A stretch of DNA of 64,000 nucleotides from Tetracentron sinense (Eukaryota; Streptophyta; Magnoliopsida; Trochodendrales; Trochodendraceae): contig CM026554.1 in NCBI GenBank assembly GCA_015143295.1, positions 50,094,627 to 50,158,626 on the forward strand, read 5' to 3'. Made by a program: the position numbers and the translations under genes. The notes under the pieces are model-generated. The model was not told the origin of the DNA, ran no database searches, and worked only from the letters and a program-made list of their open reading frames with translations. Positions 1 through 64,000 of this stretch are shown here, one piece after another. Positions within the stretch are counted from its first letter, which is position 1, and each line of letters starts with the position of its first letter.

Positions 1-650
1 TGGTTCAGGCCATTTGATGTACGGTGAATTCGAGCTGAGCTTGGCAAGTTTGAGTTTTCTCGTGCTCAGCTTAAGCTTGATTCGAGCTTAAATATTTAGG
101 CTTGAGCTTGACTTGAACACGCTCGAGCTTGAGCTCGAACTTTATTCAAGTTGAACTAAGCTTGAGTTGGCTCAAGCTTAATTCATAAAATTATTCCGTC
201 TAGTTTTACATAATTTTAATAAAAGTGATTATTAATAAATCATAATATAAGATGCAGTAATAAATTAATACATTCATAAACAAAAATAAGATTTGAGGAT
301 AATCCTTTGATCCAAAGAGTAAAGCGTTAGATTAAAGTTTCTGTTTTTAACTTCATAACTTTTTTGTCATTAGAATCTCTTAAACTTATTCATTAAAATT
401 TATAATAAAAAAAGTTCAAAATTTTATTTTGTATATATATATATATCTATCGTGACGAGTTGAGCCTTAAACAAGCCAAGTTTTGAGCCGAGCCAAATCA
501 AACATGGTCTGGCTTGAGCTTAACTTGTTTAAACATTCGAACTCAAATAAAAGTTTGACTTGTTCGTTCGAGCCTGAAATGCTAGCTTGAGCTTGGTTCA
601 AACGAGCCGAATCAAGCCATCGAACTAACTTGGATTGATTGCAACTCTAA
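1..650. repeat. AGCTTGAG-rich foldback-like repeat, degenerate
   Basis: Both flanks (about 20-190 and 450-625) are dense in variants of AGCTTGAGCTTG, GAGCCGAGCC and CTCGAGCTTGAG in both orientations. An AT-rich core from 200 to 440 separates them. This composition suggests a decayed inverted-repeat (MITE-like) element. No target-site duplication was found and no coding capacity is visible. Confidence 0.4.
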
Positions 651-847
651 TTTGATGTGGATTCTAACAATCTTTTTTTTTTTAATCGCAAATACAATTA
701 GGTCGAACTTAGCAGTCACGGTTGGAGAACTTAGCATTATAAATTTAACTAAATTATGGATATATTAATCATCACAGCACAACTCATAAAAATTGATCTC
801 AGACCACTCGAGTTATAAATTAATCCATTGTACATATTTTTGGAAAT

Positions 848-978
848 GCTTTTGAGACTATCTTAAGGCTGAGACCGTGTTGACGAGCATGGGATATCAA
901 GTAAGGCCCACCATGTAAAAATTGGCCTACCCAAAATCTTGTGCTCAACCGCACGGTCTCGAAGCCGTTATCCCTAAG
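848..978. repeat. Short interspersed repeat, copy A
   Basis: The stretch starts GCTTTTGAGAC and contains GAGACCGTG near the left side and its inverse CACGGTCTC near the right side, so it can fold. A second, diverged copy with the same opening and the same internal CCATGT/GGCC blocks lies at 2912-3050. Family not recognised; no TSD found. Confidence 0.4.
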
Positions 979-1002
979 AAGGTCAGGTCCATAAATATAT
1001 AT

Positions 1003-1172
1003 AGAGCAATGCTACGTCCACTTTCCAGTCGTCTATTCTCCCGTTGCCTTTATTAATTTTAAACAAAAAACAAAACAAAAGTAATAAGACCCACAAAAAG
1101 TGTCATAATATTTTGTTTTCTTAAATAAAAGTAGGGGAGAGTGGACACCAAGAAGGAAAAAGTGGACATCTA
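1003..1172. mobile_element. Small MITE-like inverted repeat
   Basis: The left end GTCCACTTTCC...TTCTCCC is mirrored at the right end by GGGGAGAGTGGAC...AAAAAGTGGAC, giving imperfect terminal inverted repeats around a poly-A/T-rich core. No convincing TSD, so the boundaries are approximate. Confidence 0.35.
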
Positions 1173-1282
1173 TTTTGTTTTCTTATATGAATCTCACACT
1201 ACAACTCAAGAAATTTGATATAGCACACATACTGTCAGCAAGTCTCCAAAATGGTAAAAATGGTTCTATCAAAAGAAAAAGT

Positions 1283-2522
1283 GTAAATTACCACCCTGAG
1301 GTTTGGTCAAATTGCATAGACCTCCCCTCTCTAATTTCTAAAATAACTTTGCCCTCTCCTATCAGTTGGTCAATTTAACACCGATAAATGTATTTTTACT
1401 ATTTTGTCCCAGTTGTGAGTTAACACTTTGTTTCTTTTTACACGAAAAAATCATCTCCTCAACACACCTCACAAGTCTCAACAAGGCTCTCACCAGGGCC
1501 AAACTCAACCGTTCGGCCTCCTCCAATGTCGGCCACCGTCAACACCAGGTCAATGCCCGCGAGTGCCATGGTTCAGAGAGCACCAATGTATGAAAATATT
1601 TTAAGAGCATTTACCTATTTTGAGAACATGAGAAACCTAGAAGGAATCCAATTGCTTGAGAAGCACATTGATATCCGAAAGATAGCTAGAGACTAGAAAT
1701 TCAACAGATTGTAAAACTGCATCTGCGTCGTACTCCACAATCACTAGCCTCTAACCACGATCAAGGGCAAGACTTGGCTTCATGTCCTCCAAAGACATCT
1801 TTTTGAAATTATTGGAGCTTCGTGGCCCGAAAAAATATGCTTTGCACTAGCTTTACTTGAAGTGTCGCATTTTTGGTTTTAATGTATGGTTTAGCAGAGT
1901 GCAAATAATCATTGTGGCATCCATATTAGTAACTCACTTTAGTAAACCCAAGTGACTGTTAAGAGAAAATAACAATTGGAATTTTTTTTCTTTTAATGTT
2001 ATTGTCATTTCAGAAGTAATTTAGTTATTTTAAAATTTTTAAAACATGACATCATCAAAGCCTATCCACGCTAGTAACGACAAAATTAACAAAAGGGGGA
2101 ATTTGTCATTCACAATTAAAATACAGGAGAGGGTAGTGTTGATAGGAAGTGTGGAGCCTGCCTCGACTGAACATCTTACCTTTGTTCTCGAGGGGTATTT
2201 TGGTATTTTCTCATTTATTATGTATCCTAATACTATTAAGAATAGGTGTGGGCGGCTACTGAAAATTTTAGATCGCAACTTTGTAATTCCTTTTGCTCCA
2301 GAACATAGTGAAATCTCGGCGACTCTGTGACTGTACCTCAACTTGAGGAAACCACATAAATCTGGTGTTCTTGTGTGTTTTATTCTTGTTCTCTTTTTCG
2401 TCTAAATTTCGTGTCTCATAGATCCTGTTGTAGGGTTCATTCCCTAACAAGTGTTATTTTAGAAACCAAAGGAGAGGTCTCTATGATTTGACAAAACCTC
2501 AGGAGAGGTAACTATAATTTAC
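1283..2522. mobile_element. Non-autonomous DNA element with about 70-bp terminal inverted repeats
   Basis: The left end (GTAAATTA, then CCTGAGGTTTGGTCAAAT, GACCTC and TTTCTAAAATAAC) is repeated inverted at the right end (2451-2522) with good but imperfect identity. The interior, about 1.1 kb, has no recognisable transposase. Its right part resembles the end of a copia-type LTR. The long TIRs suggest a Mutator-like or otherwise unclassified TIR element. No clear TSD, so the superfamily is uncertain. Confidence 0.6.
2270..2465 (+). repeat. Possible Ty1/copia LTR 3' end remnant
   Basis: The run of blocks (AGTGAAATCTCGGCGACT, CTCAACTTGAGGAAACCAC, CTTGTGTGTTTT, ending CCCTAACAAGTGTTATTTTAG) has the layout of a plant copia LTR R-U5 end followed by a poor tRNA-Met-type primer site. 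There is no internal region or partner LTR. Tentative. Confidence 0.3.
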
Positions 2523-2542
2523 CTAAAGAAAAATTACTAAAA

Positions 2543-2740
2543 TGGGTTGGGGACAGTGGTTGTGGGCCTTTCCCCAAGTGGGAGGTCTTGGCTTCCCTTT
2601 CTCACTATTCCTTTGAGACCAATCCTGCATGGGTTTACCGGCCCGGACTTACATGGTGTGGTGGGTTGCGGGCTCACGACGCACCCTAGGGGATTGGTCT
2701 TGACCCAAAGGATTGGGGACACCCAAGTTCAGAAAAAAAT
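2543..2740 (+). mobile_element. tRNA-derived SINE
   Basis: The head has tRNA-like A-box and B-box features (AGTGGTTGTGGGCC and GGTCTTGGCTTCC), followed by a body with CCGGCCCGGACTTACATGG and CTCACGACGCACCCTAGG, ending in an A-rich tail. Flanking TTACTAAAA and TTAGTAAAA are a probable TSD with one mismatch. Non-coding retrotransposon that would depend on LINE machinery. Confidence 0.55.
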
Positions 2741-2911
2741 TTAGTAAAAAAGATAAAACAGTTTAAACTAAGGAAGATATTCTTTTTCTTTGCTTTTTAA
2801 TCGCTCTAAGGAAGATATTCTAACCAAACCCCAAGAAACACAGTAAACAGATTTCATTATTTCCAAAATAAGGAATGTCCTTGGCCTACATTCCATTTCC
2901 AATTGGATAAA

Positions 2912-3050
2912 GCTTTTGAGACCCTCTTAGGGCCGAGACCATCGAGACCGTGCTCAGAGAGCACGGGATTTTAGATGGCGCCTGCCATGTGAAATGGGCC
3001 CACCTGAAATCCAATACTCTCATGGCATCGTCTTGGTGTCCCCGACCCTA
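2912..3050. repeat. Short interspersed repeat, copy B
   Basis: Shares the opening GCTTTTGAGACC and the downstream order of GAGACC, CACGGGAT, CCATGT and GGCCCACC blocks with 848-978. Diverged; family unknown. The stretch from 3050 to 3700 that follows holds nothing I can identify. Confidence 0.4.
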
Positions 3051-3714
3051 ATGTCAATATACTATGCTGAGTTTTTAATTTAATTTTTTTATTTATTTTC
3101 AGTTTTCACCCTCTGCAAAAACCCAGTAGGAGACGTTTCATTAATGAGGTTCACAGTGCAACAGAAATGTACCATCTTGCCTCTGAAAACAGAGTAACTT
3201 CAGTCAAAAACTTTGAAACCTGGCTTGTTATAGAAACAACTTAACTAGTTATAGAAACAACTTAACTAAACGACCAACCAATGGAAAACCATTCCTGGGA
3301 AGCCCATGAGACTATGAGAGGAAGACTCATTTCAGTTACTTCCAAATCTCTGTAGCATCACTTTATCTATAGGTCCAACCGAAGTTCCCTCACTATTACC
3401 CTACTCTCGGACTGTACTTTCCATATCATTCATGGTGCATGCCTGCATGTCTGAAGACTGAACGTGCTAATGAGATTACTTTGGGTGTTTTGGTGTCTAC
3501 ATACCACCTGAGAATAGTTGGTCTCGATCGCTGTAGAATTTTGACTCATCTAATGGAATTTTGGGAAAATTAAGTCAATTAACATGTACATGATCTCTTG
3601 AGTACAGCTCTCTTATTTCTTTTCAAATACCTACAGTAATGCCTTGTTGTGTTATTATGTTCAACCTAAATAAAGAGAAAAATGGCAATGAAATTGCCAC
3701 TTTAGTCGCTAAAG

Positions 3715-3898
3715 GGTTTTTTTTTTTTTGGTATGAAATACACAGTTAGGCCGCAACCCCGGTTAGCAAGTCAGTATTTATTCTATGTTAAAGGCGGGTA
3801 GAGAGTGCAACCCACTCTCACCCTCTTGGGAATTCAACCCGGAACCTCCTTCCTAAGGAAGGGATACACCTACCATTGGACTATTCTCAAGGTATGTA
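3715..3898 (-). mobile_element. tRNA-derived SINE with TSD
   Basis: On the minus strand this reads as a tRNA-like head (TCCAATGGTAGGTGTATCCC as A-box region, GTTGAATTCCC as B-box), a GAGAGTGGGTTGCACTCTCT hairpin, and a poly-A tail seen as a T-run at 3717-3729. It is bracketed by CTTTAGTCGCTAAAG (3700-3714) and CTTTAGTCACTAAAG (3899-3913), a 15-bp TSD with one mismatch. The same family occurs at 19227-19408. Confidence 0.75.
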
Positions 3899-4304
3899 CT
3901 TTAGTCACTAAAGTTGATAACATTTACCGCCCATTTTGTATTAATTAATATTTTAAGGTAAAAAGTGTTTGACCTGATCTACAATATGGAAAATAATCAC
4001 CAAAGTTGGTGATGCAAGGAAGAGCATCTCGGCTCCTCTTTTCTTGTCACGTGTCCTCCTTTTAACTTTCTTTAACTGTTGTTAAAATTCACTCACCCCT
4101 AAAATTCACCTTATTAGAGAATATAAAGAAATATTGTAATAAGGAGAGAGATATATTCTATCATTCGACTGTATCTCATCATAATATTAGATTAGTATAA
4201 ATCAAGAATAGTTAGGTATGATTAGATTAATTTGATTTATTTTTCATAAAGTTTATCTTGTTACCTGTATATAACTACTTAAGGTCATTGTAAATAATCC
4301 ACCA

Positions 4305-4475
4305 TATCAAGAGGGTTTTACGTGGATATCCTAAGCCTTAAAGACTGAGACTAGTCCCTCGTGATCTATAGAGAATACCTCCATCCCATACAACCAATAT
4401 TGAGGGGAGCCCAGGAATCAACCTCTGAGTTTACAGGTCGTCCTTCGCACACTGAGCTACATCCCAGGGGTTTGT
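4305..4475 (-). mobile_element. Probable second-family tRNA-like SINE remnant
   Basis: The minus strand contains GGGATGTAGCTCAGTGTGCG and, about 35 nt later, AGGTTGATTCCTGGGCTCC, spaced like a tRNA D-arm and T-arm. No CCA-adjacent acceptor stem pairs across it, so a SINE head is likelier than a tRNA gene. TSD not found. From 4480 to 5030 I see only AT-rich spacer. Confidence 0.4.
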
Positions 4476-5035
4476 CAACAGAGTTTCTAATGATGGATAA
4501 TATGCAAATATAAACGTATTAATGTTAACTTCCTCATATCTTTATCTTTCGATCACTAACGAAGTTCTACTGTTTTGAGTTTTGGGTGTTGTTTTGAGAG
4601 CTCCAAGAAACGATGTGAATTAGTTGTGAGTTAAGGCATTGCTGGGGAAAGGGAAGGGGAAAGAGAGATCTCTAACAACCATACGTGATAGACAAGGACA
4701 AGTGATTATTTGGTCGCCTAACTTTTCAGATCATCCAAAGAAAGGAAAGAGAGTGTTGACAGTTATAATATGTAAATGAGACTATATTGCTCACATCAGG
4801 CAATCGGGCCAAATCAAGGGACCCCCTCACCTTGCACGTGGGAGCTATCTCTATAGAATTGGTGTACTGAATCAAACCTCCGATCTTCTCTTACTCTCCC
4901 AATGCCTTTTGTCTTGAGAAACTCCCATTCTGTTAAACCCAGTCCATACGTGTGAAAATTGTTGATTTTTGTTGCCTTAGTTTCTTGTCTTGTTGTAGGG
5001 GTTTACAGCAGATTAAACTTATATATATACACACC

Positions 5036-5110
5036 ATGGGCTTGTCCTAGTGGTTGTGTATCTCCCATTGGCGGGGGTGGGGTGTTTGGCGGACCCCTAC
5101 CGGGGATATA
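5036..5110 (+). mobile_element. Truncated SINE head
   Basis: ATGGGCTTGTCCTAGTGGTT and the following TGTATCTCCC resemble the head of the SINE family at 3715 and 19227, but the tail is missing. A similar head is at 19984. Low-confidence fragment. Confidence 0.35.
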
Positions 5111-5122
5111 AAACCAAAACGC

Positions 5123-5296
5123 TTAAAGATGAGCATCACATTCTAAAGTTAAATAAACCTGATTTATCCGTCCTAATAATTTCTTTCGACATAACCGGTA
5201 ACTCATTTGTGCTCTTGAAAATTTTGTTAGAAGAAGAATTACAAGCTTCTTTAGCCAAGAAATATGCACCTTGATTATTTTCTCTAAAAACATGAT
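5123..5296 (-). pseudogene. LINE RNase H (RVT_3-type) C-terminal half, split by the Tat element
   Basis: Minus-strand translation ends with the signature of plant LINE RNase H C-termini: VFRENNQGAYFLAKEA, i.e. the HxxREaNxxADxLAK motif with AD changed to AY. It is the continuation of the RNase H half at 17113-17470: the two halves join in order across Tat element 1, whose 5-bp duplication ATGAT falls at the junction. The domain would cleave RNA in RNA/DNA hybrids during LINE reverse transcription. It is inactive here because the 11.8-kb insertion interrupts it. Confidence 0.7.
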
Positions 5297-5434
5297 TGTA
5301 ACGGATAAAATTCGTAAAATCAACCCAGCATTGGAAGACGAGCTCGTTTTTTGTCGTTTTGTTCACGAAAGTGACACGTGGACACGAGTTGGGGTCACGT
5401 GCTTAAAATATAGGAGTCACACGTTATCTGATAT

Positions 5435-5612
5435 ACAACGATCCCGTTGTGCGTATTACGACGTCTTTGTTCTCATGCAGAACAATGTTTCCGTTGTGGC
5501 TTTGACAACGTGCTCGTTGTCTAAAGCACAACGTGAACGTTGTGCTCTTGACAACGTCGTTGTCGTTACGCGAACAACGAGTCCGTTGTCTCACCGACAA
5601 TGATGTCGTGCT
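5435..5612. repeat. 23-bp-period array of ACAACG-N4-CGTTGT dyads
   Basis: Sixteen-bp palindromes of the form ACAACG NNNN CGTTGT start at 5435, 5482, 5505, 5528, 5551, 5574 and 5597. A degenerate unit sits at about 5459. Spacing is 23 bp (16-bp dyad plus 7-bp linker such as GGCTTTG, CTAAAGC or CTCACCG) after the first two units. The four-base loop sequence varies while the arms stay nearly constant. Equivalent arrays lie at 16351-16528, 47764-47941, 58600-58777 and, in the solo LTR, 24083-24190. The U3 position suggests protein binding; the binder is unknown. Confidence 0.9.
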
Positions 5613-5932
5613 GTGTTTTGAGGCATCTACGCCGTAACCGAGCTTGGGTCAACAACGAGACCGACTCGTAGGAGGAAGTGATCAGGAGGCGATCCATAAT
5701 TCCGACAGGCGTGCCGAACGTGCCGTTTCGTGCCGAAAGCATTGTCTTGGCATTTAATGCTGGTCACTTCTGCGTACCGTCCGATCCCGTCCGATTGGAC
5801 TTATAGGAGGCTCTCACGTGTAATGCAACCGGCGGCAGATATGTGTAAGATATTTGGCGATGAGTGCAAAGACACGTGGTGTGGACACCTATGGCCATCC
5901 ATGGTCATCGATGGTCATACCAACCCTTGCCC

Positions 5933-5940
5933 TATAAAAA
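5933..5940 (+). promoter_or_regulatory. TATA box of the sense LTR promoter, element 1
   Basis: TATAAAAA preceded by CCTTGCCC sits about 320 bp after the dyad array and about 260 bp before the LTR end, the expected place for the U3/R boundary. The 3' LTR has the same box at 16849-16856. Element 2 has TATAAATA at 48261 and 59097. Confidence 0.75.
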
Positions 5941-6199
5941 CCCCGTGATTTTTAGTGCACAGGACACTTGTTCATTAACCCAGATCCGAGATTAAGTGTT
6001 CAGTGCTTTCAGTGCCTTGCGTATTTTTCAGTGTTTGTTCTTGTGTTTACTGTTCATCATCTTCTACCCCTACTGACTTTACCATCGGAGTACAGGTCAG
6101 GGTGCCACACCCTCCGCTCCATCCTTCTACCAGTAAACTAGAACGTGGAAGAAGCTGCTGCTGACGCGTGTCCTTCCGGTATTTTTCCCCTCACAAAAT

Positions 6200-6208
6200 T
6201 GGCGCCGT
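6200..6208 (+). promoter_or_regulatory. Primer-binding site, tRNA-Asp-like
   Basis: Four bases after the LTR end comes TGGCGCCGT, complementary to the 3' end of plant tRNA-Asp (which ends ACGGCGCCA). The following CTGTGGG matches that tRNA only partly. Minus-strand DNA synthesis would start here. Confidence 0.75.
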
Positions 6209-6256
6209 CTGTGGGAAATAATAAACGGACCCCCCCCCCCTTTGCTCTCTGTGATC

Positions 6257-8677
6257 ATGGCTGATCAGTCAGTAGTGTTTGGGCATGAGGATCAAACCCC
6301 TCACGCCAGTTCTTTCATACCTTCTGTCGTGCATATTCCTAGAGCCAGTCCTTCGTCTGGGCAACCAGAAAGGACCGTGTCTCCTCCTACTGAGCTCTCT
6401 GTTTCAGATCGCATCTTGGTGATGCTGCAACTGCAGCAGTCTGCTCTGGATCAAATCACCAGGCAGCAGCAAGTGATGCAGGCAAGGCTGGAGGCATTCG
6501 AGCATAGCAGGCTCGAGGTGGACGATGTGCCACTGCAGAGGCCTTCCTTGAGACGTCAGTTTGACTTCTCTTCTTCTCCTTCTGCCCCAGAGAACCGTGA
6601 AACCAGGTTTGTGCTTCTTCCTACTGAAGGGGATGTAAGGCAGCTTCCGGTTCGGGCAGAGCAGAGCATCCCTTCGGATCGTGTGGATTTCAGAGAAGGA
6701 GCAGGAAGAGAAGACCTGAGAGTGGGTACTGGAGGCGCAGACACCCAGAAGACTTGGGTAACAGCCAAGGAGGTGGAGGCTTTAATCGGTGCTCGTGTTA
6801 AGAGCATGAAGGGAGGGATTCCTGACCACTTTGCTCAGTCAGCAAAGGATAACGTTGAGAACTCTTCTTTCACGGATGCCATCAACCAGTCCTATACTTC
6901 TTCCAAGTTCATAACTCTGATCTTCCCCATGTACACTGGAAAGACGGACCCGGAGGAGCATTTGTTTGACTTCAAACACGCGATGGCTGTTCGCAACCCA
7001 GATGATGATCTGTATTGTAAGGCTTTCCCCAACAGCCTGTCTGGGGCAGCATCGAAGTGGTTTCAGAACTTGCCTCCTGGTTCCATTAGCAACTTCTCGG
7101 AGCTCAGGTCGGCCTTTATTGATCGCTTCATCATCAATAAGTCGAAGAAGGCAGGTGCAGATACTCTCTTCTCTTTGAAGATGAAGCCGGCCGAATCCTT
7201 GAAGGACTTCATTTCGCGTTTCACCGATGAAGTCCACAACATTGACAAGGTTGACGAACCGAGCTGCATCGCTGCTTTCAAGAATGCTATCCCCAAGCAT
7301 TCCGAGCTCTACAAGTCCTTAGCTCTTGACTATCCTGTCAAGATGGACGAGTTGATGGTACGTGTCACCAAGTACGGGAGGTACGAGGAGGACGTATCCG
7401 TCGTGTCAGTGCCGAAGCTCAGAGCGAGAGGGGTGGATGTCGTGGAGAGGACACACCGATCATCGAAGAGGAAGGAGAAGAAGCAGAGGTACGAGTCTTC
7501 ATCATCTGAGGGCTCGCCACCAAGGAAGCAGAGGGAGAAAGTTGTGTATGTGACCCAGCGGGATCAGCCGGATCGGCGCCCGCTGGAAAGAAATTTTAAC
7601 CAACATCAGAGTAGGACGGAGAGGCGTCCTAATGATCAGCAGGCGAGGCAGCAGTATCAGCCACGCCAAGTGCAGCCTCAAGTACGGCACGAGAGAGGCG
7701 TGCAGCCTAATGAGAGGCGATCTTTTGCAGATCAAACACCGCGCATCAACTTCATAGTCAGCCCGGCGACCATCATGAGATCAATGGAGGATCAGCCATA
7801 CTTTGAGTGGCCGGCGAGGGCGGTGCAGGATATTACATCGGGACCACGGGTGCATGAGTATTGTCACTATCATAAGTGCCGTGGTCATCTCACCAACCGA
7901 TGTCGTATTCTGAGGGAATACTTGGAGAGGCTTGTTCAGGAGGGGTACTTGGGAGAGTATCTTGCTTCTGACAACGGCGGTGGGGAGCGCACCAGGGAGC
8001 CGGTGTCCCAATCTCGTGGAGGAGAACCCGCCAATAATCCCAGTACCAATGGAGGAGCTTCCTTGGGCACGATCAATGTCATTTGCCGCGTGCAAACGCC
8101 GGAAACTGATGTGAAGAGGAACTTCAGGGCGAAGACCAGGAAGCTGTCTCATGAGGCTGCAGTGTGCCAGGTGCAAGTGCCCAGCAGAAGCGTTGAGCAG
8201 GCACTCACCTTCACTGATCGTGATCTGGCAGGAGTGATCCGACCTCACTATGATGCTCTTGTTCTCACCATGAGAATAGGAGATTTCGACATCAAGAGAG
8301 TGCTCGTGGATTCCGGGAGCGGAGCAGACATCTTGTACCTTCATGCTTTCACTCAGATGAAGCTGGATCCTTCCGTCCTCATCCCTGCTCAGACTCCCCT
8401 GTTCGGATTTGATGGCAGCTCGATGAAGCCTGTAGGCGACGTTGTCTTGCCCGTTGTGGCTGGACCCGTTGTCCTTCAGACCAGGTTTTCCGTCCTGGAC
8501 GCGCCATCACCGTACAATGCCATCTTGGGTCGTTGGTGGACCCATGAGATGAAGGCTGTTCCGTCCTCGTACTACCAGGTGTTGAAGTATCCAACGCAGG
8601 ACGGGCCTCAGGATATCCGAGGTGATCAGTTGGCATCGCAGAAGTGCGATTTTCCTGCTTCCGTTGTTCCCTCATAG
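6257..8677 (+). CDS. gag-pro: Gag-protease polyprotein, element 1
   Basis: An open 806-codon frame. I start at the ATG at 6257 (context GATCATGG), the first in frame, shared with element 2 at 48680. Residues about 218-365 are a retrotransposon Gag capsid domain, recognisable by YTGKTDPEEHLFDF and GAASKWFQNLP. A basic, Gln/Arg-rich stretch follows. Residues about 534-549 hold a CCHC-type knuckle variant, CHYHKCRGHLTNRC. An aspartic protease with DSGSGAD as its active site begins near residue 684. Gag would form the cytoplasmic particle and the protease would cut the polyprotein. The frame ends in TAG, after which pol continues in the same frame. No breaks seen. Confidence 0.93.
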   Translation: MADQSVVFGHEDQTPHASSFIPSVVHIPRASPSSGQPERTVSPPTELSVSDRILVMLQLQQSALDQITRQQQVMQARLEAFEHSRLEVDDVPLQRPSLRRQFDFSSSPSAPENRETRFVLLPTEGDVRQLPVRAEQSIPSDRVDFREGAGREDLRVGTGGADTQKTWVTAKEVEALIGARVKSMKGGIPDHFAQSAKDNVENSSFTDAINQSYTSSKFITLIFPMYTGKTDPEEHLFDFKHAMAVRNPDDDLYCKAFPNSLSGAASKWFQNLPPGSISNFSELRSAFIDRFIINKSKKAGADTLFSLKMKPAESLKDFISRFTDEVHNIDKVDEPSCIAAFKNAIPKHSELYKSLALDYPVKMDELMVRVTKYGRYEEDVSVVSVPKLRARGVDVVERTHRSSKRKEKKQRYESSSSEGSPPRKQREKVVYVTQRDQPDRRPLERNFNQHQSRTERRPNDQQARQQYQPRQVQPQVRHERGVQPNERRSFADQTPRINFIVSPATIMRSMEDQPYFEWPARAVQDITSGPRVHEYCHYHKCRGHLTNRCRILREYLERLVQEGYLGEYLASDNGGGERTREPVSQSRGGEPANNPSTNGGASLGTINVICRVQTPETDVKRNFRAKTRKLSHEAAVCQVQVPSRSVEQALTFTDRDLAGVIRPHYDALVLTMRIGDFDIKRVLVDSGSGADILYLHAFTQMKLDPSVLIPAQTPLFGFDGSSMKPVGDVVLPVVAGPVVLQTRFSVLDAPSPYNAILGRWWTHEMKAVPSSYYQVLKYPTQDGPQDIRGDQLASQKCDFPASVVPS

Positions 8678-8683
8678 CAGTTA
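8675..8683 (+). promoter_or_regulatory. Candidate stop-codon readthrough signal between gag-pro and pol
   Basis: The gag-pro stop and its 3' context read TAG CAG TTA, matching the UAG-CAR-YYA context known from tobamovirus leaky stops. Pol continues in the same frame immediately after, and the first in-frame ATG is about 70 codons further on, inside conserved sequence. Element 2 has TAG CAA TTA at the same place. Alternatives are a small intron or a coincidental stop. Function is inferred, not shown. Confidence 0.65.
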
Positions 8684-11600
8684 CAGGTCGCTCCCGTTGT
8701 GGAGGAAAGCTCGGAGACATCGTTGTGCAGACCTTCCGTTGAGCCCACGAAAGCTATCAATTTGAGAACGGAAGAAGAGCCAAAAGTGTTGCAGGTCGGG
8801 ACGAGCTTGACAACGGAGGAGGAGCTCGAGTTGCTGAGTTTTCTTAGGCAGAATTTTAATGTCTTTGCATGGTCTCACAAAGACATGACTGGCATCGATC
8901 CGAGTGTTATCTGTCATCACCTCAATGTTGATCCTGCTATCCCTCCAGTGAAGCAGAAACCTCGGAGGCTTGCTCCAGCTTACCATGATGCAGTGAATGA
9001 GGAGATTGACAAGCTGATCCAGTTCGGGTTCATTCAGGAGGTGCAGTACCCCGATTGGATAGCCAATGTTGTAGCTGTGCCTAAGAAGAACGGGAAGGTG
9101 AGAGTTTGCATCGACTTCACCGGTGTCAACATGGCGTGCCCCAAGGACTTTTTTCCCATGCCAAGGATAGACAGGCTCATTAACGCCACTGCTGGCTACG
9201 AGATGTTATCCTTCATGGATGGTTATTCGGGCTATAACCAGATCCTCCTAGCGGAAGCAGATCGAGAGAAGACCACCTTTATAACAGAGCGAGGTTTGTT
9301 CTGTTATCGGGTGATGCCTTTTGGCTTGAAGAACGCAGGTGCCACCTATCAACGTCTGATGAATCTAATGTTCGGGTCGCTCCTTGGCAAGACGATTGAA
9401 GTGTACATCGACGATATCGTTGTGAAGAGTCGAGTACGAGGTACTCTGGTGGCAGACCTTGCTGAACCTTTCTCTGTGCTGCGATCTTTCAATCTGAAGA
9501 TCAACCCAGAGAAGTGCACCTTCGGAGTTACCTCAGGGGAATTTTTGGGTTATCTTGTGAGTCAGCGGGGGATTGAGGCTAATCCAGCTCAAATCCGTGC
9601 TTTGCTGGACATGCCAGAGCCTAAGTCGAAGAAGGAGATCCAGAAGCTGACAGGCCGGATTGCTGCGCTCAACCGGTTTATCTCCAAGTCATCCGATCGT
9701 TGCAAACCTCTGTTCGAGCTGCTGAGGAAGGACTCCATTTTTGCGTGGACTCCAGAGTGTTCCCGAGCTTTCCTTGCCTTGAAGGAGTATTTAGGCTCAG
9801 CTCCTATCCTTTCGGTGCCAGAGCCAGGTGAAATCTTATATCTCTATTTGTCTGTTTCAGAGCAAGCCCTTGGTTCCGTCCTGGTGAGGAGCTGTGATGG
9901 CGTGGAGAAGCCTGTCTACTTCATCAGTAAAACCTTTCTCAAGGCAGAATGCAATTATAGCAAGCTCGAGAAGGTGTGTCTGACCCTTGTCTTTTCTGCG
10001 GAGAAGCTTCGTCCGTACTTTCATGCTCATTCTATCGTTGTCATCACAACGTATCCTTTGAAAGTCGTGCTGGGACGACCCGAGCTGGCGGGGAGAATGT
10101 CAAAGTGGGCAGTAGCTCTGAGTGAGTTCGATATCCAGTACCGGGCCAGGAGCTCAGAGAAGGGGCAAGCGATGGCGGGTTTTCTTTCTGATTTCCCTGT
10201 GGAGGAGGTGGCCGAGGACATGGTTGTTGATCTTCGGGAGCTCCCAATTGAAGTTGACAACGGAGATGCCGTTGTGGAGGGGGCCGAGTCGTCGGAATGG
10301 AGCGGTTGGCTGTCATACGTGGACGGATCTTCCAATTTCAGTGCTTCGAGACTAGGCATTGTGCTCATAAGTCCGGACAACATCAAAGTGCAGAAGATGT
10401 CGCGTCTTGGGTTCACTGCCTCCAACAACGAAGCTGAGTACGAAGCTTTACTCCTTGGGTTGGAGAGTGCACGAGAGCTGCAGATCTCCACGTTGAGAGT
10501 GTTTTGTGATTCACAGCTCGTGGTGAATCAGGTGAATGGTGTTTATGAATGCAAGGACGACCGGATGAAGCAGTATGCTACTCTCGTTCGTTCGTTGTGT
10601 GAAACATTCACCGTTGTGGAGATCAGGCATACCCGAAGAGATGACAACAGGCATGCTAATGCTCTAGCGTATCTAGCTTCCATGGTGCAGGCTGACGAGC
10701 CTAAGGCTATTCTGATGGAGTTCCAAGAGTATCCTTCGATAACTCTTCAGGCACAGCGAGAAGTGTTCTTTGTCAATCCAGTCCCGAGCTGGATGACAGG
10801 GTTGGTAGCTTATCTAAAGGACGGAGTTCTCCCTATCAGTGTGAAGGAGTCGAGGCGCATTCAGTTCAAGGCATCTCGTTATACCTTGGTGCAAGGAGAA
10901 TTGTTCAGGAAATCTTTTGGTGGTCCCTTGCTGAAGTGTGTTCATCCTGTAGACGTGGAGAGAATACTTGCTGAGCTACATGAAGGTATATGTGACATTC
11001 ATTCGGGCGGGAGAACCATTGCCCATCGAGCTCTGGGGCAAGGTTACTTCTGGCCTTATATGCAGGCCGATGCTCAGAAGTATGTGAAGAGGTGCAGCCA
11101 GTGCCAGCGGTTTGCTCGCTTGATCCATGCTCCAGCTCAAGAGCTCAGCACTGTATCTCAGCCTTGGCCGTTTGCGCGGTGGGGACTTGATATTGTGGGA
11201 CCTTTCCCGAGGGCTCCAGGGAATCTGATCTTTCTTCTAGTGGCAACTGACTACTTCTCTCGGTGGATTGAAGCTGTTCCCCTTGCACGTATCAGAGAAC
11301 AAGAGGTGAAGAAGTTCTTGTGGGAGCATATCATCTGCAGATTTGGCATACCGCAGTCCATCAATACTGACAACGGGAAGCAGTTCTCAGGACGTTTGAT
11401 TGCCGACTTTTGCAGCGAGCTGAAGATAAAACATGTCTTCTCTTCCCCATATTATCCCCAGGGGAATGGATTGGCTGAGGCAGCCAACAAGAATATTCTC
11501 AATGCCTTGAAGAGAAGACTGGAAGATTCGAAGGGGATCGAAGTGGACCGCTGAGCTGCACAACATTTTGTGGGGGTACAGAACGACTCCAAGGAGCCCT

Positions 11601-12042
11601 ACCAATGAAACTCCTTTCTCTCTAGCGTATGGCATGGAGGCTGTCATTCCAACAGAGATCAGTTTGCCTACAGTGCGTTCTTGGCACAGCAAGAAGAAGG
11701 GTGGAGAGAAATATCAGAACGCAGAGCTCATGGCTATTCATCTTGATCTGCTAGAAGAGAAGCGAGAAGATGCCAGCATTCAGATGAGGAGGTATCAGCA
11801 GCGATTGAGGAAAGCCTACAACAAGAAAGTACAACGGAGAGTGCTGCAGGTCGGTGATCGTCCTCCGAAGAGTGTTCCAGAACACAAGAGAGCTTAACAG
11901 TGGCAAGTTGGGACTAAACTGGGAAGGGCCTTATATCGTAGAACGGTTGGGAAGTCCTGGAGTCTGCTACTTGAAAGACTTGCAAGGTAACCTCATCTCG
12001 AAATCTTGGAACATCATGAATCTGAGGTAATTCTTTCAATAG
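8678..12042 (+). pseudogene. pol: Pol (RT, RNase H, archaeal-type RNase H, integrase), element 1, frameshifted
   Basis: Open from the UAG to 11554. Domains in order: reverse transcriptase with the YIDD box at about 9404-9415; the degenerate gypsy RNase H; a second RNase H with YVDGSSN, AEYEALLLGL and CDSQLVVNQ; an HHCC zinc finger near 11000-11100; and the integrase core with LDIVGPF, TDNGKQF and GLAEAAN. The last RNase H acidic residue is Asn here (AAT, 10658-10660) but Asp in element 2. Compared with element 2 there is a 4-bp insertion at about 11537-11540, a 2-bp loss at about 11860, and a CAA to TAA change at 12028, so the integrase C-terminus is lost. The family would copy RNA into DNA and insert it; this copy could not make full-length integrase. 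Confidence 0.9.
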
Positions 12043-12419
12043 AATCTGTGATATGCTATTTACATGCATCGTTGTGCTTACAAGTTTTCAGTGATTTTAC
12101 ATAATCATAGTGTTCATATTTCAACATGTGATTTGCAATATTATGTGCCCTGCTCGGTGTCTACGCTATTCTCTGTCTGGTTCATCAGTGTAATATTGTG
12201 AATGTTTTGTAAGTAATTCAAATAAAGTTTTGACTGAACAACGTACTCACAACGAACACGAGTGGCTTATACAAGGATGTCATCTGAGCAAATCTAGTGG
12301 CTTATCCTAATGACATCCTCTGAGCATGTGCTTCGGAACTGAGTTACATTGCGTTCGTCCTATGAATTTTATTTGTCAGATTGCATTCACAATGAACTAC
12401 GCGAATGATGCATCTGGAT

Positions 12420-12780
12420 CAGTGCTTGCTCGTAGTGCTTGTTCATAAGCGATTGCTCGTAGTGCTTTGCTCATAGTGATTGATCGTGGTGCTTGCTCGT
12501 AGTGTTAGCTCGTAGTGCTTTGATCGTAGTGCTTTGCTCTTGGTGAACGCTCATAGCGAACGCTCGTAGTGCTTTGCACGTAGTGTTTGCTCGTGGTGCT
12601 TGCTCGTAGTGCTTTGATTGTGGTGTTTGCTCGTAGTGCTTTGATCGTAGTGCTTTGATCGTAGTGTTTTGATCGTAGTGCTCTATTCGTAGTAATCTAC
12701 TTGTAGTGCTTGTTCGTTGTGCTTTGATCATAGCGTTCTACTCATAGTGTTCTGCTCATAGTGTTTTGATCAAAACAGTT
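12420..12780. repeat. TCGTAGTG-rich tandem repeat spacer, element 1
   Basis: About twenty short units built on GCTCGTAGTGCTTTG and variants (ATCGTAGTG, CTCATAGTG), spaced roughly 13-17 bp apart. They lie between the end of pol (12042) and the end of the antisense gene (13118), where the two transcription units converge. The 12043-12420 stretch before it is non-coding and similar in both elements. A related but rearranged block occurs in element 2. Confidence 0.8.
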
Positions 12781-13117
12781 TATTTAGTGTACAACAGTTA
12801 TAATTTCATGAACATTCAAACATTCACATAGCGAAGTACCGCATTAACATCAGTACAGTGGACTGTGAAAAATCATTCAACTACTCATGTTGTGTTCTTT
12901 CTTATTCTGTGTGCATGCGTTGTACTATGCTACGAGGTGAAAAGAAGTGCAAACATGAGAAAGAGGAGCGATCCATTCATATCAAAGGCCCATTTCTGGG
13001 CAATTACAGTGATAACCTCCCATAAAAATAAAAATAAAAAAAAAAAAAAAGAATTTACATCGTCAAAAACAGAAGCAGGAACATAGAAGAGGAGCAAGGG
13101 ATCAGAGGAGCAGCAGT

Positions 13118-15597
13118 TCAGACGAGCTCAAGATCAGCATCTATCATCGTTGCAGCAGGAGCAGGAGTAGAGGATTCAGCAGTCGGGGCTTCCACCGGAG
13201 TAACTTCATCGGCAGCAGAGAGTTCTGGGGCAGCTGGCTCGGAGGATGGCTCGGCCGGGAGGGGTGCAGGACCTTCAAGAAAGTGAGGCAGCTCGACGCC
13301 TTGTACCTCGGGCTCGTTGTCGAGCTCGATCAGTTCTTTACTCGGAAGCTCGAAGAACGTGGTTACGTCCTCTTCATTGTCTTCTTTCAAGCGTCCTTGT
13401 TGGCGGAGTGATTCGAGAACCTCCTTCTCGGTCTCAGCCCGATCTTCGTCCAAGAGCGTGTCCAGCTGAGACTGATAGTGCTGTTGCAGTCTCAGGGTCA
13501 CGGACCTCTCGGTGTCCTCTTGGGCTCTCTTGGCCTCCTCGAGCTCCTCCGCCAGTGCTGTCCTGGCTGCCTCAGTCTCCTCCAGCTGTCTGCCCAAGAC
13601 TTGGGAGACATGCTCCAGCTCGTTGATGCGTACAACAACGTTCTCTACCTCCTGCTTGGCCTTCTTTTCGGCCTCCTTTGCTGATCGTGCCTCAGCCTCA
13701 GCCTTCTCCCGTACCTTGGTGGCAGTGTTTAGCCTTACCTCAGCACGAACAGTATCAGCCTTGGATTGAGACAGATCAAAGTCTGCCTTGAGTCTCTCTT
13801 CAACGAGAGTCTGCTCCAACGTCTCCGTCCTATCCTTCCAGTAATTGATCCCATCTCGCAGCTGGGTGTACTTATTTTGGTTGCGATCGCAGAGCTCTTG
13901 CACGAGCGCGTTCATCTGCAAGGAAGTGTCTGGGCGTTAGCACAACGAAAAGTAATATTTCAACAGTTGAGGAAGAGGACGAGAGAGGGAGAAGCTTACT
14001 GTCGCCACCGACTGGCAGGCGGCGTAGGACAACTCGGACAGTTGGAGTTTGCCGACCTCAGCGATGTCCCGAGGTAACCTCATCGCGTAAGTTAGAGCTC
14101 GGGCGGCCTTCTCCGAGCTCTTCACCGATTCGTTCACGATCGGTGCACCGAACTGAGAAAAGTCGGGTGACCAGTGCTGAACGAAGGACGGCAGCATACT
14201 AGCCGGGAGACTCGTTGTGCCGGCTTCCGTTGCGGCCAATGCAACCACAGCGGAGCTCGTGCTGGCGAGGGCAGTGGCAGCTCGAGAAGGGCCAGGCGCC
14301 GAGCTGGCCTCGGGCACTGCCGTTATCACCTCTGCTCTTGGACTTGTTGGAGGAGCGGCAGAGGTGGAAGGGGGAGCAGCAACGACTACGCTCTCTTTCT
14401 CCAGGCGTTTGTCCGCCTTGGCCTTCTTTCTGGCCTCGTACTCGGCCTGGGTGGGCATCTTTCTCTTCGGGTCAGCAGTCGCTGTACCCTTGGAAGAGTG
14501 GCTCCTCTTCTTCTTTGGCGGTGGTGGCAGTGGTGGCAGCTGAACCACAGGGCGAGCAGACCTCGGCTTCCTGCTTAGCGGGGGTGGATTTGTGTCAGTC
14601 ATGTCTTCTTCTTCTTCTTCTTCAGCTAGATGAAGGGCTGGTGAAGGTGCGGAGGTGGAGGCGCCTTGTTGCTGTCGCTGTTGCTGTTGTTGTGGCTGTT
14701 GTTGAGTAGTTGCTGGAGTGCTGGAGGAGACCCGCGTGTCAGGGTTGAGTGGTTTCCACCTGATGTATTCCCCACCTCGAGCACGGCGGATACCAGTAAG
14801 GAGGCCTTCTTCTTCTGGGGCTAACTTCTTGTATGGGAACTTCTTCGGGTCAACTGTACACAGGAAAGCCAAATGAGTACAACGAGAGTTAGTAAGACGA
14901 AAGCATTCAACGCACAACGAGAACAGAGTCAGGACAATGGTGCACAACGGACAACGGGTGACTATAGTGGTATACCTGCTTCCACTCGGAAGACGTTGGG
15001 GACCGTGGAACTCTCCGCCTTCCAGCCGCCAGAGACAACGAAAGGAGTGGCTTTCCACTTTCTTTCTCTATCGAGGATGCCTGAGACGAGCTCTAGATAT
15101 AGGGGTTTCTTGTTCCACGAGTAATAGGAGTACAAACCATCGTCATTGCCTCGGCATCTGACGGCATGGCAGAAGTGGAATAGGTGCCTAGCCTCTATTG
15201 GGTATCCGTCCTTGATGAATTTGATCATCATGGACATGTACTTGTGGAAACCCGGGTGCATTTGTCCCGGTGCGAGTTGCAGGCTGGACAGGACTTCATC
15301 CAAGACAGGATGGAGGGGGAAGCGAAGGCCAGCCTCAAGCTGGGAGAGATAGACAATGGTACAGGCAGAGCGCCTATCTATAATAGCATCATCTCGCATG
15401 AAATGGAGATTGACGTTGGAAGGGAAGTCGAAACGTTCTCTGTAACGGTTCAGATGTGCCAACTGGTGTTGGCGCAGAGCTGAGGATTTTTCAACATAGG
15501 CACCATGAGGTGCGCTACCTGTGCAACTGGCCTCATCATCGGAAGGGCCTCTAACTTCCTCTAACCTAGCGGGTTCTACGGGAACGATGACGGCCAT
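13118..15597 (-). CDS. Antisense gene of Tat element 1, three exons, 757 aa
   Basis: ATG at 15597 with context ACCATGG. Inferred exons: 15597-14976, 14853-14000 and 13915-13118. All introns are GT-AG with matching phases (1, then 0), giving 757 codons plus stop and no in-frame stops. Residues about 40-200 match the gypsy-type antisense family known as putative plant transposon protein (Transposase_28-like), with QLEAGLRFPLHP and LAPGQMHPG. Residues about 210-400 are Ser/Pro/Gln-rich with basic, nuclear-signal-like runs (KKKRSHSSKG, DPKRK, ARKKAKADKR). Residues about 500-680 form a long Glu/Lys/Ala coiled coil, followed by an acidic tail. The role is unknown; nuclear location and oligomerisation are inferences. 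Exon 1 and the splice sites are conserved in element 2. Confidence 0.8.
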
Positions 15598-15865
15598 GGT
15601 GATTGGAAGAAACAGCGAAGAGGGGCAAAAACAGTAAACAGAGCAACAGAGTATACAGAGCAGAATCACTCTGAGAATCAGAGAAGAGAGAAATGGAGAA
15701 ACAGTAAAGAAATAATAAGAGATAGGGGTGAAGGGCGTACCGAACCAAAGAACTCAGAGAGATTGTTGAAGAGCTTGAGGAAGATGAACTTTCGGATGAG
15801 AAGAGAATTCGGCAGAGTAACAGTGCTTGATGAAACAGGGTGAAAGAAAAGGAGGATTCGGTGGG

Positions 15866-15875
15866 ATTTTATAAA
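15866..15875 (-). promoter_or_regulatory. TATA box of the antisense gene, element 1
   Basis: On the minus strand TTTATAAAATC lies about 270 nt upstream of the antisense ATG and outside the 3' LTR. The same box is present in element 2 at 58116-58125. The leader between TATA and ATG is CT-rich and includes a possible 5' UTR donor (TTCGGTACG), which I cannot confirm. Confidence 0.6.
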
Positions 15876-16200
15876 CATCTCAGGTTTGTGAAAGTACGCT
15901 ACTGTCCTTCATCTAAGCCGTACACCTGTATCAGCGGAAATGAAAGCAGTGGCAAGATCGTCTTTTCACCAAATAGAGTAACCGTCAGGGTCATTAAAGC
16001 GTTTTCGAAATTCAAATCGACGATGGTGACAGCCTGTCCGCATTAAATGGACGTGACGGTTCACAGGCGTAACCAGCTGGCGTGAACGGCCGACCTTCTC
16101 AGCGAACGTTTAAAGCACGCAACGTTTCGTCTTCCGGAGCGGTACCAGGTATGATCTTTTTGTCCGTTTATGACGCTTCGAACTGCGTTCCAAGCATCAT

Positions 16201-16212
16201 AAAGGGACAAAT
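16201..16212 (+). promoter_or_regulatory. Polypurine tract, element 1
   Basis: AAAGGGACAAAT directly precedes the 3' LTR start at 16213. Element 2 has AAAGGGGCAAAT. This is the expected primer for plus-strand DNA synthesis, although shorter and less pure than typical tracts. Confidence 0.65.
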
Positions 16213-17112
16213 TGTAATGGATAAAATTCGTAAAATCAACCCAGCGTTGGAAGACGAGCTCGTTTTTTGTCGTTTTGTTCACGAAAGTGACACGTGGGCA
16301 CGAGTTGGGGTCACGTGCTTAAAATATAGGGGTCACACGTTGTCTGATATACAACGATCCCGTTGTGCGCATTACGACGTCTTTGTTCTCATGCAGAACA
16401 ACATTTCCGTTGTGGCTTTGACAACGTGCTCGTTGTCTAAAGCACAACGTGAACGTTGTGCTCTTGACAACGTCGTTGTCGTTACGCGAACAACGAGTCT
16501 GTTGTCTCACCGACAACGATGTCGTGCTGTGTTTTGAGGCATCTACGCCGTAACCGAGCTTGGGTCAACAACGAGACCGACTCGTAGGAGGAAGTGATCA
16601 GGAGGCGATCCATAATTCCGACAGGCGTGCCGAACGTGCCGTTTCGTGCCGAAAGCACTGTCTTGGCATTTAATGCTGGTCACTTCTGCGTACCGTCCGA
16701 TCCCGTCCGATTGGACTTATAGGAGGCTCTCACGTGTAATGCAACCGGCGGCAGATATGTGTAAGATATTTGGCGATGAGTGCAAAGACACGTGGTGTGG
16801 ACACCTATGGTCATCCATGGTCATCGATGGCCATACCAACCCTTGCCCTATAAAAACCCCTTGATTTTTAGTGCACAGGACACTTGTTCATTAATCCAGA
16901 TCCGAGATTAAGTGTTCAGTGTTTTCAGTGCCTTGCGTATTTTTTCAGTGTTTGTTCTTGTGTTTACTGTTCATCATCTTCTACCCCTACTGACTTTACC
17001 ATCGGAGTACAGGTCAGGGTGCCACACCCTCCGTTCCATCCTTCTACCAGTAAACTAGAACGTGGAAGAAGCTGCTGCTGACGCGTGTCCTTCCGATATT
17101 TTTCCCCTCACA
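16213..17112 (+). repeat. 3' LTR of element 1
   Basis: A 900-bp copy of 5297-6195, starting TGTAATGG and ending CTCACA, followed by the TSD ATGAT. The dyad array (16351-16528) and TATA (16849-16856) are retained. Some arms differ from the 5' copy: the 3' LTR is intact at one dyad that is mutated in the 5' LTR, and the reverse holds for another. Confidence 0.95.
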
Positions 17113-17470
17113 ATGATTAAAACTGCATTTTTCTTTCAACCGAATAATTTCCTTCCTCTAGTATCAGGCCTTCTACAGGGTCTCAACTATATCATTAATC
17201 CCATCAATCGTTAATTTGGAGTCATTTTCTACCTGGATATTTTATAAGCCCAATTTATCACAAAACTTGTACCCATCATGAATGCTTCTATTATTGGAAC
17301 CCGGCCCATAGAACAATTGGAATGTCATAATTACACTACCATTCGCATCTCGGCTAATTTCCCCACCTCCACTAATATTTGAATTATCCTTAGAAGCTCC
17401 ATTAACATTTTATTTGAACTAGCCCATTGGCAGCGCTAACCATTTAGTAACAATGGGAGTTACAACCTCA
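17113..17470 (-). pseudogene. LINE RNase H (RVT_3-type) N-terminal half
   Basis: Minus-strand reading gives KWLALPMG, then NGASKDNSNISGGGEISRD, YGPGSNN and later VENDSKLTIDGIN. These are the plant LINE RNase H blocks for the first Asp (here Asn for the usual Asp-Gly), the GGGGIIRD turn and the DS motif. The protein then runs into the TSD at 17113-17117 and resumes at 5296. In-frame stops (a TGG to TAG just before the domain, and others) show it was already decaying. Confidence 0.7.
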
Positions 17471-17629
17471 TGAGAAGGCAAAATTTAATTAGACTGGAAA
17501 AAGAGAAAGGGTAAGAGAACACTACGCAACTTCGAAAATATCCATAAAGTGATTCCACACGTGTGAATAAAATATCCTGTCTCCGGAGCTTCGTGGCCTT
17601 ATATAGAAATTTAATACACAACTACCCAT

Positions 17630-17903
17630 CAGGGGCGGAGCCACATGGGGCCTAGGGGGGCTTAGGGGCTGAAGAACCCCCTAAAATTTTGAAAAAAAAT
17701 CCTATAGTGCGGAAACGAGGAATGGTGCGGAGCTGGGGGACGAGGGCTCTAGCCCCCCTAGGAAAAAAAAATATATTCCTTACAAATTGATAAAAAAAAA
17801 AAACAATGACAAATGAACTTAACCCTCAAAAAAAAAAATAAGGAGCTACACCCCCAAAACCCCCCCGTATTAGCCCCCCAAGAGAATCTTAGCTCCGCCC
17901 CTG
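17630..17903. mobile_element. hAT-type MITE, 274 bp
   Basis: Terminal inverted repeats CAGGGGCGGAGC / GCTCCGCCCCTG and a perfect 8-bp TSD CTACCCAT (17622-17629 and 17904-17911). Non-coding; needs an autonomous hAT transposase in trans. A second copy is at 22603-22879. Confidence 0.88.
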
Positions 17904-17911
17904 CTACCCAT

Positions 17912-19215
17912 CCTTTCACTAATATGTTTATCTATATGTAACATGTAGTACTCTAGTGTTTTTTTTTCCTTTTTTTTTTTTTATGAAATAAAGAACTATA
18001 GTAGGAAGTTAGCATATAGATGAGAATTTAAAGACCCAAAAATAATAATAAGTGATCAGTATGGAAGGCAACAAAATCCTACCATCGTCTAAAACCAATC
18101 AATTCAAGCCGAGCATGAGCATTTACCTCCTAGCATTCAAGAATAATATTTTTTTGGATGGTCATTGAAGAATAATATACTAACAAAGTGTTGGGAATTA
18201 TGACAGACTGATACAAGAGGTCAGTTAATCTCATAAAGTAGGAGGATACGTAGTGAATCACGGATACTTGTGATGTATATACATATCTATTTGTATATAA
18301 TACCCATGTTTAACCACAACAGAAATATATAATTGATTAGTTAATTTTATAAATAAGGAGAATACCACAATGATGGCGTATGTAACCTAAATGAATGCTT
18401 CAAAGCAGTTGCATACCATATGTAAGTACTAAGGATGGTTAGTTAGTCCGAGTAGGGTTTTTTTTTTCTTTAGCACTCTTTGGTTAGCGAGGTTAGTATT
18501 TGTTCTTCTTTAGAAAAGGGTGAAGATCTCAACCAAGCACACCCTCATGAAACTGAATCTCAGACCAAATGAGTGATGTTAGGGGCTCTTTATCACATAA
18601 TACGAAACCTGATATGACACTGTTGTTCTATTACCCAACCAAGAAACAAAACTTTTGGAAGGAGAAATGGTGGGAATTGATGAAAAGAGGTGTTTGAGTG
18701 TGGTTTTTTTGTAAAAATGGAAAAGGTTGCTACAACATCCCGAGGTCGTATGGTTTGAGTTGTTATCTTGAACATGATTGAAGAAACATACTTTCGGGAT
18801 GGCCTTTGTAAGGAAGAGAAAGAATCTCTTGGAAATCAAAAAAATTTCGAAGGGCCACAAATGCATGGAAGTATTTGAAAGGCTAAGGTGTATGGTAAGA
18901 GGTCAGTTGACGTGGATGGCCCACAATAAAAACAGTAAGGCTAGTCCATAAGATTCTGTTGGGTCTGTTGCCTTGGAACTACATGAAAAGGAAAGCATGG
19001 TGGTGCTTCTCTGACCTTACTGTTGTTGCTGGTGGCTACCCAGCCCCCCAAAACAAGACAAAACCAACCCCTAAAACGGGGGTGAAAGGCAAAAGCATAC
19101 AGTTGTCAGGAGAGAGCATGGATGAGAAAATTTTTAACCCTAGGACAAAAACAAACACAAAGACCATTTGCTTTGCCCTTTTTTTTTTAATATAATTACT
19201 TTGCCTTTTGGTTGT
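17912..19215. other. AT-rich spacer, nothing recognised
   Basis: Only short open frames with no family resemblance. Poly-A/T runs and simple AT-rich sequence. No gene, TIR or LTR structure that I can support. Confidence 0.5.
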
Positions 19216-19226
19216 ACGTATGATAC

Positions 19227-19408
19227 TTTTTTTTTTTTGGTTTGAGATATATGTTTAGGCCGCAACACCGGTTAGGAGTTAGTATCTGTTCAGTTAGTGG
19301 GCAGGTAGAGAGTATATATAAACTCTCACCTTTTCGGGAATGGAACCCAGTACCTCCCCCCAAGCAGGGGGGATACACACTACCACTGGGACAAAGCCCT
19401 GGTGTGTT
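19227..19408 (-). mobile_element. tRNA-derived SINE, same family as 3715-3898
   Basis: Minus strand: GGCTTTGTCCCAGTGGTAGT (A-box region), GGGTTCCATTCCCG (B-box), the GAGAGT...ACTCTC stem, and a poly-A tail (T-run at 19227). Flanked by ACGTATGATAC (19216-19226) and ATGTATGATAC (19409-19419), an 11-bp TSD with one mismatch. Confidence 0.78.
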
Positions 19409-19983
19409 ATGTATGATACATTTCAAGAGTAAAAGTTATATATATATATATATCCCCTATGAAAATATCAAAATATTTATGTATTTAATAGAATGGTATT
19501 CAATACATAGGGGTAAAAAAGTCTAGTGAAGGTTAACAATTTTCACCCATTGAGTGAACGATAGCATTCCCATATAAACTAGAATGGGTCTCATTAAGAG
19601 TTCTCCATAAAATGTAAGAAAGAAAAAGTAAGTTAAAAATAAAGAAATTAAATCTCTGCTCCTATAGGAGCTGGGCTAATACTAAGGCCTTGCAGTAATA
19701 CTCAATTGGTCTACTGCATATAACAACACAAAATCCACAATGTTGAAAGATGGATGCCTACCAAGGTCAAATGCTCTCAATGATCCACAATAGATTTCTT
19801 GGTAGGTTTGTCTCCCTAATAGCTTAGTCTCCCCCCAATCAATGGACATGTATTGATGTGCATGCAATCTTCTCAACTACCAAAAAAAAAAAAATTGGGT
19901 ATTTCAACTACCATTTTTTTTATCACATGGAATAAGATATTTCCCAAAACTCATCCCATCATGTAAGATGGCAAAGACACACC

Positions 19984-20060
19984 ATGGGCTTGTCCCATTG
20001 TGTCTCTCATTTGAGGTAGGCTCCGGAATCAAGTCCCCAGAATTACCAAGGTTGTAATAT
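19984..20060 (+). mobile_element. Truncated SINE head
   Basis: ATGGGCTTGTCCCATTGTGT, followed by a B-box-like CCGGAATCAAGTCCCC, resembles the SINE head at 5036. The tail is not recognisable. Confidence 0.3.
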
Positions 20061-21532
20061 TCACCCTCATGTATGTGATGCATCCATAGTCATGATAATT
20101 GGTAGCACAAGGCAAATATGCATTCCACTCATGTATAAATTCAATAATTAAAAAAATGAAGCGTAAAAATCCAACAATTGTAGGATGTAGTCACAAGGTG
20201 ATAGTACAGTATGTACTGCACAGAAGAACACAGCTAGAACTCTATAGAAAACCAAGATGAAGTCACAAGGGTGTAGGCAATGCTCAGAGTAACAGAGAGC
20301 TAGAAAGAAGAAAAACAAAAAACGAGAGATACAACATGAGCTTTTCTAACTGATTTCCATGAAATATCCCAAAAAAGGGGAATGGATCCACCGACTCCTC
20401 ATTCCACATATAGATTGTAAAGGTAGCGGATTCCCTGTCACAAGCTTAAGAGTCTGTAAAAAAAAAAAAGTGATGACCTCATTGATATTTAATACTAATA
20501 CTACAAATGGTTAATAAAAGTAGGTTTTCACTGTTTTTCATGATTTACAAGATGTGAACAACACATAACAAAAGGATGAGAGGGTAGATGGTCTGATTTT
20601 TTATTTTATTTTTAACACAAAACCCTCTAATCTTTCTGACTCAGTCTTCCATAGTACTCTTGTATACTTTTTTTTTTTTTGGATTCATACAGTAGTCTTA
20701 TACTTTAAAGGGCAGAGAATGCAAGAAAAGCCAAAAAAAAAAGGGGTTAGAATTGAAAATTTCAAACTCATGAACAGTATTATAGAGATGTAAGAAGTTA
20801 AATAACTGTACAGATGGGTGGGAGTGCAGACGAGAGAGAGAGAAAGAATTAAATGGTGGAGGATGAAAGGGGAAGGACAGTTTTGATTTTGCTGAGATTT
20901 TGTTGCATTGATTGGGGAGAAGAGACAGCTTTACTAACACAGAGGGAATTGTCTGCACCTGAGTTTTCAATACCCTCTCTCCCCACACACACACATGACA
21001 CTCCTCTCACTTACGAGAACAAAGTCATTGTACCCGTCCCCGTGCATTGTGCTGTTCCAAACAAACAAAAGGCACGCCCAACGGTTCAAGACCCTTTGAA
21101 GTTTGAACACAGTACTATATGGTTTTATATATATATATATATAATCAACTCATACTCTCACCGTCTTCCAGCTATTATGTCCACTTGTTTCGTGAAAGGC
21201 AAAACGGACAGATGGTTCGTGGAGGATGAGAGTTGAAGTTGATTGAGAGTAGAGCTAGCACTCCTCATAAAAAGACAGCTTCGGATTCGGACACTTGGCG
21301 ATAAAAAGGGAAAAGATATCAAATGGGGAGAAGTCAAATTAGGGGGAGAAAATAAAATGACTTCTCCTATTTTATCCCCAAGTGCCTTTTGATATGTGGA
21401 CGCTTAAGCACCAACTGAGGCGTCCACCATAGGTAATCCAAAGCCTAACAAGACACTACATTGCATGCATTATATTTAAGATTATTATATTGTGTGTACT
21501 ATATAGTATATTATATATTATATTGGAGTTGG
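20061..21532. other. AT-rich spacer, nothing recognised
   Basis: Homopolymer runs, an (AT)n tract at about 21125-21145 and a GA-rich patch at 20828-20850. A short frame at 20853-21236 has no recognisable domain. Confidence 0.5.
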
Positions 21533-22000
21533 GATCAGAGTCAATTGCGATTGAACTTGGGAAACTTCAATTACACCCACATGTTAACACGTGTTCCTTT
21601 CAACACGCATTAATTGTGGTTAAAATTCACTAACCCTTAAGGTGTGTACGTTTGGCGAGACAGTGTGTGAAAGAAAAGAATTGAAAAGAAAAAAAAATAC
21701 TTAAATTTTCTCTCAAAATAACCATCAAAAGATGGAGAAACTTTGTCATTGTTGAAAAAGTACAAGAAAATAAAAGTGTTTCTTGCACAACAAACGCAAG
21801 AAAAGTGTAAGAAAACTTAATTTTCTTCTACTTTCCCTTATTTTCTCTTCAAACAAATACATCCTTAGGGTTCAATAATCTAACCTTGATTTTTAGAAGG
21901 AAAAAAAAAAATTTAATCTTAACCTTAAGGATTAAAACTTCTTAATTGGAGTTAGTGTGCAATTGAACTATCTTGACCTCAATCGCAATTGGAATGGATT
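21533..22000. mobile_element. Foldback MITE interrupted by another MITE
   Basis: The left end carries GAGTCAATTGCGATTGA and the right end carries the inverse TCAATCGCAATTGG. The interior has TCTAACCTTG and AACCCTTAA blocks shared with the element at 27765-28066, so the two are related. It is split by the nested insertion at 21640-21864. Outer limits are approximate. Confidence 0.45.
21640..21864. mobile_element. PIF/Harbinger-like MITE, nested
   Basis: Imperfect terminal inverted repeats GGTGTGTACGTTTGGCGAGA and TCTTCAAACAAATACATCC, with TTA on both sides (TTA before the left A/GG, and TTAGGG after the right end). The TTA duplication and GTTTGG-type ends are typical of PIF/Harbinger MITEs. 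About 225 bp, non-coding. Confidence 0.55.
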
Positions 22001-22204
22001 CAAACTCAATAAATTGAGACCTACCTGGGCATCTCTAAAGCCCTGTTTGATTCGGATTCTTTTGACTGAATCAAGTGTGATGAAAATTGATTGTATAGAA
22101 ATAAATTTTCTAAGAAGTATTAATGCAAATAATCTTGTTTGTTTGGTTTTTTGTTGGAAGGGTATCAAGCAACACACGCACATAGTTTGGCCCAAGTTTT
22201 TAAT

Positions 22205-22560
22205 TTAGAAATTGTCGACGATTTCGGCCAGCCAACTCGAACCGAAATCCCGAAAAATTGCGGGATTTGGACGAAATTTCGAAATCCAAAATATTAATAT
22301 TTCATTATATATATATATATTAAAAATAATATATTTATATAAATATTATTATTTTATTTTTAAAATTAATATGTAAATTTTCAAAATTTCAGTAATTATT
22401 TCGGAATATTAATTAAAAAACTGTAAAAAAAACTATTTAAAAAAAAAAAATCAGATTTCAGTCGAAATTTTTGAAATCTAAAATTTCACCTGAAATTTCC
22501 AAAATTTTGGTCGAAATCTGATTTTCGAAATAAACTCAGTTTCGATGTCGTTGGGGTTGT
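22205..22560. repeat. AT-rich degenerate repeat with CGAAATTTCGAAATCC blocks
   Basis: Repeated GAAATTTC/CGAAAT motifs on both arms around an AT-rich centre. Both strands read alike, hinting at a decayed inverted repeat. No coding potential, family unknown. Confidence 0.35.
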
Positions 22561-22602
22561 CCGAAAGCGAAATTTCAAACCACTCTGGCCTAAGGGTACC
22601 GT

Positions 22603-22879
22603 CAGGGGCAGAGCCACATGGGGCCGGGGGACTTTAGTCCCTCTGAAATTTTGAAAAAAATATTGTTATTGTATTCAAAGGGGTCTAGCTTGGGAGAGGG
22701 GCGGAGCCGGGGAGGACGAGGGTTCTAGCCCCCTAAACTTTTTCTTAAAAAAATATTTTTTACAAACAGACGTGAGATGAACTTGACCCTTAAAAAAAAT
22801 ATATATATATCTGGGGCAACACCCCCCCAAACCCCCATTGTTAGCCTCCCCCAACAAGAGAATCATGGCTCTGCCACTA
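22603..22879. mobile_element. hAT-type MITE, second copy
   Basis: Same family as 17630-17903: opens CAGGGGCAGAGCCACATGG and ends GGCTCTGCCACTA. Flanks GGTACCGT and GGTACCTC agree at 6 of 8 positions, so the TSD has decayed. Confidence 0.75.
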
Positions 22880-23264
22880 GGTACCTCTAAGGTGCCATAA
22901 GAATAAACTTTGGCACTTACTCCAAAAGGACCATATTAATGGAGGAGTTGTAGACCTTATACACCCCATGCGGAAATCGAGACCCAACCAAAGTGTATCA
23001 TGTTTGGTTTAGACGTTGGAGAAAATCAATTATTTGTAGAAAAGTGGTTTATGTTAATAATTATGTTTGGGTCATATAGAAGTACAAATTGTTTATTACA
23101 AAGCCCTACATAATTACTCAAAGGGAAAAAATCCCGTACATGCCACGCGTCTGTAGCTCTTAGCTGGTAGAGGAATGATAGCCCAACTCCACCTGTGAAT
23201 AAGCCTGAGGGGGCGGGTGTGCACCCTGAAATAAGCTCCGATGATAAAGTCAGTATAAGGCACT

Positions 23265-23400
23265 AACACATGATAAGGCACAAGCACATGATAAAGCACA
23301 CAAGGCACAAGCACGGTATAAGGCACAAGCACATGATAAGGCACAAGACACAAGCACAGTATAAGACACAAGCACATGATAAGGCACAAGGCACAAGAAT
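23265..23400. repeat. Irregular AAGGCACAAGCACATGAT repeats in the solo LTR
   Basis: About seven variants of AAGGCACAAGCACATGATA and AGGCACAAGCACAGTATA occur head to tail with uneven spacing. Non-coding. Confidence 0.7.
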
Positions 23401-23421
23401 AGTATAGAGATACTTACCGTG

Positions 23422-23585
23422 AGGTCACTGGGTATATGCACTTGAGGAAGAGCTCTGGTGAGGCACTGGGCATATGCACTTGAGGGCGAGCTCTAGTGAG
23501 GCACTGGGCATATGCTCTTGAGGACAAGCTCTGGTGAGGCACTGGGCATATGCACTTGAGGACGAGCTCTGATGAGGCACTGAGG
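23422..23585. repeat. 38-bp tandem repeat in the solo LTR
   Basis: Units beginning AGGCACTGGGCATATG start at 23461, 23499 and 23537, and an altered one at 23575, so the period is 38 bp. A diverged first copy starts at about 23422. Confidence 0.8.
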
Positions 23586-23591
23586 ACGCAG

Positions 23592-24003
23592 CTCGGAAGG
23601 CACTGAGGACGCAGCTCACATAGCTCGGACAAGGCACTGGCAACGTGGCTCGGAAGGCACTGAGGACGCAGCTCACGTAGCTCGGACAAGGCACTGGCAA
23701 TGTAGCTCGGAAGGCACTGAGGACGCAGCTCACATAGCTCGGACAAGGCACTGACAACGTAGCTCAGAAGGCACTGAGGACGCAGCTCACATAGCTCGGA
23801 CAAGGCACTGGAAACGTCGCTCGGAAGGCACTGAGGACGCAGCTCACATAGCTCGAACAAGGCACTGGCAACGTGGCTCGGAAGGCACTGAGGACGCAGC
23901 TCACATAGCTCGGACAAGGCACTGGCAACGTAGCTCGGAAGGCACTGAGGACGCAGCTCACATAGCTCGGACAAGGCACTGGCAACGTAGCTCGGAAGGC
24001 ACT
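23592..24003. repeat. 57-bp tandem repeat, about seven copies, in the solo LTR
   Basis: Units opening CTCGGAAGGCACTGAGGACG start at 23592, 23649, 23706, 23763, 23820, 23877 and 23934, with a partial copy at 23991. Because 57 is a multiple of three, the minus strand stays open and gives a false 19-residue repeat protein. I regard it as non-coding LTR expansion. Confidence 0.88.
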
Positions 24004-24082
24004 GGCAACGTATAGACAACGTACTCTGATAACGTAGCTCTAGCTCAGATAACGTAGCTCTGACAACGTAACTCTAGCTCTG

Positions 24083-24190
24083 ATGACGCATACATTGTGC
24101 ATCAGACAACGGGTTCGTCGTGTAGCAGACAACGTGTACGTTGTTCAGCAAACGACGTGTACGTTGTACATCAGACAATGGACAACGAGC
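24083..24190. repeat. Dyad array in the solo LTR, 23-bp period
   Basis: Units start at 24083, 24106, 24129, 24152 and 24175. The clearest are ACAACGTGTACGTTGT and ACGACGTGTACGTTGT, with 7-bp linkers such as TCAGCAA and ACATCAG. The arm sequence, N4 loop and 23-bp period are the same as in elements 1 and 2, although the surrounding LTR is otherwise unlike them. From 24200 to 24360 further ACAACG copies continue inside a GGTTCGGCACCATTCAC repeat. Confidence 0.85.
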
Positions 24191-24611
24191 TCGGCACCAT
24201 GCACAACTCAGCGTGACAACGGATTCGGCACCATTCACCGCAGACAACGCCACAACGGGTTCGGCACCATTCACTGCGTCAGGCAACGCCACAACGGGTT
24301 CGGCACCATTCACAGCAGATTCGGCACCATTCACAGCACAACGTATTCGGCACTATTCACAGCGTTAGACACAAGCTCAAGTATGATTGCACTCACCAGA
24401 TGATTAACTGCAAGGCCGTGCTAGTGGCAGTGTGACCATTCAGGGAGGGCATCAGGCGGACATGGCCTATTTGAGAGACTTCGGTGGCCACAAACGATCG
24501 TGAAGCCATAAAGAGCATCAAATAGTCGGATAACACCAAAGAAGATGAGAGAATCAGATGAGTGGCCGCCTGCACAGCACTTCAGGGGAGGAGTGTGAGT
24601 GACTCAAGCCT

Positions 24612-24680
24612 CTCAGATCTCCCTCTTCCTCTTCCTCTTCCTCTTCCTCTTCCTCTTCCTCTTTCTCTTCTTCTTCTTCT
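24612..24680. repeat. (CTCTTC)n microsatellite in the solo LTR
   Basis: An almost pure CTCTTC hexamer run, then CTT repeats. It creates a spurious Arg/Glu/Lys-rich minus-strand frame and a Leu/Pro/Ser-rich plus-strand frame. Confidence 0.9.
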
Positions 24681-25733
24681 CTTGATCTCCTCTCTTGCCT
24701 TTAGCACTATCATCTTTGTCTTTAGCACCATCCTCCTTCCTCTTCTTCTGCCCTTTCTCTCCTTTCTTGCCTTTTTCCTCATCCATCGCACCATCATCCA
24801 TCCCTTCTCTCTGGTGGTTCTTGCTTATTTACAGGCATTTGGAGTCATCATGACTTGTGCACTCATGATAAGATCACCTGACAGATAACACTCAAGTGAG
24901 CCAGCACATAGCCCAAGTGGGCTTATGACGGCTAAAATGTCAGAATTTGTGAGCATGAGAAATCACTATTTTATCCCTTCTTTTTACTCCTTTTTACGAA
25001 TTTTATCCGTTACAATTACCTTTTATTATATATATACAAAAAAAACTTATCCAAAAGCATGCATATTTTGGGATAATTACTTATCATAGTGCGGATGAAA
25101 ATGAGAGTATTATGATTTTACCATATTCAATTGTTATTTAAATAATATGAATAACATTCAAATGAATTCATATAATCATAAAGTTTTGTTCAATTATCAT
25201 TCAAGAATTATGGTAATTGTTTCTTATTAGGTAGTTTAAAAAAAATTTCTTTTGCAAAATTAACATCCCTCTTGATTTGAAATAATGTAATTTTTACATA
25301 TCAATTTTGATAAATCGATTTTTTTTAAATCAACCAAAAGCCCTAATTTCTTCCTTTTTGTATTACTGAAAGAATCATGATGCAATGCACCATCTTACTC
25401 ATGAGAAAGATGGGAGAGATGGGCACACTGCACAAAAAATACACTGACAGATGTCCACGTAAAGGGTGCACCTTAATTTTCCAGCTTGACCCATGGTTAG
25501 AAGTGTCCTATGTCAGTCTGATTTATGGCCTTTGCCCCACTGAGAGGTGGCTTGCCTACCAGTTGGTGAGAGACATAGTCGGTCGGTGGCATGTTGTATA
25601 TCAGAAATGCTAAGCAAGTGTCAGCCCATCTCCCTGTCATAGGTTACAGATTAGCAACCCGTGTTGCACACTGTGTTGTGAAAAATAATTGACCTATTAA
25701 AAATGGGTTTATTTGGGAGTACCCGTAGGCTAA

Positions 25734-26820
25734 GGGTCCGTTTGGAAACTCTATAATATAATCAGCTCTTAAAAATAAGTTCTAAAGAATAAGCTCTTAA
25801 ATTTTTAAGAATTTGATTGTTCGATATGTTTGTTAAAACCACTTATTTTCAAATTTTAAGAGCTTATTTCAAAGGTAACAAACGTCATTTATGAAAATAT
25901 GCAATACAACTCATTTTTAAAAGGCATAGAATGATATGCATCTTTCACCCTCTAAAGTAGGCATTTGTTGACTACGGATGCTTTTAGCCACTATAAATTT
26001 TTAACAACCTGTTTTTCCTAAATGAATTAACATTGAAATAATTATGTTTGTAATATTATGAATGCATAGTAATGTATAATGAATAATAAAATGTATGAAA
26101 CATTAGACTTCATAGCAAGACATTGCAAACTCCAATGTCACCATGGGCAATATCACAATTGCTAACATCACCAACATCCTGTGAAATTTTAACATATGAT
26201 ATAATTAGCAATATTTGATAGTATCCAACTTCATCATATCACAAAACATCTCATAACATAAATGTTCAAAAAACACTACAATTAAAAATTGTTCACAAGA
26301 GCAACTTTATGACTGTATAAGGGCATCTGCTATTGCTTCCCTAACAGTCGACATCTCTACTTGTTGAGCAATGTCTACTTCTGCATCCAATGAAAAAGAT
26401 AAAAATGAATTGCAGAGAGAAGAAGAAGAAGAAGAGGAGGAGGAAGAGGAGGAGGAGAACGGACCTGATGCGGGAGCTTCGACGGCGATGGAGAACCCCA
26501 CACCAAGAGTGATCTGCAGACAAGGGGAACGATGCTTTTTTTTTTAGGTTTCTTTCAGCTTGTTTGGTATTTATATGGACGGATATCAACAATTGTGTAA
26601 GGGTAAAAAGGTCCAAAACGCAGCGACATTTTAAACGCCGATCCTCTACTTTTTTTAGACAAAAAAAAAAGGAGCCCCTTCCCCTCTTTTTTTTTAAGAG
26701 GTTTTTCCTCTACTTCTAAAATTTTTAGAGGTTTAATAAGCTTATTATCAAACACTCTTAAACCCAAAAAGCTCTATTATGAAGAAAATAGCTTTTTTTT
26801 AAGAGTTGTCAAACACCACC
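25734..26820 (-). mobile_element. PIF/Harbinger-like non-autonomous element, 1.09 kb
   Basis: Ends GGGTCCGTTTGGAAACTC and GAGTTGTCAAACACCACC form imperfect inverted repeats of the GTTTGG type and are flanked by TAA on both sides (25731-25733, 26821-26823), as in PIF/Harbinger. The minus-strand frame at 26501-26307 contains a serine run and ends STVREAIADALIQS, which resembles the tail of plant PIF transposases; that link is tentative. No DDE catalytic region is present, so the element is deleted. Confidence 0.65.
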
Positions 26821-26988
26821 TAATTCTTGTTAGGCACTCTATTTCCTCTGCATTTACTTATGACTCAAAATTAGGTTATAACTTTTATCCCCTAATCTTT
26901 TGAATTAAGCTAATTTTGGCATAAGAATTTTTTTTTTAAATAGAACTCACAATAAAATTTTGTATGTGGTCAACCGAGTGTCCCGAAC

Positions 26989-27482
26989 CTAGTGTCACGG
27001 CCTTAGTTATTTCTCCAATCTTGACCGTGTGACACTCATGCTAGAGTCCGTCCTAGACAAGTCAACCTTACCCTTAAGCTAATAGGCGAGAAGTAGAAAC
27101 ACTCTATGAAAGAATACTCACACTCTTATTACTCAAGAAGGTTTACACTTAGACGGATTGGATACCTTGGATTGGATACTACTCTTTGGATACCACTCCT
27201 TGGATGGTTTCCCCCCATGGCCATTGGCTAGCGAGCATCGCACTCCTGGTGCTCGGCATCTCCCCTTCGGGTTGCTCGATTTCCCTCTCGAGTCCCGTCA
27301 TGCACGAACCCAGCTCCCTTGCGCGATCACCCTTGCTCGCCACGACTAGCGCACCTCCAAGTGTGTTCTTCCCTTTCTCCTCATGAGAAGCTAGTGTGAT
27401 AAGGCTGACTCATCTAGGACAGACTCTAGATCGAGTGCCACACGGTCGTGAACGGGTTGAAGAATTAAGGCCGTGACACTAG
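26989..27482. mobile_element. Element with about 80-bp terminal inverted repeats
   Basis: The left end CTAGTGTCACGGCCTTA...CTAGAGTCCGTCCTAGAC...AGTCAACCTTA is mirrored at the right end with roughly 75-80 percent identity by eye over about 80 bp. The core is GC-rich, with TTGGATACC/TTGGATGG repeats at 27160-27205. No matching TSD in the flanks. Long TIRs suggest a Mutator-like element, but this is not settled. Confidence 0.6.
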
Positions 27483-27764
27483 CACACACACATATACTGC
27501 CCGGCCTCCTAATCTAACTTTAAAGCCTAACTGATACATACACTACTTCAAATCTTGTGGGCCAGATTAGGAAAAAAAATAGGTCCTGAAGATAGATCGG
27601 TGTATGGAAAGTAGGGGGGAAACTCACAAAGGTAACAGTGTTTTTATCACAAGTGTACCATTTTTTTCTGTTCTTGTTATAGTCCTCAGGTCCATCACCT
27701 CCGTGGGCACCAAGATTACAGTATATGTGGGCTACGGACTCATTGACTGATCACCTGTTCACCC

Positions 27765-28066
27765 CTTGGATTAGCCACGGGATCGGATCATAGTCAATTG
27801 CTTGCGATTGAACTCGACATGTCCTTTTAACCCTTAAAGTTCAGCAATCTAACCTTGGTTTTTAGAAAAAAAAATTAACCATATGGTTAAAATTTCTTAA
27901 CCTAGGGTTAAAATTTATCTAAGAAACAGGTTAAATTGTTGAACACAAAAGGTTAGTGAGACGTTAAAAGGGACACATGTTGACATGTGGGTGCGGTTGA
28001 ACTCTTCCCGAGTTCACAAGTTTAATTGTGATTGGCTGTGATCCGGTCTCATTGGCCTAATCCAAA
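27765..28066. mobile_element. Foldback MITE related to 21533-22000
   Basis: Left CTTGGATTAGCCA...CGGATCATAGTCAATTG and right CAATCACAATT.../CGGATCACAGCCAAT (inverted) pair with each other. The inner TCTAACCTTG/GGTTAAATTG arms also pair. Shares internal blocks with the copy at 21.5 kb. TSD not resolved. Confidence 0.5.
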
Positions 28067-31000
28067 GATGTTAACCATCTTTTTTTAAGGTTAAGAAGTA
28101 ATACACAACTATCCGTTTAATCTATCTGATTTTTGGCTATTCCAGGCCCAAAAGGTGGGAATAAACCTGTGAATCGGACAATCTTAACCCATCCGAGAAT
28201 AAGAGTTAAATACGCATCCAAAAGGATGTGGTCCCACCAAGTGAATACAACGAATGGGTAGTTTCCACGTGTACTATCCATGTACCTTTGATGGTGTAAC
28301 TGTGCAAGTACCCATCACCAACATCTGAAAATCAAGAAAATAAGAGGAAAAATAAGAACAGAACCATAGTTAGAGAAGGTTAGGAGCCATGGGGTCTCTT
28401 TACAACATTTAAGGAAACCAACAGAGGAGCAGCAGTTGCCCCAACAATTGAATAGCAACACCAACACCAACATCCCTCCTTGTCTTTTACCAACCCTACA
28501 TTTTTTCAGGTACAACTTTGTGTTAATGCCCACTTCTACCCTTCACTCATTGAAGATGAGTAGTCTTTTTCATGAAAATTCCTACCCCCTCTTGGGTTCA
28601 GTACTTCCACAGCCCTCATAAACCTGATTATAAGGCAATTTACTTTCCTTTCAGTAGACCTCCATCAAATACTTACCTTCTCTTGCATAAAAATACATGC
28701 AGCAAGTCATCTGTTTGTCTTGAGGATCTTCTGAGAGAGGCCCAACGCGGGTTCCAAAACCATGTGGAGATTCTTCTGATTAGCACAGACCAAGTTTCAC
28801 CCTGCAATATAAAAGACTAAATAGTAAGGTTTCCATAGGCCTTAATGCACCCTTCTAATCTGTTATGTAAATGTACATGCACCTGTACACGAATGAATGC
28901 ATTTGTATTATCCGAGTTACCATAATTGCAAAAAAAATTAGAGTGGATGTCGTCATACAAGTTGTGTTAGGACCTTATTCGGGAACCCAGTGACCTGGCG
29001 TAGGCCCCATAACGAAATAACAAATGTGGTCTACCTGGTGGATTTTTCCTTTCCCATATATATGTTGACAAAAGATTGGATGGGACATAAATAACAAGAT
29101 TCCCTTCCAACAGAGATGGATCACAACACGAATTTCAAAGCTGCAAGAGATGGGTAGCAGACAGTATTCTTTCACATGTAGATATAAAGCAGACTTCATG
29201 GTTGCCATATATCCTAATGCCAACAAAAGCTACAGAGGATGAGAGGGACTAGATTTCTTCCAACTGACCCAGTCTTGTTGAGGCCTCAGTAAGTGTGGCT
29301 GAAGATTATTTGCCATACAATGCATATGGCCAATAACGCAAAACCTTTCAGACATGCATGAAGAAGATATAAGTATGGAAACTTTTTCATGAAGAATCAA
29401 ATTATACGGAGCATTCATTCTACAAGATCAATATTCGACCTCAAGTGGTCGGTGGCCCAACCATTGCTAAAAGACCCAATTCCCCTTTCTGGGATTTGAA
29501 ATTTTTCTGTTCCAAATGCACTAAACAAGGTCTTTTTTTTCTGCTTTCTTTCTTGCATCAATTCCTGCTTTAGATATTCAACCTGGCAATCAGACCACTC
29601 TGCACATGAAAATTCCATGTTTTGTACTTTGGTAAATGATGAAGTTTCCTCCTAGGCTTTCTTTTCTAAATTTTTTTAATAAGTAAATCATGAATCCAAC
29701 TGGTCTGGACCTATATAGTTTATGGTCCCATATGGCCTAATAAATTTGGTGATTGAAAGTTCAAGTTAGATGCCCATGTTGTTCTTTAATTAATCAAACA
29801 AGGAATTTATATTGTAGTCTATTAAACTTCCAAATTCAGATTCCCACATCAAAACCAAGTTGTATAAAAATCAAGAAGTTCACTCAAACATCTAGCTGAA
29901 TCCAGCTTTAGATGGATCCCCTCCAACATGACAAGCTGATCCCAACAACTGTAACAATAACAAAAGCAAAAGCTAGAAAGTCAGAATTGGGCATTAGTCA
30001 TATTCACAACCAGTACATATCTTCACAATTTACTTGTTCTCTATTCAAAAGAATGCACTATATCAGATGGTTAGGACTTAGGAGTCTTAGGACAAACTAG
30101 ATCTACTTGGTGTGACACATGGAAGGTCCTCATCACCCATGGATAGAGGCTATGGTTATCGTACGATACAAATAGTCATCAAGAAATAAATTAGAGAGTC
30201 AAAATAGAATCATATGGTTGATAAAAATCACAAAATACTATTTTGTTCTCATTCAACCGCGACATCACTTGCTTCCATCAAAGTGTAATTAAAGGGCTAT
30301 CTTATCACCATGCAAATCTTGGACATTGCCAGTAAATAACCCCTTGTAATCATCATCAAAACTCAAACACCTCTGCATTTTCACACGTAAAACCACTCAA
30401 AATTCAAATATCTTCCAGCACAAACTAGCCTCTCCATACAATTTCAAAAGAAAAAAGAAACAAACTAGCCTCTCCATTTCACTTGAAAAATTACCTCTGC
30501 GTTGTCATTCCACCAATAGTGACAAAGTCGGGGTTCGGGAAAAATTCGGCAGAGGTCAGGTTCGGAAAAATTCTTGAAAATTCAGGAAAAAATAAATTAA
30601 TAAATATAAAAATAAACCAAATAATTTGATTAAAAAATATGTAAAATAAGTAGTTAAAATGCCAAATATGAGAAAATAATTCAGGATTCCAATAATTCGG
30701 AGAATAATTCGGCAACCCAAAAATGAGCGAATAATTCGCGATTTTAAAAAAAAAAAAGCTGTTTTTTACAGAGATTCCACATATCCTAGCATCGCCTTGG
30801 GGATTCAAAATGGATTAACATCAAAATCAAGACATGGGGAACCTTCCAGTCAAGCTTTTCACTTTTCAGATGGTTTTCTGGAGGTTCTAGGAACCTCCTT
30901 ACAAACCCTAATAAAACCATGACATTTTAATCCACATCCACATAACTCTTTAGAAGCACAAGCCCAACAGTCTAACACTCATGTCCAGGTTTAAGTTATG

Positions 31001-32165
31001 TAGTTCTTTATAAATACTAATCATCTGTAGAAAAATAAACGTGTCATAAATTTCCCCAACATTCTGTGGGAGTAGTACATGGTTTATAGTCTCGAAGTCG
31101 AAACAAAATACTTCCAACATTAGATAAGCCTAAGAGATCTCTTGACATAGGAAAGCTTGGTGTTGGAGATAAATAAAGTTCTGAAAGGACAAGAAAAACT
31201 TGTTCACATTCAAAATTAAATATTCTTTCAACAAACAAAGTTTAAGGAACTTGCAGATAGCATATGTAGAAGAAATACTTCCCTTAAGACGGATGTTCCA
31301 GTTCTATCGTTATTTAACTCTAAACCAACTCAACCCAAAAATATAAGCTAGAGTATACTTCAGTATCATGTCACGAAGTTTTGGTTTTCAGCTTGTGCAA
31401 CCCGAACACCCTTCCCCAAACCCCAAGTTGGAGTCAGCCAGACTCCCATGCAAGGCCCCATTGACCCAAGTAGGAGCTCAATTTTCCTTTTTCCCAAGGG
31501 AATCAATCACACGTGTGAGTTCCAAAACTCAAACCAAGCAACCAATCTGTGAGCCCATATGCACATCCTGATGGCACCAAAGCCAATACCTCCTTCAGTC
31601 CTTTGTCCCCCGACTGAACACCATAAGCTATCCCTGCTAGACCAATATGAGGCATCCTTGCGTGCAAGTGAGTATCAAATAGAGGGTAGATTGGTTCCTC
31701 TCTGGAAATACTTGATTTGTCTCGCATGTGCTCCATGACAACACCATCCAAGAGATAGACAATAAACTGACTGCCATACCTTAGCCAAAACGAGGGCCCG
31801 GGAATCACACTGCTACAAACATAGGTTGAGCCCCCAAACCAACACATAAAAATTGGTTCCTGGCTCTCCCGAGTCTCGACAGCAATCTCAACCATCCCCG
31901 TCGATTTTTGAGGATACATCTAAACTGTTGAGTGTTTGTCTTTTGTTATCCCTTATCCTATCATCATCATCATCGGCAGTGGCAGTGGCAGTGGCAGTGG
32001 CAGCAGCACCTAATCCCAATTATTTGGGGTCGGTAATGTAGATTTTCCGCCCTAACAATTCAGATTTCATGTCATGGAATTTGGCAACGTGTTAGACCCC
32101 AGCTGCCGACCTGACATAACCCTCCTCCTTTATCCAGGCTTGGGACCAGCAATGCATCACAAAGA
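28067..32165. other. Four-kilobase stretch without a recognised gene
   Basis: Normal AT-rich plant sequence with only short, unconserved frames on both strands. The longest, a 138-codon minus-strand frame at 31919-31503, shows no motif I recognise. AATAATTCGG-type degenerate repeats lie at 30530-30780, and a (CAT)n/(GGCAGT)n microsatellite at about 31960-32005 is followed by the common plant repeat motif CCCAATTATTTGGGGTCGG. It could hold introns or UTRs of a host gene that I cannot identify. Confidence 0.5.
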
Positions 32166-32177
32166 GTGGCTTGTTAT

Positions 32178-32344
32178 TGAGTTCGGATGGGCAACAGCGC
32201 TCGTTGTTGCCCGTCCATGTCTTCAAAATATGGGCCCCACGTTCAACAAAGGTGAACCCTGCATCAATAATGGATGGGCCCCACAATTTTGAAGACACGG
32301 ACTGGCAACAGCGCAACAGCAAACGCTGTTGCCCATCCGAACTC
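32178..32344. mobile_element. hAT-like MITE, about 167 bp
   Basis: Inverted repeats GAGTTCGGATGGGCAACAGC at both ends, continuing more loosely into GTCTTCAAAAT. Flanked by a perfect 8-bp TSD CTTGTTAT (32170-32177 and 32345-32352). A different family from the CAGGGGCGG MITEs. The following 32353-32970 holds nothing else I recognise. Confidence 0.8.
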
Positions 32345-32974
32345 CTTGTTATCCATCATCTTATGCAAAGACTAAAAGCTTACTGGCCCTTTGAACTTTA
32401 CTAGCCACCATTTTTATCCTATGCTAACAAGCCAAACTCACATGCTCGAGCAGACTCATTTGTCCAGATAAACCCACAAAAGCTGACATCAGTCCTCTTT
32501 TTTCTCATCTTTTCTATCCGTCTCTCTCTTCTTTTTTTTCCTTTTTGATCAGCAAAGACTAGATGATTCTATTAAAAGAGGCAAAAGCCTAAATTACAGA
32601 ACCAGGATGACTCTAGAAAAGAAAGAAACAAAACAAAACAACACTAATTGGTCATTGATCTGCATTGGTCACCTAACATCGCCACACACATATTCACACT
32701 GCTTATATACTGATTTTCCTATTTTACGACAATGTTGGTGTCTTACACTTCCTCAATCCAAGCCAATAAGATCAAAGGTGCTCCTTGGTATTCTATAACT
32801 TCCTGAAAAGCCAAAAAAATTCAGTGTCTCCTTGAAAAATCATTGTCTCCAACTTGCACCCTCAACAACAAAGGTGACAGTCTCTACCTTTTAGACCCAA
32901 ATCATCCTACTCCAACTAAGAATCAGTAGGACACTGACTTTCCTATGGCCCATACAAATCTAAAAGGTGATAAC

Positions 32975-34438
32975 AATCTCGAGTTAAGTGGCTAAAAGAA
33001 GGGGACAGTAACACAAGATTTTTTCATAAGGTAGCCAACCATTGCAAGCGAACCAGCTTCAATTCAAAGATTTATGTTGGTGATTCTTGCAAGCAATATG
33101 TGAAAGATATTAGGGACGCGGCTGTTTCTCACTATGAGTGCCTTTCTAAGGAGAAGCACAGTTTTAGACCAAAATTGGGAGGAGTTACCTTCAATATATT
33201 GCTGAATTCCAAAGAGATGTCTTGGAAAGGAATTTTTTGGAGGAAATTTGGAGTGCTTAAAGGAATGGAGGGGACAATAGGCACCCCGTCCGGATGGTTT
33301 TTCCATTGCATTTTGAAAGAAATGTTAGAACTTTTTTTTTGGTAACGGAGGATGTCCCAAAGCCTTTGAGCCAAGGACTAGTCCCTTCGAATATCCGCAC
33401 CGACCCACAAAATTTTCCCTACAAATACCAGGGTAAATCAAGGAGTGGGAGTTGAACACACGACCACAGGGTGCAAATCCGTGATGCTAGCCAACTGCAC
33501 CAACACCTGGTGGGTATGTTGGAACATTACGTTTATTACACGCATTCCCAAATGTGGCGGGGTTTAGTATTTTTACATTCTTCAACCAATCAGTTTACTC
33601 GGGAGTGTGTATAAAATCTAGACTGAGGTGTTGTTTGCCGGAATCAACACAGTTATGGGATCTATAACTTCTCCTCCACAAGGAGCCTTCATAAGGGGGA
33701 GGTCATATCCTCATCGCGAATGAATGTGTTGATGATTGCATTAAAGCAGGGGTGCCCGGTGTGCTTTACAATATCGATATGCAAAAAGCTTATGATCATG
33801 TCAAATGAGAGTTTTTGAACAGTTTGTTGAGCAAAACAAGTTTTGAAATCAGATGGAGTCAATGGATGAGATCTTGCTTATTCGACTGTATCCTTTTCCG
33901 TTTTCATCAACAGAAGTCCAACTGGATATTTCCATAGTTTTAGAGGATTGCAATAGGGTGATCCTCTCTCTGGACTTCTCTTCATCATGATCATTGAAGC
34001 CCTTAGCAGATTGATCAATAGAGTTGTTGATCATGTCTTCGAGGGTTTCTCAATAGGGAATGAGGGTCTTTCCATTTCCTATATTCAATTTGTGGATGAC
34101 AAGCTGATTCTCTGCGATGCTTCTTGTAGGCAGCTAGCTTACATCCACTGTCTATTCAAATGTTTTGAAGTCGTCTCTGGAGTCGAGCTTATTCTTTCTA
34201 AAAATAGGATTTTTGGAATTGGGGAGGTTCTAAATATCAAGGAATTAGCGTCATTTTTAGGGTGTAAAAGAGGTTGTCTTCCTGCTTCCTATTTGGGCCG
34301 CCTCTCAAAGCCAATTTCAAGGCTAAATCTAGTTTGGACCCTGTAGTGGAGCGTTCTTTCAAGTGCTTGCTGAATGAAAATCTTTATATCTATCAAAGGG
34401 GGGTAAACTCACATTGATTAGATTAAGAGAACATTGAG
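32975..34438 (+). pseudogene. Older LINE, ORF2 middle part (RT)
   Basis: Starts at the block KWLKEGDSNTRFFHK, which in plant L1 ORF2 lies just before the RT. It continues through SPPQGAFIRGR, NIDMQKAYDHVK and a QFVDD catalytic box (about 34085) to SKGGKLTLIRLREH. Many stops and frameshifts. It is interrupted by a SINE (33332-33515) and by the younger LINE (34439-38303), after which it resumes at 38318. The RT would have primed cDNA at the target site in an active copy; this one is long dead. Confidence 0.75.
33332..33515 (-). mobile_element. tRNA-derived SINE, different family, inside the old LINE
   Basis: Minus strand: GGTGCAGTTGGCTAGCATC (A-box) and GGTCGTGTGTTCAACTCCC (B-box), then a tail with GGGTCGGTGCGGATATTCG and a poly-A (T-run at 33332). 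TSD ATGTTAGAAC (33322-33331) and ATGTTGGAAC (33516-33525), one mismatch. Confidence 0.8.
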
Positions 34439-37400
34439 GGTTCGCTACTTTGGAGAGGCGGAGACTGGAGAATGGGGTTGATTATGACTGACCAGTGTCA
34501 AGGGGGGTGGTCAGTGGCCGAAGGCTGAGCGGGGGGAAGAAAGGTGTCCAATGACTGAGATATCCATATTGTCTTGGAATGTGAGGGGATTAGGGCAAGT
34601 GGAGAAGCGTAGGGAAGTAAAACATTTTGTGCATTCAAAGAGGCCGGTGATAGTTTGTCTATAGGAAACTAAACTTGAAGCTATTCAGGGTTTTCATATC
34701 CTCGAATCTTGGGGTATGGTGGCCCCGGAGTGGGCTGAGGTGCCCTCCTTGGGAGCTTCAGGGGGCCTCCTCCTTATGTGGGATGCAGCCAAGGTGGAAG
34801 TTTTGGAGTCTGAAAAAGGGGCCTTTTCGTTGTCCATTCTGTGCAAGTTGGTTGGCGAAGATTTCACTTGGGTCTTTTCAGGAGTGTATGGACTTACTGG
34901 TGGCTCGGGCGATAAGCTTTCATGGGAGGAGTTAGAGGATGTGAGTGCTCGGTGGGGAGGCCCTTGGTGTTTGGAGGGCGATTTTAACTGCATCCGGTTA
35001 GCAGCAGAGAAGAAAGGAGGAGGTGCTCTTACGGGTAAAATGAAGAGATTTGGAGAGTTTATTAGACAACATGAGCTCTTTGATTACCTCCTACGGGGGG
35101 CCCAGTTTACGTGGTCTCATGCGGAGTCTAGTGAGAGAGCCAACCGTTTGGATAGATTCTTGGTCAGCCGGAGTGGGAGAACCACTTTCTGAATGTTATT
35201 CACTCAGCTCTGCCCAGGCCGATCTCGGACCATGCTCCTATTGTGTTAGAGTCGAGTTGTTTTCGGGGTGGCCCTTCTCCTTTTCGTTTCAAGAATATGT
35301 GGCTTAAGGATGACAAATTTCATACCCTTGTGGCTGAAGTTTGGGACGGAAAGGAAACAGCCAGTACTCGGTTCAGTAGGAAGTTGAGAATTCTAAAATC
35401 AAGACTAAAGGTGTGGAATAAGGAGGTTTTTGGAGATACCAGGTCGAGGATAGAGGGGCTTCTGAAGGAGATAGCAGAGAGGGAGGTGTTGGGGGAATCT
35501 TCCGTTCAATCCGACGTAGAGATGCGGGAGTTGGAGGCAAAGAAGTTGGAATACTTGGAGGTGCTCAATTTAGAGGAGATAAGTTGGAAGCAAAAGAATA
35601 GAATTAGGTGTCTTAAGGAGGGGGACCGGAATACCAAGTTCTTCCATCGGACAGCCAATTTTAATAGGAAGCGGAATTTTATCTCTAAGCTAAAGGTGCA
35701 AGGGGTGTTAAGGGAGGAGCGCAGGGCTATTGAAGGTAGGGTGGTATCCTATTATCGAGGGCTTTACCAGGAAAAGGAAAGTTGGAGGCCTAGGCCGGAT
35801 GGGTTGCCCTTTGAGAGTCTATCCCCAGAGTAGAGGGACTTCTTGGAGGGGCCTTTCGAGGAGGAGGAGGTGGTAAGTATTATTCGTGGTATGGCTGGGG
35901 ATAAGGCCCCCGGTCCAGACGGATTTACCATTGAGTTTTACAGAGCTTGTTGAGAGGTTGTGGGGAGGGATTTTATAGAGGTGATGCAAGAGTTTCATGC
36001 CTCAGGCTGCTTCGATGAAGTGATGAATCATACTTTCGTGGTGATGATACCGAAGAAGGAAGGAGCGGTGGAGCTCTCGGATTTTCCCCCAATTAGCCTG
36101 GTGGGTAGCGTGTACAAGATCCTTTCCAAGGTGTTGGCGGCTCGCCTTCAAAAGGTGATGGAGTCCCTTGTTTCCCCTCAACAGGGAGCTTTTGTGGGAG
36201 GAAGACAGATTATTGATGGATTCCTTATAGCTAATGAATGTATTGATGCTCGAGTGAGATCTGGAGACCCTGGTATTTTATGTAAAGTTGATATGGAAAA
36301 GGCATATGATCATGTCAACTGAGGTTTTGTGGATTATATGCTTGGAAGAATGGGGTTCGGTTCTAGGTGGAGGACGTGGATACAGAATTGTATATCTTCT
36401 GTGCACTTTTCTATATTGCTGAATGGGAGTTCGGTTGGTTATTTCCCCAGTTCTAGGGGGTTGAGGCAGGGAGACCCGCTTTCCCCGTTCTTGTTCGTGC
36501 TGGTTTCGGAAGCTTTGAGCCGTATGCTATCCAGAGCCGAAGGGGAGATTTTTGAAGGGTTTTCGATTGGTTCAGGGCAGCTTCGCATATCGCATCTCCA
36601 GTTTGCAGACGACACCCTTATGTTTTGCAATGCGTCGTATAGTAATCTTCTGTATTTGCAGTGTCTCCTTCGTTGCTTCGAAGTGGTCTCTGGTTTGCTT
36701 GTTAACTTGGCCAAATCAGAGATTGTGGAAGTCGGAGAGGTGCGTAATATGGATCAGCTGGCCGTCTGTTTTGGATGTAGAGTGGGATGCCTTCCGATGG
36801 AGTATTTGGGTATGCCTTTAGGGGGAGGCTACAAATCTAGAGAGTCTTGGGTGCCGGTGCTAGAGAGGTGCGCTAATCGGCTCGCTAGCTGGAAGGCGCA
36901 TTATCTCTCTAAAGGTGGAAAACTCACTCTTATCCGTAGCGATCTTAGTAGTCTTCCCACATACTTTATGTCCTCTCTTACCATTCCCAAACCGGTAGCC
37001 GTGAAGTTAGAGCGTATGCAAAGAGATTTTTTGTGACATAAGAAGGAAGAGTCCTTTAAGTATCACCTGGTGGCATGGAAACAAATTTGCAGGCCAAAGG
37101 AAGAAAGGAGGTTAAATCTTAAGTCTTTGGTCCTAGTAAACAAGGTGTTACTAGGTAAATGGATTTGGCGACTTGATTTGGAAAGACACAACTTGTGGGG
37201 GAGCAGTCATTGTTGCTAAGTATGGGGAGCAATCGAGGTGGGTTCCAAAGCAGGTGAAGACTTCTCATGGTCTTAGTCTTTGGAAGGGGATCATGGCGAC
37301 GGCTAGTTTGGTTGTGCCTAAGTTCCGGTTTATAGTGGGGCAGGGGTCAGAAGTGAGGTTTTGGAAAGATACATGGTGTGGCGAATCCAGGCTTCAGGAT

Positions 37401-38303
37401 GATTTTGGGCTTATGTATGGGTTAGCCACCGATAGGGTTGCAACGGTTGGAGAGTATTTGGAGAGAAGGGGAGAGGGTGTGGTGTGGTGTGGTGTCTAGC
37501 CTTGAGACGGGATTTGAACGATTGGGAGGTGGAGGAAGCGTCGCGGATGTTGTCTCGTCTTAGCGCATATTCTCCGTGCGGGGATATGAGGGACTGTCGG
37601 GCCTGGATGAGTAGTAAGAACGGGTGTTTTTTGGTTAGAGCCTTGCTTCAATTGGAGGGTCGGGCCACCGTAGGCTCGTTCCCTTGGAGGGTAGTTTGGA
37701 ATCCATGAATTCCGTCTAAGGTGTCATTTTTTCTTTGGAATGCCGCCTTGAACAAAATTCTTGTGATCATTTTCAGAATAGAGGATGGAGGATGGCTAAC
37801 AGATGCTTCTTGTGCCTCCAAGCGAAGGAGTCAATGGATCATTTGCTCCTACATTGTCCTATAGTGGTTGGCATTTTGGGTCACTTCCTTTCTCGTTTGG
37901 GCATGGTCTGGGTATTTCCTGCGTCCTTAACTTTCTAAAGTGTTGGACGAGGGACAGTGTAGATGGGGGGTGGTGGAGGATATTTGGTCAGTTTTGTCGG
38001 GAGCTGTGGCTTGGATGGTGTGGAAAGAAAGGAATCTTAGAGTTTTTGAAGGTATTTCGGCGTCCCCGTCTCGGATTTGTGCCCGGGTGCGTCTGGTTGT
38101 GCTGGAATAGGTAGGGCTTCATAGGGACAGGAAAGATTTGTGGCTGGTGCTAGATTGACTTTTCCTTCCGGGTGAGGAGTAGGCAGGAGTGTAGGCAGTG
38201 CAATCATTGTTTTTGAGTTTATTGTCTTGTAAACTCTTCTTGTTTTGTCGCTCGCTCTTGTATTTTTCTCCCTTTAATAAAATTGATTTACCGATCAAAA
38301 AAA
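34439..38303 (+). mobile_element. 5'-truncated L1-type LINE with 14-bp TSD
   Basis: AAGAGAACATTGAG occurs immediately before (34425-34438) and after (38304-38317) this 3.9-kb body. The body ends TTGATTTACCGATC plus an A-run. Only ORF2 is present, so ORF1 was lost by 5' truncation. It lies inside, and in the same orientation as, the older LINE. The 3' UTR contains TTGTAAACTCTTCTTG, similar to the LINE ending at 46665. Confidence 0.88.
34551..38110 (+). pseudogene. LINE ORF2 (endonuclease, RT, zf-RVT), many nonsense mutations
   Basis: ATG at 34551 opens ISILSWNVRGLG, the start of the APE-type endonuclease, which runs to about 35230 with a one-base loss near 35170. The fingers block KEGDRNTKFFHRTANF is near 35620. 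RT follows with [36 protein letters not shown] and an intact FADD box at about 36603-36614. A zf-RVT-like tail (CFLCLQAKESMDHLLLHC) lies at about 37800-37860. Stops at 34663, 35831, about 35953, 36320 and 37034 sit where relatives have Gln or Trp, i.e. CAG to TAG and TGG to TGA. Not translatable as one protein. Confidence 0.85.
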
Positions 38304-38317
38304 AAGAGAACATTGAG

Positions 38318-38975
38318 CAGCTTGCCTACTTACTTCTTATCCCTATTACCTATTCCGATCTTCGTAGCAAACAAATTAGAGAAAATTCAAAGGGATTTCC
38401 ATTGGACTGATAGGCTAGAGTCTAAATTCCATCTGGTTGAGTGGAAGTCAATTTGAACTCCCATAAAGGCTTGCGATTTGGGGTTAAAATAATTGCTAGT
38501 GGTTAATAAAGCACTCTTAACCTTAGGCAAGTGGTTATGGTGTTATTGGAACGACATGGATTGTTTGTGGAGAAAGGAGATCGTTGCAAAATATGGTGAA
38601 CAGTCTTGTTGGAACTCGAAAATTGTGAACACTCCGCATGGGGTTGGTTGTTGGAAAGCCATTCTTAATGTACAAAAAGGGTTTTCAAAACACGTCAGAT
38701 TTAAAATAAGCAATAGGAAGCTTGTGAAATTTTGGGAGGATTTGTGGTGTAGCCAATCCTCACTGAAAGTTGATTTTGGTAATACGTATTCATTGGTATG
38801 CGGCAAAAAAGGGGACAGTAGCCTCATGCTATAAATGAGTGGCCAACTCAGTTGTTTGGTGCCCTAAACTCAATCATAATCTCAAGGATTGAGAGATGAA
38901 AGACTTTTTTCGACTTTTGCAGCGTGTGCAGGGGAGACCAAACCTCAGTATGTGGGGCTCCCAGTGAGACTGACC
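38318..38975 (+). pseudogene. Older LINE, resumed 3' part
   Basis: Continues the frame content of 32975-34438 after the nested LINE: SKGFPLD, a VNKALL-GKW block, EIVAKYGEQSCW, HGVGCWKAI, VKFWEDLWC, and a VVWCPKLNHNLKDWE-like block at about 38855-38900 whose Trp is a stop. It ends where the next LINE block is found only in inverted orientation. Confidence 0.65.
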
Positions 38976-39300
38976 ACTAGCAAGACAAGAAGCCTTGAAA
39001 GGAACAAAGAACACCCAAGCAAAACCAGGTAAGGAAAAAAAAGTAGTTCCAAAGTCAAGATGTAAAAGACAATGTAGGAGTAAATGGTCCCTGGATTCCT
39101 CCCCTGTTAGGCACATGATGCATCGATTTGCTAACCTCCAGAGTGTAACCTCTGTGCTTGAGGTGATTAAAAGCCAGGATCTTATCAAAATACGTTATCC
39201 ATTGAAAAATGATGCCTTTGAAGGTACACTAGGGTACCACACAACCCATTGGGAAAATAGGGGACTAGGACAAGGACATAACACACAACCCATTGGGAAA
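38976..39300 (-). pseudogene. LINE zf-RVT fragment, opposite strand
   Basis: The minus strand encodes LWRLANRCIMCLTGEESRD then HLLLHC, the zf-RVT block of L1 ORF2. It abuts the plus-strand LINE at about 38975 tail to tail. In a normal LINE this block would follow the plus-strand segment directly, so the end of the old LINE may have been inverted. Confidence 0.6.
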
Positions 39301-39326
39301 ACAGGGGACTAGGACAAGGACATAAA
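39239..39326. repeat. 44-bp tandem duplication
   Basis: ACAACCCATTGGGAAAA to AAGGACATA is present twice, starting at 39241 and 39285, with one base difference. Confidence 0.85.
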
Positions 39327-39760
39327 GACTTAAGAAATGATATCACTGTAGATTGATCATTCTTGTTTGAGACTGGACTTGACTATCACTACTCACTAGC
39401 TGAGGGGTCGGGGAAATAAACAAAAGGTCGTTCAAGGAACACAGCAAATCCAAATCCATTTCTAACATTCATAATTGATTTCCATATTCCCACCCCATAT
39501 GGCCCTTTTCGCAATGTTAGACTCACATCCACTCCCTTCCCCAAGCATATTCCAATTTAACTTTTGAGTTCTCATTTTGCAACTGGAGTTGCTAATCAAC
39601 CATTCTAGAACATTTGTTTGCTGATTAACAGTCTTTAGCCAACGACAATACCATTGGCAAAGGTAATTCAAGAGATCATTAAACAAAGAAATAGTTACAA
39701 AGCAAGCAACAGGTCACAAAAAGTGAACCAAGGAGGCTACCTAAAAAATTAACAACATTT

Positions 39761-40260
39761 TTGTATCGATAATCAAGCAGATATATTAAGAAAAAGACCA
39801 GGAACTACAAAAGCATAATAAGAAAAGAGTTCACGAGCTCGTGAACCCTAACAAGGGAACGAGAAAGAAATAAAGAAGACAAAGCAAGACCCATCATGCT
39901 AACAGAACTCCGAGATCCACTCCCTCATGACTAGTGGAACACCGATCCAAAACCAGCAATCGGATTCTAGATCAGATGCTAAGAGGCATGGATTAAGAGT
40001 CCTCAAAAACTCTTTTGTTCCTCTCTTTCCAAATGGACCACGCTATAAGACCTGGTACTCAGTAGTACAGACCAGATAGCCATCCTTGAGTTTTTCCCAC
40101 TAACCAAATACCAACTCTAACCAGAAAATAATGCAGATACTTCGTACTTCCAATCCCTCAAGATCTCTCTTGATAGAGAACCAAAAGAGAATAAGTTGAC
40201 GAATCCTTGCACTCAAACAAGGCAAGGAGAGGTCAACTAATGGTTCAAAAACCACAAAAT
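39761..40260 (-). pseudogene. LINE 3' end, minus strand
   Basis: Minus-strand reading contains LIAWSIWKERNKRVFEDS, the C-terminal signature of plant L1 ORF2, then a 3' UTR ending AATATATCTGC...GATACAAAAA near 39761. 5'-truncated. Between 39330 and 39760 nothing else was recognised. Confidence 0.6.
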
Positions 40261-40365
40261 TCGACTCGACTTGAAAGTTAGCTGGGTTGAGTAACTCGAA
40301 AAAAAACTCAACTCAATCCAACTCAGAATATATGTGTATATATAGAGAGTAGCATTCTAATGAGT

Positions 40366-40747
40366 CATGCTCATTCAAGCTTTTAATGAGCGGTCCCTAA
40401 TAACGTGACATGTTACGGATTCTAAAATCCAACCGTTGGATGTCAAGATGGGTCTCCCAAGAGACACATGGCAAAAAATCAGCTCGATCAGACATTTATA
40501 GATCATCCGATTGAAGATAGGAAGATCAGCCATTTATATACCATAGACAGGGTCTAGTGAACCCTAGGGGGTTAATGCTGATAAAGTAGGGTCTAATCAG
40601 ACAGTCTAAACTCATCCGATCAGACTGATTTTTTTGACATGTCTCTTAATGAACCCACCTTAACATCCAACAACCGGATTTTAAAAAAAATTGACACATG
40701 TCATCTTTCTAGAGGGACCACCCATTAAAAACTTTAATGAGCATGTC
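40366..40747. mobile_element. Foldback MITE with about 150-bp inverted arms
   Basis: CATGCTCATTCAAGCTTTTAATG at the left and its inverse at the right (CATTAAAAACTTTAATGAGCATG). Pairing continues through GGTCCCT, GACATGT, CCGTTGGATGT and CAAAAAATCAG blocks for about 150 bp on each side. No coding content and no clear TSD. Confidence 0.7.
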
Positions 40748-40749
40748 GA

Positions 40750-42870
40750 TTTTTCCCAACCACGGCCAGGGGTCTGACTTTGTATTCAGATGCTTAGACA
40801 GCTCAAGTAAGTCAGTTAGCGCAGTGGAGGAACACCAAAGTGGACAACCGAAGCCTTCAGGTGCACCAGATGCAGGGATCTTGAGACTTGTGTTACACAA
40901 AAGAAGCAAAAAAACAGAGGAAAAAGAAGAATCAGCAGAGATTTGCACGAAGAAGGAAGACGAGGATTTGGCAAAGAAAACTTTCAAAGGAAGGGCGCAA
41001 ATTTTTGTCCTAAAACCATCGCTTATACTATCCAACGCAGAGAGTGTGGACTGTCTAATCTCTTCAAGAATCAAGAGGAGGTACCTCAATTTGAGGCCCA
41101 TGTTTGTCGCCCAACCTGTTCAGGCCCGCTAGCTGTGGAGGCCACATCTGAAGCCCAAATTCTGAGCTCAGGCTTGTTTCACTTTGGGCCTTAATTTCCA
41201 GGAGAGTCCTCTCGTCAAGTTGGGCCCCTTAGCTCCTCATTTACAGGCCTAGATCCATCCAACCCATTTGGGCTTGATATTATCATCAATCAGTTTGGAC
41301 CCAAGAAGAGGAAAGGATCCCCTGTAACAAAATAGCCTTCGAGCTAGATATCGAAAGGGAGGTTGTCTTCAAGATTGGAAGGGAAGCTGCCCTCAGCTCA
41401 GCAGTTCGATCTCCTGGAGATGCAAGGGGAGGAGAACTACAAGGAAATTTTGCACGAAAAAATGTTTCGAACTTAAGAAATGCTGAGGAGGGTAATGGGT
41501 ATTGCTCACGATCATCAGTGGTCACTCTTGAGGCATCAAATGAGTCACGAATAAACCTAGGGCTTCTTCATGGTGGAAATCTCAGGACTTGCATGGATCA
41601 AACACTTAAAGTAAAACAACCGAGTACTATCGGCGACATAGGGGTGGGTTCAATGGAACTAGCGGTAGCTAAGGGGCAACTCTACACCTGGGATTACATT
41701 GATAGTCGGAGGACAAACCTTGATCTCAGCTGAAAAAGGGTCAGCGGCTTTGGCGTCGACACATTGTGGTCGAGCTCTTATCTCCAAGGAAGACATCGAT
41801 TGTATCTTGCCTACTAATATTGCCTCACCCTCACTGAGGTTGGGTTACCTAAGGGCCATGATTGTTCAGGATCAGGGGGCCTCGAGGCTGGATGATGGTG
41901 CCCCTATTCATGTTGAGGTGTCACCAATTACGCCAACAGAGAGTACTAGACTCCATGATTGCTCAAATAAAGTTGTATCAGAAGTGGGTCACTTGCTTAA
42001 TGAGGCTAGCTTGGACAAAGATGCTACTAAGCACAGTATAGAACCAAGGCTACCGCAAAGAATCTTGGCTAGTCTGGAGAGGCCAGTTGCTGCAATGGAA
42101 ATTCAACCACTAACTCTTGCTTTGGAGGACACCGACTTTTCAGGCGATAACTGATCAAACCATCAACTCGTCCCCAAAATCTATCCCACAAGCCTGAGTC
42201 CAACTCATTTTACGAAAATAACACTGAGCAGAATGTCAAGATTCAATCTCCCACCATCTCAGACAAGGATTGCTCCTATAAGTCTCCACATTCTCGCAGG
42301 AGAGGCAAGGGCAACTCTCCGCAGACTCATACACTATTCTCTCCCTTGTCAGGTATGCCTTCACCCTCTTCTCCTGCTACCTGCCCTATTCTTGGTATGG
42401 ATAGGGTAGGTAGTGAGAATGTCATTTGTTCCTCTAGCAAGGATAGTGTTTCAATTTTGTCGTCTCATGGAGCTATGATACCACATTTCGATGCGGAAGA
42501 GTCCGAGGTAAGGCCCATCCTAAGTTTGGACCTGTGTACTACTACTGAGAATTGTGCGTTGCCAGAGTCAGTGCCTTTAGATTCATCTCCTAGTGTTTGC
42601 CTGGGGAATCAAAGGGGGAGTCTAGTTTCGGATCATATTCCGGATCCCGAAGATGCTTTTGAGTGGGTTGTTAGCCAAAGGTCGGGGCTGGGTAAGTTTC
42701 TAGGTGTATCCTTCGTGGGTCATGAGGGTGAGGCACGGGCTTTATTCTAGAGTCTTGAACGGGATCAGGTCGTGGGGATGACATCTTATCCTACATCCAT
42801 AGGTCGGGGAGCTATCTCGTCTAGAGTTGTGTCTTGTAGCCCTAGGGTAGGGAGGGGTCGCAGAGTTTCT
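40750..42870 (+). pseudogene. Probable LINE 5' part / ORF1-like region, third LINE
   Basis: Discontinuous plus-strand frames (40737-41132, 41699-42154, 42346-42750) directly upstream of the ORF2 at 42880. The last frame ends EWVVSQRSGLGKFLGVSFVG, a phrase pattern I associate with the end of plant L1 ORF1-like proteins. The earlier frames are Lys/Glu-rich with no domain I can name. I infer one LINE from about 40.75 to 46.66 kb, but the 5' limit is unproven. Confidence 0.4.
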
Positions 42871-42894
42871 AGATGTTAGGTCCATCCATCTTGT

Positions 42895-45800
42895 CCTAGA
42901 ACATTAGGGGGTTGGGTCTTGAGGAGAAAAGGATTGCTCTAAAGTCATTTGCGAAATCTAAGAAACAAATCATCTTGTGCATTCAGGAAACAAAACTAGA
43001 GGATGTTCAGTATCACACTATCAGGGATATTTGGGTTGTTTCTGTACCGGGTTGGCTTGCCATTCCTTCCTTAGGGTCATCAGGGGATATCCTTTTAATT
43101 TGGGGCAAGGAGAGGTTGGAGGTCCTCGAGTCCGAATTGGGGGCTTACTCGATCTCAATCCTGTGTCGTCTGGTCGGAGATGGCTTCAAATGGGTCTTTT
43201 CGGGAGTGTATGGCCCATTAGGGGGATTAGATGACTCTATGTTTTGATCCGAACTTGATGATGTGAGCGCTAGGTGGGAGGCTCCTTAGTGTTTGGGCGG
43301 TGAATTTAATAGTATTAGATTCTCGAGAGAGAGAAAAGGGGGATGTGCGATTAGCGCTAAAATGTGGAGATTTGGGGACTTCATATTTCGTCAAGAGTTG
43401 ATTGATATCCATTTGCAAGGAGCTCGATTCACTTGATCTCAATCAACTTCCAATTTGCGAGTGAGTAGATTGGACAGATTTCTTCTCAATCCGACTTGGG
43501 AAAATCATTTCCCGATTATTATTCAAACTGTTTTCCCTAGGCCTACATCGGACCATGTTCCAATTGTGTTGGAGTTGGGTAGTTTTAAAGAGGGGAGGGA
43601 GGGTCACTCCTTTTAGATTTGAAAATATGTGGCTCAAGGATGACAAATTTAAGGAGGAAGTGGTAGGAGTGTGGCACTCCATCGAGGGTTGGGGTCTACC
43701 AGCACGCATTTTGGTCTCAAGTTCAAAGCCCTCAAAATCAAACTTAAGGAATGGAATAAAGAGAGCTTCAGTAATGTCCAGGCCAGACTTGCATCCCTTC
43801 TTAAGGACATTGGTGATATTGACAGTATTGAAGAATTGGGCTCCCTTTCCACCAAAGAAATTCGAGTCAAGGAGGAGAAGAAAATTGAATACCTGCGGGT
43901 ATTGAGATTGGAAGAGATAAGTTGGAAACAGAAGGCGCGAGTGCGTTGGCTAAAAGAGGGGGACCGAAATACAAAGTTCTTTCATAGAACGGCTAACTCC
44001 GATAAGAAACAAAATTTTATATCCAAGTTACGAGTGGATGGAATATGGCAAGTGGGGCAAAAGGCGATTGCACATAGTATTGTTTCCTTCTATAGAGAAT
44101 TGTATAAGTAACAGGAAGTGTGGCGTCCTAAGTTAGATGGCCTTCTTTTTTCTTCTTTGTCCCCTGAGCAAAGAGAGATTTTGGAGGGGCCTTTTGAGTT
44201 GGGAGGAAATCTCAAGAGTTGTTAGAGGTATGGCTGGGGACAAGGCTCCTGGGCCTAAGGGCTTCATCATTGAGTTCTATAGAGCTTGTTGGAACATCAT
44301 TGGGAATCACTTTTTAGAAGTGATGAAAGAACTTTTTAACTCGGGCATATTTGACAGAGTGCTCAATAGTACCTTTATGGTATTGATTCCAAAAAAAAAG
44401 GAGCAGTTGACCTCAAGAATTTTCTCCCAATTAGTCTGCTTGGTAATGTTTACAAAATTCTCTCCAAGGTTTTGGTAGTTTGACTCCAAGCTGTCATGGG
44501 GTCCATTATTTTTCTGGAACAAGGTGCATTTGTTGGGGGACGTCATATTCTAGATAGTATATTGATTGTTAATGAATGTCTGGAGGGGCGTATCAGGTCA
44601 AAAGTGTCGGGAATTCTATGTAAAATGGATCTGGAAAAATCCTATGACCATGTAAATTGGGAATTTCTGGATTATATTGTCGGTCGAATGGGCTTCGGAT
44701 TCAAGTGGCGGCACTTGATGAGGGTGTGTATTTCCTCAGTGTCATTCTCCATTCTCATTAATGGTTGCTTGGAGGGTTATTTTCAAAGCTATAGAGGGTT
44801 AAGGCAAGGGAATCCACTATCTTCTTTCCTCTTTGTCATTGCTTCTAAGGCCTTAAGTCAAATGTTGGGTCGTGCTAATGGTCCTGTCTTTGATGGTTTC
44901 TCAATAGGCAAGGACAACTTCAGTATCTCTCATCTCCAATTTGCGGATAACACCCTAATCTTTTGTGGTGCTTCGTGTCATAATTTGATATCTCTCCAAT
45001 GCCTTTTTAGATGCTTCAAAACCATCTCGAGGCTGAGGATGAATCTGGCCAAATCAAAAAAAAAAGGTCAGGCCAAATATGAGATTGTGTCAGTGGGGGT
45101 GGTGGCAGAGGTTCAGAGATTAGCGGCCTATCTAAGATGCAAAGTGGGTTCTCTCCCATCAGTGTACCTTGGCATACCCCTGGGGGCGGGTTTTAAAGCC
45201 AAGACCATTTGGGCTCTAGTTCAGGAGAGGTTTACCAAGCGGCAAGCGCCTATCAAATCAGAAGTCGGATACCTTGTCCAAATGAGGAAAATTAACTCTT
45301 ATCAAAAGCACCCTCAACTATCTTCCCACATATTTCATGTACACTTTTACCATCTCTCGTTTGGTAGCTGCATCACTTGATAATTATAGAGGGGGTTCCT
45401 TTGGAATTGGAAAAAATGATAGTTTCAAGTATCATTTGGTTGCTTGGGATAGTATTTGCCGTCCAAAGAGTGGTGGAGGTCTGAATTTGAAATCGTTAGT
45501 TCTAATGAATAAGGCTTTATTAGGGAAATGGGTTTGGAGGTTCAGTGAGGAAAGAGAGTCTATGCCGTTCCGTAATAGTGGTTAAATACGGGGAGGTCTC
45601 TTGTTGGGTCCCACGGGAGGTCAGGCGTCCCCATGGAAAGGTGTTATGCCAATTGTTCATTTAGTCATCCCCAAGTTAAGGTTCAATGTGGGTGTAGGGT
45701 TAGAAGTCAAGTTCTGGAAAGACTTATGGTACAGTTTTGCGAGATTGAACGATGACTTCCATAACATCTTTTTAGCTATTGATCGAGATGCCTTAGTGGG

Positions 45801-46665
45801 GACCTATGCTAAGTTGAGAGATGAGGGGGTGGTGTGGTGCTTGAATTTGAGGCGAGATTTGAACGATTGGGAGATAGAGGACTTGGGTCGCCTTCTTCTT
45901 CATCTTAGGAGTCTCCCCTTAAGCTTTCAAGGAAGAGATCGTAGGATTTGGTCTAGAGGCAATGCTGGCAGATTTTCAATGAGTATATTGTTCAAATCTT
46001 TTGGGTTTGTACCTTTTGCTCATAGACTTGTGTGGAACCCAGGTATTCCCTCTAAGGCATCTTTTTTCTTATAGAATGCGGCGTTGAATGAGATCCTTAC
46101 TTGTGATCACTTGAAAAATAGAGGGTGGATGATGGCTAACCGCTGTTTTTTATGTCTTCAAGCGGAAGAGACAGTGGATCATCTGCTATTACATTGTCCT
46201 ATTATGGATGTGATTTGAGGGTACTTCCTCTCTCGAGTGGGGGTGGATTGAGTCTTCCCTTCTTCCTTTCACAACTTCTTATCCTGTTGATATTTGGTAA
46301 GTGCAGATAGTGTGCGGAGGGCTATCTATCTGGCTGGTTCTCCCTAGAGCTATCTCATGGTCGATATGGAGAGAGTGGAAGAGGAGAGTCTTTGAGGACT
46401 CACCCTCTTCTTTGTCTCACATCTGTCAACATATATGAGTGCTAGTGGAAGAATGGATTTCCATCCGTTGTGATCGAGTGGCAGTGGGTGATTTGTTGAT
46501 GAGATTGGCTAACATTTGTTTTGTGCCTCTCTTCTTCGAGGGAGCCTTTTCCTTTTTTGTTGTCTTCTTTTTTCCGCCTTGAGTTTACTCTCTTGTAAAC
46601 TCTTTTTTCTTCTGCATATAATCTTGTTTTGTTTAATGCATTTTCTGGTTTTATATATATATACA
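42895..46665 (+). pseudogene. Third LINE ORF2, nearly full domain set, decayed
   Basis: APE endonuclease from about 42895 (ILCIQETKLED, WVFSGVYGPLGG, DRFLLNPTWENHF, SDHVPIVLE). RT follows from 43920, with [57 protein letters not shown] and RGLRQGNPLSSFLF. The catalytic box is FADN (Asn at 44949-44951) instead of FADD. The zf-RVT block [19 protein letters not shown] is at about 46140-46200. The 3' UTR has TTGTAAACTCTT and ends in an AT-rich run near 46665. Stops, frameshifts and the FADN change make it inactive. Confidence 0.8.
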
Positions 46666-46899
46666 CGTACTAATTAGGCAATTATCAATTTCTTGACATT
46701 TTATCCAAGATCAAACTACAAAAACTTGAAGAACCTGCATTAAAAGAACCCAAAGTAGGCTGGTTTCGCAGCCTCAAATAACCTAGATACCAAGCTTAAC
46801 TTTTCCCATAGTAAGCTAGTTTCGCAGCCCTAAAAAAATATGATGCAAAAACTGTGTGACGTTTGAGTTTAGGTTTCAAAAAAAATGAGAAAAATAAAA

Positions 46900-47050
46900 T
46901 TTCGTGACTCGACCGAGTCTAGCGAAAGGAAAAATCGGCACCTGAGTATCTTGTCAAATAATGTCTCCTTCGAGTTTTTAGGGGAGTCGACTCAAAATTC
47001 AATCGAGTCGAGTAACCCGGCCGGGTTTCGGGTCGACTCGACAAGTTTTC
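46900..47050. repeat. GAGTCGA/CGAGTCG-rich repeat
   Basis: Clustered GAGTCGACTC, CGAGTCGAGTAACCCGG and GGTCGACTCGAC motifs. A poorer relative (CGACTCGACTTG, GTTGAGTAACTCG) is at about 40262-40320. Common plant low-complexity repeat type, no gene. Confidence 0.4.
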
Positions 47051-47054
47051 AAAC

Positions 47055-47500
47055 TATAGGTCAACTCCTTCGAAGATGCGTCTATTTCTTTCCTTCCAAA
47101 TTGACCATGCAATGACACCGGGTAATAAAGCCCAAATTTCTGCTAGTGGAGATCCCAATGAAATAGATGACAAGCAAGATAAGAAATCCTGAAATGATCT
47201 AGAGCTAATCCAGGCAACTCCTAACTGGGAAAAATATCCAAAGTAAAATAATAGTGCAAGAATACATGAACAACCGACTCCATCTCAGAACACCATAATA
47301 CACAACGATTAGTTAAACTCCATCTATGCTTTGGAGGTGGTCATAGGTTAGAATCTTATCCAAACATGTTTTACAAAGAAAATGAGAAAAAAAGTGCCTT
47401 TGAAGGTACCCCAAAGTTCCAAATAGTCATATAAGAAAAAAAGATACCTTGACATTGCCATTGGCATTGTTAAGAACAAAATTGTAGAATATACAATTGT
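47055..47500 (-). pseudogene. LINE C-terminal fragment, minus strand
   Basis: Minus strand gives VIAWSIWKERNRRIFEGVD at about 47110-47055, preceded by blocks related to LTYDHLQS/zf-RVT at about 47330. Full of stops. Element 2 inserted about 130 bp beyond it. Confidence 0.55.
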
Positions 47501-47626
47501 GCTTGCAAGATCCGCTATCTTTCTAGCTTATAATCTTGTCCACCATAGACCATTTTGCGTATCTTTCCCCAAAATATAGAAAAATACATTTCCTTATTGA
47601 CATTTGAATACTATTAACAATAATAT

Positions 47627-48622
47627 TGTAACGGGTAAAATTCGTAAAATCAACTCAGCGTTGGAGAACGAGCTCGTTTTCGTTGATTTGTTCACGAAAG
47701 TGACACGTGGACACGAGTTGGGGTCACGGGCTTAAAATAGAGGGGTCACACGTTGTCTGATGCACAACGATCCCGTTGTGCGCATTACGGCGTCTTTGTT
47801 CTCTTGCAGAACAACGTTTCCGTTGTGGCTTTGACAACGTGCTCGTTGTCTAAAGCACAACGTGACTGTTGTACTCTTGACAACGTCTTTGTCGTTACAT
47901 GAACAACGAGTCCGTTGTCTCACCGACAACGATGTCGTGCTGTGTTTTAAGACATCTACACAATAACCGAGCTCGGGTCAACAACGAGACCGACTCGTAT
48001 GAGGAAGTGATCGGGAGGCGATCCATATTTCTGACAGGCGTGCCGAAAACACTGTTGCGTGCCGAAAGCACTGTCTTGGCATTTAATGCTGGTCACTTCT
48101 GCGTACTGTCCGATCCCGTCCGATTTGACTTATAGGAGACTCTCGCGTGTGATGCAACCGGCGGCAAATATGACTTGACATATTTGACAATGAGTGCAAA
48201 ACACGTGGTATGGACACCTATGGCCATCCATGGTCATCGATGGCCATACCAGCCTTACCCTATAAATACCCCGTGATTTTTAGTGCATAGGGACACACGT
48301 TTTGAATCACGTTGGATCACGTTCAATCACGTTTTTATCACCTGAACACACGTTTTGGCCATACTTCAGAGCATACTTGTTCAGTGCTTCCCAGTGCCTT
48401 GCGTAGCTTTCTGTGCCTCTTTCAGTGTTTACTATTCATCATCTTCTACCCCTACTGACTTTAGCATCGGAGTACAGGTCAGGGTGTCACACCCTCCACT
48501 CCAACCTTCTACCAGTAAACCAGAGCGTGGGAGAAGCTGTAGCTGAAGCGTGTCCTTTCTGGAGTTTTGCTGTGGGAGAAGCAGCAGTCGACGCGTGTCC
48601 TTTCCGGAGTTTTTCCCTCATA
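47627..48622 (+). repeat. 5' LTR of element 2
   Basis: A 996-bp direct repeat of 58463-59458, starting TGTAACGGGTAAAATTCG and ending TCCCTCATA (CTCACA in the 3' copy). The dyad array is at 47764-47941 and TATAAATA at 48261-48268. It is about 95 bp longer than the element 1 LTR, mainly through an AATCACGTT repeat just after the TATA region (48303-48355) and a duplicated GACGCGTGTCCTTTC block near the end. Confidence 0.95.
47764..47941. repeat. Dyad array, element 2 5' LTR
   Basis: ACAACG starts at 47764, 47811, 47834 and 47857, and then two further units at 23-bp steps. It is the same architecture as in element 1 but with the second unit intact (ACAACGTTTCCGTTGT) and different decayed arms. 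Confidence 0.9.
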
Positions 48623-48627
48623 AATAT

Positions 48628-48636
48628 TGGCGCCGT
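48628..48636 (+). promoter_or_regulatory. Primer-binding site, element 2
   Basis: TGGCGCCGT follows the LTR end after five bases, identical to the element 1 site and complementary to the tRNA-Asp 3' end. Confidence 0.75.
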
Positions 48637-48679
48637 CTGTGGGAAATAATAAACGAACCCCCCTTTGCTCTTTGTGATC

Positions 48680-51103
48680 ATGGCTGACCAGTCATCAGTG
48701 TTCGGGCGTGAGGATCAAACCCCTCAGGCCGCTCTTTTTGTACCGTCTGTCGTACACATTCCTGGAGTCAGTCCTTCGTCTGGGCAACCAGAGAGGACCG
48801 TGCCTCCTCCTGTCGAACTTTCTGTTTCTGATCGCATTTTGGCGATGTTACAAGTGCAGCAGACTGCTCTGGATCAGATCACCAGGCAGCAGCAAGTGAT
48901 GCAGACGAGGCTGGAGGCGTTCGAGCATAGCAGGCTCGAAGTGGATGAGGTGCCACTGCAGAGGCCTTCCTTGAGACGTCAGTTTGACTTCTCTTCTTCT
49001 CCTTCTGCACCGGAGAACCGTGAAACCAGGTTTGTACTTCATCCTACTGAAGGGGATGTAAGACAGCCTCAGGTTCTGGCAGAGCAGTGTATTCCCTCAG
49101 ATCGTGTGGATTTGCGGGAAGGAGCAGGGCGAGAAGACTTAAGAGGCAGTACCGGAGGTGCAGAAGCCCAGAAGACTTGGGTGACTGCCAAGGAGGTGGA
49201 AGCTTTGATCGGTGCTCGTGTTAAGAGCATGAAGGGAGGGATTCTTGACCACTTTGCTCAGTCAGCAAAGGATAACGTTGAGAACTCTCCTTTCACGGAC
49301 GCCATCAATCAGTCGTATACTTCTTCGAAGTTCATAACTCCGATCTTCCTCATGTACACTGGAAGGACGGATCCAGAGGAGCATTTGTTTGATTTCAAAC
49401 ACGCGATGGCTGTCCGCAATCCGGATGATGACCTGTATTGCAAGGCCTTCCCCAACAGCCTGTCTGGAGCAGCGTCGAAGTGGTTCCGGAACTTGCCTCC
49501 TAGTTCCATCAGTAACTTCTCTGAGCTCAGGTCAGCTTTCATTGACCGTTTCATCATCAATAAGAAGAAGAAAGCAGGTGCAGATACTCTCTTCTCGTTG
49601 AGGATGAAGCCGGCCGAATCCTTGAAAGACTTCATTTCACGTTTCACTGATGAAGTCCACAACATCGATAAGGTCGATGAAGCGAGCTGTATCGCTGCTT
49701 TCAAGAATGCTATCCCCAAGCATTCCGAGCTCTATAAGTCCTTAGCTCTTGACTATCCTGTCAAGATGGACGAGTTGATGGTTCGTGCCACCAAGTACAG
49801 ACGGTACGAGGAGGACGTATCCGTTGTGCCGGTGCCGAAACCCAGAACGAGAATGGTGGATGTCGTGGAAAGGACACACTGATCTTCGAAGAGGAAGGAG
49901 AAGAAGCAGAGGTACGAGTCTTCATCATCTGAGGACTCGCCGCCAAGGAAGCAGAAGGAGAGAGTTGTTTACGTGACTCAGTGGGATCAGCCGGATCGGC
50001 GCCCGTTTGAAAGAAATTTTAATCAGCAACAGAGTAGGACGGAGAGACGTCCTAATGATCAACATCAGGCGAGGCAGCAGTATCAGCCACGCCAGGTGCA
50101 GCCTCAGGTACAGCACGAGAGAGGCGTGCAGCCTAGTGAGCAGCGATCTTTTGCAGATCGAGCACAGCGCATCAATTTCACAGTCAGCCCGGCGACCATC
50201 ATGAGGTCGATGGAGGATCAGCCGTACTTCGAGTGGCCAGCTAGGGCTGTGCAGGATATAACATCGGGACCACGGGTGCATGAGTATTGTCATTATCACA
50301 AGTGCCGCGGTCATCTCACCAACCGGTGTCGTATTCTGAGGGAGTACTTGGAGAGATTAGTTCAGGAAGGGTACTTGGGAGAGTATCTTGCTTCTGGCAA
50401 CAGCGGCATGGAGCACGCCAGGGAGCCGGTATCCCAGGCTCGTGGAGGAGATCCTGCCAGCAATCCAAATACCAGTGGAGGAGCTTCCCGGGGCACGATC
50501 AATGTCATTTGCCGCGTGCAAGCACCGGAAGCTGATGTGGAGAGGAACTTCAGGGCGAAGGCCAGGAAGCTGTCTCATGAGGCTGCAGTGTGTCAGGTGC
50601 AGGTGCCTAGCAGAAGCGTTGAGCAGGCACTTACTTTCACTGATCGTGATCTGGCAGCAGTGATCCGACCTCACTATGATGCTCTTGTTCTCACCATGAG
50701 GATAGGAGATTTCGACATCAGGAGAGTGCTCGTGGATTCCGGGAGTGGAGCAGACATCTTCTATCTTCATGCTTTCACCCAAATGAAGCTGGATCCTTCC
50801 GTTCTCATCCCTGCTCAGACTCCGCTGTTCGGATTTGATGGCAACTCGATGAAGCCTGTAGGCGACGTTGTCTTATCCGTTGTGGCTGGACCCGTTGTCC
50901 TTCAGACCAGGTTCTCCGTCCTGGATGCGCCATCACCGTACAATGTCATCTTGGGTCGTTGGTGGACTCATGAGATGAAGGCCGTCCCGTCCTCGTACTA
51001 CCAAGTGTTGAAGTATCCAACGCAGGACGGGCCTCAGGAGATCAAGGGTGATCAGTTGGCATCGCAGAAGTGCGATTTTCCTGCCTCCGTTGTGCCCTTA
51101 TAG
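48680..51103 (+). pseudogene. gag-pro: Gag-protease, element 2, one nonsense mutation
   Basis: ATG at 48680. Gag capsid domain (YTGRTDPEEHLFDF, GAASKWFRNLPP), the CHYHKCRGHLTNRC knuckle and the protease DSGSGAD are all present in one frame, about 90 percent or more identical to element 1. The only break is a TGA at 49880-49882 where element 1 has CGA, a C to T change that cuts Gag off after the capsid and before the knuckle. The natural end is the TAG at 51101. Confidence 0.9.
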
Positions 51104-51109
51104 CAATTA
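51101..51109 (+). promoter_or_regulatory. Candidate stop-codon readthrough signal, element 2
   Basis: TAG CAA TTA, matching UAG-CAR-YYA exactly. The third base of the CAR codon differs from element 1 (CAG), yet both satisfy the motif. Pol follows in frame with no nearby ATG. Confidence 0.65.
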
Positions 51110-54100
51110 CAGGTCGTTCCCGTTGTGGAAGAGAGCTCGGAAACATCGTTGTGCAGACCTTCCGTTGAGCATACGAAAGCTGTCAATTTGAGAACGGAAG
51201 AAGAGCCAAAGGTGTTGCAGATCGGGACGAGCTTAACAGCGGAGGAAGAGCTCGAGTTGCTGAGTTTCCTTAGGCAGAACCTTGATGTCTTTGCATGGTC
51301 TCACAAAGACATGACTGGCATTGATCCGAGTGTTATCTGTCATCACCTCAATGCTGATCCTGCTATCCCTCCAGTGAAACAGAAACCTCGGAGGCTTGCT
51401 CCAGCTTATCATGATGCAGTGAACGAGGAGATTGACAAGCTAATCCAGTTCGGGTTCATTCAGGAGGTGCAGTACCCTGATTGGATAGCCAATATTGTGG
51501 CTGTGCCTAAGAAGAGCGGGAAAGTGAGAGTTTGTATTGACTTCATTGGTGTCAATAAGGCCTGCCCCAAGGACTTTTTTCTCATGCCAAGGATAGACAG
51601 GCTCATCAACGCCACTGCTGGCCACGAGATGTTATCCTTCATAGATGGTTATTCAGGCTATAACCAGATCCTCCTGGCGGAAGCAGATCGAGAGAAGACC
51701 ACCTTCATAACGGAGCGGGGCTTGTTCTGTTATCGAGTGATGCCTTTTGGCTTGAAGAATGCAGGTGCCACCTATCAACGTCTTATGAATCTTATGTTCG
51801 GGCCACTTCTTGGCAAGAAGGTTGAAGAGTACATCGATGACATCGTTGTGAAGAGTCGAGTACGAGGTACTCTGGTGGCGGACCTTGCTGAGCTTTTCTC
51901 TGTTCTGCGATCTTTCAATCTAAAGATCAACCCAGAGAAATGCACCTTCGGGGTTACCTCAGGGAAGTTTTTGGGTTATCTTGTGAGTCAGCGAGGAATT
52001 GAGGCTAATCATGCTCAGATCCGTGCTTTGCTGGACATGCCAGAGCCTAAGTCTAAGAAGGAGATCCAGAAGCTGACAGGCCGGATTGCTGCACTCAATC
52101 GGTTTATCTCCAAGTCGTCAGATCGTTGCAAACCTCTTTTCGAGTTGCTGAGAAAGGACTCCATTTTTGCGTGGACTCCAGAGTGCTCTCAAGCTTTCCT
52201 TGCCTTGAAGGAATATTTGGGCTCAGCTCCTATCCTTTCGGTGCCCGAGCCAGGTGAAATCTTATATCTTTATCTGTCTGTTTCAGAGCAAGCCCTTGGT
52301 TCCGTCCTGGTCAGGAGTTGCGATGGCGTGGAGAGACCTGTCTATTTCATCAGCAAAACCTTTCTCAAGGCGGAGTGCAATTATAGCAAGCTCGAGAAGG
52401 TATGCCTGGCTCTTGTCTTTTCTGCGGAGAAGCTTCGTCCTTACTTTCATGCTCATTCTATCGTTGTCATCACAACGTATCCTTTGAAAGTCGTGCTGGG
52501 ACGACCCGAGCTGGGGGGAGGATGTCGAAGTGGGTTGTGGCTGTGAGTGAGTTCGATATTCAGTATCGGGCTAGGAGTTCAGAAAAGGGGCAAGCAATGG
52601 CGGGTTTTCTTTCTGATTTCCCTGTGGAGGAGGAAGCTGAGGAGGTGGTTGTTGATCTTCGGGAATTTCCTATTGAAGTTGACAACGGAGATATCGTTGT
52701 GGATGGAGCCGAGTCATCAGAGTGGAGCGGTTGGCTATTATATGTGGACGGATCTTCTAATTTCAGTGGTTCAGGACTGGGTGTTGTGCTTATAAGTCCG
52801 GAGAACGTCAAAGTGCAGAAGATGTCGCGTCTTGGGTTCACTACCTCCAACAATGAAGCTGAGTACGAAGCCTTACTCCTTGGGTTGGAGAGTGCTCGAG
52901 AGCTGCAGATCTCCATGTTGAGAGTGTTTTGTGATTCACAGCTCGTGGTGAATCAGGTGAATGGTGTTTATGACTGTAAGGACGACCGGATGAAGCAGTA
53001 TGCTACTCTTGTTCGTTCGTTGTGTGAAGCATTCACCATTGTGGAGATCAAGCACACCCGGAGAGATGAGAACAGGCATGCTGATGCTTTGGCGTATCTA
53101 GCTTCCATGGTGCAGGCTGACGAGCCTAAGGCTATTCTGATGGAGTTCCAAGAGTATCCTTCAATAACCCTTCAGGCACAGCGAGAAGTATTTTTTGTCA
53201 ATCCTGTTCCGAGCTGGATGACAGGGCTGGTGGCTTATCTGAAGGACGGAATTCTTCCTATCAATGTGAAGGAGTCGAGGCGCATTCAGTTCAAGGCATC
53301 TCGTTATACCTTGGTGCAAGGAGAGTTGTTCAGGAAATCTTTTGGTGGGCCTTTGCTGAAGTGTGTTCATCCTGCAGACGTGGAGAGAATACTTGCTGAG
53401 TTGCATGAAGGTATATGTGGTATTCATTCAGGAGGGAGAACCATTACCCATCGTGCTCTGGGGCAAGGTTACTTTTGGCCTTACATGCAGGCTCTCAGAA
53501 GTATGTGAAGAAATGCAGCCAATGCCAGCGGTTTGCTCGTTTGATTCATGCTCCGGCTCAAGAGCTCAGCACTATGTCTCAGCCTTGGCCATTTGCACGT
53601 TGGGGACTTGATATTGTGGGACCTTTCCCTAGGGCTCCAGGGAATCTGATCTTTCTCCTAGTGGCAACTGATTACTTCTCTCGGTGGATTGAGGTTGTTC
53701 CCCTTGCTCGTATCAGAGAACAAGAGGTGAAGAAGTTCTTGTGGGAGCACATCATCTGCAGATTTGGCATACCACAGTCCATCATCACTGACAACGGGAA
53801 GCAGTTCTCAGGACGATTGATTGCCGACTTTTGTAGCGAGCTGAAGATCAAGCATGTTTTCTCTTCCCCATATTATCCTCAGGGGAATGGATTGGCCGAG
53901 GCAGCCAATAAGAACATTCTCAATGTCTTGAAGAGAAGACTGGAAGATTCGAAGGGGAAGTGGACCGCCGAGCTACACAACGTTTTGTGGGGGTACAGAA
54001 CAACTCCAAGGAGTCCTACCAATGAAACTCCTTTCTCCCTGGCGTATGGTATGGAAGCTGTCATTCCTACTGAGATCAGTTTGCCTACAGTGCGTTCTTG

Positions 54101-54461
54101 GCACAACAAGAAGAAGCACGGAGAGAAAGATCAGAACACAGAGCTTATGGCTATTCATCTCGATCTGCTAGAAGAGAAGCGAGAAGATGCCAGCATTCAG
54201 ATGAGGAGGTATCAGCAACGATTGATGAAAGCCTACAACAAGAAAGTACAAAGGAGAGTGCTGCAGGTCGGTGATCTCGTTCTCCGAAGAGTGTTCCAGA
54301 GCACGAGAGAGCTTAACAGTGGCAAGTTGGGACCTAACTGGGAAGGGCCTTATATCGTGGAGCGATTGGGATGTCCTGGAGTCTGTTATTTGAAAGACTT
54401 ACAAGGTAACCTCATCTCAAAATCCTGGAACATTATGAATCTGAGGCAATTCTTTCAATAG
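51104..54461 (+). pseudogene. pol: Pol (RT, RNase H, archaeal-type RNase H, integrase), element 2, two frameshifts
   Basis: Open from the UAG to 52546, then a one-base deletion at about 52512-52518 shifts frame in the linker after the first RNase H. The frame resumes and holds the second RNase H with all four acidic positions (RHADALAYLAS, Asp at 53083). A 4-bp deletion at about 53491 breaks the integrase zinc finger. The last frame runs to the natural stop at 54459-54461 with the integrase core (LDIVGPF, TDNGKQF) and an intact C-terminus. The RT box YIDD is at about 51830-51841. Together with element 1 it defines the full pol layout. Confidence 0.92.
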
Positions 54462-54832
54462 AATCTGAGATATGCTACTGCATGCATCGTTGTGCTTACA
54501 AGTTTTCAGTGATTTTACATGATCATAGTGCTCATATTTCAACATATGACTTGCAATATTATGTGCCTGCTCGTTGTCTACGCTGTGCTCTGTCTGGTTC
54601 ATCAGTGTAATATTGTGAATGTTTTGCAAGTAATTCAAATAAAATTTTGACTGAACCTACTCATAACGAACACGAGTGGCTTATACAAGGATGTCATCTG
54701 AGCAAATCTAGTGGCTTATCCTAATGACATCCTCTGAGCATGTGCTTCGAAACTGAGTTATATTGTGTTCATCGTATGAATTTTATTTGTCAGATTGCAT
54801 TCACAGTGAACTACGCGAATGATGTATCTGGA

Positions 54833-55055
54833 GTAAGTGCTTTGCTCGTAGTGCCAGTTCGTAGTGCATGATCGTAGTGATAGCTCGTAGTGCTTTGTTC
54901 ATAGTGCATGATCGTAGTGCCAGTTCGTAGTGCATGATCGTAGTGCTTAGCTCGTAGTGCTTAGCTCGTAGTGCATTGTTCGTAGTGCATGACTCGTAGT
55001 GCGTGATCGTAGTGTTTCGCTCGTAGTGCTTGCTCGTAGTGCTTTGATCGAAATA
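54833..55055. repeat. TCGTAGTG-rich tandem repeat spacer, element 2
   Basis: About 15 units of CTCGTAGTGC / ATCGTAGTGCATG between the end of pol and the end of the antisense gene. Same motif but different unit order and number from 12420-12780, so the array evolves by slippage. Confidence 0.8.
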
Positions 55056-55376
55056 ATTTGCTTAAGTATGTGCATCAGTTATGATTTTCGCCCTCATACA
55101 TACGTTCACATAGTAAAGTGTCATATTCACATCAATGCTGTGGACCGTGAAAATTAACTCAACCACTTGTGTTGTGTTGCTTGTGCATACGATGTGCTAC
55201 GCTACGAGGTGAAAAGAAGTGCAAACATAAGGAAAAGAAGTGATCCATTCATATAGAAAGCCCATCTCTGGGCAATTACAGTAACGAACTCCCATAAAAG
55301 GGAAAGAGAAGAGTTTACATCATCATAAAGAGAAACAGGAACATAAAGATGAGCAGGAGATCAGATGGGCAGCAGA

Positions 55377-57846
55377 TCAGACGAGCTCAAGATCAGCATC
55401 TATCGTCGTTGCAGCAGGGGCAGAAGCAGAAGCTTCAGCAGTTGGGGTTTCCCCTGGAGTAGCTTCATCGGCAGCAACAGAAACTTCGGGAGCAGCTGGC
55501 TCGGAGTATGGCTCAGCAGGGAGGGGTGCAGGACCTTCGAGAGAGTGAGGTTGCTCGACGCCTTGGACCTCGGCCTCGTCGTCTAGCTCGATCAAGTCTT
55601 TACTCTGAAGCTCGGAGACCGTGATGGCGTCCTCTTCGTTGTCTATTTTCAGACGACCTTGTTGGCGGAGCGATTCGAGTAGCTCTTTCTCCGTCTCTGG
55701 CCGATCCTCATCCAAGAGCGTGTCCAGCTGAGATTGATAGTGTTGTTCCAATCTCAGGGTCACGGACCTCTCGGTGTCCTCTTGAGCTTTCTTGGCCTCC
55801 TCGAGCTCCTCTGCCAGTGCTGTCCTGGCTGCCTCAGCCTCCTCCAACTGTCTGCCCAAAACTTGGGAGACGTGCTCCAGCTCGCTGATGCGTAGAACAG
55901 CGTTCTCAACCTCCTGCTTGGCCTTCTTCTCGGCCTCCTTTGCTGACCGTGTCTCAGCCTCAGCTTTTTCTTGTGCTTTGGTGGCAGTTTTCAACTTCAC
56001 CTCAGCACGAACAGCGTCAGCTTTGGCTTGAGTCAGATCGAAGTCTGCCTTGAGCCTCTCTTCAACGAGAGTCTGCTCCAGCGTCTCAGTCCTGCCCTTC
56101 CAGTAGGTGATCCCGTCTCAGAGGTGATTGTAGCTATATTGGCTACGATCACAGAGTTCCTGCACGAGCACGTTCATCTGCAAGGAAGTGTCCGGGCGTT
56201 AGTACAACGAGGAGTAAAGTTTCAGCAATAGAGTAAGAAGGAGAGGAAGTGAGAAACTTACTGTCGCCACAGACTGGCAGGCGGCGTAGGACAGATCAGA
56301 CAAATGGAGTTTGCCGACTTCAGCGATGTCCCGGGGCAACCTCATCGCATGAGTCAGAGCTCGGGCGGTCTTCTCCGAACTCTGCACCGACTCGTTCACA
56401 GTCGGTATCCCGAACCGAGAGAAGTCGGGCGACCAATCCTAAACGCTCGTCGGAAGCATACGAGCTGGAAGACTCGTTGTGCCAGCTCCCGTTGCGGCCA
56501 GGGCAACCACAGTCGAACTCGTGCTGGCTGGGGCAGTTGCAGCTCGAGAGGGGGCAAGTGCCGAGCTGGCTTCAGGCACCGCCGTTGTCACCTCTGCTCC
56601 TGGACTTGCTGCAGGAACGGCAGAGGTGGAGGGGGGAGCAGCAATGGCTGCGTTCTCTCTCTCCATGCGTTTGTCCGCCTTCGCCTTCTTTCTGGCCTCG
56701 TACTCGGCCTGGGTCGGCATCTTCCTCTTCGGGTCAGCAGTCGTTGTACCCTTGGAAGGAGGGTTCTTCCTCTTCTTCGGCAGTGGTGGCGGTGGTGGAA
56801 GCTGAGCTGCAGGGCGAGCAGACCTTGGCTTCCTGCTCAACGGAGGTGGATCCATGCCAGCCATGTCTTCTTCTTCTTCGGATAAATGAAGTGCTGGTGA
56901 AGGTGCAGAAGTAGAAGCCAAACAGCCTGGATGCTGTTGCTGTGGTTGTCGTCGTTGAGCTGTTGCAGCGGGAGTGCTAAGGGCGACCCGCGTGTCAGGC
57001 TCCAGTGGTTTCCAGCGGATGTATTCCCCACCTCGAGCACGTTGGATACCGGTAAGGAGGCCTTCTTCTTTTGGGGCCAACTTCTTGTATGGGATCTTCT
57101 TTGCGTCAACTGCACATAGAAAAGCAGAATGAGTACAACGAGAGATAGCAAGACGAAAACGTATAACGAGAGCAGGGTCAGGACAATGGTGCACAACGGA
57201 CAACGGACGACTATAGTGGTATACCTGCTTCCGCTCGGAAGACGTTGGGGACCGTGGAATTCTCTGCCTTCCAGCCGCCAGAGACAACGAAAGGGATGGC
57301 TTTCCACCTTCTTTCTCTATCGAGAATGCCTGAGACGAGCTCTGGATATCGAGGTTTCTTGTTCCACGAGTAGTAGGAGAGCAAATCATCGTCATTGCCT
57401 CGGCATCTGACGGCATGGCAGAAGTGGAATAGATGCCTAGCCTCTATTGGGTAACCGTCCTTGATGAATTTGATCATCATGGACATGTATTTGTGGAAGC
57501 TCGGGTGCATTTGTCCCGGTGCGAGTTGCAGGGTGGACAGAACTTCATCCAGGACGGGATGAAGAGGGAAACGGAGGCCAGCCTCAAGTTGGGAGAGGTA
57601 AACGACGGTACAGGCAGAACGCCTATCTATGATAGCGTCATCTCGCTTGAAGTGGAGATTGACGTTGGAAGGGAAGTCGAAACGTTCCCTGTAGTGGTTC
57701 AGATGTGCCAACTGATGTTGGCGCAGAGCTGAGGATTTTTCGATGTAGGCACCATGAGGTGCACTACCTGTGCAACTGGCCTCATCATCAGTAGGGCCTC
57801 TAACTTCCTCTAACCTAGCGGGTTCTACGGGAATGATGGCAGTCAT
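55377..57846 (-). pseudogene. Antisense gene of Tat element 2, two nonsense mutations
   Basis: Same three-exon plan as element 1: 57846-57225, 57109-56262 and 56177-55377, with conserved GT-AG sites and identical exon 1 length (622 nt). TAG at 56441-56439 replaces a Gln codon in exon 2, and TGA at 56120-56118 replaces an Arg codon in exon 3. Both are C to T on the coding strand. Otherwise the frame is open, including the N-terminal transposon-protein domain, the basic KKRK / DPKRK region and the C-terminal coiled coil. It lies between the repeat spacer and the 3' LTR, convergent with pol. Confidence 0.8.
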
Positions 57847-58115
57847 AGTGATTGGAAGAAATAGGGAAAAAGGGACAAGAACAGTGAACAGAGTAACGGA
57901 GTGTACACGGAGCAGAATCACTCCAAGAACCAGAGAAGAGAGAAAGGGAGAAACAGTAAGAAATAATAAGAGAAAGGGGGAAGAGCGTACCGAACAGAAG
58001 ACGACTGAGAGACTGTTGAGAGCTTGAGGAAGATGAACTTTCGGTTGAGGAAGAAATTCGGCAGAGTAGCAGTGCTTGAAGGAACAGGGTGAAAGAGAAG
58101 GAGGATTCGGTGGGG

Positions 58116-58125
58116 ATTTTATAAA
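58116..58125 (-). promoter_or_regulatory. TATA box of the antisense gene, element 2
   Basis: Minus-strand TTTATAAAATC at the same distance (about 270 nt) upstream of the antisense ATG as in element 1, within otherwise variable leader sequence. Confidence 0.6.
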
Positions 58126-58450
58126 CATCTCAGATTTGTGAAAATACACCACTACCCTCCATCACAGCCGTACACCTGTGTCAAAGGGGAGAAGAGCAGT
58201 GGCAAGATCGTCTTTTCACCAAAAGAGAGTAACCGTCAGAGTTATTAAAGCATTTTGAAATTCGAATCGGCGATAATGACAGCCTGTCCGCATTAAAGAG
58301 ACATGACGGTTCGCACGCGCAACCAGCTGGCGTGAACGGTCGAACTTCTCAGTGAGCGTTTTAAACACGCAACGTTACATCTTCCGGAGCAGTGCCAGGT
58401 ATGATCTTTTTGTTCGTTTATGACGCTTCGAACTACGTTCCAAGCATCAT

Positions 58451-58462
58451 AAAGGGGCAAAT
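58451..58462 (+). promoter_or_regulatory. Polypurine tract, element 2
   Basis: AAAGGGGCAAAT directly before the 3' LTR. Confidence 0.65.
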
Positions 58463-59458
58463 TGTAACGGGTAAAATTCGTAAAATCAACTCAGCGTTGG
58501 AGAACGAGCTCGTTTTCGTTGATTTGTTCACGAAAGTGACACGTGGACACGAGTTGGGGTCACGTACTTAAAATAGAGGGGTCACACGTTGTCTGATGCA
58601 CAACGATCCCGTTGTGCGCATTACGGCGTCTTTGTTCTCTTGCAGAACAACGTTTCCGTTGTGGCTTTGACAACGTGCTCGTTGTCTAAAGCACAACGTG
58701 ACCGTTGTACTCTTGACAACGTCTTTGTCGTTACATGAACAACGAGTCCGTTGTCTCACCGACAACGATGTCGTGCTGTGTTTTAAGACATCTACACAAT
58801 AACCGAGCTCGGGTCAACAACGAGACCGACTCGTATGAGGAAGTGATCGGGAGGCGATCCATATTTCTGACAGGCGTGCCGAAAACACTGTTGCGTGCCG
58901 AAAGCACTGTCTTGGCATTTAATGCTGGTCACTTCTGCGTACTGTCCGATCTCGTCCGATTGGACTTATAGGAGACTCTCGCGTGTGATGCAACCGGCGG
59001 CAGATATGACTTGACATATTTGGCAATGAGTGCAAAACACGTGGTATGGACACCTATGGCCATCCATGGTCATCGATAGCCATACCAGCCTTACCCTATA
59101 AATACCCCGTGATTTTTAGTGCATAGGGACACACGTTTTGAATCACGTTGGATCACGTTCAATCACGTTTTTATCACCGGAACACACGTTTTCGCCATAC
59201 TTCAGAGCATACTTGTTCAGTGCTTCCCAGTGCCTTGCGTAGCTTTAGGTGCCTCTTTCAGTGTTTACTATTCATCATCTTCTACCCCTACTGACTTTAG
59301 CATCGGAGTACAGGTCAGGGTGTCACACCCTCCACTCCAACCTTCTACCAGTAAACCAGAGCGTGGGAGAAGCTGTAGCTGACGCGTGTCCTTTCTGGAG
59401 TTTTGCTGTGGGAGAAGCAGCAGTCGACGCGTGTCCTTTCCGGAGTTTTTCCCTCACA
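58463..59458 (+). repeat. 3' LTR of element 2
   Basis: A 996-bp copy of 47627-48622 ending CCTCACA. Dyad array at 58600-58777, TATAAATA at 59097-59104. Followed by the duplicated site AGTAT. Confidence 0.95.
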
Positions 59459-59463
59459 AGTAT

Positions 59464-60895
59464 CTTTTTCATAATTCTCATAGTTAGGCTTAGTTTTCTT
59501 ATGACTTTTTGATATAGTAGGATATGTCTCATTCGATATAATCATACACATAATTATTCCTTTAAAAGTATTATTTCACTGGGACTCAAAAATATTAGTG
59601 AAGGGAAAGTTCTTAAGAAGAGACTAGAGAGTACCAGGCAAGTTGTTTCACTACTAAATGAAAGCCAAGTGTACAGCGTTGATTGGTGCAACACTTTGAA
59701 GCACAATGTAAATGGGACTACCTAAAGACACAAGGCGAGATGGCAACATGTTTCACCTAAACCTGCAGCATAGTTTACTGAAAAATGCTTGCTATTGTCA
59801 CATAACCAAGTTTTTTTTTTCTTTTATCAAGAATGAAAAAACTAAGTTCCATATGAATGATCCTTGTTATTGCTATTAAGTATTAACAAGTAGTATAAAG
59901 CTCAAGTGAAAAAGAAAAAAAAAATCAACCCAAATTGTGCACTTGATAACATAAGAGGCAAACAGGTAAACAGGAGCATTGAGAAGTACAATAAAAGATT
60001 TGGGTGGCATCAAAGTAAATTCAAATTTATGGCATGGATTAGTTGAATATCATTTCTGGTTCCTAAAGTAAATTTTATAATAGAAGCAGCCTATTGTTGA
60101 GAATAGACTGTGTTCATTCCACCATCTTGATGTGAAGAACATTGCCTGAAAAGGACCGTCAAAAGAAGGTCCGTACATTTTTGGTAATACTCAAAATCAA
60201 GAATAGTGCAAGGATGGCCAAAGTAATTACCATATACTAATTTTGAGATACTCAATGGGGCCATGATGAGGATCGGATTCGTGCAGTGCACATCAGACAG
60301 CCCTTGCAAATACATGAAAAAGAGGGATTACTGTGCAACTTATATATGTTTTCAAACAGTGATCATGGGTAACACAGTGATCATCCAAGGTAGCAAACAT
60401 GAGAGCCCAAGTGTTATTTATGATAGGTCTTTAATAGAAAGAATCTTGATTCCTCTTATGTTCTAGGAAATTAAGCTGCTTGATTGGTATTTTCAAATCC
60501 CAGCTGAAGTATGTGATGGCCGCCGAGGCAACCTAACTTGGGATTGTCCGAATTATTTTTTAATGGAATCAAGCCTCATTTGAAGTGGTAGTGATTAGCA
60601 AATGAGTACAAGTAAAGTAATTTATGCATCAATGCTACTTGTAGTTTCAACTTCCATGAAATAGCAAAGAGATGCCTACAAATACAATTCAAAGCTTACC
60701 AACAGCAAATAAAACCCAGTACCCTTCAAACAAATTTCATATATAGCGAAAAATTGCACATTTATCCAACATAACTCACACATGAAGAGGCATCATTTAA
60801 CAATTCTATCAAAGTATTTACATCTTTTTTCCCCCCCTATTGATATGATAACAACAAAGAGAGCCAAATAACTTACAAAGACAAATTCTTGTCAA
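59464..60895. other. AT-rich spacer, nothing recognised
   Basis: No domain, TIR or LTR structure seen. It could include downstream sequence of the former mTERF gene, but I find no exon. Confidence 0.5.
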
Positions 60896-60899
60896 CAGA

Positions 60900-61325
60900 T
60901 CACAGAAGCTGATGCTGAGGCTTTATTTTCTCCCCCTCCAAACTAAAAGAAAAGAAGTGAGGAAACCTCTTCAGCTCCGACAAATCCCCCTTCATCTCCT
61001 TCAACAAATACTCCACCTTCAGCCATGCTTCCCGAGAAACCCTAATCCCCTCAAAAAAAAATACAGGGCCGGACTGCAAATTGACAATCTGGGGCACCGA
61101 ATTATGGATTTCCGAATAACGGTGAAAGGAATATGAACGTCATTGAGGAGGGAATCGAATATGGGATAGAGATGAGTGTAGGGATCGAAAGTGAGGAGCT
61201 GGGGGTGTATGTCAAGGATCTGGCCGATATCGTAGCGTTAGGGTTTAAGGTTTTTCGCCGATTTTGGTGAAGGCTTTGAGGTACTGAGGTTTGAGGGGGG
61301 ACTCGCAGTCGAATTATCATCTCCA
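60900..61325 (-). pseudogene. mTERF-family gene fragment (organellar transcription factor type)
   Basis: The minus strand, in pieces of different frame, reads QYLKAFTKIGEKP (about 61290-61250), then YDIGQILDIHPQLLTFDPY and [12 protein letters not shown] (about 61234-61090), then [30 protein letters not shown] and KIKPQHQLL with a TGA at 60902-60900. The FP-hFsfSLe-kIKP block and the hx2hhxxxPxhL repeats are hallmarks of mTERF helical repeats, which bind organellar nucleic acid. The pieces resemble chloroplast mTERF1-type proteins. A family member has roughly 200 or more residues here; the central repeats are missing between the second and third pieces, and a stop and frameshifts separate the pieces. 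A truncated pseudogene is likeliest. Undetected introns are less likely because one piece is split by a T-run slip. Confidence 0.7.
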
Positions 61326-61474
61326 AGACACAGAGAAAGAGAGAGAGAAAGTTTGAATGTGTGTGTGTGTGAGGCTGTATTAACCGTTATGTTATATGGA
61401 CGTCAGGTGTGTGCCTCGCAACAATTGAGAGGGCTTTCATTTTCAGCTAGGCCTGTCAAAAAACAAGAAGTTTA

Positions 61475-61742
61475 ACCGGTGTTTTCATAACCGGACCGGT
61501 CGTCGAACCAGCTGGGTCGCCGATTTTCGGTTTGACCAGTTCGATTGTGTTCTTTTTATTTAAAAAATTATTTTTTTTAGCCTTTTACCCAGTTCTCAAT
61601 CGGTTTCCGGTTCAATCGGCCAATCTTAAAAAAACGAACGATTTTAAATTTTGTCCGATTTTGGGAGGGTTTGAAAACTGGTGAGGGGACCGGTTTTCGG
61701 ATTTTCCGGTTCGAACGGCTGGTCCGATTTTGACAACACTGA
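61475..61742. mobile_element. CCGGTT-rich foldback MITE
   Basis: Left CCGGTGTTTTCATAACCGGA and right TCCGATTTTGACAACACTG (inverted) pair imperfectly. Both arms carry CGAACC/GGTTCG and ACCGGT blocks. A common plant MITE type; TSD not resolved. Confidence 0.5.
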
Positions 61743-61744
61743 GA

Positions 61745-62855
61745 TTAACCGGTTCAAGCAACCAAATTTTGGCAAGGTCGACGAAGTCCATTAAGGCAGT
61801 CTGTCCATTAAGAAACTCACTCATGGTATATTAAAAATACGTAATGACTTCACTAGCACAAAGGCCTTTTTATTTCCATCTTATACTCTGTAACATTATC
61901 TCACATAGGCGGCCAGTAGTAGCCTTGTTCATGTAAAGCAAAGGTGTGATGCCATCCTTGATGGCCGGCCCAAAATGTGTTGTGACACTCCTACATATTT
62001 TCTCCTTAGCCTCTCATTCATGGGACAACGATGCAACTTCCCTTGGTATAGAGAAGTTCATCATTGGTCCAAAAGCGGCGAGTCTTGCCGCTCTTAACTA
62101 ATGGCCAAGTCAACTTAACCTAATGGTCAATCTTTAGTCCTTCATGGATCTCCTCTTACAAGCTTAATTGTACTTGTTGCATACTTTTATACATCACTTT
62201 ATTTAGGGTCAGAAGTTCAACTTTGCGGCTTAAATCATTAGCAATATTGTTGTATTGACCCATTGAATTAGCAATATTGTTGTATTGACCCATTGAATTT
62301 CACTAACAACTCTTGTCAACGAGCTTGTTTAGACTTTAGTTTATTGCATCATGAAGTGAGACGACACGGCCACATTATCGGTCTTCACCATAAAATCTGA
62401 CCCAAACAAATAATGTCTCCCACTCTCCCCATCCAAATGCAGTATACCTATACTGCAAGCAATTCTTTCTCTCGAGTTATATAGTAATGCTCAGTGGTCT
62501 CGGTTAAATTCCAACTCTTATTCGTGCCCGAATGCTCATCTTGAGCTGAGCCTTTCTCCTAATGTGGAGGACGGCTCAATGTGTTTAATGTGAAGGTTCA
62601 GATTCAATCACTAGGCAATGGGGTATGCACATTCATCAAAGTTATTAAAAAAAAAGGACTTAAATCTGTAGCTACCACTTAACATGCATGAGTGAGATGA
62701 TCAATTAGAGCTATTGATTAGAAGGGCTCCATGTTGAGAGATCATGAACCAAAGTAGAGGATTCATGCCTCTGTAGCAATCTGATTGATTCTCTTTCTGA
62801 TTTTCCTTCTTTTTTATGGACTGTTCTCAAAAGATATCAATTAAAATGATCACAA
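61745..62855. other. Spacer with one small tandem duplication
   Basis: A 30-bp unit (TTAGCAATATTGTTGTATTG...) is duplicated at 62238-62297. Nothing else recognised. Confidence 0.5.
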
Positions 62856-62859
62856 ATAA

Positions 62860-64000
62860 TTGGATGATGGCTTATCATCTGATCATCATATCTTTTTGGG
62901 CCATCTCGCGAAGTGCTCTATAAAAATTTGGGAAGATGCTTGGATCCCCACCCTTCCCGCCCACAAAGTAAGATCGAAAAAGCCTGAGCAATGCCCTTGG
63001 AACACAGTAGCTGACTTCATCAATCTTCCCAATGAAGGATGGGAATTAGAAAAGCTAAGGCATCATTTTACTCCCGAAGAAACTGTGGCGATCCTCAAAA
63101 TCCCTTTCAGCAAGTCTAATGAAAATGACAAGCTCATTTGGCATTTGGAGAAGAACGAGTTGTTTTCCGTTCGTTCGGCCTATCATAGGCATAGAGAAGC
63201 TACATCCAATAGGTATGTAGGAGAAGCAAGTTCTACTAGTGCCATTACAAGCAAAGGTTGGAAAACCCTGTGGAAGCTTCCAATACCAACCAAAGTTAGT
63301 TGGTTTATATGGCAGTGCCTTAAAGAAGCGATCCCAACTCGCGAAGTGCTCGTTAGGCGGAAGATTCCAGTTGATCCCCATTGTCCTATCTGTGATAATA
63401 AGATCGAATCTATTACCCATATTCTTTTTTTATTGTCAAGTTGCTTGTAGTGTTTGGTGGGGCTCCTCGCTTTCTATCCGCACAGATCAAGGAGAAGCAA
63501 GAAGTTTAAAGGAATGGTGGCAACAATGGACCAATCACACTTTATCAGAGCAGCAAAGAACCACCTTCATCACCATCTGTGTGTCACTCATGTGGAGCAT
63601 TTGGAAAAGTCGAAATGACAACTACTTTAAGGCGGTCCCTCCTGAGCCACGGAATATCATTCATCAAGCTGAAAAGTTCACCCAAGAGAGCATTCAGGTG
63701 CTAACGGCTAGAAGCGACACACCTGTTTCGGGTCTGTCTGGCTCCAATAATCTCGGGGGACAACGGATTTATCCTCCTAGTGATTGGATCAGAATCACAT
63801 CAGATGGCACATATAATCCCCAAACCCAAGCAGGCAGGTCAGGATCCATAGCTCGTACCTACAAAGGGACAATTCTCTTGGGCAAGATCCAGGCCATACC
63901 CGGAGGCTCGGCCCTTATTGCCGAGGCAGTCGCTCTTCGAAATGCGGTCGAATTAGGAACCTCGCAAAGATGGCAGAAGGTGGAGTTTGCTCTAGACTCG
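62860..64000 (+). pseudogene. LINE ORF2 C-terminal part (zf-RVT, RNase H), runs off the window
   Basis: Begins at SIKIWEDAWIPTLPA, the block after the RT in plant LINEs. A zf-RVT region follows (WKTLWKLPIPTKVSWFIWQC, ending CPICDNKIESITHILF). One extra T in the run at 63424-63431 shifts the frame. An RNase H then reads SDGTYNPQTQAGRSG, AEAVALRNAVELG and ends ALDS at the window edge, with Asp, Glu and Asp in the expected places. The RT is absent upstream, so this is 5'-truncated. A different LINE family from those at 33-46 kb, which end without RNase H. Completion lies beyond 64000. Confidence 0.78.

Follow-up and report, generated by a model that had tools for sequence, protein, structure and literature searches.

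A conserved 23-bp lattice of dyad half-sites in LTR retrotransposons of Tetracentron sinense, with an element-encoded antisense protein as a candidate reader

What could maintain a regular row of 16-bp dyads, constant in their arms and free in their centres, inside the LTRs of a retrotransposon? We addressed this question in a stretch of 64,000 nucleotides of Tetracentron sinense DNA (hereafter the window), where two elements and a solo LTR carry arrays of the dyad ACAACG-N4-CGTTGT (Table 1). Exact dyads were found where the original prediction had placed them in the 5′ LTR of element 1, starting at positions 5435, 5505, 5528 and 5574, together with imperfect units at 5482 (one mismatch), 5551 (two) and 5597 (three). 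The same period and arms had been claimed for both LTRs of both elements, and the register indeed repeats in the remaining three (16351-16528, 47764-47941 and 58600-58777). In total, the window holds 77 dyad matches with up to three mismatches, compared with a mean of 18.3 in 100 shuffles (sd 4.3, max 29). The strict 23-bp step of the prediction did not survive, as the first good dyad of each window LTR is separated from the second by 47 bp, with a decayed unit between them, and further steps occur in a larger sample (see below). Its estimate of eight or so palindromes per LTR is reached only when degenerate units are counted; at two mismatches or fewer there are six or seven, three to five of them exact.

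Table 1. Coordinates of the LTRs, arrays and antisense reading frames in the window.
Feature	Position	Strand	Remark
Duplication ATGAT (5-bp), left of element 1	5292-5296		read from sequence
5′ LTR, element 1 (type I)	5297..6195	+	self-match 5295-6196 / 16211-17113, 97.9%; termini read
Array, element 1 5′ LTR	5422..5612	+	dyads 5435, 5482, 5505, 5528, 5551, 5574
Right half-site opening element 1 5′ LTR array	5422	+	decayed to CGTTAT
Half-decayed unit closing element 1 5′ LTR array	5597	+	
First antisense ORF piece, element 1	14962..15597	-	PF04195 22.0 bits, cut-off 26.2 (ORF 14962-15753)
3′ LTR, element 1	16213..17112	+	self-match
Array, element 1 3′ LTR	16338..16528	+	
Duplication ATGAT, right of element 1	17113-17117		read from sequence
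Duplication ATTAC (5-bp) around solo LTR	23113-23117 and 25015-25019		read from sequence
Solo LTR, type II, diverged relative	23118..25014	-	terminus 23/23; ends read
Array, type II solo LTR	24083..24187	-	24129 exact; two further dyads at one mismatch and one at three
Half-site of solo-LTR array	24182	-	
5′ LTR, element 2	47627..48622	+	self-match 47625-48627 / 58461-59463, 98.5%; ends read
Array, element 2 5′ LTR	47751..47941	+	
Later frame, antisense region of element 2	55377..56117	-	coiled-coil look by eye
First antisense ORF piece, element 2	57211..57849	-	PF04195 21.6 bits, cut-off 26.2 (ORF 57211-58161); candidate binder
3′ LTR, element 2	58463..59458	+	self-match; ends read
Array, element 2 3′ LTR	58587..58777	+	

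The flanks of element 2 (AATAT on the left, AGTAT on the right) are identical at four of five positions. We also observed that one left arm has suffered two different CpG losses in the LTR pair of element 1, reading ACAATG at 5482-5487 and ACAACA at 16398-16403, which is the expectation for decay of methylated cytosines after insertion.

Next, we scanned the host genome (1.16 Gb, 1479 contigs), using as control the same pattern reversed, not complemented. Exact dyads numbered 19,785 against 190 in the control. Loop spacings of 3 and 5 yielded 236 (control 27) and 73 (control 64) matches, respectively. The pair of arms facing each other across the linker, CGTTGT-N7-ACAACG, was as frequent as the dyad itself (19,935; control 87); a linker spacing of 8 gave 121 matches, and the higher control count of 1,531 presumably comes from another repeat. 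Dyads with the left arm of the following unit in place at 23 bp were found 10,419 times on the forward and 10,526 times on the reverse strand, a perfect neighbour pair being scored once per strand, and never in the controls. The same two spacings prevailed in the 51 type I and 44 type II LTRs described below, where loop spacings 3 and 5 were absent (290 cases of spacing 4) and linker spacing 6 occurred 15 times (305 cases of spacing 7). Since both the loop and the linker are fixed in length, the array is better described as a lattice of alternating half-sites than as a row of isolated dyads. A scan of viral contigs for a half-site plus a dyad gave two places with one exact dyad each, which we take as chance matches. 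Separately, we noticed a distinct repeat that uses the same arms at loop spacing 5 (ACAACGTGTAACGTTGT or its reverse complement), mostly in 70-bp steps; among the matches listed, it occurs at C8:28770730, 28770800 and 28770870 and at C3:15693802-15694075.

We then asked in which sequences the lattice resides. The 23-bp LTR terminus was found 6,080 times in the genome with up to three mismatches (3,081 and 2,999 by strand; controls 5 and 10). From 100 listed exact matches on contigs C1 and C2, seven of which were already in the sample, 80 LTRs were taken out of the other 93. Far from being absent from most copies of the family, the array, counted as at least two dyads in step (two mismatches or fewer, first 1500 bp), was present in 68 of these 80 terminus-chosen LTRs, and 64 had three or more; no chain of two dyads was seen in the other 12. 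None of 59 permutations of the arms produced an LTR with two dyads in step. In the reverse test, the first 100 listed dyads fell into 23 places on C1, and all 22 places examined sit in LTRs with this terminus (five mismatches or fewer). Within the sampled places, the lattice is thus restricted to a single kind of LTR.

The full set of 107 LTRs (80 terminus-chosen, 22 dyad-chosen and five from the window) comprised 51 of type I, 44 of type II and 12 that fitted neither rule. In type I, the array lies about 100-360 bp from the LTR start and is followed by CTATAAA in 43 of the 51, at a median of 341 bp past the last dyad (range 311-379); the CpG observed/expected ratio is 1.87 within the array, compared with 1.16 over the remaining part of the first 620 bp. 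Type II LTRs are long and carry the array at about 570-1000. In 30 of the 44, TATAAATA stands near 181, at a median of 515 bp upstream of the first dyad, and only one of the 44 has such a TATA downstream of the array. These positions show that the lattice may occupy either side of the TATA. Steps between dyads with at most one mismatch in type I LTRs were mainly 23 bp (97 cases) and 46/47 bp (82), with 16 cases of 22 bp, and the main steps in type II were 23 (99) and 34 (24). The type I array usually opens with an orphan CGTTGT (exact in 44/51) and closes with an orphan ACAACG (41/51); exact orphan half-sites were found in type II at the left end in 26/44 and at the right end in 3/44.

The window solo LTR, which had been described as unrelated-looking, is a diverged type II relative on the minus strand, its terminus matching the element 1 terminus at all 23 positions; a separate origin of its array was ruled out on this ground. 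The flanking ATTAC duplication identifies it as a genuine solo LTR. In BLASTN comparisons of element 1 with this LTR, the matches listed at E < 0.001 covered the 5′ terminus, a U5 piece (37 of 45 bases in common) and the array, and a weaker match was found near the LTR end (E 0.018). Type II LTRs additionally carry about 18 extra CGTTGT half-sites per LTR outside the dyads, in tandem repeats that follow them (for example, window 23419-24080 on the minus strand, L020 and L021). These extra sites are strongly biased in orientation, with 17.9 CGTTGT versus 1.0 ACAACG per LTR and 0.47 per strand in shuffled sequence.

Two short elements were also analysed. The only type II element examined whole, L006 (1013-5900, plus strand), has kept its LTRs, PBS and array, and none of the gag, pol or antisense query pieces matched it by tblastn; the type I element L014 (2235-4832, minus strand) matched gag only and kept its array. 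It appears from these two that non-autonomous copies keep the lattice. Many of the listed LTR termini are separated by 2.6-3.1 kb from another on the same strand, so short elements of this kind may be common.

We next compared changes after insertion with divergence between lineages. Mutation after insertion was estimated from 24 neighbouring same-strand LTR pairs, taken as 5′ and 3′ LTRs by position and likeness, the flanking duplications having been checked for the two window elements only. One pair without array (L079/L080) was left out, and the 23 pairs counted include one (L054/L055, 92%) that may not be a true 5′/3′ pair. Changes were observed at 34 of 1,620 arm positions, 5 of 537 loop positions, 26 of 947 linker positions and 312 of 13,444 positions outside, with arms defined, here as well as between lineages, by motif likeness in at least one copy, a bias that is thus common to both comparisons. 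Hence, the arms changed at 2.1% and their surroundings at 2.3% (arms versus outside, p = 0.66; arms versus loops plus linkers, p = 1.0), which rules out a mutational cold spot in the arms; the loops were below the outside (p = 0.04).

Between type I lineages, the divergence was 6.6% in the arms, 30% in the loops, 22% in the linkers and 16% outside, measured on disjoint pairs of type I LTRs whose sequences beyond the array differ by 10-25%; of 200 random pairings, 167 supplied 17 to 19 such pairs. A McDonald-Kreitman-like table for one pairing of 18 pairs gave p = 3e-6, a value to be read with the relatedness of the LTRs, the shared history of the pairs and a possible partial constraint on the outside positions in mind. 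Information content pointed in the same direction. Interior units, placed by their neighbours only, contained 1.64 bits per position in the arms, 0.45 in the loops and 0.29 in the linkers of type I (63 distinct units), and 1.75, 1.42 and 1.32 bits, respectively, in type II (41 distinct units), where arm conservation is only modestly above that of loops and linkers. When edge units were added, the contrast shrank, the values becoming 0.78, 0.32 and 0.18 for type I and 0.50, 0.35 and 0.32 for type II. The high loop and linker values suggest that type II arrays are younger, and they weigh less as evidence.

As the arms are unprotected after insertion and conserved between lineages, we concluded that they are under purifying selection in replicating lineages and are not a product of slippage. 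The original prediction had read constant arms with free loops as selected half-sites; this holds between lineages, where the arms are better kept than either loops or linkers, and it does not extend to inserted copies. Gene conversion confined to the arms could in principle also lie behind the conservation between lineages. A functionless minisatellite, produced by slippage or unequal exchange, would account for the freshly amplified look of the interior units of type II arrays, for the other tandem repeats in the window's type II LTR and for unit numbers that differ among copies. It does not account for type I arrays, in which loops and linkers have drifted and the arms have not, and we rejected functionless slippage on the contrast between lineages and inserted copies; a minisatellite origin of this sort appears very improbable to us. 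As a separate observation, the loops (for example, window 5441-5444 and 5511-5514) reach about twice the between-lineage divergence of the other positions within the first 430 bp of the LTR (30% versus 16%) and did not change faster after insertion (5/537), which may reflect exchange of units or selection for loop diversity.

The selected arms could act in RNA or in DNA. The original prediction had named RNA hairpins as an alternative, and the dyads could form such hairpins in the element RNA for packaging, stability or small-RNA production, in the manner of Sirevirus palindromes. The predicted folding of the arrays is more stable than that of dinucleotide-shuffled sequences (z -4.2 and -3.8), as would be expected of any dyad array; transcription includes the U3 at the 3′ end of the RNA and, in type II, would place the array in the 5′ leader as well, and the available text on maize links LTR palindromes to small RNAs (PMC10760457). 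The pattern of substitutions did not follow this expectation. Among 95 single changes in distinct contexts, arm transitions that keep a G-U wobble and those that break the stem were nearly equal (39 versus 44), in a test whose power is low because many arm changes are post-insertion decay, and among variants inherited in at least three of 40 LTRs, again a weak test, three keep the stem, two break it and three are transversions. The predicted folds pair neighbouring units instead of forming one hairpin per unit, and a fixed linker spacing would be needless for hairpins. No Rfam family exceeded its gathering score; the best match was mir-210 with 32.7 bits on the minus strand (gathering 50) and 27.0 on the plus strand, and we regard these sub-threshold matches as a side effect of the dyads. 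We therefore consider the RNA hairpin unlikely, if somewhat less so than the minisatellite.

The reading that we prefer is that a dimeric or oligomeric protein recognises the array as double-stranded DNA, to which we assign a probability of about 0.85. The half-sites CGTTGT and ACAACG, alternating at spacings of 4 and 7 bp, would be read cooperatively by a dimeric protein, with one dimer on each dyad. Within a dyad the half-site centres are 10 bp apart, close to one helical turn; across the linker the distance is 13 bp, and adjacent dimers would be kept in register at 23 bp. This geometry suggests a dimer on one face of the DNA with its neighbours in a fixed register.

Which protein might read the lattice? 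The original prediction had pointed to the antisense protein of the element itself. In both window elements, an antisense ORF sits between pol and the 3′ LTR; its first pieces, 91% identical between the two, match the Transposase_28/TRP28 family (PF04195) weakly. The later frame of element 2 gave weak profile matches only (CUX1_N, E 0.007, below cut-off). Gene order, an antisense TRP28 and tandem repeats together suggest that the elements belong to the Retand/Tat lineage of Ty3/gypsy: the window shows the gypsy domain order at 8699-11554 (RVT_1, RNase H families, rve), and tandem repeats, a feature of about half of the Retand clusters, lie between pol and the 3′ LTR at 12421-12771 and 54836-55050. 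In both elements these repeats have a AGTGCTTTGCTCGT-like unit and precede the antisense ORF. In the accessible part of a survey of such elements, TRP28 is reported from 97% of the Retand clusters that have been active recently; its domain is predicted to bind DNA, the function being called unknown by the author (PMC11963269).

We searched the genome for PF04195 and obtained at least 23 matches, the listed ones above the cut-off, when 150 of 1,515 candidates were scored. The flanks towards the 3′ LTR were inspected for eight of the 23 (ranks 1-5 and 8-10). An LTR terminus (seven mismatches or fewer) was present in seven flanks and three or more dyads in step in six; of the remaining two, L108 had one dyad and L103 none within 2.6 kb. 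The antisense protein as binder is supported by this co-occurrence and by the predicted DNA binding in the available text of PMC11963269, and is weakened by the PF04195 scores of the window pieces, which are below the cut-off. With the antisense piece as query, a protein search gave 136 candidates, none at E <= 0.001, and the single PDB hit had an E of 0.89; the structure model of the piece had a pLDDT of 37. Across five array-bearing loci, the identity of the antisense piece falls from 91% to 64% and the arms are unchanged, so that reader and motif show no sign of changing together. On balance, we put the antisense TRP28 (Transposase_28) as reader of the lattice at slightly under even odds. 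If it is the reader, TRP28 would act in trans on all lattice-bearing LTRs, those of non-autonomous relatives included, and its binding could switch on, de-silence or autoregulate the LTR.

Host factors read repeated LTR motifs in Tnt1 and Tto1, and the lattice could likewise be an enhancer made of sites for a dimeric host transcription factor, with the antisense protein uninvolved. The place of the type I array upstream of CTATAAA is an ordinary one for an enhancer, and constant arms beside a variable antisense piece would be natural in this case. A host factor fits the lineage specificity too. It is less readily reconciled with the type II array, which follows its TATA, with the finding that every dyad place examined lies in this one kind of LTR, and with loop and linker spacings that are both fixed across several units. 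A plant factor that recognises precisely this 16-bp site is not known to us. LTR cis-boxes are, according to the sections of PMC2829016 that deal with them, often sites for stress-related DNA-binding factors. All in all, a host factor is a plausible reader, somewhat short of being probable and nearly on a par with TRP28, the leading candidate. With about the confidence given to the host factor, we tentatively propose a two-part self-recognition system of Retand elements, in which dimers of the antisense TRP28/coiled-coil protein would bind cooperatively along the lattice of its own LTRs and activate or de-silence them, and non-autonomous relatives would exploit it while keeping little beyond LTR termini, PBS and array.

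We compared the lattice with known systems. Short protein sites repeated at or near element ends are found in En/Spm (TnpA sites) and in the LTR repeats of Tnt1 and Tto1; their sequence and geometry differ from those of the present array. Arrays of palindromes in the LTRs of Sireviruses and element-encoded motif readers in VANDAL are already known from the texts available (PMC2829016; PMC5735166). In the portions at hand, the RM boxes of Sireviruses are likewise many short dyad copies in an LTR, CpG-rich and shortly upstream of the TATA, with arms that are kept while the remaining LTR diverges, and are thought to be regulatory (PMC2829016; PMC10760457). Their Tnd-1 motif, ACAATCGATTGT, resembles the ACAACG/CGTTGT dyad and also lacks the CGG-CCG core that all other RMs listed there possess (PMC2829016). 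However, Sireviruses are Ty1/copia elements (PMC2829016), and those portions describe no fixed step for the boxes (PMC2829016; PMC10760457), whereas the array studied here belongs to Ty3/gypsy elements and combines a CGTTGT/ACAACG core with a free 4-bp loop and a 23-bp lattice. Moreover, the likeness of a CpG-rich palindrome cluster upstream of the TATA applies to type I only, as the type II array follows the TATA.

The antisense TRP28 ORFs of Retand elements also lie between pol and the 3′ LTR with tandem repeats nearby, and DNA binding and a regulatory role have been proposed for them; in the available text of these descriptions, neither a target site nor a dyad array in the LTR is named (PMC11963269; PMC7264820). 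Nor did we find such an array described for Retand or Tat LTRs in the open-licence literature, taken without supplements. A conserved and regularly spaced motif in the LTRs of these elements offers a concrete target for the function of the antisense TRP28. If instead a host factor binds, the arrays, whose exact dyads in this genome alone exceed 19,000, would still provide a large natural series for the evolution of regulatory arrays.

Besides the Sirevirus palindromes, the nearest known system is VANDAL, in which a short motif is also repeated in the non-coding parts of a protein-encoding element, and VANC21 binds its own motif and lifts silencing, as far as the accessible text goes (PMC5735166). 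In the same text, VANC motifs have one orientation, are not described as palindromes and differ among related families (PMC5735166), unlike the arms studied here, which form dyads and stay constant across diverged LTRs beside antisense pieces that are 64-91% identical at five loci. Binding has been demonstrated for VANC21 (PMC5735166), whereas TRP28 is a candidate reader by co-occurrence in six of eight flanks. If the proposal is true, the lattice and its antisense protein would be the LTR-retrotransposon counterpart of VANC, with non-autonomous elements keeping the trans-acting site.
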